Made by a program: the position numbers and the translations under genes. 48,182 nt of DNA from Hyphomicrobiales bacterium (lineage in GTDB: Bacteria > Pseudomonadota > Alphaproteobacteria > Rhizobiales > Xanthobacteraceae), in NCBI GenBank assembly GCA_018335895.1, contig JAGXQU010000083.1:1-48182 (forward strand), written 5' to 3'. Shown here piece after piece: positions 1 to 48,182 of this stretch. The notes beneath the pieces are model-generated. The model saw nothing but the letters and a program-made list of their open reading frames with translations, was not told the origin of the DNA and made no database searches. Position 1 is the stretch's first letter. Each line of letters begins with the position of its first letter.

Positions 1-2365
1 GCGTCCCGCCGCGCATTGCACGCTGCCAGACCGCGAGCTGGCGGGCGGAGCGGTCCAGCACGAAGCGGCCGATCTCGACGATCATGCCGGTTTCTTCCGC
101 GATCGGAATGAATTCCGCAGGCCCGACGCGCCCTAGCTTCGGATGGTTCCAGCGCAGGAGCGACTCGAAGCCGGCGACACGGCGGTCCTCCAGCCGGACG
201 ATCGGCTGGTACATGACGATGATCTCGTCTCTCTCCAATGCGCGGCGAAGGTCCGATTCCAGCGTGAGACGGTCGATCTTGTCGTTGCGCATCGACGGTT
301 TGAAGACCTCGATCCGGTCGTTGCCGGCCTGCTTGGCGGCGTGCATCGCGAGTTCTGCGTTCTTCAGAATCTCGCCGCGGTCTTTGGTCTGACCGTCTAC
401 CAGCGCCATGCCGATCGAGGCCGTGAGGAAAATCTGCCGCTCGCCGAAGCCAATCGGTGCGCGCACGCTGCGGCGGATGGTGTCCGCGAATGCGGTGATG
501 CGGTCGGCTTCGCGTTCGGACAGGAGCACGATCGCGAACTGGTCGCCGGCGATGCGTGCAAGCGTGTCCTGCGGCTTGAGCAACCGCGTGAGGCGGCGGC
601 TGACGGTCAAGAGGATCGAGTCGCCTGCGGTCGTGCCGACCGAGGCGTTGAGCTGCTTGAAACGGTCGAGATCGACGATGATAAGCGTAGGGCGCATCTT
701 GTCGTCGGCTTTCGCGAAGTTGATCGCGGCATCCAGACGGTCGAGGAACAGTTCGCGGTTCGGCAGTCCGGTCAGGTTGTCGTGCACCGCGTCCTGAAGG
801 AGTCGTTCTTCGGCGACTTTCAATTCGGTGATGTCGTTCATGGTGCCGACGACGCGTAGCACTTCGCCGTCGGTGCCAACGACCGGCCGCGCGCGCAGCG
901 AGAACCAGAAATAGTGACCGTCTTCAGCTTTGAGCCGCATCGACTGCATGATGCGTCCGCGACGGTGATCGAGCAGGCCGTCGAGCGCAAGACGGATACG
1001 GTCGCGTTCGGATGGATGCACGTATTCCAGCCAAGTCTGCGCCTCCGTTTCCATCGCGCCGCGCTTCAGGCCGAGCAGAGCCTCCGCTTCGGGGCTTACG
1101 AAGATGCGGTCGCGGATTACATCCCAGTCCCAGACGATTTCGCCCGCGCCCGTCACGGCAAGCGCACGCCGCTCGACGTCGCTCATCATGCCGTCGGCGG
1201 ATACGCCCGCGAAGGCATGCTGCATGACCGTGAAGCCAATCAGCATGACGATCAGCTCGAGACCGCCCAGGAGCGCGGGCGCCGCAAGATCGTTTGTGAT
1301 CGCACCGGATACCGCGAGCCCAGCTGCGAGGACCCACATCGTGAACAGGAACCATGTCGGGATCAGCAGCACCGCGCGGTCGAAGCCGTGCGTGGAAAGA
1401 AAGAGCACGAGACCGAAGCCCGCGAATGCGACGAAGAGCAGCGACATGCGCGCGATGCCGGCCGCGATCGGCGGGTCGAACAGCGCAAGGCCCACGAGCG
1501 CCGTAAGGAACACCAGCCAGACCACGGCGACCTGCGAATAGCGGACGTTCCAGCGGCCAAGATTGAGATAGGCAAACAGGAACACGACCAATGTCGCGGC
1601 CAGGATGGCTTCGCCGGATGCCCGCCAGAATTGTTCGGCGGCAGGCGAAAGTGAAAACACCTTGGTCCAGAAATTGAAATCGATGCAGATATAGGCGAGC
1701 ACCGCCCATGCGAGTGCCGCGGCAGCCGGGAACATGAGGCTGCCTTTGACGACGAAGAGGATTGTCAGGAACAGTGCGAGCAGGCCCGCGACGCCGATGA
1801 CGATGCCGTTATAGAGCGTGAACGAGTTGACCTTGGCTTCGTAGGCGCGCGGCTCCCAGAGTCTGAGCTGCGGAATATCCGGCGACGAAAGTTCGACCAC
1901 GAAGGTGACCGTTGAGCCGGGGTCCATCGTAATCAGATAGACCGATGCGTCGGATGCGTTTTGCCGGTCGGGACGGAAGCCCTGGCTTGGCGTGAGATTC
2001 ACGATGCGCGATGCACCGAGATCCGGCCAGAACAGACCGGAGCCGGACATCAGATAATTCGGCGCGACCAACAGGCGGTCGATCTGTTCGTCCGTGTTGT
2101 TCGAAAGCGCGAACACGATCCAGTTCGTGGCGCCGCGCGCGTTTCTCGCGCGGACTTCGATGCGGCGCACGATGCCGTCCGAACCTGGCGCGGTGGAAAC
2201 CTGGAGACGGTCGCCATCGGTGGTGTGGCGTTCGACCGCCGGAAGAAGATCGAGCGCAGGCGTGTTCGGGCGGATAATGACGGCTTCAACCGCGCGAACG
2301 GGAGCAAAGCTCGCGGAAGCCGCGAGCAGGGCGAAGCACGCAAATACTAGTCTTCCGAACCGCAA
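1..2365 (-). CDS. 7TM-DISM sensor with PAS, GGDEF and EAL domains (3' end outside window)
   Basis: Membrane c-di-GMP signalling protein cut by the left window edge. The start is a TTG at 2365-2363 with GGAGG eight bases upstream; an in-frame TAG lies just before it and no ATG is available. Visible order: signal peptide (about residues 1-26), periplasmic sensor (about 27-185), seven hydrophobic helices (about 190-385), PAS domain (about 393-508), GGDEF domain (about 515-690) with LDRFKQLN, and the start of an EAL domain with GFESLLRWNHP. The GGDEF signature reads AGDQF (about 536-550), so cyclase activity is doubtful and the domain may act in regulation. The EAL opening is ESL rather than EAL, but the neighbouring LLRW is intact; the rest of the domain is off the window, so phosphodiesterase activity cannot be judged. 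The family is recognised from motifs; ligand and target are unknown. Confidence 0.9.
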   Translation of the reverse strand, partial: MRFGRLVFACFALLAASASFAPVRAVEAVIIRPNTPALDLLPAVERHTTDGDRLQVSTAPGSDGIVRRIEVRARNARGATNWIVFALSNNTDEQIDRLLVAPNYLMSGSGLFWPDLGASRIVNLTPSQGFRPDRQNASDASVYLITMDPGSTVTFVVELSSPDIPQLRLWEPRAYEAKVNSFTLYNGIVIGVAGLLALFLTILFVVKGSLMFPAAAALAWAVLAYICIDFNFWTKVFSLSPAAEQFWRASGEAILAATLVVFLFAYLNLGRWNVRYSQVAVVWLVFLTALVGLALFDPPIAAGIARMSLLFVAFAGFGLVLFLSTHGFDRAVLLIPTWFLFTMWVLAAGLAVSGAITNDLAAPALLGGLELIVMLIGFTVMQHAFAGVSADGMMSDVERRALAVTGAGEIVWDWDVIRDRIFVSPEAEALLGLKRGAMETEAQTWLEYVHPSERDRIRLALDGLLDHRRGRIMQSMRLKAEDGHYFWFSLRARPVVGTDGEVLRVVGTMNDITELKVAEERLLQDAVHDNLTGLPNRELFLDRLDAAINFAKADDKMRPTLIIVDLDRFKQLNASVGTTAGDSILLTVSRRLTRLLKPQDTLARIAGDQFAIVLLSEREADRITAFADTIRRSVRAPIGFGERQIFLTASIGMALVDGQTKDRGEILKNAELAMHAAKQAGNDRIEVFKPSMRNDKIDRLTLESDLRRALERDEIIVMYQPIVRLEDRRVAGFESLLRWNHPKLGRVGPAEFIPIAEETGMIVEIGRFVLDRSARQLAVWQRAMRGGT

Positions 2366-2498
2366 TATTCGGACCTCCGGGACCAGTGGGTACTAGAGCC
2401 CGGAACCCCCTCCTGGCCTCAAAAAGGACTAGCCGCCGCTTGCGGCGGCGGCAAGGCGAGGCGGAAACGGGGTTAACGCGGATCAGATTGCTTATCTT

Positions 2499-2529
2499 CG
2501 TCATGCCCGGGCTCGTCCCGGCGATGACG
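2499..2529. repeat. Palindromic intergenic repeat, CGTCATGCCCGGG type
   Basis: Imperfect inverted repeat with arms CGTCATGCCCGGG and CCCGGCGATGACG around a five-base spacer, between the sensor gene and the quinone reductase. Related copies sit at 43600-43626 and, more diverged, at 44681-44709. It resembles the dispersed REP-like elements common in Rhizobiales. It could also act as a 3' stabilising hairpin for the minus-strand gene that ends at 2541. The rest of 2366-2540 shows no gene. Confidence 0.65.
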
Positions 2530-2540
2530 AGGAAGTTTCA

Positions 2541-3536
2541 TTAGGCCGTCAGCACGATTTTCCCGACATGATTGGAGGATTCCATGCGGGCATGAGCCTT
2601 GTTGGCCTCTGCGAGGACGAACGTGCTGTCGATGACCGGCCTGATCTTGCCCTGGGCAAGCAGGGGCCAGACCTTCTCCCGCAGTGCGTCGGCAATCGCC
2701 GCCTTGTCCGCGACAGGACGCGGGCGCAGCGTGGAGCCCGTCAGCGTCAGCCGCTTCTGCATGATCTTCACGAGGTTCATCTCGACCTTGAAGCCCTTCT
2801 GGGTCGCGATCTGGACGATCCGGCCTTCGACTGCGGCTGCATCGAGATTGCGGTCGACGTAGTCGCCGCCGACCATGTCGATGATCAGATCGGCGCCCTT
2901 GCCGCCGGTGTATTCCTTCGTGAGCGCGACGAAGTCCTGTGTCTTGTAGTCGATTGCGAAATCCGCACCGAGCTTAACGCAGGCATCGGTCTTGTCTTTC
3001 GAGCCAGCGGTCGCGATCGCTTTCGCGCCGAAGGCTTTGGCGAGCATGATCGCGGTGGTGCCGATGCCGCTGGTGCCGCCGTGTATGAGCATGGTCTCGC
3101 CCGCCTTCAGGCGGCCGCGCTCGAACACGTTGTGCCAGACGGTGAAGAAGGTTTCGGGAAGTGCTGCGGCTTCCACGAAGGAAAATCCATCCGGTACGGG
3201 AAGCGCGTTGGTTTCGTCGACAACCGCAAATTCGGCATAGCCTCCGCCGGCGACGAGCGCGCAGACTTTGTCGCCGACTTTCCAGCGCGTTGCCTTGCTG
3301 CCTGCCGCTGCGACCTCGCCTGCGATTTCGAGTCCCGGGTAATCCGGCGCGCCCGCCGGAGGCGGATACTTGCCCTGCCGCTGCATGACGTCGGGCCGGT
3401 TCACGCCCGCCGCATGTACTCTCACAAGAATCTGCGCAGCCGCGGGCTTTGGCACGTCGCGTGTCTGCGGCTTCAGCACGTCCGGGTCGCCGGGTGCGGT
3501 CATCGCGATCACGGTCATCTTGTCGGGCAGGGTCAT
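2541..3536 (-). CDS. NAD(P)H:quinone oxidoreductase-like MDR protein
   Basis: 331-residue medium-chain dehydrogenase/reductase of the quinone oxidoreductase (zeta-crystallin, PIG3-like) group. The N-terminal GroES-like fold includes VHAAGVNRPDVMQRQGKYP and a proline-rich PDYPGLEIAGEV loop. The nucleotide-binding fold has the HGGTSGIGTTAIMLAKAFGA glycine-rich motif followed by a basic/Ser patch (GSKDKTD), which suggests NADPH. The cysteine cluster of zinc alcohol dehydrogenases is absent, as expected for this group. Family members reduce quinones or enoyl substrates in the cytosol. Start chosen at ATG 3536 with GGAG six bases upstream; a longer frame to 3635 lacks such a site and would run into the promoter region shared with the divergent DUF1192 gene. 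The exact substrate cannot be told. Confidence 0.88.
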   Translation of the reverse strand: MTLPDKMTVIAMTAPGDPDVLKPQTRDVPKPAAAQILVRVHAAGVNRPDVMQRQGKYPPPAGAPDYPGLEIAGEVAAAGSKATRWKVGDKVCALVAGGGYAEFAVVDETNALPVPDGFSFVEAAALPETFFTVWHNVFERGRLKAGETMLIHGGTSGIGTTAIMLAKAFGAKAIATAGSKDKTDACVKLGADFAIDYKTQDFVALTKEYTGGKGADLIIDMVGGDYVDRNLDAAAVEGRIVQIATQKGFKVEMNLVKIMQKRLTLTGSTLRPRPVADKAAIADALREKVWPLLAQGKIRPVIDSTFVLAEANKAHARMESSNHVGKIVLTA

Positions 3537-3637
3537 CACGGGCTCCAGATTGATCGGCCGTTCTCTACGGGGTGCGGCGGGCCATGACAATCCGAGGCCT
3601 TCGCCGCTACATTCGGACCGATAATGCGGAGGCAACG

Positions 3638-3829
3638 ATGAAACCCGATGACGACGACCGTCCCAAGAAGAAGATCGCGCACGAGATCGGCGCAGACCTG
3701 TCGCTGGTTTCGGTCGAGGAACTGCGCGAGCGGATCACGCTGCTGCAAGAAGAGATCGCGCGTCTGGAAGCCGATATCGGCCGCAAGCAGGCTTCGAAGT
3801 CGGCGGCCGACGCCGTCTTCAAGCGTTGA
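3638..3829 (+). CDS. DUF1192 family protein
   Basis: 63-residue acidic/basic protein beginning MKPDDDDRPKKK, followed by a conserved HEIGADLSLVSVEELRERI segment and a short coiled coil (about residues 30-55). This is the usual layout of the small DUF1192 proteins of Rhizobiales; their function is not known. Start set at ATG 3638, preceded by GGAGG (3629-3633); a longer in-frame opening to 3572 would overlap the divergent quinone-reductase promoter. It is transcribed divergently from that gene. The gene ends at 3829 and the next gene downstream on this strand is rcdA, but a terminator at 3957-3985 separates them. Confidence 0.85.
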   Translation: MKPDDDDRPKKKIAHEIGADLSLVSVEELRERITLLQEEIARLEADIGRKQASKSAADAVFKR

Positions 3830-3884
3830 AATTCATACGAATTTTACGAATTTACCTCTCATTAAGGTTTCGAGATCACTATCG

Positions 3885-3985
3885 GAAGTGTCCAGCTTCT
3901 GGACGTCGAGTGGCTCCTGTCCACTCTGTTTGACGCCTCCCTGTGAACAGACTTCAGAGCCGCTCCTTTGGGCGGCTCTTTTTTT
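3885..3985 (+). ncRNA. Candidate structured small RNA with CUCC loop motifs
   Basis: Non-coding stretch between the DUF1192 gene and rcdA that folds by eye into successive hairpins and ends in an intrinsic terminator. Hairpin 1: GTCCAG/CTGGAC (3890-3904). Hairpin 2: GAGTGG/CCACTC with loop CTCCTGT (3908-3926). Hairpin 3: TGTT/AACA plus an inner ACG/TGT, with loop CCTCCC (3927-3949). Hairpin 4: GAGCCGC/GCGGCTC and seven T (3957-3985), with TCCTTT in its loop. Loops carrying CUCC runs are the hallmark of alphaproteobacterial trans-acting sRNAs that pair with Shine-Dalgarno sequences. The 5' end is not visible (no convincing -35/-10), so the start is approximate. It could instead be the 3' UTR of the DUF1192 mRNA. 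Confidence 0.5.
3957..3985 (+). terminator. Rho-independent terminator
   Basis: Stem GAGCCGC/GCGGCTC with a loop of about eight bases, followed by seven consecutive T. It ends either the candidate small RNA at 3885-3985 or the DUF1192 transcript. Confidence 0.85.
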
Positions 3986-4089
3986 GTCCCGATCCCGCAC
4001 AGTGTGGGCGGCGCGCAACTTGCACGGAACTTCGGCTGAATACGTGTCCGCGGACTTTGGATCGCGGCGCGCAATGCGTTAAAGAGGGG

Positions 4090-4112
4090 CCCGGCGCGGG
4101 GCGCGCCGGGGG
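4090..4112 (+). promoter_or_regulatory. Nine-base-pair GC hairpin overlapping the rcdA ribosome binding site
   Basis: Perfect inverted repeat CCCGGCGCG/CGCGCCGGG with a GGG loop (4090-4110). The only purine-rich Shine-Dalgarno candidate for rcdA, GGGGG at 4108-4112, is partly inside its 3' arm, and the ATG follows at 4118. As written, the hairpin would hide the ribosome binding site; whether it regulates translation is inference. Confidence 0.5.
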
Positions 4113-4117
4113 AAACA

Positions 4118-4639
4118 ATGTCCGACCCAGTCGAAAAACAGGATCGTCCGGTTCATCTCGCCGCGCGCATGGCGCAGGGCGAGCAGTTCGGCGTGCTCTT
4201 TCGCGAAGGCATGGCGCTTGTGGAAGCGACCGCCGCTTATCTCGACGGTCCCGGCCGCGCGGAAGCGAAGTCGCTCACGCGTCCTGCGGCGCTCGCTTAC
4301 GCGACCGAGTCCATGCGGTTGACGACGCGCCTCATGCAGATTGCGTCCTGGCTCCTGCTGCAGCGCGCGGTGAACGAGGGCGAGCTGTCCTTCGATCAGG
4401 CGAAGACGGAAAAAACCAAGGTAAAGCTCACGACCTGGGATCCGCCGCACGAGGAATCCATGGCGTCGCTGCCGCAGCGCCTGCGGGATCTGATCGATAC
4501 GTCGCGCAACATTCACGAACAGGTGCTGCGGCTCGACCAACTTGTCTACAATATGAAGGCGCCCGAGAAGATCGACGCTTCCAATCCGGTCGAAGCGCAG
4601 ATCGGGCTTCTGCGCGCGGCGTTCGATACCAAGCGGTAA
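4118..4639 (+). CDS. rcdA: DUF1465 protein, RcdA-type regulator of CtrA degradation
   Basis: 173-residue helical protein with the core of the DUF1465/RcdA family: FREGMALVEATAAYLDGPGR at about 35-54, then ATESMRLTTRLMQIASWLLL. In Caulobacter, RcdA is a ClpXP adaptor-hierarchy component that helps deliver the cell-cycle regulator CtrA and other substrates for degradation; this is family knowledge, not shown by the sequence. No membrane segment or signal peptide. The ATG follows a strong GC hairpin (4090-4110). The gene has its own terminator at 4644-4673, and a CtrA-like box occurs elsewhere in the window at 38670-38684. The family match is secure; identical function in this organism is likely but inferred. 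Confidence 0.85.
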   Translation: MSDPVEKQDRPVHLAARMAQGEQFGVLFREGMALVEATAAYLDGPGRAEAKSLTRPAALAYATESMRLTTRLMQIASWLLLQRAVNEGELSFDQAKTEKTKVKLTTWDPPHEESMASLPQRLRDLIDTSRNIHEQVLRLDQLVYNMKAPEKIDASNPVEAQIGLLRAAFDTKR

Positions 4640-4643
4640 AAGC

Positions 4644-4673
4644 AAAAAACCCCGCGGTCGCCCGCGGGGTTTT
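4644..4673. terminator. Bidirectional terminator between rcdA and rpmE
   Basis: Stem CCCCGCGG/CCGCGGGG with loop TCGC, six A on the left and four T on the right. It can end rcdA on the plus strand and rpmE on the minus strand. Confidence 0.85.
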
Positions 4674-4714
4674 GTGTCTCAGGAAGCGGCGGAAGACGCG
4701 CTTACTTCTTTTGC

Positions 4715-4951
4715 TTATTTCTTTTCCTTGGCGGCGCCGATGGTGCCGAACTTGTTCTTGAAGCGCGACAAACGGCCGCCGCGGTCGAGCAGCTGCGCCG
4801 AGCCGCCGGTCCAGGCCGGGTGCGTCTTCGGGTCGATGTCGAGGTTGAGGGTGTCGCCCTCCTTGCCCCAAGTCGAGCGCGTCGTGTATTCCGAGCCGTC
4901 CGTCATCACGACCTTGATGGTGTGATAGTCGGGGTGAATGCCTTCTTTCAT
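4715..4951 (-). CDS. rpmE: 50S ribosomal protein L31
   Basis: 78-residue L31 of the large ribosomal subunit. It begins [19 protein letters not shown] and has the expected [13 protein letters not shown] stretch; the C-terminal tail is basic. Start set at ATG 4951, with AGAGGA about nine bases upstream; a TTG two codons earlier (4957) is open but less likely. The cysteine ligands of zinc-binding L31 are absent, so this is the C-minus type. It is divergent from the ABC exporter at 5047 and shares a terminator with rcdA at its 3' end. Confidence 0.95.
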
Positions 4952-5046
4952 CGCCAATCCTCTGCCTTCTCGCGGGCTAGGGGCGCCGCGCCGGTCGATC
5001 TAATCAAGCCCTGCTGATTGGCGGGCGATATAGCCGAGAGCTTCCT

Positions 5047-6843
5047 GTGACTCAAGCCGAGCGATCCGAACGGCCGGAAGGGCCCGAAAACGGTGCCAGA
5101 CCCCGGTTCCGGCCGCTGATTGCCCTGTTGCCCTATGTGCTGCGCTATCCCGGGCGGTTCATGGCGGCATTGCTCGCGCTCTTTGCCGCGGCGCTTGCGA
5201 CGCTCGCGATCCCGCTCGCGGTGCGGCGGATGATCGACCTCGGCTTCGGGGCCGGCGCGGGCGGGACCATCAACCAGTACTTCCTCGCGATCCTCGGCGT
5301 GGTGGCAATTCTCGCGATCGCGAGTGCCGTCCGCTACTATCTCGTCACGACCATCGGCGAGCGCGTGGTGTCCGATCTCCGGAGCGCGGTTTTTGCCCGC
5401 ATCGTTTCGCTGGATGCGGCCTTCTTCGACCGCGCCCGCGCGGGCGAAATCGGCTCGCGGCTCACGGCAGATACGGTGCAGATCAAGTCCGCGGTCGGCT
5501 CCTCGGCATCGGTGGCGCTGCGCAATCTTCTCCTCCTGATCGGCGCGGTGGGCATGATGGTGATTACGAGCCCGAAACTCTCGCTGCTCGTGCTCATCGC
5601 CATTCCGCTCGTCATGCTGCCGCTGTTTGGATTTGGGCGCACGGTGCGGAGGCGCTCGCGCCTGGCGCAGGACCGGCTCGCCGACGCAACCGCTTTTGCC
5701 GTCGAAGCGATCGGCGCGGTGCGCACGGTGCAGGCGATGACCGCCGAAGAGGCTGCGAAGACGCGCTTTGGAGCCGCGATCGAAGAGGCATTCGGAGCGG
5801 CGAGTGATGCAACCCTCGCGCGTTCGTTCCTGACCGCGGTCGCGATTTTTCTCGCCTTCGCCTGCGTCGTGCTGATCCTGTGGTCCGGCGCGCAGAGCGT
5901 GCTCGCGGGCGAGATGACCCCGGGAACGCTCGGCCAGTTCGTGCTCTATTCCGTATTCGCGGCGGGCGCTCTCGGGGCGCTCGCGGAAGTCGGCGGCGAA
6001 ATCTCGCAGACCGCGGGTGCTGCCGAACGGATCGTCGAACTTCTGCATATCGAGCCGTCGATCAAGGCCCCCGCGCATCCTGCGGCGCTTCCCCCGAAGC
6101 CGCGCGGTGAAGTCCGCTTCGAGAGCGTCTCCTATGCCTATCCTACGCTCAAGGACGCGCCGGTTCTGAACGGTGTGAGCATCAATGCCGCGCCGGGCGA
6201 GCGCATCGCCGTCGTCGGCCCTTCGGGCGCGGGCAAGAGCACGATCTTTCATCTGCTCCTGCGCTTCGACGACCCGAAGTCGGGCAGGATTCTGTTCGAC
6301 GGCGTCGATATTGCGAAAGCCGATCCGCGCGAGGTCAGGCAACATATTGCGCTGGTGCCGCAGGAGCCCGCGATTTTTGCCGCATCGATTGCCGAGAACA
6401 TCCGCTACGGCAAACCGGGCGCAAGCGACGAGGCCGTCAGGCGTGCCGCGGAAACCGCGCTGGTCGATGAATTCGTCCGCAACCTGCCGCAAGGCTTCGA
6501 TACGCAAGTCGGTGAACGCGGGGTCACGCTCTCCGGCGGGCAGCGCCAGCGGCTTGCGATCGCACGCGCCGTCCTGCGCGATGCACCGCTTCTTCTTCTC
6601 GACGAGGCAACTTCGGCGCTCGATGCCGAAAGCGAGGCGCTGGTGCAGAAGGCGCTCGAGCGGATCATGGCAGGGCGCACCTCGCTCGTGATCGCACACA
6701 GGCTGGCGACGGTGCTCGGCGCGGATCGTATCGTCGTGCTGCAAAAGGGCCGCGTGGTCGAAGAAGGCACGCACGCGACGCTTTCGGCGAGCGGCGGACT
6801 TTATTCGCGGCTCGCGGATTTGCAGTTCAATCATATTCCGTAG
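5047..6843 (+). CDS. ABC exporter, fused permease and ATPase (MsbA/ABCB type)
   Basis: 598-residue half-transporter. Residues about 20-330 form the six-helix type I exporter domain (helices near 35-60, 75-100, 155-200 and 260-310). Residues about 355-590 form the ATPase: Walker A GPSGAGKST (about 390), Q-loop VPQEPAIFAA, signature LSGGQRQRLAIARA (about 495), Walker B LLLLDEATSALDAES, and the H-loop IAHRLATV. Such homodimers export lipids or hydrophobic compounds from the inner membrane; the substrate here is unknown. The start is a GTG at 5047 with only a weak GAGAG site, so the N terminus is less certain. It is a single gene, divergent from rpmE and convergent with the OmpA-like gene at 6882. 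Confidence 0.92.
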   Translation: MTQAERSERPEGPENGARPRFRPLIALLPYVLRYPGRFMAALLALFAAALATLAIPLAVRRMIDLGFGAGAGGTINQYFLAILGVVAILAIASAVRYYLVTTIGERVVSDLRSAVFARIVSLDAAFFDRARAGEIGSRLTADTVQIKSAVGSSASVALRNLLLLIGAVGMMVITSPKLSLLVLIAIPLVMLPLFGFGRTVRRRSRLAQDRLADATAFAVEAIGAVRTVQAMTAEEAAKTRFGAAIEEAFGAASDATLARSFLTAVAIFLAFACVVLILWSGAQSVLAGEMTPGTLGQFVLYSVFAAGALGALAEVGGEISQTAGAAERIVELLHIEPSIKAPAHPAALPPKPRGEVRFESVSYAYPTLKDAPVLNGVSINAAPGERIAVVGPSGAGKSTIFHLLLRFDDPKSGRILFDGVDIAKADPREVRQHIALVPQEPAIFAASIAENIRYGKPGASDEAVRRAAETALVDEFVRNLPQGFDTQVGERGVTLSGGQRQRLAIARAVLRDAPLLLLDEATSALDAESEALVQKALERIMAGRTSLVIAHRLATVLGADRIVVLQKGRVVEEGTHATLSASGGLYSRLADLQFNHIP

Positions 6844-6881
6844 TCGTCACGGCCAAGGCGAGGAACGCGCCGTGTTCGAAG

Positions 6882-7895
6882 CTACCGCTCCGTGATCTTC
6901 AGTTCGATCCTGCGGTTGCGGCGGTAGGCGTCATCGTTATTTGCGGGGTCGATCGGCTGGAATTCGCCGAAGCCCGCGGCCACCACGCGGTCGGCGGGGA
7001 TGCCGCGTGTGATCAGATACTTTACGACCGAGATCGCGCGCGACGCCGAAAGCTCCCAGTTGGACGGGAAGCGCGCGCTCGCGATCGGCCGCACGTCGGT
7101 ATGCCCGTCCACGCGCAGCACCCAGGGGATGTCCTTCGGAATTTTATCGATCAGTTCAAGCAGCGCCGTAGCCAGCTTGTCGAGTTCGGGGGTGGCGCCA
7201 TCTTTCAGTTCCGCGGAGCCGGGATCGAAGAAGACTTCGGACTGGAATACGAAGCGGTCGCCGACGATCCGGATTTCCGGCCGGTTGCCGAGCACGGTGC
7301 GCAGCCGCCCGAAGAAGTCGGAGCGGTAGCGATTCAACTCCTGAACGCGCTGTGCGAGCGCCACGTTCAGCCGCGAGCCGAGATCGGAAATCTTGGTCTG
7401 GCTTTCCTTCTCGCGCTTTTCTGAGGCGTCGAGTGCGGCTTCCAGCGCGCCGATCTGACGGCGCAAGGCCGCGAGTTGCTGGTTGAGCAGCGAGATCTGC
7501 GAGACCTGCTGGTCGCTCAGTTTTTTCTCCGCCTCAAGGTCGGAGGCGAGCGATTGGATCCGGCTCTTGGCGTCGCCTGCGGCGCTGCTGTCGCCGCGCA
7601 GCTTGTCGCGCTCGGCCTCCGCGCCGCGCAATGTCGCGCGCAACCCGGTAAGCTGGTCTTCCAGCGACGAAGTGGTCGCGCGCTCCAGCGCCAAGAGGTC
7701 GGCAAACTGCTTGAGTTGCACCTGGAGACGCACGACTTGGTTCTGCTTGCCGGCGATTTCCTGACTGAGGAAGAACTGCGCGACCGTGAAGATCGAAATC
7801 AGGAAGATGAAAACGAGCAGCAGCGTCGACAACGCATCGACGAAGCCCGGCCAGTAATCGACCCTGCGGTCGGCGCGTGAACGGCCCAGCGCCAT
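6882..7895 (-). CDS. MotB-like protein: one TM helix, coiled coil, OmpA peptidoglycan-binding domain
   Basis: 337 residues. One N-terminal helix (about 19-45) carries an aspartate in DALSTLLLVFIF, the position of the proton-binding Asp of MotB/TolR/ExbD. A long coiled coil follows (about 45-185), then a C-terminal OmpA domain (about 205-337) with VDGHTDVRP and NRRIEL. It lies four bases after the MotA-like gene at 7900-8904, with AAGGAA overlapping that gene's stop region, so the two are co-translated and probably form an inner-membrane stator-like complex anchored to peptidoglycan. No flagellar genes are nearby. Homologous pairs are common in Rhizobiales and are usually named peptidoglycan-binding protein; the function is not established. 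Confidence 0.85.
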   Translation of the reverse strand: MALGRSRADRRVDYWPGFVDALSTLLLVFIFLISIFTVAQFFLSQEIAGKQNQVVRLQVQLKQFADLLALERATTSSLEDQLTGLRATLRGAEAERDKLRGDSSAAGDAKSRIQSLASDLEAEKKLSDQQVSQISLLNQQLAALRRQIGALEAALDASEKREKESQTKISDLGSRLNVALAQRVQELNRYRSDFFGRLRTVLGNRPEIRIVGDRFVFQSEVFFDPGSAELKDGATPELDKLATALLELIDKIPKDIPWVLRVDGHTDVRPIASARFPSNWELSASRAISVVKYLITRGIPADRVVAAGFGEFQPIDPANNDDAYRRNRRIELKITER

Positions 7896-7899
7896 TTCC

Positions 7900-8904
7900 T
7901 TAACGCCTCTTGTTGTCGGCGTCCGCGCGCGCGAGCCGTTCCAGCACGTCGCGGATGTCGTTCTGGCGCTCGGACTGCGCCTCGACCCAGTCGCGCAGCA
8001 TCTGTTGTTCGCCGCGCATGTGCTGGACGAGTTCCTGCAGACTGCTCGCGAGATTGACCATGGCTTTGGAACTGCGGTCGCCGCCCGCGCTCTCCACCGA
8101 CTTTTCCAGACGCTGGATTGCGGCGGCGAGCGGCGCCGCCGCGTTCGAGGTATCGAGTTCGACCGCGCCGAGATCGGCTACCGTGGTCGAAAGCCAGTCT
8201 TCGAGATCGGTGTAGAAGCGGTTCTGTGCCTGGCTCGCCTGCAGATCCAGAAAGCCGAGCACAAGCGAGCCGGCGAGACCGAACAGCGAAGACGAGAACG
8301 CGATACCCATGCCGCCGAGCGGCGCGGCCAGACCCGTTTTCAGATCGTCGAAAACGCGGCCCGAGTCGCCGCTCGCATCGAGCGACTGAATCACGCGGCC
8401 GACGGAACCGACGGTTTCGAGCAAACCCCAGAACGTGCCGAGCAGTCCGAGGAAGACCAGGAGGCCTGTGAGGTAGCGGCCGACATCGCGCTGCTCATCT
8501 AGGCGCGTGCCAATCGATTCGAGAATCCCGCGCATCGTGATCTGCGAGATCACCATACGGCCCATGCGGTCACGCAGGAGGGTTGCCATCGGCGCGAGCA
8601 GCACGGGAGGGCGATCGATGGCTATGCCCGGATCGGCGAGGCGGAAGCTGTTCACCCAGTGCACTTCCGGGAACAACCGCATGACCTGCCGGAACGCGAG
8701 CACGACGCCAATCAGGAGAACCCCTAGAATGATTCCATTCAGGAGCGGGTTCGCGAGAAAGGCTGCGAAGATCTGCCGGTACAGAAGCACCGCGACAAGC
8801 GCCGCGAGCACCAGAAACACCATCATCCGGAACAGGAAAATCCGCGGCGACGAAATCTTGCTGTAGCCGTCGAGTGCTTCCGTTTCGCGCTTTTTCTTTG
8901 CCAT
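7900..8904 (-). CDS. MotA/TolQ/ExbB-like proton-channel family protein
   Basis: 334 residues with four hydrophobic segments (about 21-45, 50-72, 145-165 and 195-220). The third holds the family hallmark LGLLGTFWGLLETVG, and the fourth PLGGMGIAFSSSLFGLAGS matches the second conserved helix of MotA/TolQ/ExbB channels. A C-terminal cytoplasmic coiled coil occupies about 250-325. The ATG at 8904 has GAGGAG seven bases upstream. It is the first gene of a pair with the MotB-like gene, which suggests a proton-driven stator that transmits force to the cell wall. It differs from true MotA and TolQ in length and in the extended C terminus. The gene is 85 bases downstream of suhB and may have its own promoter. 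Confidence 0.83.
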   Translation of the reverse strand: MAKKKRETEALDGYSKISSPRIFLFRMMVFLVLAALVAVLLYRQIFAAFLANPLLNGIILGVLLIGVVLAFRQVMRLFPEVHWVNSFRLADPGIAIDRPPVLLAPMATLLRDRMGRMVISQITMRGILESIGTRLDEQRDVGRYLTGLLVFLGLLGTFWGLLETVGSVGRVIQSLDASGDSGRVFDDLKTGLAAPLGGMGIAFSSSLFGLAGSLVLGFLDLQASQAQNRFYTDLEDWLSTTVADLGAVELDTSNAAAPLAAAIQRLEKSVESAGGDRSSKAMVNLASSLQELVQHMRGEQQMLRDWVEAQSERQNDIRDVLERLARADADNKRR

Positions 8905-8989
8905 CCGCCGCTCCTCACCTTCGCCAGATCAAGTATGGCACAGACGACGGATATGTAGAGTCCGGTGACGGCGGAATGACGGCGGGCGC

Positions 8990-9781
8990 CTACGCGCTTT
9001 TCAGTGCCGCGAGCAGCGCGGCGTGGATGTCGTAGTTCCCGCAGACGACAGAACCGACGCGCAGCATGTTCATGTGACCGTCGAGATCGGTGACGAAGCC
9101 GCCCGCTTCCTGGAGGAGCACGATACCGGCGGCGAGATCCCACGGCGAAAGATCGCGCTCCCAGAAACCGTCGAAGCGGCCGGAGGCGGTCCAGGCCATG
9201 TCGAGCGCGGCAGCGCCGGTACGGCGCAGACCGGCAACCTGTTTTTGCAGCACGCCGAGTTCGCGGCGGAAGCGTTCGTGATCGCCGCGTTCGTGATGCG
9301 GAATGCCGCAGGAGATCACGGCATCGCCGAGGACTTTACGCGCGGCGACACGCAGGCGGCGGTTGTTCAGGTAGGCGCCTTGCCCGCGTTCGGCGGCATA
9401 CATTTCGTCATAGATCGGATTGTAAATGACGCCCGCGATAGGGATGCCGTCCTTCACCAATCCGATCGAAACCGCGAACAGCGGAATCGAGTGCAGGAAA
9501 TTCGTGGTGCCGTCGAGCGGATCGACAATGAACTGGTGCTGACCGTCCGAGCCCTTCACCTCGCCGCGCTCTTCCATCAGGAAACCGAAAGTCGGCCGCG
9601 CCTTCGATAATTCATTGAAGATGGTGTCTTCCGCCTTCTTGTCGGCTGCGGAAACGAAATTCGCAGGTCCTTTCAGCGAGACCTGAAGGTGCTCAACCTC
9701 GTTGAAGTCGCGAATGAGCGCGCGGCCCGCCTTGCGGGCCGCTGCGGTCATGACAGTGATATTGGCGGAACGCAGCGACAC
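8990..9781 (-). CDS. suhB: Inositol monophosphatase family protein (SuhB type)
   Basis: 263-residue Mg-dependent phosphatase of the inositol monophosphatase family. Metal-site motifs are all present: EERGE (Glu70-Glu71), IVDPLDGTTNF (Asp87 and Asp90) and SPWDLAAG near the C terminus. The family hydrolyses inositol-1-phosphate and related phosphates; SuhB also has a role in rRNA transcription complexes in enterobacteria, which cannot be assumed here. The start is GTG 9781, three bases after the efp stop, which implies translational coupling; an internal ATG at 9751 is an alternative, but the longer form fits rhizobial homologues. Confidence 0.9.
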   Translation of the reverse strand: MSLRSANITVMTAAARKAGRALIRDFNEVEHLQVSLKGPANFVSAADKKAEDTIFNELSKARPTFGFLMEERGEVKGSDGQHQFIVDPLDGTTNFLHSIPLFAVSIGLVKDGIPIAGVIYNPIYDEMYAAERGQGAYLNNRRLRVAARKVLGDAVISCGIPHHERGDHERFRRELGVLQKQVAGLRRTGAAALDMAWTASGRFDGFWERDLSPWDLAAGIVLLQEAGGFVTDLDGHMNMLRVGSVVCGNYDIHAALLAALKSA

Positions 9782-9784
9782 CGC

Positions 9785-10348
9785 TTACTCGGCGCGGCGC
9801 ACGTAGGCGACTTCGTTGGTGTCGACGACGACCTTTTCGCCGGTGCCGATGAACGGCGGCACCATGACGCGAAGGCCGTTCTCGAGCTTGGCCGGCTTGT
9901 AGGATGATGCCGCGGTCTGGCCCTTCACGACCGGATCAGCTTCGACGATCTCCAGCGTCACGTAGTCGGGCAGCCTGATGTTGATCGGGCGCTCATCGTG
10001 CATCTCCAGCGTGACCTGCATGCCGTCCTGGAGGAACAGCGCGCGTTCGCCGACAAATTCTTCGGCAAGCTGAATCTGCTCGTAACTGTCGGTATCCATG
10101 AAGACGAGGCTGTCGCCTTCCTTGTAGAGATACTGGAAGTCCTTCTGCTCGAGGCGCGCACGCTCGACCTTTTCGTCGGAGCCGAAGCGGTTGTTGAGCT
10201 TGCGGCCGTCGATCAGGTTTTTGAGTTCGACCTGGTTGTAGGCGGGGCCCTTGCCGGGCTTGACCGCCATGGTTTTCACCGCGGCCCAGAGCGAGTTCTG
10301 ATACTCGATCACCATGCCGGGGCGGATTTCGTTGCCGTTGATTTTCAT
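9785..10348 (-). CDS. efp: Translation elongation factor P
   Basis: 187-residue EF-P with its three beta-barrel domains. It relieves ribosome stalling at consecutive prolines. The tip loop of domain I reads VKPGKGPAY, with the conserved lysine at residue 33 that is lysylated in many bacteria; no epmA or epmB is in the window. The ATG has GAGGAA four bases upstream. It is followed at once by suhB. Substrates are visible here: the outer-membrane protein at 38770 has nine consecutive prolines, and TolA and CpoB are proline-rich. Confidence 0.97.
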
Positions 10349-10403
10349 GGAATTCCTCGGAAGCAGCGGCTCCAGTGCCGTGCTGAGACACTCCCGTCAA
10401 GCC

Positions 10404-10443
10404 CGTTCGCGCTGGCGAGCGCAGCGAGCGGCCAACGCGAACG
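10404..10443. repeat. Intergenic inverted repeat between the Sel1 gene and efp
   Basis: Arms CGTTCGCGCTGGC and GCCAACGCGAACG with one mismatch, around a 14-base spacer. It lies between the minus-strand Sel1 gene (ends 10468) and efp. No T-run follows it on the minus strand, so it is not a clear terminator; it may be a degenerate dispersed repeat. Confidence 0.5.
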
Positions 10444-10467
10444 AAAAACAACGATTAAGCGGTCAAA

Positions 10468-11490
10468 TTAAGTATTCGGTGGCGCTTTACTTTGCAGCCA
10501 AGCCTTCAGGATCGCTTCGGCGCGCTTCTTTTCTTCTTCACTGAGGCTGCCGAAGACGCCGTCGAGCATGGGGTCGGAGATGTTCCGGAGGCGCGCCATC
10601 AGGTGCCAGGCCATCGCTTCGGTAAGGTTCTTTTCGACTCCACGGCCGGCATTGAGCATCCTCGCGTAGCGGTTCTGGGCAACCGGATTGCCCTTGAGCG
10701 CCGCGCGCCGCATGGCAAGCGCCGCGCTTTGCTCGTCCTTCTCCACGCCGTTGCCGTTGAAGAGCGCGATCGCAAGCTCGATCGTTGCCGGGATGTGATC
10801 GAGCCTCGCCGCGCGGCGCAGCCATTTCACCGACTCCGCGAGATCCTTCGGCACGCCCCTGCCTTCCTGATAGAAAATCGCAAGCGCGTGCTGCGCATCG
10901 GGGATGTCGTTGTCGGCTGCCACCCGCATCAGCTTCGCGGCTTCCTGCACGTTCTGCGGAAACACCTGGCCTTCGAGATAAAGCAGCGCGAGGTTGTAGG
11001 CCGCGTGCGGATGGCCCTTGTCGGCTGCGCGGCGGAACAGTTTCGCCGCCTCGTCCTTGCTGCGCGTGACGCCATTGCCTTGCAGATGCATCATGCCGAG
11101 CGAGAATACGGCGTGGGTATCGTTTGCATTGGCGGCGCGGCGGAGCCATTCGAGCGACTTCGCGGCATCGGGCGCGACACCGATGCCTTCGGCATACAAC
11201 TCGCCGAGCAGCGTCATCGCCCGGCTGTCTTTGTGTTTCTCCGCGCGAATTTCCGCGAGCTGCTTGGCTTCGACGAAATTGCCGCGCTGGTAGGCGGCAA
11301 ACGGCGCATTCGGATCGTTGGCGAGCGAGGGCTCGAACGGAGGCCGCGGCGGCTGCGGTGTGATCGCGATGCTTTTCACCCGCGCGACCGGCGCTTTCGC
11401 GGGCTCGCGCTTCGGCAGAAAGGTTTCGTCGGCACCATAAGCGGGCGCACTGAAAACCAACGCCGTGATCAGCATCAGATAGCGATGCAT
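10468..11490 (-). CDS. Secreted Sel1-repeat (tetratricopeptide-like) protein
   Basis: 340 residues. The signal peptide (about 1-19) ends in APAYG, then a proline-rich linker leads into about six Sel1-like repeats (about 90-310), each with the pattern A..LG..Y..G.GV..D...A..W...AA. Such solenoids act as scaffolds for protein interactions in the periplasm or envelope; the partner is unknown. Start set at ATG 11490 because it begins the signal peptide; a longer frame to 11682 would run deep into the preceding thiE-like gene. It lies two bases after the stop of that gene, so the two are co-transcribed. Confidence 0.85.
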   Translation of the reverse strand: MHRYLMLITALVFSAPAYGADETFLPKREPAKAPVARVKSIAITPQPPRPPFEPSLANDPNAPFAAYQRGNFVEAKQLAEIRAEKHKDSRAMTLLGELYAEGIGVAPDAAKSLEWLRRAANANDTHAVFSLGMMHLQGNGVTRSKDEAAKLFRRAADKGHPHAAYNLALLYLEGQVFPQNVQEAAKLMRVAADNDIPDAQHALAIFYQEGRGVPKDLAESVKWLRRAARLDHIPATIELAIALFNGNGVEKDEQSAALAMRRAALKGNPVAQNRYARMLNAGRGVEKNLTEAMAWHLMARLRNISDPMLDGVFGSLSEEEKKRAEAILKAWLQSKAPPNT

Positions 11491-11492
11491 GT

Positions 11493-12149
11493 TCAATCCG
11501 CGAATTCGGGCTGGCGAACGAGTTGCGTTGCCTTCGCCACCACTTCGGCTGCCTTCTCCGGCCGGCTCCATACCGCATCGCCGAGTGCAACGAAGTCCGC
11601 CCGCGCTTGCGCGAGCCGCTGCGCTTCTTCGAGCGATCCGGCGAAGGCGATACAGGGAACCTGAAAGATTTCGGCCCACCACGATACGCGCTCGATGAGC
11701 GCCGAAAGTCCGGGCCGTCTTCCGCTCGCGTCCGGTTCGCCGAACATCACGTAATCAACGCCGAGTTCGGAAGCGACCATGGCGTCGTGCCGCGAATGCA
11801 GCCCTGCGACGCCGGCGAGCCGCCCGGCAGCAAGGCTCGTGCGCGTCGATTGCAGCCAGTCCAGACCGGAAAAATGCGCGCCGTCGGCGCCGGCTGCGTC
11901 AACGAGCCCCGGCAGGTTCGAAAGCAGCATCACCGCACCGGTGCCTTCGAGATGCGTCGAGAGAATACGGATCGCCGAGAGCGCGATCACTTCGTCTTCG
12001 GGCGCAACTTGTACGATTACGGCGGCGACGTCACCTGCGCGGCAGGCCTGTTCGAGCAGCGGCGCAAATTCGACCGCATCCTCGATGACCGGCGTCACGA
12101 GGACCAGGCGCGTGCGGGCTTTGGCTGCTTCGGTCAAGCCACTCTCCAT
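11493..12149 (-). CDS. ThiE/TenI-like thiamine phosphate synthase family protein
   Basis: 218-residue TIM-barrel protein of the ThiE/TenI superfamily. Recognisable parts are DGAHF (the DGVHLG strand), GVAGLHSRHDAMVASELGVD (the GxSxHs...A..GADY segment) and VMFGEPDASGRRP in place of the usual GP.F.T.TK. The pyrophosphate-binding Thr/Lys loop of catalytic ThiE is therefore altered, so catalysis of thiamine phosphate formation is doubtful. No other thiamine genes are nearby. It is followed two bases later by the Sel1 gene. Recognised family, uncertain function. Confidence 0.75.
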   Translation of the reverse strand: MESGLTEAAKARTRLVLVTPVIEDAVEFAPLLEQACRAGDVAAVIVQVAPEDEVIALSAIRILSTHLEGTGAVMLLSNLPGLVDAAGADGAHFSGLDWLQSTRTSLAAGRLAGVAGLHSRHDAMVASELGVDYVMFGEPDASGRRPGLSALIERVSWWAEIFQVPCIAFAGSLEEAQRLAQARADFVALGDAVWSRPEKAAEVVAKATQLVRQPEFAD

Positions 12150-12397
12150 CGGCGACCGTTGCCGGACAAGCGGGGCGAAAAATGGGCCCCGAGGGAATCA
12201 AAAGGAACTTTAATCTAACGGGACGGAAAGTAACTACGCTGTAGCGGGGTACGCTGCGGTGGATTCTGGGCCCCCATCTTTTCCTGCGTTAGCCCCATTT
12301 TCTCCAGCGCGGTTTGCCGCATTCACGAACCTGCACTTCGGCCGAGATTGGTATTACTATGCCTTTGGGCGGTGCTTTGTTGAGGAGAGGGCTTTCG

Positions 12398-13828
12398 ATG
12401 GCCTCGCGCGTCCGTTTTCATCCCGACCGCAGACAATTGCTTCTCGGGGGCGCGAGTGTGATCGGCATGCTTGCGGTCGCAGGCCCGGTGCGAGCCGATC
12501 TGCCTGTTCGCGAATACTCGCTTGCCGCCTATCCCGCACGCACCCGGCTTGCCGGCATCAACACGCCGGAGATCGACGTCTGGACCTACGGCGGCACTTT
12601 GCCCGGCCCGGAAATTCGCGTGAAGAAGGGAGAGCGCCTGCGCGTGCGTTTCGAAAATCGCTTGCGCGAAGAAACCACGGTGCATTGGCACGGTATCCGC
12701 TTGCCGAACGCCATGGATGGCGTGCCGCACCTGACGCAAAAGCCGGTCGCGCCGGGAGAAACCTTCGTCTACGAATTCAAATGTCCCGACGCCGGAACGT
12801 ATTGGTATCACCCGCATCAGCGCAGCCACGAGCAGGTCGGGCGCGGTCTTTCAGGTGCGCTGATCGTTGAGGAGCCGACGCCCTATCCGGTCGATCGCGA
12901 ACAGACCTGGGTTATCGGCGACTGGCGGCTCGGCCGCGACGGTGACTTCATCGACGATTTCGGCGATCTGCACGACATCAGTCACAACGGCCGCATCGGC
13001 AATACCATAACCATCAACGGCAAGGTGCCCGGCAAGTTCGCCGTGCGTGCGGGCGAGCGAATCCGCTTGCGCCTGATCAACGCAGCCAGCGCCCGGATAC
13101 TTGCGCTCCATTTCGACGGCCACCAGCCCAAGGTCGTCGCGCTCGACGGCCAGCCGGTGGCGCCGCACGATCCGGAGGGAGGCAGCATAATTCTCGGTCC
13201 CGCGATGCGCGCCGATATCGTGCTCGACATGACGAACGAGCCGGGCTCGGTCTTCACGATTTTGGATCGCCCGGGCCGGAATAGGAGTTATCGCCTGTTC
13301 GATATGGTCTACGATTCAAGCGCGCCCGTGCGAAAGACGTTCGGCGCGGTGCCGGCTCTGCCGTCAAATCCGCTGGCGGAACCCGATCTCGAAAATGCCG
13401 TGCGTCATGTCGTGACGCTCAACGGCGGCATGATGAGCCGGATGGAATCCGCGATCGTGGATGGCAAGCGCGTGGACGCGCACACGATGTTTCGCAGCGG
13501 CCTGATGTGGGCGATCAACGGCGTCGCGGCGAAAGATCATGTGCACGAGCCGATGCTCAACCTCGCGCTTGGAAAAACCTATCTGTTCGAACTCGTGAAC
13601 GAGTCCGCATGGCTCCATCCGATGCATCTGCACGGGCATGCGTTCAGGTTTCTCAGCGCGAACGGAAGGCCGCGCCCGCACCGGGAATGGCTCGACACCG
13701 TGCTGCTATGGCCGCGCGAGCGCGTAGAGATTGCGTTCGTCGCCGACAATCCGGGCGACTGGATGTTCCATTGTCACAATCTCGAGCACCAGCTCGGCGG
13801 GATGATGGCGCTCGTTCGCGTCAGCTAG
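12398..13828 (+). CDS. Tat-exported multicopper oxidase
   Basis: 476-residue three-cupredoxin copper oxidase. The N terminus DRRQLLLGGA and the hydrophobic stretch ending PVRA form a twin-arginine signal. All four copper signatures are present: HWHG (His96, His98), WYHPH (His138, His140), HPMHLHGH (His407, His410, His412) and HCHNLEHQLGGM (His458, Cys459, His460, His464, axial Met469). The methionine ligand suggests a low- to medium-potential enzyme of the CopA/CueO/bacterial laccase type. It oxidises phenols or metal ions with reduction of oxygen to water in the periplasm; the substrate is unknown. Start set at ATG 12398, preceded by GAGGAGAGG. It stands alone between convergent or divergent minus-strand genes. 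Confidence 0.92.
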   Translation: MASRVRFHPDRRQLLLGGASVIGMLAVAGPVRADLPVREYSLAAYPARTRLAGINTPEIDVWTYGGTLPGPEIRVKKGERLRVRFENRLREETTVHWHGIRLPNAMDGVPHLTQKPVAPGETFVYEFKCPDAGTYWYHPHQRSHEQVGRGLSGALIVEEPTPYPVDREQTWVIGDWRLGRDGDFIDDFGDLHDISHNGRIGNTITINGKVPGKFAVRAGERIRLRLINAASARILALHFDGHQPKVVALDGQPVAPHDPEGGSIILGPAMRADIVLDMTNEPGSVFTILDRPGRNRSYRLFDMVYDSSAPVRKTFGAVPALPSNPLAEPDLENAVRHVVTLNGGMMSRMESAIVDGKRVDAHTMFRSGLMWAINGVAAKDHVHEPMLNLALGKTYLFELVNESAWLHPMHLHGHAFRFLSANGRPRPHREWLDTVLLWPRERVEIAFVADNPGDWMFHCHNLEHQLGGMMALVRVS

Positions 13829-13831
13829 CGG

Positions 13832-14854
13832 TTACGCCGCTTTCTTCTCCTGATCCGCCGACCAGCGGCCCTGCGAAGCAAGGCCGTTCATCTTCGCGCG
13901 ATGCGCGAAAGCGGCCTGCGCGGCTGCGACGTTCGCGGCTTTGCCGCTCCATGCCTTCTGCGGCGCGGCCTGAAGCGCGCGGCCATAGGAGAAGGTGAGC
14001 TTCCACGGCAGGTTGCCGATCTTGTTCATGGCGTCGAGATGCGCCGTCGCTTCTTCGTCCGACTGTCCGCCGGAGAGGAAGGCAATGCCCGGCACCGCGC
14101 CCGGCACGCAGGCTTTGAGCATCTTCACGGTCTTCTCGGCGACTTCCTGCACGCTCGCGCGTTTGCCGGCCTTCTTGCCTGAGATCGCCATGTTGGGCTT
14201 CAGCACGATGCCTTCGAGCGGCACGCGCTGGAAGTAGAGCTGCTGGAAAGTTTCCTTCAGCACCCACTCGGTGACTTCGTAGCAGCGGTCGATCGAGTGG
14301 TCGCCGTCCATCAGCACTTCCGGCTCGACGATCGGCACGATCTGTGCGGCCTGACAGAGTGCGGCGTAGCGCGCGAGCGCGTGCGCGTTGGTCATGATCG
14401 CGGTGTGCGAGGGAATGCCCGGCGCGATGTCGATGACAGCGCGCCATTTCGCGAAGCGCGCGCCCTGCTCGTAATACTTCGGCAGGCGGTCGGCGAGCTT
14501 GTCGAGGCCGACGGTAATGAGTTCGCCAGGGCAGTTCGGCAAGGGCTTGGTGCCTTCGTCGACCTTGATGCCGGGGATCGAGCCCTGGCTCTTGATGATA
14601 TCGACCAGCGGCGTGCCGTCTTTTGCTTTTTGCCAGATGGTTTCGTCATACAGAATGACGCCGGAGATCGATTTCATGCCTTCGGTGGAGCGGAACATCA
14701 GCTCGCGATAGTCGCGGCGATTGTCTTCCGTGCTTTCCACGCCGATCGTATCGAAGCGCTTCTTGATGGTGACGGAGGATTCGTCGGCGGCGAGAATACC
14801 TCTGCCCGGCGCGACCATCGCTTCGGCGACCTTGTTCAGTTCGGCCAGATTCAT
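13832..14854 (-). CDS. fba: Class I fructose-bisphosphate aldolase
   Basis: 340-residue eukaryote-type class I aldolase, cleaving fructose 1,6-bisphosphate to glyceraldehyde-3-phosphate and dihydroxyacetone phosphate without metal. The Schiff-base lysine is Lys219 in IVLKPNM. Other family marks are GRGILAADES (about 17-26), WRAVIDIAPG and FLSGGQSDEEA. The ATG at 14854 has GGGAGA five bases upstream. It is the last gene of the minus-strand tkt, gap, pgk, aldolase run, 34 bases after pgk. Its 3' end is three bases from the convergent multicopper oxidase, leaving no room for a separate terminator. Confidence 0.95.
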   Translation of the reverse strand: MNLAELNKVAEAMVAPGRGILAADESSVTIKKRFDTIGVESTEDNRRDYRELMFRSTEGMKSISGVILYDETIWQKAKDGTPLVDIIKSQGSIPGIKVDEGTKPLPNCPGELITVGLDKLADRLPKYYEQGARFAKWRAVIDIAPGIPSHTAIMTNAHALARYAALCQAAQIVPIVEPEVLMDGDHSIDRCYEVTEWVLKETFQQLYFQRVPLEGIVLKPNMAISGKKAGKRASVQEVAEKTVKMLKACVPGAVPGIAFLSGGQSDEEATAHLDAMNKIGNLPWKLTFSYGRALQAAPQKAWSGKAANVAAAQAAFAHRAKMNGLASQGRWSADQEKKAA

Positions 14855-14873
14855 CGTTGTCTCCCTGCGATCT

Positions 14874-14887
14874 CGTAAAATTTTACG
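14874..14887. promoter_or_regulatory. Perfect 14-base AT-rich palindrome between pgk and aldolase
   Basis: CGTAAAATTTTACG is a perfect palindrome in the 34-base pgk-aldolase gap, 20 bases before the aldolase start. It may be an operator or a processing site; no regulator can be named. Confidence 0.35.
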
Positions 14888-14888
14888 G

Positions 14889-16082
14889 CTACTTTACCCG
14901 AAGCGCCTCGACGCCGGGAAGCGGCTTGCCTTCAAGCCATTCCAGAAATGCGCCGCCTGCGGTGGAAACATAGGTGAAGCGGCCGGCGGCGCCTGCGTGT
15001 TCGAGTGCCGCCACCGTGTCGCCGCCGCCTGCGACCGAGCGCAGTTTGCCGGCCTGGGTCAGTTCTGCGGCTGCTTCCGCGACTTCGTTGGTGCCCATGT
15101 CAAAGGGCTCCATCTCGAACGCGCCGAAGGGACCGTTCCAGACCAGGGTCTTGGAGGCAGCGAGCGCGGAGATGACGTGGCCGATGCTTTCCCGGCCGAT
15201 GTCCAGGATCATGTCGTTCGCGCCGACCTTGTCCGCCGGCACGACTTTCGAAGGTGCGTTCGCCTTGAACTCGCCAGCCACGACCACATCGCTCGGCAGG
15301 ATGATTTCGCAGCTGGTTTCCTTCGCCTTGGCGAGAATGCCGCGCGCGGTTTCGAGCAGGTCTTTCTCAACCAGAGATTTTCCGACCGGCTTGCCCTGCG
15401 CCGCAAGGAACGTATTCGCCATGGCGCCGCCGATCGCGAGCTTGTCCACTTTCGCAAGCAGGTTGCCGAGCAGCTCGAGCTTCGTTGAAATCTTCGCGCC
15501 GCCTGCGACCGCCATGACGGGGCGCTCCGGCTTCTCTAACGCGGTCTCGAGCGCCTCGAGTTCGGCCTCCAACGCGCGGCCTGCAAAAGCAGGCATCTTG
15601 TGTGCGAGGCCTTCGGTCGAAGCATGGGCGCGGTGCGCCGCCGAGAAGGCGTCGTTCACATACACATCGCCGTGCTTTGCGAGTGCGGCCACGAAGTCCG
15701 GTTCGTTCTTCTCTTCGCCTTTATGAAAGCGCGTGTTTTCCAGAACCAGAACCTGCCCCGGCTGCAGGATCGAAACCGCTTTTTCGGCGTCGGGACCGAT
15801 ACAGTCGGGCGCGAACAGCACCATCTTGCCGAGCGCTTCGGAGAGCACGCTGACGAGCGGTTCGAGCGATTGGGACTTGTCGGCGCCTTTCGGCCGTCCG
15901 AAATGCGAAAGCAGGATCACCCTCGCGCCTTTGTCGGAGAGTTCGCGGATCGTGGGGATCACGCGCGCGATCCGCGTGAAATCGCTGACGAGTCCGTTCT
16001 CCATCGGCACGTTGAGATCGACGCGAACAAGAACGCGCTTGTTCGCGACATCGGCCTGGTCGAGGGTTTTGAAGGAGGGCAT
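14889..16082 (-). CDS. pgk: Phosphoglycerate kinase
   Basis: 397-residue PGK. It interconverts 1,3-bisphosphoglycerate and 3-phosphoglycerate with ADP/ATP in glycolysis, gluconeogenesis and, if present, the Calvin cycle. Visible marks: [15 protein letters not shown] (about 15-29), [28 protein letters not shown] and the C-terminal [13 protein letters not shown]. Start taken as ATG 16082; a GTG one codon upstream is also possible. Neither has a clear Shine-Dalgarno sequence. A terminator (16101-16133) lies just before it, so pgk depends either on readthrough from gap or on its own unrecognised promoter. Confidence 0.96.
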
Positions 16083-16100
16083 CACACAAACACAAGGCTA

Positions 16101-16133
16101 GAAAGAAAAACGGGACTCACTACTGGGAGTCCC
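16101..16133 (-). terminator. Rho-independent terminator between gap/small ORF and pgk
   Basis: On the minus strand the stem GGGACTC/GAGTCCC (16133-16127 and 16118-16112) has an eight-base loop and is followed by GTTTTTCTTTC. The stop codon of the 32-residue ORF (16122-16120) is inside the loop and the 5' arm is coding sequence. Confidence 0.8.
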
Positions 16134-16218
16134 GCTTGGACCAAAGATAGAGCGAGATGACGAGCATCACGCTGAAAAAGGCAAGTCCGACATACCCGAT
16201 GATCTGGTCGATTGGCAT
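16120..16218 (-). CDS. Small membrane peptide (32 aa) between gap and pgk
   Basis: Reading frame ATG to TAG encoding a 32-residue peptide. It begins MPIDQIIGYVG, has a single hydrophobic helix (about 6-26) and ends in a charged YLWSKRDSQ tail, the expected order for a small single-span inner-membrane protein. It starts three bases after the gap stop codon (16222), so it would be translationally coupled to gap. The GAG-type ribosome site is weak. No known family is recognised. Its stop codon lies in the loop of the terminator at 16101-16133. Coding status is supported by the clean hydrophobic/charged pattern, not by homology. Confidence 0.6.
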   Translation of the reverse strand: MPIDQIIGYVGLAFFSVMLVISLYLWSKRDSQ

Positions 16219-16221
16219 GGC

Positions 16222-17229
16222 TCAGCCCAGCTTGCCCATGGCGACGGCAGTGTCGGCCATGCGGTTCGAGAAGCCCCATTCGTTGTCGTACCAGGAGAGA
16301 ACGCGCACCAGCGTGCCGTCCATCACCTTGGTCTGGTCGAGATGGAAGATCGACGAATGCGGGTCATGGTTGAAGTCGATCGAGACGTTGGGCTGGTCGG
16401 TGAAACCGAGGATGCCCTTGAGCTGCTGCGAAGCGGCGCGCTTCACGGCCTCGTTGATCTCTTCCTTGCTGGTCTGCTTCTTCGCCACGAACTTGAAGTC
16501 GACGACCGAGACGTTCGGCGTCGGCACGCGGATCGAAACGCCGTCGAGCTTGCCGTTCAGTTCCGGCAGCACGAGGCCGACCGCCTTCGCCGCGCCCGTC
16601 GAGGTCGGGATCATCGAAAGTGCTGCGGCGCGCGCGCGGTAGAGATCCTTGTGCATGGTGTCGAGCGTAGGCTGGTCGCCGGTATAGGCGTGGATTGTGG
16701 TCATGAAGCCTTTTTCGATGCCGATGGCGTCGTTCAGCACCTTCGCGACCGGCGCAAGACAGTTCGTCGTGCAGGAAGCGTTCGAGACGACCTTGTGCTC
16801 GGGTGAGAGCTTGTCGTGGTTCACGCCGTAGACGACCGTGAGGTCGGCATTATCGGCTGGCGCGGATACCAGCACGCGCTTCGCACCCGCAGTCAGGTGC
16901 GCGGACGCTTTGTCCTTCGAGGTGAAGATGCCGGTGCATTCGAGCGCGATATCGACGCCGAGATCCTTGTGCGGAAGCTTGGAGGGGTCGCGTTCGGCGG
17001 TGACCTTGATCGGGCCGAAGCCTACGTCGATGGTGTCGCCCGAGACTTTCACGTCGCCGTTGAAGCGGCCATGCACGCTGTCGAAGCGGAACAGATGCGC
17101 ATTGGTCTCGACCGGGCCGAGGTCGTTAATCGCGACGACCTGAATATCCTTGCGGCCGTTCTCTGCGATGGCGCGCAAAACATTCCGGCCGATGCGCCCG
17201 AAGCCGTTGATTGCAACCCGTACAGCCAT
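16222..17229 (-). CDS. gap: Type I glyceraldehyde-3-phosphate dehydrogenase
   Basis: 335-residue GAPDH, oxidising glyceraldehyde-3-phosphate to 1,3-bisphosphoglycerate. N-terminal Rossmann motif [14 protein letters not shown]; catalytic Cys153 in [12 protein letters not shown]; the HAYTGDQ and [11 protein letters not shown] strands; and the conserved [10 protein letters not shown] near the C terminus. Asp36 in AINDLG is typical of NAD-using enzymes. The ATG has GAGGAAAG upstream. It follows tkt by 71 bases on the minus strand; this leader contains the small hairpin AAGCCGG/CCGGCTT (about 17270-17288). It is followed by the 32-residue membrane peptide, then pgk and aldolase. Confidence 0.97.
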
Positions 17230-17300
17230 TTCTTTCCTCGTCTCTCTCTTCTACGCGTGACCTTGTGCGAAAGCCGGCATCCGGCTTCCGGGGTCGCGCG

Positions 17301-19310
17301 TCAGTTCGCGGCGCTTTTCTTTGCCGCGGCTTGCGAGGGCAACGCCTTCGTTGCCGCTTCCACGATCGCTTCCACTGTGATGCCGAAGCGCTTGTAAAGG
17401 TCTTTATATGGTGCGCTCGCGCCGAAGCCGGTCATGCCGACGAACTTGCCATCGGAGCCCACGATCTCGTCCCAGCCCATGCGGATCGCAGCTTCGCACG
17501 CGATCTTCACGGGCGCCGTGCCGATCACGCGCTCGCGCACGCTTTCGGGCTGGTCGAAGAAGAGGTCCATGCAGGGCACGGAGACTACGCGCGTCGGCAC
17601 GCCGTTCTTTTCGAGCTGCTTTTGCGCTTCGACACAGAGCGACACTTCGGAGCCCGACGCGAACAGCGAGACCTTAGCGTCACCGCTCGCGGGCGAAAGC
17701 TCGTAGGCACCCTGCTTGCAGAGATTGCCCTTCTCGTTCTTCAGGCGAAGCGCCGGCAGGTTCTGGCGGGTCAGCGCAAGCACGCTCGGCGACTGATCAA
17801 GACGAAGGGCTGCGTCCCAGCATTCCGCAGTCTCGACCTGATCTGCCGGGCGGAAGACATAAAGGTTCGGGATCGAGCGGAGTGCCGCCAGATGCTCGAC
17901 CGGCTGATGGGTCGGGCCGTCTTCACCGACGCCGATCGAGTCGTGCGTCATGACGTGGATGACCCGCGTACCCATGAGCGCCGCGAGACGAAGCGACGGG
18001 CGGCAGTAGTCGGCGAACACAAGGAAGGTGCCGGAGAAAGGAATGACCCCGCCGTGCAGCGCCATCCCGTTCATGGCGGCGGCCATGCCGTGTTCGCGAA
18101 TGCCCCAATGAATAAAGTGACCGGCGAAGTTCTCCGCTGACACGGCCTTCATCGTCTTGGTGCGCGTGTTGTTCGAGCCGGTGAGGTCGGCGGAGCCGCC
18201 GATCATTTCCGGCGCGACCGCGCAGATCGCTTCGAGCACGTTTTCGGACGCCTTGCGGGTCGCGATCTCGGGCTTCTCGGCGACGGCTTTTTCTTTCAGC
18301 GCTTCAATCGCGGCACCGAGACCGTTCGGCAGCTTGCCGTGCAGGCGGCGCTCGAACTCGGCCTTCTTCGCTGAGGCATCGAGGCGCTGTTTCCATGCCG
18401 CGCGAAGGTCCGCGGCTCTGGTGCCGGCCTTGCGCCAGGCATCGAGAATCTCCGCCGGAATTTCGAACGGCGGGAAATTCCAGTTGAGGTTCTTGCGTGC
18501 GCCTTCGATTTCAGCTGCGCCGAGCGGCGAACCGTGCGCGCCCGCGGTGTCTACCTTGGTCGGTGCGCCGTAACCGATCCGCGTCTTGCACGCGATCAGC
18601 GTCGGGCGGTCCGACTTCTGCGCATCCTTGATCGCGTTCTCGATCGCCACCGGGTCGTGGCCGTCGATGCGCAGCGCATTCCAGCCGGAAGCCTTGAAGC
18701 GCGCGACCTGATCCGTGGAATCCGAGAGCGAGATCTTGCCGTCGATGGAAATGCCGTTGTCGTCGAACAGGACGATGAGCTTGGAAAGCTTCAGGTGTCC
18801 CGCGAAGGCGAGCGCTTCCTGGCTGATGCCTTCCATGAGATCGCCGTCGGAGACGAGCGCGTAGGTGTAGTGATCGACGAGATCGCTGCCGTATTCGGCG
18901 TTGAGCAGGCGTTCGGCGAGCGCCATGCCGACTGCGTTCGCAATCCCCTGGCCGAGCGGGCCGGTCGTCGTCTCGATGCCGCGGGTGATGAAGTTTTCGG
19001 GGTGGCCCGGCGTCTTCGAATCGAGCTGACGGAAGCGCTTGATCTCCTCGATCGTCACGTCTTCGTGGCCGGTGAGATACAGCAATGCATAAAGAAGCAT
19101 CGAGCCGTGGCCGGCCGAGAGGACGAAGCGGTCGCGATCCGGCCAGTCCGTCGCCTTTGGGTCGAATTTGAGAAATTTCGTGAAGAGAACGGTCGCGATG
19201 TCCGCGGTGCCCATCGGCAGTCCGGGATGCCCGGATTTCGCCGCTTCGACCGCGTCCATTGCGAGCGCGCGAATGGCGTTTGCCAAACGGTCGTGCTGCT
19301 CGCGGCTCAT
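17301..19310 (-). CDS. tkt: Transketolase
   Basis: 669-residue thiamine-diphosphate enzyme of the pentose phosphate pathway and Calvin cycle, moving two-carbon units between sugar phosphates. Marks: [18 protein letters not shown] near residue 25, the ThDP motif [13 protein letters not shown] with NG further on (about 150-190), the [19 protein letters not shown] loop (about 460-480), and [20 protein letters not shown] at the C terminus. Start set at ATG 19310: the promoter at 19346-19380 gives a transcript start near 19346, downstream of the longer open frame (to 19367). It is the first gene of the tkt, gap, small ORF, pgk, aldolase block. Confidence 0.97.
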
Positions 19311-19345
19311 GTGCGGTGTCTCACCCAAAGTTCCCGGGGGAAATG

Positions 19346-19380
19346 TGGCGTTGCCATAGCACCCCAACCCCTTGTGTCAA
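19346..19380 (-). promoter_or_regulatory. Sigma-70-type promoter of tkt
   Basis: On the minus strand a perfect TTGACA (19380-19375), a 16-base spacer and TATGGC (19358-19353). The predicted start near 19346 gives a leader of about 36 bases to the tkt ATG at 19310. Confidence 0.6.
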
Positions 19381-19395
19381 AGTCGCGACGCGCGG

Positions 19396-19424
19396 TTGAC
19401 GTGGGGATAAAGGCTCCCCTTAAC
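19396..19424 (+). promoter_or_regulatory. Probable promoter of the DUF4164-zapA transcript
   Basis: TTGACG (19396-19401), a 17-base spacer and CTTAAC (19419-19424), 33 bases before the DUF4164 start. The -35 is good and the -10 is weak. It points away from the tkt promoter 16 bases to its left. Confidence 0.4.
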
Positions 19425-19456
19425 TGCTTACGAGCAATCTCAACAAGTCCCGGCAA

Positions 19457-19750
19457 ATGCGGCAGGCAGCGGAACCATCGGCGGTGCTGGAAAAGGCGCG
19501 CAGGCGCATCGCGGCGGCGCTCGACCTGCTTGAGGCTGCGATCAATCGCCGCCGCGAGAACGACCGTCAGCGCGGCGAACTGGAGGCCCAGATTCAGGCG
19601 TTCGGGGCCGACCGCTCGCGGCTCGCCGGGGAGCTGGATCACGCGCGGGCAAACATTTCTTCGCTCGAGGCCACGAACCGGGAAGTTGCGCAGCGGCTCG
19701 ATCAGGCCGTGGACACGATCCGCGCCGTGCTGGATTCGCAGGAGCGCTGA
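19457..19750 (+). CDS. DUF4164 family coiled-coil protein
   Basis: 97-residue protein that is one long helix: heptad-like LEKARRRIAAALDLLEAAI, LEAQIQAFGADRSRLAGEL and LEATNREVAQRLDQAVDTI. It matches the small DUF4164 proteins that sit directly upstream of zapA in many Rhizobiales; their role is unknown, but the tight linkage suggests a part in division. Its stop codon TGA (19748-19750) is one base before the zapA ATG, and the zapA ribosome site AGGAG lies inside its last codons, so the two are translationally coupled. No good Shine-Dalgarno sequence is visible for its own ATG. Confidence 0.75.
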   Translation: MRQAAEPSAVLEKARRRIAAALDLLEAAINRRRENDRQRGELEAQIQAFGADRSRLAGELDHARANISSLEATNREVAQRLDQAVDTIRAVLDSQER

Positions 19751-19751
19751 G

Positions 19752-20135
19752 ATGGCCGAGGTTTCCGTCACCATCAACGGCCGCGTTTACCGCATGGCCT
19801 GCGACCCCGGGCAGGAAGATCACCTTGCGCGGCTCGGACGCGAACTGGACCAGAGAATTGGCCAGCTCCGCGAATCCTTCGGCGAGATTGGCGATACGCG
19901 CCTTGCCGTCATGGCCGCGATCATGGTGGCCGACGAACTCGCGGAACTGAAGCGGCGGCTCCGGTCCGCCGATCAGGAGATCCAGTCGCTGAAAGACGCC
20001 AGAGAGCGGGCGGCCCAGCGCAACGAAGCGGGCGAACACGCCATCGCGGAAATTCTCGAAAGCACGGCAGAGCGCATCGAGCGACTCGCGCAGAGCCTCA
20101 ACAGCGGCCCGAACGGCAGCGTTGCGCTCGGCTAA
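19752..20135 (+). CDS. zapA: Cell division protein ZapA
   Basis: 127 residues. The N-terminal ZapA globular fold reads VSVTINGRVYRMACDPGQE and continues with HLARLGRELDQRI and the helix TRLAVMAAIMVADEL; a C-terminal coiled coil follows (about 70-120). ZapA binds FtsZ and bundles its filaments at the division ring. The ATG at 19752 is preceded by AGGAG with seven bases of spacing. It is followed by 6S RNA and ygfA, the classic proteobacterial order. Confidence 0.93.
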   Translation: MAEVSVTINGRVYRMACDPGQEDHLARLGRELDQRIGQLRESFGEIGDTRLAVMAAIMVADELAELKRRLRSADQEIQSLKDARERAAQRNEAGEHAIAEILESTAERIERLAQSLNSGPNGSVALG

Positions 20136-20184
20136 GCGCTCCGAAAGTCAAGGCTGGTCAAGCCGCCAATCTCTCCCTAGGTTG

Positions 20185-20346
20185 AATTCGCGGTGCTGCG
20201 GGACGCGACAGAGGAGTATTCCCGGGGCCTTATCGATCTCAACGGGAGCTGTCCCTGGTCTGGACCGTGGTCCTAGCTACATGGCGCCCACCTACTTCGT
20301 AGGTTTCCCGGGATCGAATCTCTGACGGTCACTGCGGCCCGCACTT
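20185..20346 (+). ncRNA. ssrS: 6S RNA
   Basis: Stretch between zapA and ygfA with the features of alphaproteobacterial 6S RNA. It has outer pairing TGCGGG (20196-20201) with CCCGCA (20338-20343), CAGAG with CTCTG, the inner stem ATTCCCGGG (20218-20226) with CCCGGGAT (20308-20315), a large central bubble, and an apical CCTACTTCGTAGG hairpin (20291-20303). 6S RNA binds the housekeeping sigma holoenzyme and mimics open promoter DNA. Position between zapA and the 5-formyl-THF cyclo-ligase gene is the standard location. Ends are estimated from the pairing, to within about ten bases; the 3' end is only about ten bases from the ygfA start, so it is probably processed from a common transcript. Confidence 0.85.
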
Positions 20347-20355
20347 GAATTTGTC

Positions 20356-20940
20356 ATGCCAGTATCAGTCGCTGAACAGAAACGCGCTTTGCGCAAAGAG
20401 ATGATGGCAAAGCGCGATGCGCTTTCGCCGATCTTCCGTAAGCAGATGTCCGAAAAGGTCGCAGCCGGCGATCTGCCGTTCGACGTGCCTGAGGGCGCGG
20501 TCGTCTCAGGCTGGTTCGCGATGGGAACCGAGCTCAATCCCTACCCGCTGATGAAGCGGCTTTCGGAAGAATACGGCTGCAAGCTCGCGCTGCCTGCGAT
20601 CGCGGACGGCAAGCTCATCTTCCGCGCGTGGGAGCCGGGCATGCAGTTGAAGCGCGTCGGATTCGGGCTTTCCGAACCCGGCCCGGAATCGCCGGAAGTC
20701 GATCCCGATATTCTGTTCGTGCCGATGCTCGCGTTCGATCTCGACGGATACCGCATCGGTTACGGCAAGGCCTATTACGACGGCGGTCTTTCGCGTCTCC
20801 GCGCGAAGAAGAAAATCGTCGCCGCTGGGCTCGCCTACGAGGAACAATGCGTCGAGCATGTTCCGGTGGAGCCGCACGACCAGCGTCTCGATTATGTGAT
20901 AACGGAAGAGGGCGTGCGTTTTTCGGCCGGTAGCGACTGA
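20356..20940 (+). CDS. ygfA: 5-formyltetrahydrofolate cyclo-ligase
   Basis: 194-residue ATP-dependent enzyme converting 5-formyl-THF to 5,10-methenyl-THF. Conserved parts: KRALRKEMMAKRDALSP at the N terminus, the FVPMLAFDLDGYRIGYGKAYYDG substrate/Mg region (about 124-147) and the C-terminal HDQRLDYVITEEG. It lies directly after 6S RNA, as in most proteobacteria. Its stop overlaps the start of the ymdB-type gene by one base (TGATG), indicating coupling. No clear ribosome site is seen before its ATG; the region is part of the 6S 3' arm. Confidence 0.94.
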   Translation: MPVSVAEQKRALRKEMMAKRDALSPIFRKQMSEKVAAGDLPFDVPEGAVVSGWFAMGTELNPYPLMKRLSEEYGCKLALPAIADGKLIFRAWEPGMQLKRVGFGLSEPGPESPEVDPDILFVPMLAFDLDGYRIGYGKAYYDGGLSRLRAKKKIVAAGLAYEEQCVEHVPVEPHDQRLDYVITEEGVRFSAGSD

Positions 20941-21758
20941 TGCGAATACTTTTTCTCGGAGACATTGTCGGGCGTTCGGGCCGGGTCGCGGTCGTCGATC
21001 TCCTGCCGTCGCTGATCGAAAACTGGAATCTCGATTTCGTCGGCATCAACGGCGAGAACTCAGCCGGCGGCTTCGGCATCACGGAGGCGATCTATAACGA
21101 ACTGGTCGACACCGGCGCGGATGCAATCACGCTCGGCAATCATTCGTGGGATCAGCGCGAGGCGCTCGTCTTCATCGAGCGCGCGCCGAAGCTCATCCGT
21201 CCGCTGAACTATCCGAAGGGCACGCCGGGACGCGGCGCCGCCATGCTGGAAGCGAAGAACGGCAAGCGCGTGCTGGTCATCAACGCCATGGGCCGCGTCT
21301 TCATGGAGCAGCTCGACGATCCTTTCGCCGCAATCGAGCAGGAACTGGAAGCCTGCAAATTGCGCGAACACGCCGATGCGATCATCGTGGATTTTCATGC
21401 CGAGGCGACCAGCGAGAAGCAGGCGCTCGGCTATATTCTCGACGGGCGCATTTCGTTGCAGGTCGGCACCCACACGCATGCGCCGACTTCCGACCATCGC
21501 ATTCTTCCGGGCGGTACGGCTTTCGTCTCCGACATCGGCATGTGCGGCGACTACGAAAGCGTGCTCGGCATGAACAAGGACGAACCGATCCGGCGCTTCC
21601 AGACCAAGATACCCTCCGGCCGCTTCGAGCCCGCGACCGGCGATGCGACAGTTTCGGGCCTTGCAGTCGAGACCGACGACGCGACAGGACTTGCCGTAAA
21701 AATCGCGCAGGTGCGTATCGGCGGCGTACTGGAAGAGGCGCGGCCGAATTTCTGGTGA
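20940..21758 (+). CDS. ymdB: YmdB family calcineurin-like metallophosphoesterase
   Basis: 272 residues with the full YmdB/TIGR00282-type metal site: FLGDIVGRSGR (Asp8), GINGENSAGGFGI (Asn/Glu near 38-42), LGNHSWDQ, VDFHAEATSEK and VGTHTHAPTSD. Members bind two metals and hydrolyse cyclic nucleotides (2',3'- or 3',5'-) in the cytosol; in Bacillus YmdB affects biofilm and motility decisions. It overlaps ygfA by one base. An intergenic repeat and yebC follow. Confidence 0.88.
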   Translation: MRILFLGDIVGRSGRVAVVDLLPSLIENWNLDFVGINGENSAGGFGITEAIYNELVDTGADAITLGNHSWDQREALVFIERAPKLIRPLNYPKGTPGRGAAMLEAKNGKRVLVINAMGRVFMEQLDDPFAAIEQELEACKLREHADAIIVDFHAEATSEKQALGYILDGRISLQVGTHTHAPTSDHRILPGGTAFVSDIGMCGDYESVLGMNKDEPIRRFQTKIPSGRFEPATGDATVSGLAVETDDATGLAVKIAQVRIGGVLEEARPNFW

Positions 21759-21768
21759 TGTTTGCCCC

Positions 21769-21820
21769 CGCCCTTGATCTCTCCCCCCGCGAACGGGGGA
21801 GGGAAGCGAGCGGGTGGGGT
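21769..21820. repeat. Palindromic C/G-rich intergenic repeat
   Basis: CTCCCCC/GGGGGAG arms around CGCGAAC (21781-21802), flanked by CCGCCC and GCGGGTGGGG. It resembles the longer element at 41895-41962, which has the same CTCACCC/GGGTGAG and CTCCC/GGGAG pattern. Dispersed repeat, no coding content. Confidence 0.55.
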
Positions 21821-21879
21821 GCTTCACATCATAAGATCGCTTGCTATAACGCGCGCGCAATCCGCTCAGGACTTCTCTC

Positions 21880-22626
21880 ATGGCCGGCCATTCGCAATTC
21901 AAGAACATCATGCACCGGAAGGGACGGCAGGATGCCGCCCGTTCCAAGCTGTTCGGCAAGCTCGCCCGCGAAATCACGGTATCCGCGAAGATGGGCCTGC
22001 CGGATCCAGCCATGAACGCGCGTCTTCGCGCAGCCATCATCGCGGCCCGCGCGGAGAATATGCCGAAGGACAACATCGAGCGCGCGATCAAGAAAGCATC
22101 GGGCAGTGACGGCGAAAACTTCGAAAGCGTCCGCTACGAAGGCTACGGGCCGGGCGGTGTCGCCCTCATCATCGAGACGCTGACGGACAACCGCACGCGA
22201 ACCGTAGGCGAAATCCGCTCGTACTTTACGAAGAGCGGCGGTGCGCTCGGCGAAACCGGCTCGGTAGCCTTCATGTTCAATCATGTCGGCGTGATCGAAT
22301 ACGACGCCGCGAAAGCCGACGCCGACACCATGCTGGAGGCGGGGATCGACGCCGGCGCCGACGATGTGATTTCCGGCGATGCCGGTCATGAGATCATAAC
22401 CAGCGTCGAATCGTTGAACGAAGTGCAGAAAGCGCTGGAAGCGAAATTCGGCGAGCCGAGAAAGGGCGGGCTTACCTGGCGCCCGAAGAACACGGTCGCG
22501 GTCGACGACGAAACCGGCGAAAAGCTGATGAAGCTCGTCGAGAATCTCGAAGAGAACGACGACGTGCAGAACGTCTACGGCAATTTCGAAATTTCGGAAT
22601 CGCTGATGGCGAAGCTGTCGGCGTGA
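21880..22626 (+). CDS. yebC: YebC/PmpR family protein
   Basis: 248-residue YebC. Starts [20 protein letters not shown], the family signature, then [15 protein letters not shown], the [11 protein letters not shown] motif and [14 protein letters not shown]. YebC proteins were long called transcriptional regulators; more recent work on the family links them to translation of proline-rich stretches. The ATG has AGGA about eight bases upstream. Its stop overlaps the following EamA gene by four bases (GTGA). Confidence 0.95.
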
Positions 22627-23525
22627 ACAGTCCCTCCCGTGCGCTCGGCTACGCCGCGATCATCTCCGCTGTGACGATCTGGGGCGCATGGGTCGCGCTC
22701 ACGCGCTACGCGGTGATCGGCTCGCTGACGCCCGCCGCTGTCACGCTGCTGCGTGTAGGCATCCCGGCGCTTCTGCTTGCGCCCGTGCTGTTTCGTGTAG
22801 GCCTATGGCCGAAGGGCAGGACGGTTCCGTTTCTCTTCTGTCTTCTCGGCGCGGGAGCGCCGTTCCTGCTCATTATCGGCAACGGGATGCGTTATGCCCC
22901 AACCGCCGACGTGGGACCGCTGGTGCCGGGCACGATGCCGCTGATCGTGGCGCTGCTTTCGGTCGTGATCTTCAAGGAAAAACTCGGGCTGGCGCGCGCG
23001 ACAGGCTTCGCGCTTTGTCTTGCGGGCGTGCTCACGATCGCAGGAAGAAGCATCGTGAGCGCGAGCGGAGATACTTCCTTCGGTCATATGCTTCTGATTA
23101 CGGCTGCGTTCTGCTGGGCTTGCTACACGGTCGCGTTCCGGCATGTAGGCGTCACTGCAATCGAGATGGCCGCGCTGGTGAGCTTCTGGTCCGCGCTTGC
23201 GATCTTGCCGTTCGGCATTCCGCCGCTGATCGATGCGTTCGACAAGGGCGCGTACAACGATCTGATCGTGCAGGCGGTGATCCAGGGGCTCGGCTCGGGC
23301 CTGATTGCGCTCGTGCTCTACAATATCGGCATTGCGCGGCTCGGCGCTTCGCGCGCGGCAGCTTTCGTTGCGCTCGTGCCCGCGCTTGCGACGTTGATTG
23401 CGATTCCCCTCTTGAAGGAAATTCCGGACGCCGCCTCGATCTTTGGCGTGCTCACAACCGGCGCAGGCGTACTGCTCGCAAGCGGCGTACTGAACGAAAT
23501 CTTATCGAAGAAGCCGGTCGAATAG
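22623..23525 (+). CDS. EamA/DMT family transporter
   Basis: 300-residue drug/metabolite transporter with ten hydrophobic helices and two EamA repeats (about 8-145 and 155-293). Each repeat ends in the usual lid: [19 protein letters not shown] and [19 protein letters not shown]. It sits in the inner membrane and exports small molecules; the substrate is unknown. The GTG start overlaps the yebC stop (GTGA), so the pair is coupled. The last 24 bases (23502-23525) overlap the 3' end of the convergent TauE/SafE gene. Confidence 0.88.
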
Positions 23526-24275
23526 CGGCAGGCTCGAAATCGCGGCGAAGAGAATGATGACGTAGGCTGCGTTACGATAGTTCCGGTCTGACACAAAGAT
23601 GAATGCCATCGAGCCGCCCGCCATCCCGGAAAGAAACGGTACGAACATCAGGAGTCCGAACCAGACGACTTCGTTCGTGAGCAGGCCGCTCCAGCCATAG
23701 ACCACAATCGAGAACAGATCGAACAGCGCGAAATAGGCGATCAGGTTCGCGCGCACGGCGGCAGCCGAGATCGCGCCCCCGAGCCAGTAGATGATGACCG
23801 GAGGTCCTGGGATCTGCGTGGCGCCGCCGAGCACGCCGGAGATCGCGCCGACCGAAAGCGTGATCGGGAGTTTCGGCGCGCCGTGGTAGCGCCAGCCGGA
23901 AGCGAGCAGGATCACGAAAACGACGATGATGACCGCGATCGCCCAGCGCATCGGCGTCGGATCGACGTAGATCAGCGCCAAGGTGCCGAGCGGAATGGTG
24001 ATCGCCGCGGCCGTCATCAGGGGCAGCGTTTCGCGCCAACGCACGTGCGGCAGCGCGGGCACGAGAAACGGCAGCGAGCAGATGAAGTCGATGAGCAGGA
24101 TCGTGGTCACGGAAAAGCGGGGGCCGTAGAGCGCGCCGATCAGCGGCACATAGATCATGCCCGCGCCGAAACCGGAGAAGCCGCGCACGAAGCCCGACGC
24201 AAACGCAATCATCGCCGCCAGCGCGAGGCGGTCGTCGAAGAAGGGTGCAAGCGAAGCGGGGATAAGGGCGGACAA
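23502..24275 (-). CDS. Sulfite exporter TauE/SafE family protein
   Basis: 257 residues with eight hydrophobic helices and the family pattern SGFVRGFSGFGAGMIYVPL near the N terminus and VGAISGVLGGATQIPGPPVIIYW at mid-protein. Members move sulfite, sulfoacetate or other organosulfur anions across the inner membrane; the substrate is not determined. TTG at 24275 is the only acceptable start: an in-frame TAG lies 13 codons upstream and the next ATG would remove the first helix. Convergent with, and overlapping by 24 bases, the EamA gene; divergent from ruvC. Confidence 0.85.
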   Translation of the reverse strand: MSALIPASLAPFFDDRLALAAMIAFASGFVRGFSGFGAGMIYVPLIGALYGPRFSVTTILLIDFICSLPFLVPALPHVRWRETLPLMTAAAITIPLGTLALIYVDPTPMRWAIAVIIVVFVILLASGWRYHGAPKLPITLSVGAISGVLGGATQIPGPPVIIYWLGGAISAAAVRANLIAYFALFDLFSIVVYGWSGLLTNEVVWFGLLMFVPFLSGMAGGSMAFIFVSDRNYRNAAYVIILFAAISSLPLFDRLLR

Positions 24276-24351
24276 GCGGTGTGCCTTGGCTTTCGGGAAG
24301 CAGTAGCATGCATGCTAGGCAGACTTCGATAGCGGGGTTATCCACGCAGAG

Positions 24352-24867
24352 ATGACGCGCGCGAATCGCATAATCGGTATCGACCCCGGGCTCCGCCGCA
24401 CCGGTTGGGGCGTGATCGAGTGCGAGGGCTCGAAGCTTTCCTTCGTCGCCTGTGGTTCGGTGAACGCGGACGAGCGGGGCGCCTTGAGCGACCGGCTCGC
24501 CTTCATCCACAAGGGTCTCGCCGGGGTGATCGAACGCTACGCGCCGCACGAGGCGGCGGTGGAAGAAACCTTCGTGAATGCCGACCCGCGTGCGGCGCTG
24601 AAACTCGGGCAGGCGCGCGGGATCGCGCTCGTGGTGCCCGCGCAGGCCGGATTGCCGGTTGCGGAATACGCGCCGAACCTAATCAAGAAGACCGTGGTCG
24701 GCGCTGGCCGCGCCGAGAAGGCGCAGATCCGGCTCATGATCCGCGTCTTGATGCCGAAGGCCGATCCGCAGAGCGACGACGCGGCGGATGCCTTGGCGAT
24801 CGCGATCTGCCACGCGCATCACCGGAGCAGCGTGGATATTCTCTCGCGGGTCGTGGGGGGAACCTAG
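24352..24867 (+). CDS. ruvC: Holliday junction resolvase RuvC
   Basis: 171-residue endonuclease that cuts Holliday junctions after RuvAB branch migration. Catalytic acidic residues are in [14 protein letters not shown] (Asp11), [10 protein letters not shown] (Glu about 71) and [15 protein letters not shown] at the C-terminal end. The ATG at 24352 begins the ruvC-ruvA-ruvB-ybgC operon; ruvA starts immediately after the TAG stop. Confidence 0.96.
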
Positions 24868-25488
24868 ATGATCGGCAAGCTGCGCGGCGTGATCGATACC
24901 TATGGCGAGGACTTCGTCGTGATCGACGTGCATGGCGTCGGCTATGTCGTGCATTGCTCCGTGCGCACGCTGCAATCGCTGCCGCCGCAGGGCGAGGCTG
25001 CGACGATCTCGATTGAGACGCATGTGCGCGAACAGGAGATCAAGCTGTTCGGCTTCACGAACGATCTGGAGCGCGAATGGTTTCGTATCCTGCAAAGCGT
25101 GCAGGGTGTCGGCGCGAAGGTCGCGCTCGCGGTGCTCTCCACGCTGAGACCCGCGGAACTCGCGAACGCGATTGCGCTTGGGGACAAGACCGCGGTCGCG
25201 CGCACGCAAGGCGTGGGGCCGAAGCTCGCCGCGCGCATCGTCGCGGAGTTGAAAGACAAGGCGCCGGCATTCGCGACCGTCGATCCGTCGGTCGTCAAAT
25301 TGCAGGGCGATCTGTCAGACAAACGCGCGCCGCAGCCGGTGGCCGATGCCGTCTCCGCGCTCGTCCATTTGGGCTATGGAGAAATTCAGGCGGGTGCAGC
25401 GGTCGCCGCGGCGGTGCGTGCATCGGGTGAGGAGAACGCGCCGGTCGAGACGCTGATCCGGCTCGGATTGAAGGAACTGGCGCGATGA
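24868..25488 (+). CDS. ruvA: Holliday junction branch migration protein RuvA
   Basis: 206-residue junction-binding subunit. Begins [20 protein letters not shown] (OB domain, about 1-65), followed by helix-hairpin-helix motifs [14 protein letters not shown] and [19 protein letters not shown] (about 70-130), a flexible linker and a C-terminal UBA-like domain (about 155-206) that contacts RuvB. No gap from ruvC; overlaps ruvB by ATGA. Confidence 0.96.
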
Positions 25489-26522
25489 ACTCCCGTCTCG
25501 TGTCCGCAGAGCAGCGCGACGACGATCCGGCGGAAGCTTCGCTTCGCCCGCAAAAGCTTTCCGAATTCATCGGGCAGCAGCAGGCGCGCTCCAACCTTTC
25601 CGTCTTCATCGAGGCGGCGAAAGCGCGCAAGGAAGCGCTGGACCATGTGTTGCTCGTCGGCCCGCCGGGCCTCGGCAAGACCACGCTCGCGCAGATCGTG
25701 GCGCGCGAACTCGGCGTGAACTTCCGCGCCACTTCCGGCCCGGTGATCGCGAAGGCCGGTGATCTCGCAGCACTCCTCACCAATCTCGAAGACCGCGATG
25801 TGCTTTTCATCGACGAGATCCATCGTCTCAATCCGCACATCGAGGAAGTGCTCTATCCGGCGATGGAGGACTTTCAGCTCGATCTCATCATCGGCGAAGG
25901 TCCGGCCGCGCGCTCGGTGAAGATTGAACTCGCGAAATTCACGCTCGTCGGTGCGACCACGCGCTCGGGGCTTCTCACCACGCCACTGCGCGACCGCTTC
26001 GGCATCCCCGTTCGGTTGGGCTTCTATGAAGTGGACGAGCTTGAGACCATCGTCGAGCGCGGCGCGAGGGTGCTCGGCATCGGCATCGGCAAGGACGGCG
26101 CGCGCGAGATCGCGAAACGCGCGCGCGGCACGCCGCGCATCGCGGGACGTCTGCTCAAGCGCGTGCGCGACTTCGCGTCGGTCGACAAGGTTTCTACGAT
26201 CGACGCGAAGGCCGCCGATCGCGCGCTCTCGCAACTCGAAGTCGATGCCGCCGGGCTAGACGCGATGGATCGGCGCTACCTTCGCATCATCTCCGATCAT
26301 TATGACGGCGGGCCGGTCGGGATCGAGACGATCTCGGCAGCACTTTCCGAACCGCGTGACGCGCTCGAGGACATCATCGAGCCGTTCCTGATCCAGCGCG
26401 GCTTCATCCAGCGCACGCCGCGCGGCCGCATCATGACGTCGCATGCCTATAAGCATCTCGGTCTCACGGAGCCGAAGCGGGACGCTTCGCAGATGCCGCT
26501 GTTCGATCAGGGCGAGGAATAG
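25485..26522 (+). CDS. ruvB: Holliday junction branch migration ATPase RuvB
   Basis: 345-residue AAA+ motor. Walker [10 protein letters not shown] (59-67), Walker B LFIDEIH (107-113), sensor 1 VGATTRSG, arginine finger region DRFGIPVRL, and the winged-helix C terminus with [10 protein letters not shown]. The RuvAB complex drives branch migration during recombination and fork repair. The start ATG overlaps the ruvA stop; ybgC follows two bases after the TAG. Confidence 0.97.
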
Positions 26523-26524
26523 GG

Positions 26525-26986
26525 ATGCCGGATAATTGGCCCGATCTCGCAGGGCGCATCGAAAACGGCCGGCACGTCATGGCGGTGCGCGTCTATTATG
26601 AGGACACGGATTTTTCCGGCGTCGTCTATCACGCGAGCTATCTGCGCTTCATGGAGCGCGGCCGTACGGATTTTCTCCGTCTGCTCGGCGTCGATCATCG
26701 CGCGCTGTTCGAGGAGGCCGGGAAGGAAGCGCCGGGTTTCGCCTTCGTCGTGCGCTCGATGAACATCGAGTACCTGAAACCAGCGCATATGGACGACGTG
26801 CTGACGATCATAACCTCGCCGGCGGAAGCCGCGGGTGCGTCGCTCACGCTGAAGCAGGAAGTTTTTCGCGGCGAGACGCTGCTCCTGGAAGCGATGGTGA
26901 AGGCCGCATTCGTGTCCGGCGGACGCGCCCGGCGCATTCCGGAGGCGCTGCGCAAGGCCATGTCGCCGGACGCCTTATCTCGCTAA
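26525..26986 (+). CDS. ybgC: Tol-Pal-associated acyl-CoA thioesterase
   Basis: 153-residue hotdog-fold thioesterase. The signature VYYEDTDFSGVVYHASYLRFMERGRT (starting near residue 23) contains the catalytic Asp of the 4-hydroxybenzoyl-CoA thioesterase group. It hydrolyses short- to medium-chain acyl-CoA or acyl-ACP in the cytosol and accompanies tol-pal genes in most proteobacteria. It is the last gene of the ruvCAB cluster and lies 210 bases before tolQ. An internal ATG at 26579 is a possible shorter start that would remove the first 18 residues. Confidence 0.92.
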   Translation: MPDNWPDLAGRIENGRHVMAVRVYYEDTDFSGVVYHASYLRFMERGRTDFLRLLGVDHRALFEEAGKEAPGFAFVVRSMNIEYLKPAHMDDVLTIITSPAEAAGASLTLKQEVFRGETLLLEAMVKAAFVSGGRARRIPEALRKAMSPDALSR

Positions 26987-27196
26987 CTACTTGTTAACCG
27001 TGTAAGCCCTTCTCTCTGGCGTGCGGCCCAGAGGGTCGCGCCCCAGTTTGGACAGATTCTGTGCCGTATTGACGGGGCCAGGCGAGAGCGGGTGCAGGGC
27101 AAGCCGAATTGCCGTCCTCTGCGCATAAAAACCCGCACGTTTGAACCCAATCCCGAATGCGGTGCGAGACGCGATTGCGATCGCTGAGGACCTTTG

Positions 27197-27988
27197 ATGG
27201 CCGATCTTCTTACCCAATTCCTGAGCGAAGTTTCGCTCTGGCTTTCTTTCGGACTACCCGATTTCGTAGCGCAGGCAGCGCCCACGGCTCCCGTTACGCA
27301 GGAGACGATCGGCGCGCCCGTGAACATTTCGCTCTGGGCGCTGTTCTGGCAAGCGCATCTCGTCGTGAAGGGCGTGATGATCGGGCTTCTGGTCGCGTCG
27401 GTCTGGGTCTGGGCCATCGTGATCGACAAGACGATCCTTTATATGCGTACGCGCCGGCAGATGGATCGCTTCGAGCAGGCGTTCTGGTCGGGCGATAGCC
27501 TCGAGGATCTCTACCGTTCGCTTTCCGCGAAGCCGGCCTATGCAGCGGCTGCGCTCTTCGTCGCGGCTATGCGCGAATGGAAGCGGACCTATGAGGGCGG
27601 CGGCAAGGCCATCGGCACGCTTACGCAGCGCATCGAGAAGGTGATGAACGTCACGATCACCCGCGAGGTGGACCGGCTCGAGCGTCGGCTTCTGGTGCTT
27701 GCGACCGTCGGCTCGGCCGGCCCTTTCATCGGGCTGTTCGGTACGGTCTGGGGCATCATGACGAGCTTCCAGTCGATCGCCGCTTCCAAGAACACGAGTC
27801 TCGCGGTGGTTGCGCCCGGTATCGCGGAGGCGCTGTTTGCCACCGCCATCGGCCTGGTCGCCGCCATACCGGCGACCATTTTCTATAACAAGTTCATTTC
27901 CGAGGTGAACCGCCTTGCCCAGCGCATGGAAGGTTTCGCCGACGAATTCTCCGCGATCCTGTCGCGGCAGGTTGACGAGAATTCCTGA
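27197..27988 (+). CDS. tolQ: Tol-Pal proton channel subunit TolQ
   Basis: 263-residue inner-membrane protein with three helices (about 57-80, 165-190 and 205-230). The channel motif [21 protein letters not shown] and the following [21 protein letters not shown] are diagnostic of TolQ/ExbB. With TolR it uses the proton gradient to energise TolA. Start set at ATG 27197, with GAGGA six bases upstream; a TTG immediately before it is open but redundant. The 26987-27196 gap holds the small inverted repeat CTCTGG/CCAGAG and presumably the tol promoter, but no convincing -35/-10 was found. Confidence 0.96.
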
Positions 27989-27997
27989 GGTCTCGCG

Positions 27998-28441
27998 ATG
28001 GGTATGAGCGGTGGTTCGGGAGCAGGCGAGCGGCGTTCGTCGCGCGTGCGCGGACGCGGGGTAAGCGCGGAAATCAACGTGACGCCGCTGGTCGACGTCA
28101 TGCTCGTGCTCCTGATTATTTTCATGATCTCGGCGCCGTTGCTCACCGTCGGCGTGCCGATCGATCTGCCGCAGAGCCAGGCGAAATCGCTAGATCAGGA
28201 GCGGGAGCCGCTGACGCTGTCGGTCAACGACAAGGGTCAGGTGTTCCTGCAAAACACCGAGATCAAGATCGAGGAACTCGTCGACAAGCTGAAAGCGGTA
28301 GCGAAGCAGGGCACCGAGGAGCGCATTTATGTGCGCGGCGACAAGAAGGTCGACTACGGCACGGTGATGAAGGTGATGGGACGTTTGCAGGCCGCAGGCT
28401 ACCGCAAGGTCGCGCTCGTCACCGAGATTGAAGGATCCTGA
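27998..28441 (+). CDS. tolR: Tol-Pal subunit TolR
   Basis: 147 residues. One N-terminal helix (about 29-52) with the proton-carrying Asp33 in TPLVDVMLVLLIIFM, preceded by a basic, glycine-rich cytoplasmic tail, then the periplasmic ExbD/TolR domain (about 60-145) ending RKVALVTEIEGS. It sits nine bases after tolQ and eight before tolA. It forms the TolQ-TolR motor. Confidence 0.96.
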   Translation: MGMSGGSGAGERRSSRVRGRGVSAEINVTPLVDVMLVLLIIFMISAPLLTVGVPIDLPQSQAKSLDQEREPLTLSVNDKGQVFLQNTEIKIEELVDKLKAVAKQGTEERIYVRGDKKVDYGTVMKVMGRLQAAGYRKVALVTEIEGS

Positions 28442-28449
28442 CGGGATAC

Positions 28450-29337
28450 ATGCGCCCCGGCTTTACGATCTCGACCGCATTTCACGCCGTCGTCCTCGGC
28501 TGGGGGCTGATCCATTTCGCCTCCGTGAAGCCGGTCGAGGCGCCGCCGGCCGAGTCCCTGCCGATCGATCTCGTTTCGATTTCAGAGTTCACGAAGGCGA
28601 AGCAGGGTAATCCCAAGCCCGAGAAACAGCCGCAGCCCGAGAAGCAGGTCGATAAGCAGGCCGAGCCGAAAGAGAAGGCCGATCCGAGTCTGCCGGTGAA
28701 GAACAAGGACGTGAAATCGATGCCTCCTCCGCCGCCCTCCGAGCAGGCCGAGAAAAAGAAGGAAGAGCCGAAGAAAGAGGATCAGGCCAAGCCGGATCCG
28801 AAGCTCGAAGAAGACGCCATCGCGAAGAAGCTCGCGGAGCAGAAGAAGGCCGAGAAGAAGGAAACGCCGAAAAAGGTCGTGAAGGAAAAAGCGCCTCCGG
28901 TGAAAACCAAGCACGAGTTCGATCCCGACCGTATCGCCGAGCTGCTCGATCGCCGCGCGCCTTCGCGCAAACAGAATGCCGGCGAGCAGAAGTCGAATGC
29001 CGGTCTGGGTACGCCGAAGGGGCAGGATTCGACGCTTTCCATGAGCGAGCTCGACGCGTTCCGGCGGCAGGTCGAGAAGTGCTGGAACGTCTTGCCGGGG
29101 GCGGGCAATCTGGACCGGTCGCGCGTTGAATTGCGGATCACATTAAATCCGGACGGCACGCTGGCTTCGTCGCCGCAAATCTACAAGGCGGCGACCGGGC
29201 CCAATGCGCAGGCGACTTCGGAAAGCGCGGTTCGTGCGGTGATCACCTGCGGGCCGTATAAGATGTTCAGGCCCCAGACTTATGCGAGTTGGAAAGACAT
29301 GATCGTCGGCTTCGAGCCGAATTCCGGCAGCTACTGA
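28450..29337 (+). CDS. tolA: Tol-Pal envelope-spanning protein TolA
   Basis: 295 residues. Domain I is one N-terminal helix (about 9-26, STAFHAVVLGWGLIHFAS). Domain II is a long charged Lys/Glu/Pro/Gln segment (about 45-165) that spans the periplasm. Domain III (about 195-290) is the C-terminal TolA/TonB-type fold with LDAFRRQVEKCWNVLPGAG and VRAVITCGPYKMFRP; the two cysteines can form a disulfide. TolA links the TolQR motor to TolB-Pal at the outer membrane. Part of the tolQ-tolR-tolA-tolB transcript. Confidence 0.95.
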   Translation: MRPGFTISTAFHAVVLGWGLIHFASVKPVEAPPAESLPIDLVSISEFTKAKQGNPKPEKQPQPEKQVDKQAEPKEKADPSLPVKNKDVKSMPPPPPSEQAEKKKEEPKKEDQAKPDPKLEEDAIAKKLAEQKKAEKKETPKKVVKEKAPPVKTKHEFDPDRIAELLDRRAPSRKQNAGEQKSNAGLGTPKGQDSTLSMSELDAFRRQVEKCWNVLPGAGNLDRSRVELRITLNPDGTLASSPQIYKAATGPNAQATSESAVRAVITCGPYKMFRPQTYASWKDMIVGFEPNSGSY

Positions 29338-29367
29338 TCAGGTTCGATTGAAGAGGACAGGACGCCA

Positions 29368-30696
29368 ATGACGTTCGCATTTTCCCGTCGCCATCTTTTG
29401 CTTGGAGCCGGCAGCACGGCGGCGCTCGCGCTCGCTTCGCCGCGCCCCACTTTCGCGCAAACCCGTATCGATATCACGCGCGGCACCGTGCAGCCGTTGC
29501 CGATCGCGATCACGGATTTCGTGGGCGAACAGGATGCCGGCCGTGGCATCACCGGCGTGATTACGAATAACTTGCGCCGCTCGGGCCTGTTCGCGCCGGT
29601 TGATCAGGCCGCGTTTATCGAGCGCGTCACCAATATCGACGTTTCGCCGCGCTTTCAGGACTGGCGCGTCATCAACGCGCAGACGCTGGTTACGGGCCGC
29701 GTGCAGCGGCAGGGCGACGGTCGCTTTCAGGTCGCTTTCCGGCTCTGGGACATTTCCGCCGGGCAGTATCTGATCGGCCAGCAGTTCCTGACGCAGCCGG
29801 AAAATTGGCGGCGCATCGCGCACATCATTTCCGATCTCATCTATCAGCGGCTGACCGGCGAGAAGGGCTATTTCGACACGCGGATCGTTTTCATCGACGA
29901 GACCGGGCCGAAAGACAAACGCAACAAGCGCCTCGCGATCATGGATCAGGACGGCGCGAACGTGCGCTATCTCACGCGCGGCGACGAGCTTGTGCTGACG
30001 CCGCGCTTCAGCCCCACCAATCAGGACGTCACCTATATGTCCTATGGCCGCGGCGACCAGCCGCCGCGCGTCATGCTGATGAATATCGAAAGCGGACAGC
30101 GCGAAGTGGTCGGCGATTTTCCGAACATGGCGTTCAGCCCGCGCTTCTCGCCGAGCGGACAGGGCGTCATCATGAGCCTGCAGGAGCAGGGCGCTTCCAA
30201 CATCTTCACGATGGATCTGCGCACCAAGCGGCTCGCGCGCCTCACCTCGACGCAGGCGATCAACACCGCGCCCTCCTATTCGCCGGACGGGCAGCAGATC
30301 GTGTTCGAATCCGATCGCGGCGGCTCGCAGCAGCTTTATGTGATGAGCGCCGACGGCTCGAACCAGCGCCGCATCTCGCCGCCGGACGGCGGCCGTTACT
30401 CCACCCCGGTCTGGTCGCCGCGCGGCGACGTGATCGCGTTCACGAAACAGGGCAGCGGATCGTTCTCCATCGGCGTCATGCGCACCGATGGCTCGGGCGA
30501 GCGCATTCTCACAGAAGGCTTCCATAACGAGGGGCCGACCTGGTCGCCGAACGGCCGCGTGCTGATGTTCTTCCGCGACCCGGGCGGCAATGCCGGCCCG
30601 AAGCTCTTTACCGTCGATCTCACCGGCTACAACGAGTTGCAGGTCCCGACCCCGGCTTATGCGTCCGACCCGGCGTGGTCGCCGCCGCTGTCGTGA
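29368..30696 (+). CDS. tolB: Tol-Pal periplasmic protein TolB (Tat-like signal)
   Basis: 442 residues: N-terminal domain (about 31-170) followed by a beta-propeller of DPP/TolB repeats (about 180-440), including [42 protein letters not shown] and [13 protein letters not shown]. TolB binds Pal and TolA in the periplasm. The signal peptide begins [16 protein letters not shown], a twin-arginine motif, and should be cut after TFA. Export by Tat is inferred. ATG at 29368 has GAGGACAGGA upstream; the gap after tolA is 30 bases. Confidence 0.95.
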
Positions 30697-30853
30697 GATT
30701 TCGCCTTTGGCCTGATGCCTGAAGCGGTTCCCGTTTACCCCGCGCTAACCATGCGTTGCGGAATCGGCCCGAAAACGCCCTGTTTGCGCGCCCTCACCGT
30801 GCCGCAAAGATTTCGTCAAGGTTGATGGAATATTCGAAATTTGAGGGGTTTTC

Positions 30854-30879
30854 GGCCGGTTAGGGCTGTTCGACCGGCC
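30854..30879 (+). promoter_or_regulatory. Hairpin between tolB and pal
   Basis: Stem GGCCGGT/ACCGGCC (30854-30860 and 30873-30879) with a 12-base loop and only TTTG after it, 27 bases before the pal start. It may be a weak terminator of tolB or a leader stem of pal. The rest of 30697-30906 shows no gene. Confidence 0.4.
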
Positions 30880-30906
30880 TTTGTGGGAATTTTGGGAGTA
30901 ATCGGT

Positions 30907-31407
30907 ATGACGGGTGTGATGCGGCTCGTTCGTGGCGTGCGCTTTGCCTCGCTCTTTGCGCTGATGCTTGCGGTTGCGGCTTGTTCGACGAACCAGAACG
31001 CGAGCGATACGAACAATCCGAATGCGTCGGCGCCTCCGGGCAGTGCGCAGGATTTCGTCGTGAACGTCGGCGACCGCGTGTTCTTCGAGAGCGATCAGTC
31101 CGATCTCACGCCGCAGGCCCGCGCGACGCTCGACAAGCAGGTGCAGTGGCTGCAGCAGTATGCGCAGTACTCTTTCACCGTCGAAGGTCACGCCGACGAA
31201 CGCGGCACGCGCGAATACAACATCGCTCTCGGCGCACGCCGCGCACAGACGGTACGCGACTATCTGGTGTCGCGCGGTATCCCCGCGCAGCGGATGCGCA
31301 CGATCTCCTACGGCAAGGAGCGTCCGGTCGCAGTCTGTAATGACATCTCCTGCTGGTCTCAGAACCGGCGCGCGGTCACGGTGCTGAATAGCGCTCCGGG
31401 ATCCTAA
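30907..31407 (+). CDS. pal: Peptidoglycan-associated lipoprotein Pal
   Basis: 166-residue outer-membrane lipoprotein. The signal peptide ends in the lipobox AVAAC, lipid on Cys26; a Ser/Asn/Pro linker follows, then the OmpA-like domain with VEGHADERGTREYNIALGAR, which holds the Asp/Arg pair binding diaminopimelate. Start set at ATG 30907, with GGGAGT seven to eight bases upstream; a longer frame from 30841 would only add untypical sequence. Followed by its own terminator (31446-31475), so it forms a separate unit from cpoB. Confidence 0.97.
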   Translation: MTGVMRLVRGVRFASLFALMLAVAACSTNQNASDTNNPNASAPPGSAQDFVVNVGDRVFFESDQSDLTPQARATLDKQVQWLQQYAQYSFTVEGHADERGTREYNIALGARRAQTVRDYLVSRGIPAQRMRTISYGKERPVAVCNDISCWSQNRRAVTVLNSAPGS

Positions 31408-31445
31408 ACGCGGCTAATTCTTCGGTCGGAAAATCGACGATCTGC

Positions 31446-31475
31446 AAAAGTCCGCCTTGGCGGACTTTTGTGTTT
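31446..31475 (+). terminator. Rho-independent terminator of pal
   Basis: AAAAGTCCGC/GCGGACTTTT with a four-base loop CTTG, followed by GTGTTTT. It lies 38 bases after the pal stop. Confidence 0.85.
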
Positions 31476-31573
31476 TATGTCTCCCGCTGCGGGGGGCGTT
31501 CTCCATGGACCGCCCGCTTCTACTTTCCGGGAACGGCCCTAAATTGGGCCAAAACGGGTTCCAACGCTTGGTT

Positions 31574-32518
31574 ATGATGATGGCACGCACGCTTTTACCG
31601 CTCGCACTTGTCGCCGCGATTTTTGCGGCACAGCCGGCGCAGGCACAGTTTCCCTTCGGCAGCCGGCAGCAGCCGCAGCAGGAAGTGCCGGGCGAAAGCG
31701 ATCTCTCGATCAGGGTTGGGCGTCTCGAGGCGCAGCTTCGGGAACTTACCGGCCAGATCGAGCAGTTGCAGTATCAGAACCAGCAATTGCAACAGCAGCT
31801 CCAGACGTTGCAGGGCGGTGCGGCGCCCGCGCAGCAGAAGTCCGTGCAGCGGCCGCAGCAGCAATCGGCGCCGCCGCCATTGCAGCAACAGCAGATGCCT
31901 CCGCCGGTGCAGCAACAGCAACTGCCGCCCCAATCGGGTGACGCTTTCGACCCGAACCAGAATCCGAATGCGCCTGGCAGCCCGCGCAACCTCGGGCAGC
32001 TTCCGCAGAAGCAGCAGGGACCGCTGGTGCTTTCGCCGAACCAGAACCAAAATACCGATTTGCCGCCGCCGCAACAGCAGCAACAACAGGCTCCCGCGCC
32101 GGTGCAGCAACAGCAGGCCGTGCTGCCGCCGTCGAACAGCCCGAAGGACGCTTACGACCTCGCATATGGCTATGTTCTGCGGCGCGACTATGCGCTCGCC
32201 GAACAGTCGTTCCGCGCCTTCCTCGATCAGCATGCGGGCGACCGCAACGCGCCGGTTGCAACCTATTGGCTCGGCGAAAGCCTGTTTCAGCAGAAGAAGT
32301 ACAGCGACGCGGCGAATGTGTTTCTGGAAATCTACAAACAGTATCCGCAAAGCCAGCGTGCGCCGGATTCGCTACTGCGGCTCGGACAGTCGCTGGCGCA
32401 GCTCGGCAACAAGGAAGGCGCTTGCGGTTCGCTCGGCGCAGTGGTTTCCAAGTATCCGAAGGCCTCGGCCAACTTGAAGAAGAGCGCTGCGGATGAGCAA
32501 AAAAGGCTCGGCTGCTGA
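31574..32518 (+). CDS. cpoB: Cell division coordinator CpoB (YbgF)
   Basis: 314 residues. Signal peptide (about 1-24) ending AQAQ, then the YbgF trimerisation coiled coil (about 42-80), a long Gln/Pro low-complexity linker (about 85-190), and C-terminal TPR repeats (about 195-312) with YDLAYGYVLRRDYALAEQSF and KYPKASANLKKS. CpoB binds TolA and coordinates Tol-Pal with peptidoglycan synthesis at division. Start taken as the first of three ATGs in a row (31574, 31577, 31580); none has a strong ribosome site. Its last 26 bases overlap tilS. Confidence 0.9.
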   Translation: MMMARTLLPLALVAAIFAAQPAQAQFPFGSRQQPQQEVPGESDLSIRVGRLEAQLRELTGQIEQLQYQNQQLQQQLQTLQGGAAPAQQKSVQRPQQQSAPPPLQQQQMPPPVQQQQLPPQSGDAFDPNQNPNAPGSPRNLGQLPQKQQGPLVLSPNQNQNTDLPPPQQQQQQAPAPVQQQQAVLPPSNSPKDAYDLAYGYVLRRDYALAEQSFRAFLDQHAGDRNAPVATYWLGESLFQQKKYSDAANVFLEIYKQYPQSQRAPDSLLRLGQSLAQLGNKEGACGSLGAVVSKYPKASANLKKSAADEQKRLGC

Positions 32519-33545
32519 CAAATCCCCGATCGCGGAGAGCGAACTCCCCGCGCTGTTCGAGCCGTTCGCAAATTCGAAAAAGACATTGCTTGCCGTTTCC
32601 GGCGGCCCCGACTCGACCGCATTGCTCGTGCTTGCAGCGAAATGGCGCGCGAGGCAGGACCGCGGTCCGGAACTGATCGCGGCGACGATCGATCACAAGC
32701 TTCGCTCTGCTTCGAAGGCAGAAGCGAAAACGGTTGCGAAGCTCGCAGCATCGCTCGGCATTGCGCATCGCATTCTCGAATGGAAGGGCAAAAAGCCGGT
32801 CACGGGCGTGCAGGAGGCGGCGCGCGAAGTGCGCTTTGCGATGTTCTCGAAACTCGCAAAAGAAATCGGCGCCGACCAGTTGATGACCGCGCACACCCGC
32901 GACGATCAGGCGGAGACGGTTCTGCACCGCATGGGCCGCGGTTCGGGAATTGGCGGTCTCGCCGGCATCCGGCGCAAGCATGTCCGCGACGGTCTCGGGC
33001 TCGCGCGGCCGTTTCTCGATCTGCCGAAGGCGCGGCTGGTCGCGACCTTGAAGAAGCTGCGCATTCCGTTTGCGACCGACCCGACGAACAAGGATACGAA
33101 ATATCTCCGGGCGCGGCTCAGGAAGCTCGCGCCGCTGCTTGCGAAGGAAGGCATCGATGCCGCCAATCTTGCGCTGATGGCAAAACGCCTCGGGCGGGCG
33201 AATGCGGCGCTCAATCGTCTTGCCGACGAAGCCGCCTTTGCCTTGCGTGCCGGCAGCGAGGCCGGCCGTGCCTTCGAGGCGCGGGGCTTCTTCCTGATGC
33301 CGGAGGAGCTTTCGATCCGGATGCTGCGTAACGCGGTCGATGCCGAAGGCATTGAGGGGCCTTCCGAGCTCGCGAAAGTGGAGGCGCTTTATGACGCCCT
33401 CATGCGTGCCCATCTCGGCGGAGAGGAACTGCGCCGGACGCTTGCGGGCGCCCTCGTTTCGCTTACGGAAACAGCACTCGTTGTCGCAGCCGCGCCGCGA
33501 CGGAAATCGGCCTCCGGCGAGGTCAAAAGAGCGCGAACGGCCTGA
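32493..33545 (+). CDS. tilS: tRNA(Ile)-lysidine synthetase
   Basis: 350 residues. N-terminal PP-loop SGGPDS (36-41), then the PP-loop ATPase domain to about 215 with TAHTRDDQAETVLHR and the ATDPTNKDTKYLRARLR segment, then a helical region. TilS attaches lysine to C34 of the AUA-reading tRNA-Ile. The long C-terminal domain of the enterobacterial enzyme is shortened, as usual in this group. Its ATG lies inside cpoB (26-base overlap), which implies coupling. A 150-base gap with the weak inverted repeat CTTGCC/GGCAAG (33573-33592) leads to ftsH. Confidence 0.93.
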   Translation: MSKKGSAADKSPIAESELPALFEPFANSKKTLLAVSGGPDSTALLVLAAKWRARQDRGPELIAATIDHKLRSASKAEAKTVAKLAASLGIAHRILEWKGKKPVTGVQEAAREVRFAMFSKLAKEIGADQLMTAHTRDDQAETVLHRMGRGSGIGGLAGIRRKHVRDGLGLARPFLDLPKARLVATLKKLRIPFATDPTNKDTKYLRARLRKLAPLLAKEGIDAANLALMAKRLGRANAALNRLADEAAFALRAGSEAGRAFEARGFFLMPEELSIRMLRNAVDAEGIEGPSELAKVEALYDALMRAHLGGEELRRTLAGALVSLTETALVVAAAPRRKSASGEVKRARTA

Positions 33546-33695
33546 ATTCGTGCGCCGTTTCAGTCCTTTCGGCTTGCCGTTCCCTTGGCAAGGCGGGGGG
33601 TGACGCCTACATTCGAACGTAAACCGGCTTTAATCCGCCTCGGCTAGGCTGATGCCAAGGATTTCAGGCCCTCGGGCCCCCGCGAAAGGTCTTCA

Positions 33696-35615
33696 ATGAA
33701 CGCCAACCTGCGGAATTTCGCCCTCTGGGTGATCATCGTCCTCTTGCTGCTCGCGCTGTTCTCTCTGTTCCAGAACCCGACGCAGCGGCAGGCGACGAAC
33801 GACATCTCCTTCTCGCAGCTCCTCACGGAAGTCGATGCAGGCAAGGTGAGGGACGTCGTCATTCAGGGCCACGAGATCACCGGCACCTTCACGGACGGCC
33901 GCGCGTTCCAGACCTACGCGCCGAACGATCCGTCGCTGATCTCGCGCCTCTATGGCAAGAATGTCGCGATCACCGCGAAGCCGCAGGGCGAGCAGTTGCC
34001 GTGGTTCGTGTCGCTCCTGATCTCGTGGCTGCCGTTCATCGCGCTGATCGGCGTGTGGATTTTCCTGTCGCGACAGATGCAGGGCGCGGGCGGCAAGGCG
34101 ATGGGCTTCGGCAAATCGCGCGCGAAGATGCTCACCGAAGCGCATGGCCGCGTCACCTTCGAAGACGTTGCCGGCGTCGATGAGGCGAAATCCGATCTCG
34201 AAGAGATCGTCGAATTCCTGCGCGACCCGGGCAAGTTCCAGCGTCTCGGCGGACGCATTCCGCGCGGTGTGTTGCTCGTCGGACCTCCGGGCACGGGTAA
34301 AACGCTGATCGCGCGTGCCGTCGCGGGCGAAGCGAACGTACCCTTCTTCACGATCTCGGGCTCCGACTTCGTCGAAATGTTCGTGGGCGTCGGCGCGAGC
34401 CGCGTGCGCGACATGTTCGAGCAGGCGAAGAAGAATGCACCCTGCATCATCTTCATTGACGAAATCGACGCCGTCGGCCGCCATCGCGGTGCGGGCTTGG
34501 GCGGCGGCAACGACGAACGCGAGCAGACCCTGAACCAGTTGCTGGTCGAGATGGACGGCTTCGAAGCGAACGAAGGCATCATCCTGATCGCCGCAACCAA
34601 CCGTCCCGATGTGCTCGATCCCGCGCTCCTGCGTCCGGGCCGCTTCGACCGCCAGGTCGTGGTCCCGAACCCGGACGTCACCGGCCGCGAGCAGATCCTG
34701 AAGGTTCACGTGAAGAAGGTGCCGATTGCGCCGGACGTGAACTTGAAGACGGTTGCGCGCGGCACGCCCGGTTTCTCGGGTGCGGATCTCGCGAACCTCG
34801 TCAATGAAGCAGCCCTGATGGCCGCGCGCCGCAACAAGCGCATGGTCACGCAGCATGAATTCGAAGACGCAAAAGACAAGGTGATGATGGGCGCGGAGCG
34901 CCGCTCGCTCGTCATGACCGAGGAAGAGAAACTGCTCACCGCGTATCACGAGGGCGGCCACGCGCTGGTCGCGCTCAACGTGAGGGCGACCGATCCGGTG
35001 CACAAGGCGACCGTGATCCCGCGCGGCCGCGCGCTCGGCATGGTCATGCAGTTGCCGGAGCGCGACAAACTTTCGATGAGCTACGAACAGATGACCTCGC
35101 GTCTCGCGATCATGATGGGCGGCCGTGTCGCTGAGGAACTGATCTTCGGCCACGACAAGGTCACATCCGGCGCGCAGTCCGACATCGAGCAGGCGACCCG
35201 CCTTGCCCGCATGATGGTCACGCGCTGGGGCTTCTCGAAGGAACTCGGCACCGTCGCTTACGGCGAGAACCAGGAAGAAGTATTCCTCGGTCACTCGGTC
35301 TCGCGCACGCAGAATATCTCGGAGTCGACCGCGCAGAAGATCGACTCCGAAGTGCGCCGTCTTGTTGAAGCCGGCTACGACGAAGCGACGAAGATCATCA
35401 AGGAGAAGCGCGATCAACTCGAGGTGCTTGCAAAAGGCCTGATCGAGTACGAGACGCTCTCCGGCGATGAGATCAAGGATCTTCTCGACGGCCGTCCGCC
35501 GGTGCGTGGTGAAGCTGCCGAAGCGCCGGCGCCGCGCTCGACCGCCGTGCCCAAAGGAAATCGTCCGCGTCCGGGTTCTGCCCCCGGCCCGATGGAGCCG
35601 CAGCCGCAGAGCTGA
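33696..35615 (+). CDS. ftsH: ATP-dependent zinc metalloprotease FtsH
   Basis: 639-residue inner-membrane protease. Two helices (about 8-25 and 103-124) flank a periplasmic domain. The AAA module has Walker A GPPGTGKT (196-203), Walker B IIFIDEID and the second region of homology [20 protein letters not shown]. The protease zinc site is HEGGH (418-422). It degrades misfolded membrane proteins and regulatory substrates. The C-terminal tail (about 600-639) is Pro/Ala-rich. A terminator follows at 35635-35671, shared with the convergent secreted-protein gene. Confidence 0.98.
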
Positions 35616-35634
35616 TCTTCAGATTACGAGATAC

Positions 35635-35671
35635 AAATCACCCGGTACTCGTGCCGGGCGATTTTGTTTTT
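35635..35671 (+). terminator. Terminator of ftsH
   Basis: Stem AAATCACCCGG/CCGGGCGATTT with one mismatch and an eight-base loop, then TTGTTTTTA. On the minus strand it is preceded by A-rich sequence and could serve as a weaker terminator for the convergent gene ending at 35670. Confidence 0.75.
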
Positions 35672-36698
35672 AGGGCTCGCAGGCCGAGGGGGCGCTTGCA
35701 TTCAATCTGAACATGCGGTCGTCATCGCCAAGCTTCACGCCGAAGAAATCGCTCAGCTTGCCCGCGCGGTCGCGGATCATGAGCGCTGTATCGCCCGCGC
35801 GAGTCACATAGAAGTCCTTTGCCGTATCGTGCTCCACTTTCACCGGACAGGTATAGGCATAGCGATCCGGGTAGCATTTCGCGGTTTGTGTGAACTTCCT
35901 GCCGTCTCTGGTTTCGATCCGGAAGGCGAGATCGTAGCCCGGCGCATCTTTATGAACGTCCTTGCCGCCTGCGGGTTTCAGGAGCGCGATGCGCTTCACG
36001 GTTTGCTGCGGATTCTTCTTCAGGTGCGCGTCGTCGTAGCTACGCGAGTAGCAGACGGCTTCATTCGTCTCGAAGCGCACGCGCAGCGGCATTCCCATCT
36101 TCGCGTAAGCGGGCTTCAGCGTCTCTTTAATCGCGGTGCATTGCGCGAGCGGCAGCGGCTCAAGCCGGAAGACTTTGTCGTCGGCTCCAGGCGAGAAGAA
36201 TACCGGGTTTTCCGATTCCTCATCCGATGCGCCGCAGCCGCCGACAAGAACGAAGCCGTTGTTGGTCAGAAGCAGGCTTTGCTGGCGCGGTTGCAGGTCG
36301 AATGAGCCGCCGTCGCAGTCGATGCTGCAGCGTGTGACATGACCGTCCGCGGATTTGCTGCAGTTCAGCGTATTCCAGAAAATGCCTTTCCGGTTTTTGA
36401 AGCGCACATAGGCGCTTACGTTCACGCTGCCGTCGCCGTCGTTCTTGAGCAACTCCTCGCGCGTCTGCGGCTCGTCTTCCGTGTTCTGGTCGGGGTCGAG
36501 ATCGCGGAAGATGTGCAGCGAGGTGACGGTCTGGCCGGGGCGAAGCTTCAGGTGTGTTTCGCCATAGACGCGGCCGAAGCATACCTCCTTGCCGGCCGGG
36601 AAATGGGACGGCAGCGGCGGCTTGCTTTCCTGCGCGCTGGTGGGCGACGCGAACGCAAGCAAAGCGCTCACGAGGAATACCGTTCTCTGAAGCGGCAT
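35670..36698 (-). CDS. Secreted protein with two repeated domains, unknown function
   Basis: 342 residues. Signal peptide (about 1-23) ending PTSAQE. The mature protein looks like an internal duplication. First half (about 34-185): EVCFGRVYGETHLKLRPGQT, then FDLQPRQQSLLLTNNGFVLV, then DDKVFRLEPLPLAQC. Second half (about 200-342): AVCYSRSYDDAHLKKNPQQT, then DTALMIRDRAGKL, then DDRMFRLNASAPSAC. Each half has four or more cysteines at matching places, fitting disulfides in the periplasm. No known family is recognised. The ATG at 36698 was chosen because it begins the signal peptide; a longer frame to 36935 is not credible. Convergent with ftsH. Confidence 0.75.
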   Translation of the reverse strand: MPLQRTVFLVSALLAFASPTSAQESKPPLPSHFPAGKEVCFGRVYGETHLKLRPGQTVTSLHIFRDLDPDQNTEDEPQTREELLKNDGDGSVNVSAYVRFKNRKGIFWNTLNCSKSADGHVTRCSIDCDGGSFDLQPRQQSLLLTNNGFVLVGGCGASDEESENPVFFSPGADDKVFRLEPLPLAQCTAIKETLKPAYAKMGMPLRVRFETNEAVCYSRSYDDAHLKKNPQQTVKRIALLKPAGGKDVHKDAPGYDLAFRIETRDGRKFTQTAKCYPDRYAYTCPVKVEHDTAKDFYVTRAGDTALMIRDRAGKLSDFFGVKLGDDDRMFRLNASAPSACEP

Positions 36699-36781
36699 GA
36701 TGCTTCTGCCTTTGTCGTGACGATTTCGAATCGTAGCCGATTTTGCGGTGCTCACCACTGGTGACAATCGAATTTGTCTGA

Positions 36782-36892
36782 GGGCGCACCTGGAAAGTCT
36801 GGTCGGAGCTGGTAACCCTAGGCGTGGTTGGCCTGTCGTTCGCGCTCGCATTTCTTGCGGCGATCTGGAAAACGCGCGCGGCCGTGCGGTAA
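36782..36892 (+). pseudogene. Start-less 36-codon frame encoding a hydrophobic segment
   Basis: Open frame between TGA 36779-36781 and TAA 36890-36892, with no ATG and no credible GTG/TTG start. It encodes a hydrophobic helix ([20 protein letters not shown]) and a basic tail (KTRAAVR), the layout of a small single-span membrane protein. It may be a decayed or frameshifted small gene, or chance. The rest of 36699-37035 contains the two diverging upstream regions, with a CCTCC/GGAGG hairpin at about 36972-36989 and no other gene. Confidence 0.25.
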
Positions 36893-37035
36893 GGCTTGCC
36901 GGGCATGGGTTTGCGCCAGCGTTAACGTCGCTCACAATTTTTGAAGCCCTTCAGAAACGCACCGGGCTAGCCTCCTGCCGCGGGGAGGAGTATGCCCTCA
37001 CGCCGCAGGCGGAGGCCCTTCCCGGGGCAGGGTTA

Positions 37036-38379
37036 ATGGCAAGAAAGCACTTCGGAACGGACGGAATCCGCGGGCGCGCGAACCGCGTGATCACGCCTGA
37101 ACTGGCCCTCAAGGTCGGGCAGGCGGCGGGACTTGTGTTCCAGAACGGCGAGCACCGCCACCGCGTCGTGATCGGCAAGGACACGCGTCTGTCCGGCTAC
37201 ATGATCGAGACGGCGCTGGTCGCTGGCTTCACTTCGGTCGGCATGGACGTGTTCCAGCTCGGTCCCATGCCGACGCCGGCAGTCGCTATGCTCACGCGCT
37301 CGATGCGTGCCGACCTCGGCGTCATGATCTCCGCCTCGCACAACCCCTACGACGACAACGGCATCAAACTGTTCGGGCCGGACGGCTACAAGCTGACCGA
37401 CGCGATCGAGCAGGAAATCGAAAATCTGATCGACAGCGATCTTTCGAAGCGGCTTGCGCAGTCCGCGAATCTCGGTCGCGCCAAGCGCATCGACGGCGCA
37501 TACGAGCGCTATCTCGAGTTCGCCAAGCGCACGCTGCCGCGCAATCTTTCGCTTGAGGGCCTACGCATCGTGATCGATTGTGCGAACGGCGCGGCTTATA
37601 AGGTGGCGCCCGCAGGCTTGTGGGAACTGGGCGCCGAGGTCGTTTCGCTCGGCGTCGATCCTGACGGCTTCAACATCAACCGCGATGTGGGTTCTACCGC
37701 CCCGGAAGCCCTGCAGGCCAAGGTCCGCGAGATGCGCGCCGATATCGGCATTGCGCTCGACGGCGACGCCGACCGGGTCGTTATCGTCGACGAAAAGGGC
37801 CATCTCGTCGATGGGGACCAGTTGCTCGCGCTGATCGCCGAGAGCTTCCGCGCAGAAGGCCTGCTCGCGCGCGACGGCGTGGTCGCGACGGTCATGTCCA
37901 ATCTCGGTCTCGAGCGTTATTTCGACGAACTCGGCATCGGCTTCGTCCGCACGCCGGTCGGCGACCGCTACGTGCTCGAGAAGATGCGCGAGACCGGCTA
38001 CAGCGTGGGCGGCGAGCCTTCGGGCCATATCATCCTCTCCGATTACGCCACCACCGGAGACGGTTTCGTCGCGGCACTTCAGGTGCTTGCGATGGTCAAA
38101 AAATCCGGAAAGCCGGTGTCGGAAGTCTGTCACCGCTTCGACCCGCTGCCGCAGGTGATGAAAAACGTCCGCTATTCCTCGGGCAAGCCGCTCGAAAACT
38201 CGTCGGTTGCGAGCGTGATCGATGCGGCGCAGCGCCGTCTCGGCAAAACCGGTCGTCTCGTCATTCGCCCTTCGGGCACCGAGCCCGTGATCCGCGTGAT
38301 GGCGGAAGGCGACGACCGCGAACTCGTCGAGGAAGTCGTCGACGTGATCGTCGCGGCGGTCGCGAAGGCCGCGGCGTAG
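37036..38379 (+). CDS. glmM: Phosphoglucosamine mutase
   Basis: 447 residues. It converts glucosamine-6-phosphate to glucosamine-1-phosphate for UDP-GlcNAc, peptidoglycan and lipopolysaccharide. Begins [16 protein letters not shown]; phosphoserine loop ISASHNP (Ser101); metal loop ALDGDADR (about 240-247); sugar-binding [12 protein letters not shown]; phosphate-binding [13 protein letters not shown] near the C terminus. Start set at ATG 37036 with GCAGGG upstream; an open extension to 36748 has no family counterpart and is rejected. It lies after ftsH and the convergent secreted-protein gene, a common rhizobial order. Confidence 0.97.
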
Positions 38380-38400
38380 CTTCAACAAAAATCCTGCTGG

Positions 38401-38481
38401 TGAGGAGCGCCGCGTGAGGGCGCGTCTCGAACCATGGGCTTCATCCTTCGAGACGCGCTTCGCTTTCGCTCACGCTCCTCA
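38401..38481. repeat. Compound palindromic intergenic repeat
   Basis: Nested inverted repeats: TGAGGAGCG (38401-38409) with CGCTCCTCA (38473-38481), and CGCGTCTCGAA (38421-38431) with TTCGAGACGCG (38447-38457). A shorter relative lies at 45586-45627. It matches a type of dispersed repeat seen in many Bradyrhizobium-like genomes; that is recalled, not searched. The region 38380-38769 otherwise holds control sequences and no gene. Confidence 0.7.
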
Positions 38482-38502
38482 GGAGCCGTGCAGAATTCCG
38501 CG

Positions 38503-38684
38503 GTGTTAACCCCGCGGCAACTTCTTCTTCATCGTTCGGTAACCACGTTTAAGCGCCGTTAACCGTTTTGCTAACGCGCGTTAACGCAATCGCGCACAAT
38601 GCGTTGTGTTTTGTGTTCCGCGCATGTGCGCGCGCAACCATCATTAAAAATCACGGTTAACAGTTAAGGTTAAGCGCTCTTTAA
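38503..38684. promoter_or_regulatory. TTAA-rich control region with a CtrA-like box (38670-38684)
   Basis: At least eight TTAA tetramers in about 180 bases of an otherwise GC-rich genome, many as GTTAAC or GGTTAA. One pair has the exact CtrA half-site spacing: TTAA, seven bases GCGCTCT, TTAA (38670-38684), 86 bases before the outer-membrane gene at 38770. CtrA binds TTAA-N7-TTAA in alphaproteobacteria and controls outer-membrane proteins in Brucella. Binding here is inferred. Confidence 0.5.
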
Positions 38685-38769
38685 ATACTCGAAGCGATAC
38701 TCGCGCAGTCAGTAACCGGCGCGAGCAACGACGGAGTCCGCTCACGCCTTCGAAGAGGAATCTCGTGAG

Positions 38770-39729
38770 ATGGGCAGCGTTCGTATTGCCGCTCTTGCCG
38801 CAGTTATCGCTTCCGCGTTCGGCGCGGGCACCGCGCCTGCGGCTGACTATTCTCCGCCGCCGGTACCGGTTCAGCAGCCGTGTCCGCCGCCGCATTTGTC
38901 CCATGGCCATCCGTTGCCGCCGCATTGCATGACGCCGCCGCCCCCGCCCCCGCCTCCGCCGCAGATTGTCGTCGAGGAGTTCGGCGGCTGGTACATCCGC
39001 GGCGATATCGGCATGACCAACCAGTCGGTGCTCGATCTCGACAACGTGCTGTTTGCAAGCGCGGCGGGCCTCACGATCCGGGACAAGAATTTCGAGTCCG
39101 GCATGATGTTCGGCATCGGCATCGGTTACCGGTGGAACAGCTGGCTGCGCTTCGACGTCACCGGCGAGTATCGTGGCGAAACCGGCTTTCACGGCTTCGA
39201 CACCTGGACCGACAGCGACGGCAATCCGCGCTTCAACAACTACACCGCCAAGAAGTCGGAGTGGCTGTTTCTCGCGAACGTGTACGCCGACCTCGGCACC
39301 TGGAATCACCTGACGCCTTTCGTCGGCATCGGCATCGGTGTCGCGCGTATCGGCATCCATAGTTTCCGCGACGCCGGCATCGCCTATGCGGACCCGCTCG
39401 ATGTCAGCACGGGTTACCCGACGATGGCCTATGCGAACTCCGGCTATAAGTGGAATTTCGCCTACGCATTCCACGCGGGCTTCGCCTACGAATTCTCAAA
39501 GCAGTTCTCGCTCGAGTTCGCCTATCGCTACACCTATCTCGGCGACGGCGTGAGCGGCGACATCATCGCGTTCAACGGCGCAAACACGATCGTCAACCCG
39601 ATGCACTTCAAGGACATCGACTCGCACGATTTCAAGATCGGCCTTCGCTACCAGTTTGCGAGCGTCGGCTATTCGCAGCCGGTCTATCACCAGCAGCAAA
39701 TCTTCCAGCCGCTGATGCGCCGGTTCTGA
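38770..39729 (+). CDS. Outer-membrane beta-barrel protein with proline-rich N terminus
   Basis: 319 residues. Signal peptide (about 1-25, ending PAAD), then a Pro/His-rich segment (about 28-65) including nine consecutive prolines, then an OmpW/Omp25-like beta-barrel (about 70-319). Barrel features are GGWYIRGDIGMTNQS, GIGIGYRWNSWLRFDVTGEY, FAYRYTYLGDGV and the C-terminal strand HDFKIGLRYQF, with a further C-terminal extension of about 20 residues. ATG at 38770 has AGAGGAA upstream. It is the first of two tandem paralogues (with 39825-40442) and follows a TTAA-rich region. Its polyproline run should depend on EF-P. Confidence 0.85.
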   Translation: MGSVRIAALAAVIASAFGAGTAPAADYSPPPVPVQQPCPPPHLSHGHPLPPHCMTPPPPPPPPPQIVVEEFGGWYIRGDIGMTNQSVLDLDNVLFASAAGLTIRDKNFESGMMFGIGIGYRWNSWLRFDVTGEYRGETGFHGFDTWTDSDGNPRFNNYTAKKSEWLFLANVYADLGTWNHLTPFVGIGIGVARIGIHSFRDAGIAYADPLDVSTGYPTMAYANSGYKWNFAYAFHAGFAYEFSKQFSLEFAYRYTYLGDGVSGDIIAFNGANTIVNPMHFKDIDSHDFKIGLRYQFASVGYSQPVYHQQQIFQPLMRRF

Positions 39730-39824
39730 TGCACACGATTAGGAGCCGGCGCGGCGTTGTTCGTGCCGGCTTCAAAAGACGGCCAGTTTCCGCGAGCGCG
39801 CGGTGTTCAAGAAAGGTATCTCGT

Positions 39825-40442
39825 ATGAAAAAATTCGCTCTCGCTTTCGCAGCCGCGATTTCGCTCTCGATTCCGTCCGGCATCGTTCGCGCCGCCGACG
39901 CGCCGCCGCCGGTCTTGCAGGCGCCGCCGGTGCCGTGGGTCGAACTCGGCTCGAACTGGTACCTGCGCGGAGATTTCAGTTACCGCATGTTCGACGTCAG
40001 CGGTGCCGATGGTCCGGAAGACGCTGCAGCGTTGGGTCTCGGTGTCGGCTACCATTTCTCCAGCTGGCTGCGCGCCGATCTTACGCTCGACTACCAGTTC
40101 GGCAGCCGCTTCTCGGTGCTCGACAATCCGTCGGTTGCCGGCGCGAAACTCTGGTCGTCCGCGCTCATGGCCAACGGCTATGTCGATCTCGGCACGTGGT
40201 TCGGCGTGACGCCGTATGTCGGCGCGGGCGTGGGCTCCGCCTACAACTATCTCGGCGACGACGGCCGCTGGAATTTCGCCTATGCGCTCATGGCCGGCGC
40301 CGCCTATCAACTGTCGCCGAATCTTTCGGCCGATTTCGGCTATCGCTATGCGGATCTCGGCAGCGCCGTCGCCCTCAACGGTTCGCTGGTCGATGTGACC
40401 GCGCACGAATTCCGCGTTGGTCTTCGCTACAAGCTTGACTGA
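39825..40442 (+). CDS. Outer-membrane beta-barrel protein, shorter paralogue
   Basis: 205 residues. Signal peptide (about 1-25, ending VRAAD), short PPPV linker, then the same barrel pattern as the preceding gene: SNWYLRGDFSYRM, LGVGYHFSSWLRADLTLDYQ, NGYVDLGTWFGVTPYVGAG, DFGYRYADLGSA and the final strand HEFRVGLRYKLD. It lacks the long proline segment and ends at the last barrel strand. It lies 95 bases after its paralogue and 38 bases before a terminator. Likely a porin-like or structural outer-membrane protein; no substrate can be stated. Confidence 0.85.
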   Translation: MKKFALAFAAAISLSIPSGIVRAADAPPPVLQAPPVPWVELGSNWYLRGDFSYRMFDVSGADGPEDAAALGLGVGYHFSSWLRADLTLDYQFGSRFSVLDNPSVAGAKLWSSALMANGYVDLGTWFGVTPYVGAGVGSAYNYLGDDGRWNFAYALMAGAAYQLSPNLSADFGYRYADLGSAVALNGSLVDVTAHEFRVGLRYKLD

Positions 40443-40480
40443 ACCATCCTCGCGTAGAGTTGGCTCTCTCGCGTTGAACT

Positions 40481-40510
40481 GGCCCGGCTTCCAAAGAGCC
40501 GGGCCTTTTT
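40481..40510 (+). terminator. Terminator of the outer-membrane gene pair, copy 1
   Basis: GGCCCGGCT/AGCCGGGCC with a seven-base loop TCCAAAG, then five T. The hairpin is repeated with one changed base at 40568-40592. Confidence 0.88.
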
Positions 40511-40515
40511 CGTTT

Positions 40516-40565
40516 GCGCATGATCCTTGCCGAAAACCGGTATCCACTTTTCGGGGATCATGCGC
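40516..40565. repeat. 50-base palindromic repeat (GCGCATGATCC type)
   Basis: Perfect 11-base ends GCGCATGATCC and GGATCATGCGC, with inner CCGAAAA/TTTTCGG pairing around CCGGTATCCAC. It resembles an abundant dispersed element of Bradyrhizobium/Afipia-type genomes (recalled, not searched). It lies exactly between two copies of a terminator hairpin. Confidence 0.75.
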
Positions 40566-40567
40566 TT

Positions 40568-40596
40568 GGCCCGGCTTCCAAAGGGCCGGGCCGTTT
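40568..40596 (+). terminator. Duplicated terminator hairpin, copy 2
   Basis: GGCCCGGC/GCCGGGCC with loop TTCCAAAGG, 24 of 25 bases identical to copy 1 at 40481-40505. It is followed by GTTTCATTT, a weaker tail than copy 1. Confidence 0.6.
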
Positions 40597-40674
40597 CATT
40601 TGCATGCCTACTATCCGAAGGAATTGATGCAGCGCACTTGACCGGCCAGAAACTTCTGCTATTTGCGGCGGCGG

Positions 40675-40718
40675 GACACCCCTCCCCAACGAGGGGCTTC
40701 TATCTGGAAGGATAGGTC
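40675..40718 (+). promoter_or_regulatory. serC leader element
   Basis: Immediately before serC: hairpin CCCCTC/GAGGGG (40679-40696), then CTTCTATCTGGAAGGATAGG containing the ribosome site, with a second small pairing CTATC/GATAG. Position and pattern fit the serC RNA motif known upstream of serC in alphaproteobacteria. The match is from memory of the motif. It is probably a cis-acting control of serC; the ligand is unknown. Confidence 0.55.
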
Positions 40719-41888
40719 ATGACGACACAGCCTGCCGCGCGCCCGCGCGTAAACCATTTTTCGTCCGGCCCCTGCGCCAAGCGCCCGGGGTGGCACCTCC
40801 AAAACCTAGAAAAAGCACTCGTCGGCCGCTCGCACCGTTCGAAGCCGGGCAAGGCGCGTTTGAAATACGCGATCGACCTCACGCGCGAAGTGCTCGGCGT
40901 TCCATCGAATTATCTGATCGGCATCGTGCCCGCCTCCGACACCGGCGCGGTCGAAATAGCCCTGTGGTCGCTCCTCGGCGCCCGCGGTGTCGAGGTCCTC
41001 ACGTGGGAATCGTTCGGCGAAGGCTGGGCGACCGACGTTGTGAAGCAGTTGAAGCTCAAAGACGCGAAGATCGCCAAGGCGCCCTATGGCGAACTGCCCG
41101 ATCTCGCGAAAGTTGATTTCAAGAACGACGTAGTGTTCACGTGGAACGGCACGACCTCGGGCGTGCGCGTGCCGAACGCAGATTGGATTCCGGCAAACCG
41201 CGAGGGTCTCACGATCTGCGACGCAACCTCGGCCGCGTTTGCGCAGAATCTCGATTTCTCCAAGCTCGATGTTGTGACGTATTCCTGGCAGAAAGTGCTC
41301 GGCGGCGAAGCCGCGCACGGCATGCTTATCCTCTCGCCCCGCGCGGTCGAGCGGCTTGAGAGCTATACGCCGGCCTGGCCGCTGCCGAAAATCTTCCGCA
41401 TGACCAAAGGCGGCAAGATCATCGCCGGTATCTTCGAGGGCGAGACCATCAATACGCCGTCGATGCTCTGCGTCGAGGATTATATCGACGCGCTCGAATG
41501 GGCGAAGTCGGTGGGTTCGCTGAAGGGCCTGCAGGTACGTGCGGACAAGAATTTCGCCGTGCTCGCAAACTGGGTCGCGAAGACCCCGTGGATCGCCTTC
41601 CTCGCGAAACGGGAAGCCGAACGCTCGAATACTTCGGTCTGTTTCGAAGTGATCGATCCGGCGATCAAGGCGCTTCCCGCCGACGCGCAGAACGCGTTCG
41701 CGAAGCAGCTTGCCGCGCTGCTGGAGAAGGAGAACGTCGCGCTCGACATCGGCCATTATCGCGATGCGCCTCCGGGCCTTCGCATCTGGAGCGGCGCCAC
41801 CATCGAGGCTTCCGACCTCGAGTTGCTCACGCCCTGGCTTGATTGGGCGTTTACGCAAGCCAAAGCATCGCTGCAAATAGCAGCCTGA
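40719..41888 (+). CDS. serC: Phosphoserine aminotransferase
   Basis: 389-residue PLP enzyme, second step of serine synthesis: 3-phosphohydroxypyruvate plus glutamate to phosphoserine. N-terminal [13 protein letters not shown], the [13 protein letters not shown] substrate region, [10 protein letters not shown], and the PLP lysine Lys192 in [10 protein letters not shown]. It is the longer alphaproteobacterial type (about 390 residues). ATG at 40719 has GGAAGGA upstream within the leader element. It is followed by a palindromic repeat and then serA, the gene for the preceding step. Confidence 0.95.
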
Positions 41889-41894
41889 AATTTA

Positions 41895-41962
41895 CCCCTC
41901 ACCCGCCGCGCGCAAGCGCGCGGCCTCCCTCCCGTAAATTGGGAGAGGGGTGGGGTGAGGGG
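41895..41962. repeat. Palindromic intergenic repeat between serC and serA
   Basis: Outer arms CCCCTCACCC (41895-41904) and GGGTGAGGGG (41953-41962), inner perfect GCCGCGCG/CGCGCGGC (41905-41924), and a CTCCC/GGGAG pair. Related to the element at 21769-21820. It ends 37 bases before the serA start and may fold in the shared transcript. Confidence 0.65.
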
Positions 41963-41999
41963 CTCGTTCAACCATTCACATTCATAGCGAGCGACCACC

Positions 42000-43580
42000 A
42001 TGGCACCCCGCGTTCTTATCGCAGACAAACTTTCTCCGACCGCCGTCCAGATCTTCAAGGATCGCGGCGTCGAGACCGACGTGAAGACCGGTCTCGAGCG
42101 CGACGAGTTGATCAAGATCATCGGCGACTACGACGGCATCGCGATCCGCTCGGCGACGAAGATCACCGCGAAAGTGCTGGAAGCCGCGAAGAAGCTGAAA
42201 GTCGTCGGCCGCGCCGGCATCGGCGTCGACAACGTCGAGATTCCCGCGGCCACCGCCAAGGGCGTGATCGTCATGAACACGCCGTTCGGCAATTCGATCA
42301 CGACCGCCGAACATGCGATTGCGCTGATGTTCGCGCTCGCACGCCAGATTCCGGCGGCGGATGCTTCCACGCAGGCCGGTAAGTGGGAGAAGAACCGCTT
42401 CAACGGCGTCGAGATCACCAACAAGACACTCGGCATTATCGGCTGCGGCAACATCGGCTCGATCGTCGCCGACCGCGCGATCGGGCTTCGCATGAAGGTG
42501 ATCGCGTTCGATCCTTTCCTTTCACCGGAGCGTGCGCTCGATCTCGGCGTCGATAAGGTCGAGTACGAGGAGCTGCTGGCGCGCGCGGATTTCATCACCT
42601 TCCACACGCCGCTCACCGATAAGACGAAGAATATTCTCGACGCAGCCGCGCTCGCGAAAACCAGGAAGGGCGTCCGTATCATCAACTGCGCGCGCGGCGG
42701 CCTTGTCGACGAAAAAGCGCTCCGCGCGGCGCTCGACTCGGGTCACGTGGCAGGTGCCGGCTTCGACGTGTTCGTCACCGAGCCAGCGACCGAAAACCCG
42801 CTGTTCGGTCATCCGAACGTGGTCTGCACGCCGCATCTCGGCGCATCCACGGCGGAAGCGCAGGAGAACGTCGCGTTGCAGGTCGCCGAGCAGATGTCGG
42901 ACTACCTGATCCGCGGCGCCATCTCGAACGCCGTCAACTTCCCTTCGATCAGCGCGGAAGAAGCACCGAGGTTGCGCCCTTACATTGAGCTTGCTGAAAA
43001 GCTCGGTTCATTCGCTGGCCAACTCACCGAAACCGGCATCAAGAAGGTGCAGATCACTTACGCGGGCTCGGTCGCGGGCATGAAGATTAAGGCCATGACC
43101 TCGGCTGCGATTGCGGGCCTCCTGCGTCCGAACCTGCGCGACATTAATGTGGTTTCGGCTCCGGTGATCGCGAAGGAGCGCGGCATCGTGGTTGAAGAGA
43201 CCACGCGCGAGGCGGTCGGCGACTACGACAGCCTGATCACGGTTTCGGTCACGACCGAAACGCAGACGCGGGATATTTCCGGCACGGTCTATGCCGACGG
43301 CCGCCCGCGCATCGTGAACATCAAGGGCATCCGCATGGACGCCGAGTTCGGCGAACAGATGATCTACGTCACGAACCAGGACAAGCCGGGGTTTATCGGA
43401 CGCTTTGCGTCCACGCTCGGTGATGCCGGGATCAACATCGCGACCATGCATTTCGGACGTACTGCACCCGGCGGCGACGCGATCGCGCTCGTCCATATCG
43501 ACAGCGTCGCGCCGGACGACGTCCTTGCGAAGATCACGAAGCTGCCGCTGGTGCAGCGCGTGAAGCCGCTGCGGTTTTAA
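42000..43580 (+). CDS. serA: D-3-phosphoglycerate dehydrogenase (long form)
   Basis: 526 residues, first step of serine synthesis. Catalytic/NAD domain (about 1-310) with GRAGIGVDNV, the Rossmann motif GIIGCGNIGSIVADRA, NCARGGLVDE and the catalytic His in CTPHLGAST. An intervening domain follows (about 320-450), then a C-terminal ACT domain (about 455-526) beginning IYVTNQDKPGFIGRFA, which usually gives serine feedback inhibition. The ATG at 42000 has only a weak ribosome site (GCGAGCGACC). Same strand as serC, 111 bases downstream. Confidence 0.97.
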   Translation: MAPRVLIADKLSPTAVQIFKDRGVETDVKTGLERDELIKIIGDYDGIAIRSATKITAKVLEAAKKLKVVGRAGIGVDNVEIPAATAKGVIVMNTPFGNSITTAEHAIALMFALARQIPAADASTQAGKWEKNRFNGVEITNKTLGIIGCGNIGSIVADRAIGLRMKVIAFDPFLSPERALDLGVDKVEYEELLARADFITFHTPLTDKTKNILDAAALAKTRKGVRIINCARGGLVDEKALRAALDSGHVAGAGFDVFVTEPATENPLFGHPNVVCTPHLGASTAEAQENVALQVAEQMSDYLIRGAISNAVNFPSISAEEAPRLRPYIELAEKLGSFAGQLTETGIKKVQITYAGSVAGMKIKAMTSAAIAGLLRPNLRDINVVSAPVIAKERGIVVEETTREAVGDYDSLITVSVTTETQTRDISGTVYADGRPRIVNIKGIRMDAEFGEQMIYVTNQDKPGFIGRFASTLGDAGINIATMHFGRTAPGGDAIALVHIDSVAPDDVLAKITKLPLVQRVKPLRF

Positions 43581-43599
43581 GCGTAACAACTATTTTTAT

Positions 43600-43630
43600 C
43601 GTCATGCCCGCGCTTGTCGCGGGCATCTCG
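43600..43630. repeat. Palindromic repeat, CGTCATGCCCGCG type
   Basis: ATGCCCGCG/CGCGGGCAT with loop CTTGT (43604-43626), within CGTCATG...CATCTCG, 20 bases after the serA stop. Same family as 2499-2529. No T-run, so not a classical terminator, though it may protect the serA 3' end. Confidence 0.65.
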
Positions 43631-43687
43631 ATTCTTAAGGCAAGGCCTTTGGGATCGGGATGGGCCGAAAAGTCTGGCCATAACTAG

Positions 43688-44590
43688 TTAGCCGGCTCGC
43701 CCTCTCGTTCCGATAAATATTCCGGCGAGCACGCAGACATAGCCCGCGGCGTGGAACAGCTCGAAGCGCTCGCCCAGAAAGACGATCGCGAGCGCGGAGC
43801 CGAAGATCGGAATCAGATGATAGAAGGGCGCTGCCCGGTTCGGGCCGATCAGTTCGATCCCGCGATTGAAGAACAGGTACGCGAGCAGCGACGGGAAGAC
43901 CGTGATGTAGGCGAGGATCAGGATCGCCTTCAGGTCGAGAACGAACGTCCGGCCCGCCGCAATCTCCGCGGCATAAACCGGCGATAGCATCAGCGCACCG
44001 GCGCCGATGGTGAAGGCGAGAAACGATATCGGGTGAATGATCGGCCGGCTTTTGATCAGCGTCGCATAGAATGAATAGACGATCTGCGCCGAGAAGAAGA
44101 TGAGGTCGCCGATGTTGAAGCGGACGGCCATGAGCGCAGAGACGTCGCCGCGCGTGAGCACGATCAGCACCCCACCGAGCGAGAGCGCAATTCCGATCAC
44201 CTGCCAGACCGTCAGCCGCTCGCGGTAGAGAACGAAACTCCAGCCCGCGACCAATAGCGGATGCGCGGAAGTGATCAGCAGCGCATTAATCGCCTGCGTG
44301 TGTTCGAGACCCCAATAGGCGAGCGAATTGTAGATCGTGATCCCCGCAAGCGTGAGGATCAGCATGATCGGCAGATGGCTGCGGATCGTGGGCCAGTCAC
44401 GTTTCAGAAACGGCCAGGCAAACGCGATCAGGATCAGGAACGCACCGGTCCAGCGGATAAAGGAGAGCGCGACCGGCGGCACGTGGCCTGCGGCATAGCG
44501 GCCGAGCACGATGTTGCCCGCCCAAAACAGCGAGGTCAGCGAAAGCAGCAGATAAGGGCGACCGAAAAAATCGCGGAAGAGGGATTGCAT
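43688..44590 (-). CDS. EamA/DMT family transporter
   Basis: 300 residues with ten helices and two EamA repeats (about 12-145 and 155-292). Marks: LFWAGNIVLGRYAAG, INALLITSAHPLLVAGWSFVLYRERLT, and NRAAPFYHLIPIFGSALAIVFLGE. Inner-membrane exporter of small metabolites; the substrate is unknown. It is not closely similar by eye to the other EamA protein at 22623. The ATG at 44590 directly follows the T-run of a terminator hairpin, so it has no ordinary ribosome site. The true start may be a little inside, or the mRNA may be leaderless. Confidence 0.85.
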   Translation of the reverse strand: MQSLFRDFFGRPYLLLSLTSLFWAGNIVLGRYAAGHVPPVALSFIRWTGAFLILIAFAWPFLKRDWPTIRSHLPIMLILTLAGITIYNSLAYWGLEHTQAINALLITSAHPLLVAGWSFVLYRERLTVWQVIGIALSLGGVLIVLTRGDVSALMAVRFNIGDLIFFSAQIVYSFYATLIKSRPIIHPISFLAFTIGAGALMLSPVYAAEIAAGRTFVLDLKAILILAYITVFPSLLAYLFFNRGIELIGPNRAAPFYHLIPIFGSALAIVFLGERFELFHAAGYVCVLAGIFIGTRGRAG

Positions 44591-44625
44591 AAAAAGAGCC
44601 GCCTTCGAACTGGAAGGCGGCTCTT
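44591..44625 (-). terminator. Strong hairpin with T-run before the EamA gene
   Basis: On the minus strand GAGCCGCCTTC/GAAGGCGGCTC (11 base pairs, loop CAGTTC), then five T, then the EamA ATG. It probably terminates the SDR transcript (ends 44726). Confidence 0.8.
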
Positions 44626-44680
44626 ACGAAAGAGCTCTTCGCGGGTCAACGCGCGCAAGCGCAGGGCGCTATGCGTTTTA

Positions 44681-44709
44681 TGTCATCCTCGCGGAAGCGG
44701 GGACGACAT
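44681..44709. repeat. Diverged palindromic repeat, CGTCATCCTCGC type
   Basis: Imperfect TGTCATCCTCGC/GCGGGGACGACA inverted repeat, related to the elements at 2499 and 43600. Between the SDR gene and the terminator before the EamA gene. Confidence 0.45.
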
Positions 44710-44725
44710 ACGAGAGTCTAAGTGT

Positions 44726-45529
44726 TTACTCCCCCGCCACCGGCAGGCTCATGTTCGCGTAAACGATGCCGCCGTCGACTGCGATGGCGTTGCCCACCAC
44801 ATAGTCGCCCGCGCGGGACGCGAGATAGATCGCGATCCCCGCCATGTCCTCGTCGCTGCCGATGCGGCGCGAGGGAATGCGCTTTGCGACTTCCGCGCCG
44901 TGATCTTTCGCGGCCTTGTTCATTTCAGAGGCGAAGGCGCCGGGACAGATCGCGGTGACATTGATGTTGTCGCGAATGAGTTTCGCGGCCATGCGGCGCG
45001 TGAGATGGATCACCGCGGCCTTGCTCGCCTGATAGGAATAGGTCTCGAGCGGATTGACGGAGAGACCGTCGATCGACGCGATGTTGATCACCTTGCCCGG
45101 GCGTTCTTTCGTGGCGGCCGCGCGCAGCGGCTTCGCCAGTGCCTTTGTTAAAAAGAACAGTGACTTCACGTTGAGGTCCATCACCTTGTCCCAGCCGGCT
45201 TCCGGAAATTCGTCGAAGTTCGCACCCCAGGCCGCGCCTGCGTTATTCACGAGAATGTCGATCTTCGGCTCGCGCTTGATCAGTTCGGCGGCAAGCGTGT
45301 TGCAGCCTTCGACGGTGGACATATCGATCGGCAGTGCGATGCACTCGCCCTTGAACTTTGCCGAGAGTTCCTTCGCGGTTTCGTCGAGCGGGCCGGCCTT
45401 GCGCGCGGTGATGTAAACTTTCGCCGCGCCATAGGCGAGAAAGCCGCTTGCGATCATCTTGCCGATGCCGCGCGAGCCGCCCGTGATGACGGCGACGCGG
45501 CCGTCGAGCGAGAACAGTTTTTCGAACAT
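44726..45529 (-). CDS. Short-chain dehydrogenase/reductase
   Basis: 267-residue Rossmann-fold oxidoreductase. Cofactor motif TGGSRGIG (about 17-24); NNAGAAWG; catalytic Ser in INIASIDG; YSYQASK with the catalytic Tyr and Lys; then CPGAFASEM; C-terminal VVGNAIAVDGG. The ARK after the second strand suggests NADP. Resembles rhamnolipid-type (RhlG) and 3-oxoacyl-ACP reductases, but the substrate cannot be named. ATG at 45529 begins MFEKLFSLDGRVAVIT. It is the only gene between two repeats; a terminator follows at 44591-44625. Confidence 0.88.
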   Translation of the reverse strand: MFEKLFSLDGRVAVITGGSRGIGKMIASGFLAYGAAKVYITARKAGPLDETAKELSAKFKGECIALPIDMSTVEGCNTLAAELIKREPKIDILVNNAGAAWGANFDEFPEAGWDKVMDLNVKSLFFLTKALAKPLRAAATKERPGKVINIASIDGLSVNPLETYSYQASKAAVIHLTRRMAAKLIRDNINVTAICPGAFASEMNKAAKDHGAEVAKRIPSRRIGSDEDMAGIAIYLASRAGDYVVGNAIAVDGGIVYANMSLPVAGE

Positions 45530-45585
45530 GAGAAGTCTCCCGGTTTTGGCGGCAAGCTAGAGCCGCAGGAGCGCAAGTCAACAAC

Positions 45586-45627
45586 TCATGGTTCGAGACG
45601 CGGGTTACGCCCGCGCGTCGCCGTGAG
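45586..45627. repeat. Palindromic intergenic repeat
   Basis: CTCATGGTTCGAGACGCGGG and its partly complementary right half ending GTGAG, with the inner CGCGGG/CCCGCG pair. Shares TTCGAGACGCG with the element at 38401-38481. Lies between the SDR and VOC genes. Confidence 0.55.
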
Positions 45628-45655
45628 GTGTGAATCGTATCGTTTCGCTCTGCGG

Positions 45656-46510
45656 TCAGACGCGCAGATGCACGGAAACGCGAGTCATCCAGGGATCGGT
45701 GAACTCGAAGCCGTTCTCAATCGTGTTCGTCTCGATGTTCGCGTTTTCCAGCCGCGACTTCAGTGCCTGCATCGAATGCGCATCAGGCATCTCGAACGTC
45801 ACCAGCGAAATTCCGGCTGTGTCGGGCGAGGGCGGCGGCCCGTTCCGGCTCTCCCAGATGTTGGTGCCGAGATGATGGTGATAGCCGCCCGCTCCGAGAA
45901 ACTGCGCGCCGGGAAGGGTCGCGGTCGCGGCGAAGCCTGCGATCTCGCCGTAGAATTGTTTCGCTCTCGCAAGATCGTCCACTTCGAGATGGATGTGGCC
46001 GATGCGCGTGCCGTTCTTCATCGGCGCTTTCGCGAGCCGCGCTACCTCTTTTTCGCGCAGCAGCCCGTCGAAATCGAGCGGGCGGTTTGCCATCTGCACC
46101 TGGCCGCCGTGCCACGTCCATTCCTCGCGCGGGCGGTCGCGGTAGATTTCGATGCCGTTGTTGTCCGGGTCCCAGACATAGATCGCCTCGGAGACGAGAT
46201 GATCGGCGGCGCCGAGCCGGATGTCGTGTTCGGCAAGCCGTGTGATCGCGGCGCCGAGCGAGGGGCGATCCGGAACAAGAATGGCGACGTGGTAAAGTCC
46301 GGTTTCGCGATAGTTTCGCGGCGAGATTCCGGGGCGGAAATCGAGGCGCAACACCTCTTCTGCATCGGTGCCGAGTACGGCGAAAGCTTCCTCGCGCTTG
46401 CGCAGCACGAGGCCGAGCTTGTTCACGTAGAAATCGAGCGAGCGGCCGGGGTCCGACACGCGCAGCGCCGCGGGACCGAACCGGAAGCCGTCTGGAAGTG
46501 CATTGTTCAT
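45656..46510 (-). CDS. VOC family protein (catechol 2,3-dioxygenase-like, two domains)
   Basis: 284 residues with two vicinal-oxygen-chelate modules. The first (about 10-130) has ALRVSDPGRSLDFYVNKLGL, LYHVAILV (metal His) and the YVWDPDNNGIEIYRD end. The second (about 165-280) has GHIHLEVDDLARAKQFYGEI with a second His. The layout is that of CatE-like extradiol dioxygenases, but such names are often assigned by homology only; the substrate here is unknown. The ATG at 46510 was chosen because it fits the family start; the open extension to 46609 is untypical. It diverges from purA. Confidence 0.82.
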   Translation of the reverse strand: MNNALPDGFRFGPAALRVSDPGRSLDFYVNKLGLVLRKREEAFAVLGTDAEEVLRLDFRPGISPRNYRETGLYHVAILVPDRPSLGAAITRLAEHDIRLGAADHLVSEAIYVWDPDNNGIEIYRDRPREEWTWHGGQVQMANRPLDFDGLLREKEVARLAKAPMKNGTRIGHIHLEVDDLARAKQFYGEIAGFAATATLPGAQFLGAGGYHHHLGTNIWESRNGPPPSPDTAGISLVTFEMPDAHSMQALKSRLENANIETNTIENGFEFTDPWMTRVSVHLRV

Positions 46511-46672
46511 GGGATACCTTGTCTGCACTACAGATCGGGTCGGGCGGGCTGCGGCACAAGGCCCGGATCGCATGTAAGCCCTTGCAAACAGGCAACATGC
46601 GAGTGCCATACAGGCTCATCCGGCCCGTTTTTCTTGCTTGCCCCCGCCCGATTGGCTACGAACTTGCGCACA

Positions 46673-46703
46673 CCCCGGCCATCTCTGTGCCGGGGTTTCC
46701 TTT
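46673..46703 (+). promoter_or_regulatory. Hairpin with T-rich tail in the purA leader
   Basis: CCCCGGC/GCCGGGG (46673-46679 and 46689-46695) with a nine-base loop and TTTCCTTT after it, about 22 bases before purA. It looks like a terminator or attenuator in the leader. No purine riboswitch pattern is seen. The rest of 46511-46724 holds the VOC/purA upstream region without a gene. Confidence 0.45.
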
Positions 46704-46724
46704 GAGCGGCCTGGAGCAAAATCG

Positions 46725-48017
46725 GTGTCGAATGTGGTGGTCGTCGGCTCCCAATGGGGCGACGAGGGCAAAGGCAAGATCGTGGACTGGCTCTCCGAGC
46801 AGGCGGACGTCGTCGTCCGCTTCCAGGGTGGCCACAATGCCGGCCATACGCTCGTCATCGGGGGCAAGACCTACAAGTTATCGCTGCTTCCGTCCGGCGT
46901 AGTCCGCAAAGACAAGCTCGGCATCATCGGCAACGGCGTGGTGCTCGATCCGCATGCGCTGGTTTCCGAAATCGATCGCCTTATGGGACAGGGCGTCGAA
47001 ATCACGCCGAAGAATTTGCGGATCGCCGAGAACACCGCGCTCATTCTTTCGCTTCACCGCGAGCTTGATGGCCTGCGCGAGGGTGCCGGCCCAGGGCTGA
47101 AAATCGGTACGACCAAGCGCGGCATCGGCCCCGCTTACGAAGACAAGGTCGGCCGCCGCGCGATACGGCTCATGGATCTCGCCGAGCCCGAGCAGCTCGA
47201 CGCCAAGCTCGATCGTCTGCTCGATCATCACAACGCCATTCGCCGCGGTCTGAAGCTTGAGGAAGTGAAGCGCGAAACGCTGCGCAACGAATTGCTTTCC
47301 GCGGCGCCACGCGTGCTGCCGTTCATGGATCGCGTCTGGCATTTGCTCGACGAGGCGCGCCGCCGCGGCGACCGCATTCTCTTCGAGGGCGCGCAGGGCG
47401 CGTTGCTCGACGTCGATCACGGCACCTATCCCTTCGTTACGTCGTCGAACACCGTGGCCGCGCAGGCCGCCACCGGCTCGGGTCTCGGGCCGGGCGCGGT
47501 CGGCTACGTGCTCGGCATCACCAAGGCCTACACGACTCGCGTAGGCGAGGGGCCGTTCCCAACGGAGCTCACCGACGAGACCGGCAAGCGTCTGGGCGAG
47601 CGTGGACATGAATTCGGCACCGTCACCGGCCGCCCGCGCCGCTGCGGCTGGTTCGATGCCGTGCTCGTGCGCCAGGCCGTCCGCACCGGCGGCATCCAGG
47701 GCATCGCGCTGACCAAACTCGACGTGCTCGACGGGTTGGACCCGCTGAAGGTCTGCGTTGGCTATCGCCTGAAGGGCCATGACATGGACTACCTGCCCGC
47801 CAGCCAGGGGGCGCAAGCGCAGGTTGAGCCGATCTATGAGGATATCGAGGGCTGGCAGTCATCGACCCGGGGTGCGAGGTCCTGGGCGGACCTGCCTGCC
47901 GCGGCGGTCAAATATGTGCGGCGGATCGAAGAACTGATCGACTGCCCGGTAGCACTGGTTTCGACCAGCCCTGAGCGCGAGGATACGATTCTGGTCCAAA
48001 ATCCGTTTCAATCTTGA
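46725..48017 (+). CDS. purA: Adenylosuccinate synthetase
   Basis: 430 residues. Makes adenylosuccinate from IMP, GTP and aspartate in AMP synthesis. GTP-binding GDEGKGK (12-18), then [57 protein letters not shown] and [12 protein letters not shown]. Start is GTG 46725: GGAG lies eight bases upstream and the protein then begins at the family start ([11 protein letters not shown]). Followed after 42 bases by another gene on the same strand. Confidence 0.97.
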
Positions 48018-48059
48018 GGCAACGATTTCTTGGGTATTGCGTTGAGATAACCGGGGCCA

Positions 48060-48182
48060 ATGACCGACTACCGTCCTCTGCTAGCGCGTGCGATCGCGAA
48101 CCTCGATCCCAATACGGGCGAGGCGCGCCGCGCCGTCTATGATCGGGCCCGGACTGCGCTGGTGAATCAGCTGCGCGGCCTG
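48060..48182 (+). CDS. Protein of unknown function, N-terminal part only
   Basis: Open frame from ATG 48060 to the window end; 41 residues visible. Reads MTDYRPLLARAIANL, then NTGEARRAVYDRARTALVNQ, an amphipathic helix typical of a short family found downstream of purA in Bradyrhizobium-type genomes. No function is known to me. It follows purA by 42 bases. Confidence 0.65.
   Translation, partial: MTDYRPLLARAIANLDPNTGEARRAVYDRARTALVNQLRGL

Follow-up and report, generated by a model that had tools for sequence, protein, structure and literature searches.

A BjrC1505 small RNA gene upstream of rcdA with a conserved CtrA-type promoter motif in Hyphomicrobiales

CtrA, a cell-cycle regulator of Alphaproteobacteria, ranks among the most thoroughly studied bacterial regulators of this kind, and RcdA helps to degrade it. 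Worked-out small RNAs (sRNAs) under CtrA control are few and, as far as the available text of the literature searched goes, the studied case is CcnA of Caulobacter. Six noncoding RNAs with CtrA motifs have been listed for Caulobacter, where a full CtrA motif is reported to activate with its 5′ nucleotide at -39 and to repress with it at -14 (PMC4287350); the consensus given by ChIP-seq is TTAA-N7-TTAAC (PMC7200025). The sRNAs AbcR and NfeR1 are described as acting by pairing with mRNAs (PMC7143759). The RNA reported here belongs to BjrC1505 (Rfam RF02356), a family that the literature searched holds as a single table entry under its name, with no mention of its accession. BjrC1505 is said to originate from Madhugiri et al. 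2012. Names of the BjrC series denote sRNAs of Bradyrhizobium japonicum USDA 110 (PMC7143759).

The window analysed here is a stretch of 48,182 nucleotides (contig JAGXQU010000083.1) from a 3.1-Mb draft genome of a Hyphomicrobiales bacterium (93% complete). An Rfam covariance scan of the window aligned positions 3845-3985 of the plus strand with the entire RF02356 model (1-140 of 140) at 104.7 bits (E = 2.5e-19; cut-off, 50), a score that marks the stretch as more than a chance fold and that is the only match to this family in the draft genome. Both the core GAGUGGcUCCUGUCCACUCUGUUUgACgCCUCCCuGU and the GAGCCGC-type terminator of BjrC1505 are present in the window RNA, as seen in the cmscan alignment and in relatives. 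Positions 3885-3985 are a genuine sRNA gene of an already-known family, so the preliminary description, which had suggested an undescribed member, was wrong on this point; its picture of a stand-alone alphaproteobacterial sRNA with its own terminator is well supported by the Rfam match, by RF02356 matches in 129 of the 149 genomes sampled from the same bacterial family (above the cut-off in 128) and by compensatory changes in the stems. The gene lies between a DUF1192 protein gene (3638-3829, plus strand; PF06698, 88.4 bits) and the protease adaptor gene rcdA (4118-4639, plus strand; PF07323, 187.2 bits; NF051867 RcdA, 206.6 bits, cut-off 170), which starts 132 nt beyond the end of the terminator. 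Ribosomal protein L31 and ABC transporter genes lie beyond these neighbours. Mechanically called open reading frames of 61-272 aa cross 3885-3985 on both strands; an absence of coding potential is nonetheless plausible because the RNA varies in length without keeping to multiples of three. Elsewhere in the window, the plus strand carries a 6S RNA (RF00013, 20190-20343; 53.3 bits, cut-off 46.4) and a serC leader (RF00517, 40669-40720; 73.1 bits, cut-off 35).

The plus strand of 3885-3985 folds at -42.7 kcal/mol, compared with -28.4 ± 3.2 kcal/mol for 200 dinucleotide shuffles, none of which folded as well (z = -4.42). A good fold is obtained for the minus strand as well (z = -3.60, with 1 of 200 shuffles as good), but the terminator with its T-run, AGAGCCGCTCCTTTGGGCGGCTCT followed by TTTTTTT, lies on the plus strand with 10 pairs. 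Folding of 3889-3985 gave four plus-strand helices, in agreement with the run of hairpins ending in an intrinsic terminator that had been proposed from the letters: H1 at 3890-3904 (GUCCAG-CUU-CUGGAC), H2 at 3908-3926 (GAGUGG-CUCCUGU-CCACUC, with CUCCU in its loop), H3 at 3928-3952, which presents CCUCCC, and the terminator at 3956-3985, comprising a 10-bp stem (helix 3956-3979) and the T-run. At the level of the DNA, the C-rich motifs read CTCCT at 3914-3918, CCTCCC at 3936-3941 and TCCTTT in the terminator loop.

The preliminary description had tied its case to conservation of the stems in related genomes, and on making that comparison we found the stems kept, with compensatory changes. In the 65 sequences scored for the outer pair of H1, G-C occurs 41 times and A-U 20 times, and 63 sequences have a standard pair there, compared with 50.4 expected if the columns were independent; the TCC/GGA hairpin that constitutes H1 was detected in 66 of 75 non-redundant sequences. 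H2 is formed by GAGUGG/CCACUC in 154 of the 178 loci, the majority of which were selected by that core, and occurs in compensated variants, including GAUUGGA/UCCAAUC and, in locus L544, GAGCGG/CCGCUC. Two-sided changes affect five of the eight modelled terminator pairs. The long stem of H3 folds in the window and in five copies from the same genus but is shorter in two other copies that were folded, and its 3′ arm is not conserved among 76 relatives. These counts were anchored on the individual hairpins because RNAalifold recovered only the terminator from a mixed alignment (A1) that misplaces H1 and the divergent rows of H2; a covariance model built from 45 promoter-less sequences (R1) likewise contains terminator pairs only.

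Across 75 relatives, CCUCCC has a mean predicted unpaired probability of 0.97, compared with 0.43 for the whole RNA, and in the window (3936-3941) its first C is unpaired at 0.41 and the remaining letters at 0.98 or above. The motif is exposed and invariant in the sets examined, whose loci were partly selected by the core. Positions 3929-3944 are invariant in 76 non-redundant relatives, partly owing to selection, since this set also demanded a near match to the core. The CUCCU loop is less constant, being absent from loci L534 and L537, and the terminator loop columns (3965-3970, TCCTTT) vary among the 76 relatives. As judged from these comparisons, the family at large combines H1 and H2 with the terminator and, ahead of it, an open stretch holding CCUCCC; of the three anti-Shine-Dalgarno motifs first described, CCUCCC is near-invariant, CUCCU frequent and TCCTTT incidental. 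An arrangement of four hairpins exposing three such motifs, as first described, therefore holds for the window and not for the family at large, where neither the TCCTTT loop nor the long H3 is conserved.

Upstream of the RNA lies an arrangement resembling a promoter. A CtrA-type box, recognized by its motif, occupies 3851-3865 of the plus strand (TTTACCTCTCATTAA) and matches the consensus TTAA-N7-TTAA at seven of eight fixed letters; the single mismatch (TTTA) is a local change, given that five copies from the same genus (L496-L500) have all eight. It is followed on the same strand by a -10-like element, CACTAT, at 3877-3882, which in relatives reads TATnAC or CATTAT (the latter in L501, L507 and L514). 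Among 76 non-redundant relatives, the best conserved columns 5′ of H1 spell TT[A/T]AC-N6-TTAAG (3851-3866) and then the -10-like block at 3877-3882; the first half-site, TT.A, is invariant in 76 of 76, -10 columns 3878, 3879 and 3881 reach 0.82-0.87 (the window deviating at 3879), and conservation is weak from the -10 to H1. Judged by where the -10 lies and where H1 begins, transcription would start at about 3889/3890, which places the 5′ nucleotide of the box at -38/-39. The predicted transcript would accordingly span 3889-3985 on the plus strand, or about 97 nt (5′ end ± 2 nt), and Rfam draws the RNA at 3845-3985, with a 5′ end some 44 nt further upstream.

The first 40 or so positions of the RF02356 model, about a third of its length, look like promoter and not transcript. 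In roughly positions 1-43 of the model, 7 of the 14 pairs are non-standard in the window (14 positions flagged), which suggests that promoter sequence was drawn into the alignment, and the conserved columns in this part spell the box and the -10. Their placement between DUF1192 and the RNA argues for an independent transcript. What appears to be new here is this CtrA-type promoter together with the linkage to rcdA, the RNA itself being known; no report of CtrA control of BjrC1505 was found in the literature searched, as far as its available text extends.

The box is conserved together with the RNA across sampled loci, although these counts come from related genomes and are not independent. A search of named genomes with a 36-nt core yielded loci L061-L180, of which 113 of 120 had enough flanking sequence for scoring: 35 carry the box at 8/8, 77 at 7/8 and one at 6/8, so that 112 of 113 reach at least 7/8, compared with 6.6% of shuffles. 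Of 30 loci retrieved with R1 from a second family of the order, 28 were scored (the two without the CCUCCC core were left aside), with 24 at 8/8 and four at 7/8, compared with 2.3% of shuffles; for both sets the shuffles keep base composition only. One of these four, L540, has its box about 30 nt closer to the core than the others. A further 20 RF02356 hits gave 17 boxes at 8/8, two at 7/8 and one at a contig edge, but these were hand-chosen (five from the same genus, the rest mostly low-scoring) with a model that spans the box, and the set is not blind to it.

The second-family set and a more distant one were both obtained with the promoter-less R1, with the CCUCCC core then required by a regular expression. 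In the distant set, the box reaches at least 7/8 in only 15 of 25 candidate loci, which weighs against CtrA control; L235 has 6/8, L243 was read at the wrong site, and L230, L234 and L239 were unscored. The other five, L236 (G044), L240 (G013), L242 (G146), L246 (G141) and L247 (G164), belong to a different conserved sRNA-like element consisting of ACGUCUCCCAGACGUGAAGCCUCCCUGUU or close variants and a terminator, which occurs in several alphaproteobacterial genomes. This element has the end CCUCCCUGUU in common with BjrC1505; four of its five loci lack a CtrA box, and in the fifth the match lies inside the element.

CtrA itself is encoded in the genome (NF045991, 412.7 bits; cut-off, 350), as is a candidate GcrA (171 bits with Pfam; 155 bits against an NCBIfam cut-off of 280). 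The other genomic matches to TTWAC-N6-TTAAG, on contigs C25, C74/C179 and C183 (L181, L183 and L185-L187), lie beside fliX and flgI, on two contigs between priA and an XerC-like recombinase gene, and between PilZ and EamA genes, with one further site near a DctQ gene. The fliX/flgI, XerC-like/priA and PilZ/EamA neighbours are candidate CtrA targets by virtue of these motifs, and some of the genes beside the sites are presumably CtrA targets in other organisms.

Genome-wide, TTWAC-N6-TTAAG is not enriched (seven matches in six places, compared with seven for the reversed control). Such a lack of enrichment would suit a stand-alone sRNA under housekeeping control, with TTAA-N7-TTAA serving another factor or forming the -35 region of a sigma-70 promoter, as would a genome-wide start-site study of Bradyrhizobium, in whose available text the motifs discovered de novo are limited to RpoD- and RpoN-like ones (PMC4842269). 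We regard this as unlikely because the full palindrome is kept with its exact 7-nt spacing in two samples chosen without reference to the box, because the distance of the box from the predicted start is one at which CtrA is reported to activate (PMC4287350) and because a sigma-70 consensus scan of the window found no promoter adjoining the RNA.

No RF02356 match was found in 20 of the 149 same-family genomes, and matches occurred in 40 of 385 genomes across the class, 17 of them above the cut-off; Caulobacter, represented among control genomes, had none. Within the window's family, no RNA match was seen in genera g278 (two genomes), g290 (three), g295 (two) and g316 (six), and g283 gave one weak hit in five genomes, making these five genera candidate lineage losses. 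Scanning named genomes with the 36-nt core returned at least 120 stretches, with Bradyrhizobium, Afipia, Tardiphaga, Roseibium, Stappia, Breoghania, Bosea, Chelatococcus and Alsobacter among the matches listed. R1 gave matches in 69 of the 190 genomes sampled across the class and in 74 of the 119 from the second family, its weak hits including at least one other CCUCCC RNA. The second family is probably not that of S. meliloti and the agrobacteria, since its locus L518 is identical over the RNA to the named Chelatococcus copy L079.

The RNA gene usually lies a short way upstream of rcdA. RcdA was found in 145 of 153 RNA loci, in 144 of them downstream on the strand of the RNA, and both DUF1192 and RcdA are present in 100 of the 108 loci whose flanks were long enough, although in a few of these DUF1192 lies at a distance of over 1 kb or on the opposite strand. 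In one locus, on a Bradyrhizobium metagenome-assembled contig (L088), the RNA lies between DUF1192 and rcdA on the strand opposite to both, which reflects either a local inversion or an assembly error. Across the class, 39 genomes combine an R1 hit with RcdA; in 17 of them RcdA lies downstream on the same strand at no more than 3.6 kb, compared with 0.02 expected, and seven of the 17 (G126, G138, G027, G037, G165, G015 and G070) contributed no locus to R1 training. The other 22 have RcdA elsewhere and mostly weak R1 scores, four exceeding 45 bits (G168, G041, G080 and G187), and 30 R1-positive genomes had no RcdA match.

Given this linkage and the 132 nt that separate terminator and rcdA in the window, the RNA could be the 5′ leader of rcdA, with the CtrA promoter driving rcdA and the RNA arising as a by-product of attenuation; CtrA motifs or CtrA control have been reported upstream of rcdA in other species (PMC2877005, PMC3616915 and PMC4287350). 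Loci in which RNA and rcdA are separated make this quite unlikely. In G168 and G041 the RNA lies about 41 kb from rcdA and retains an 8/8 box (TTAATTGTAATTTAA), and in G001, a genome with no RcdA match, an 8/8 box likewise stands beside the RNA. Conversely, of 12 RcdA loci with no RNA nearby, only one (G116) has a box of at least 7/8 within 800 nt and 11 have none, a count made without a shuffle control. On these two observations, the box is most likely that of the RNA and not of rcdA.

For S. meliloti, the available text reports binding of CtrA at the rcdA promoter region with no response of rcdA mRNA to CtrA depletion (PMC4433202), which also speaks against a leader of rcdA. In agrobacteria, rcdA is described as having several start sites, with CtrA sites tending to be at a greater distance upstream than those of Caulobacter (PMC10469942). 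These two observations would be consistent with an RNA driven by CtrA ahead of rcdA, provided that the RNA is present there. No universal rule follows, because the text available for Hyphomonas describes rcdA as not regulated by CtrA (PMC7200025), and in Caulobacter rcdA is listed among CtrA-bound cell-cycle promoters (PMC4287350), yet no RF02356 match was found.

As for function, the most likely mode of action is a block to translation of several mRNAs, as described for AbcR and NfeR1 (PMC7143759), because CCUCCC copies the anti-Shine-Dalgarno sequence. Duplex energies of two loops, compared with shuffles, gave no excess complementarity on average at ctrA and gcrA starts (z about +0.4 to +1.0) in 80-nt start regions from 30 ctrA loci and from the 17 gcrA loci whose start was found among 30 fetched, sets that include RNA-less genomes (for example, G385, G390, G397 and G402). 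The ctrA start of the window genome pairs with the CCUCCC segment at -17.4 kcal/mol, compared with a mean of -13.3 kcal/mol.

Transporter binding proteins abound among genes whose Shine-Dalgarno sequence complements CCUCCCUGU exactly, and also among genes with the control motif. Transporters were rejected as targets on this ground: solute-binding proteins seemed strongly enriched among genes with a ACAGGGAGG Shine-Dalgarno, but they were numerous with the control MAMGGGAGG as well. The raw counts were 11 of 71 ACAGGGAGG genes compared with 4 of 54 control genes for TctC, 7 of 71 compared with 8 of 54 for Peripla_BP_6 and 5 of 71 compared with 2 of 54 for SBP_bac_8; they cover part of the listed places after removal of duplicates and of open reading frames below 90 aa, with RNA-less genomes in both sets. 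The transporter signal is thus not clearly above its control. Across 15 family genomes, genes with a GGGAGG Shine-Dalgarno are rich in periplasmic solute-binding proteins whichever of the two sets of three bases precedes it, and this abundance may by itself explain the transporter bias of anti-Shine-Dalgarno sRNAs in this class. That the RNA is instead a decoy, its CCUCCC binding a protein or competing with other anti-Shine-Dalgarno sRNAs, would accommodate both the very strong, partly selected conservation around the motif and the lack of a target signal in the ctrA/gcrA and transporter tests, but is very improbable, as the better described AbcR and NfeR1 are reported to pair with mRNAs (PMC7143759) and no protein partner emerged from the analysis.

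We consider it probable that the locus encodes a BjrC1505 RNA of about 97 nt, transcribed from its own CtrA-activated promoter, that blocks ribosome-binding sites in trans through CCUCCC. Phosphorylated CtrA would bind the TTAA-N7-TTAA box at 3851-3865, whose position at -38/-39 corresponds to the activating geometry known for CtrA in Caulobacter, and transcription from 3889 would stop at the intrinsic terminator at 3985. The exposed CCUCCC, aided by the CUCCU loop of H2, would then pair in trans with the Shine-Dalgarno regions of several mRNAs and lower translation of this target set. With such a promoter, the RNA would be expected when CtrA is active; we infer this control from the motifs alone.

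On balance we also lean towards BjrC1505 being an ancient, directly CtrA-activated cell-cycle sRNA that usually resides beside rcdA, in which case CtrA sites credited to rcdA in species that carry the RNA, whether motifs or ChIP peaks, may belong to the RNA as its promoter. If this is so, and if S. meliloti carries the RNA, it would explain why CtrA binds upstream of rcdA there with no effect on rcdA. A CtrA-controlled RNA in this position would place post-transcriptional control next to the machinery for CtrA degradation in many Hyphomicrobiales, including Bradyrhizobium, and would provide a testable regulator for a family on which the literature searched holds almost no functional work.

Several described sRNAs resemble the window RNA in part. 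CCUCCC-type anti-Shine-Dalgarno motifs are common to it and to MmgR/AbcR (RF00519, suhB) and NfeR1 (ar14), but RF00519 scored 32.5 bits, under its gathering score of 41, and ar14 gave no Rfam match up to E = 10. NfeR1 is described with the motif in all three loops (PMC7143759), whereas the H1 loop here is CUU and lacks it. EcpR1 of Sinorhizobium is likewise an alphaproteobacterial sRNA linked to the cell cycle; it is reported to lie beside rpmG with pleD-divK upstream, to bind through a GC-rich stem-loop and to be induced by stress (PMC4414408 and PMC12403871). Identity with EcpR1 was rejected on account of this pleD-divK/rpmG locus, compared with DUF1192/rcdA here, and its family was not among the Rfam matches of the window RNA up to E = 10. 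With CcnA of Caulobacter, the window RNA has in common a CtrA box in the promoter, here by motif only (PMC8959179). CcnA is described as 182 nt long, located inside the replication origin and acting on ctrA and gcrA (PMC8959179), whereas the RNA here is predicted at about 97 nt, lies between DUF1192 and rcdA and gave no such signal on average; locus and length argue against identity. Compared with BjrC1505 (RF02356), the window RNA has the same core and the same terminator, and the two do not differ as RNAs.
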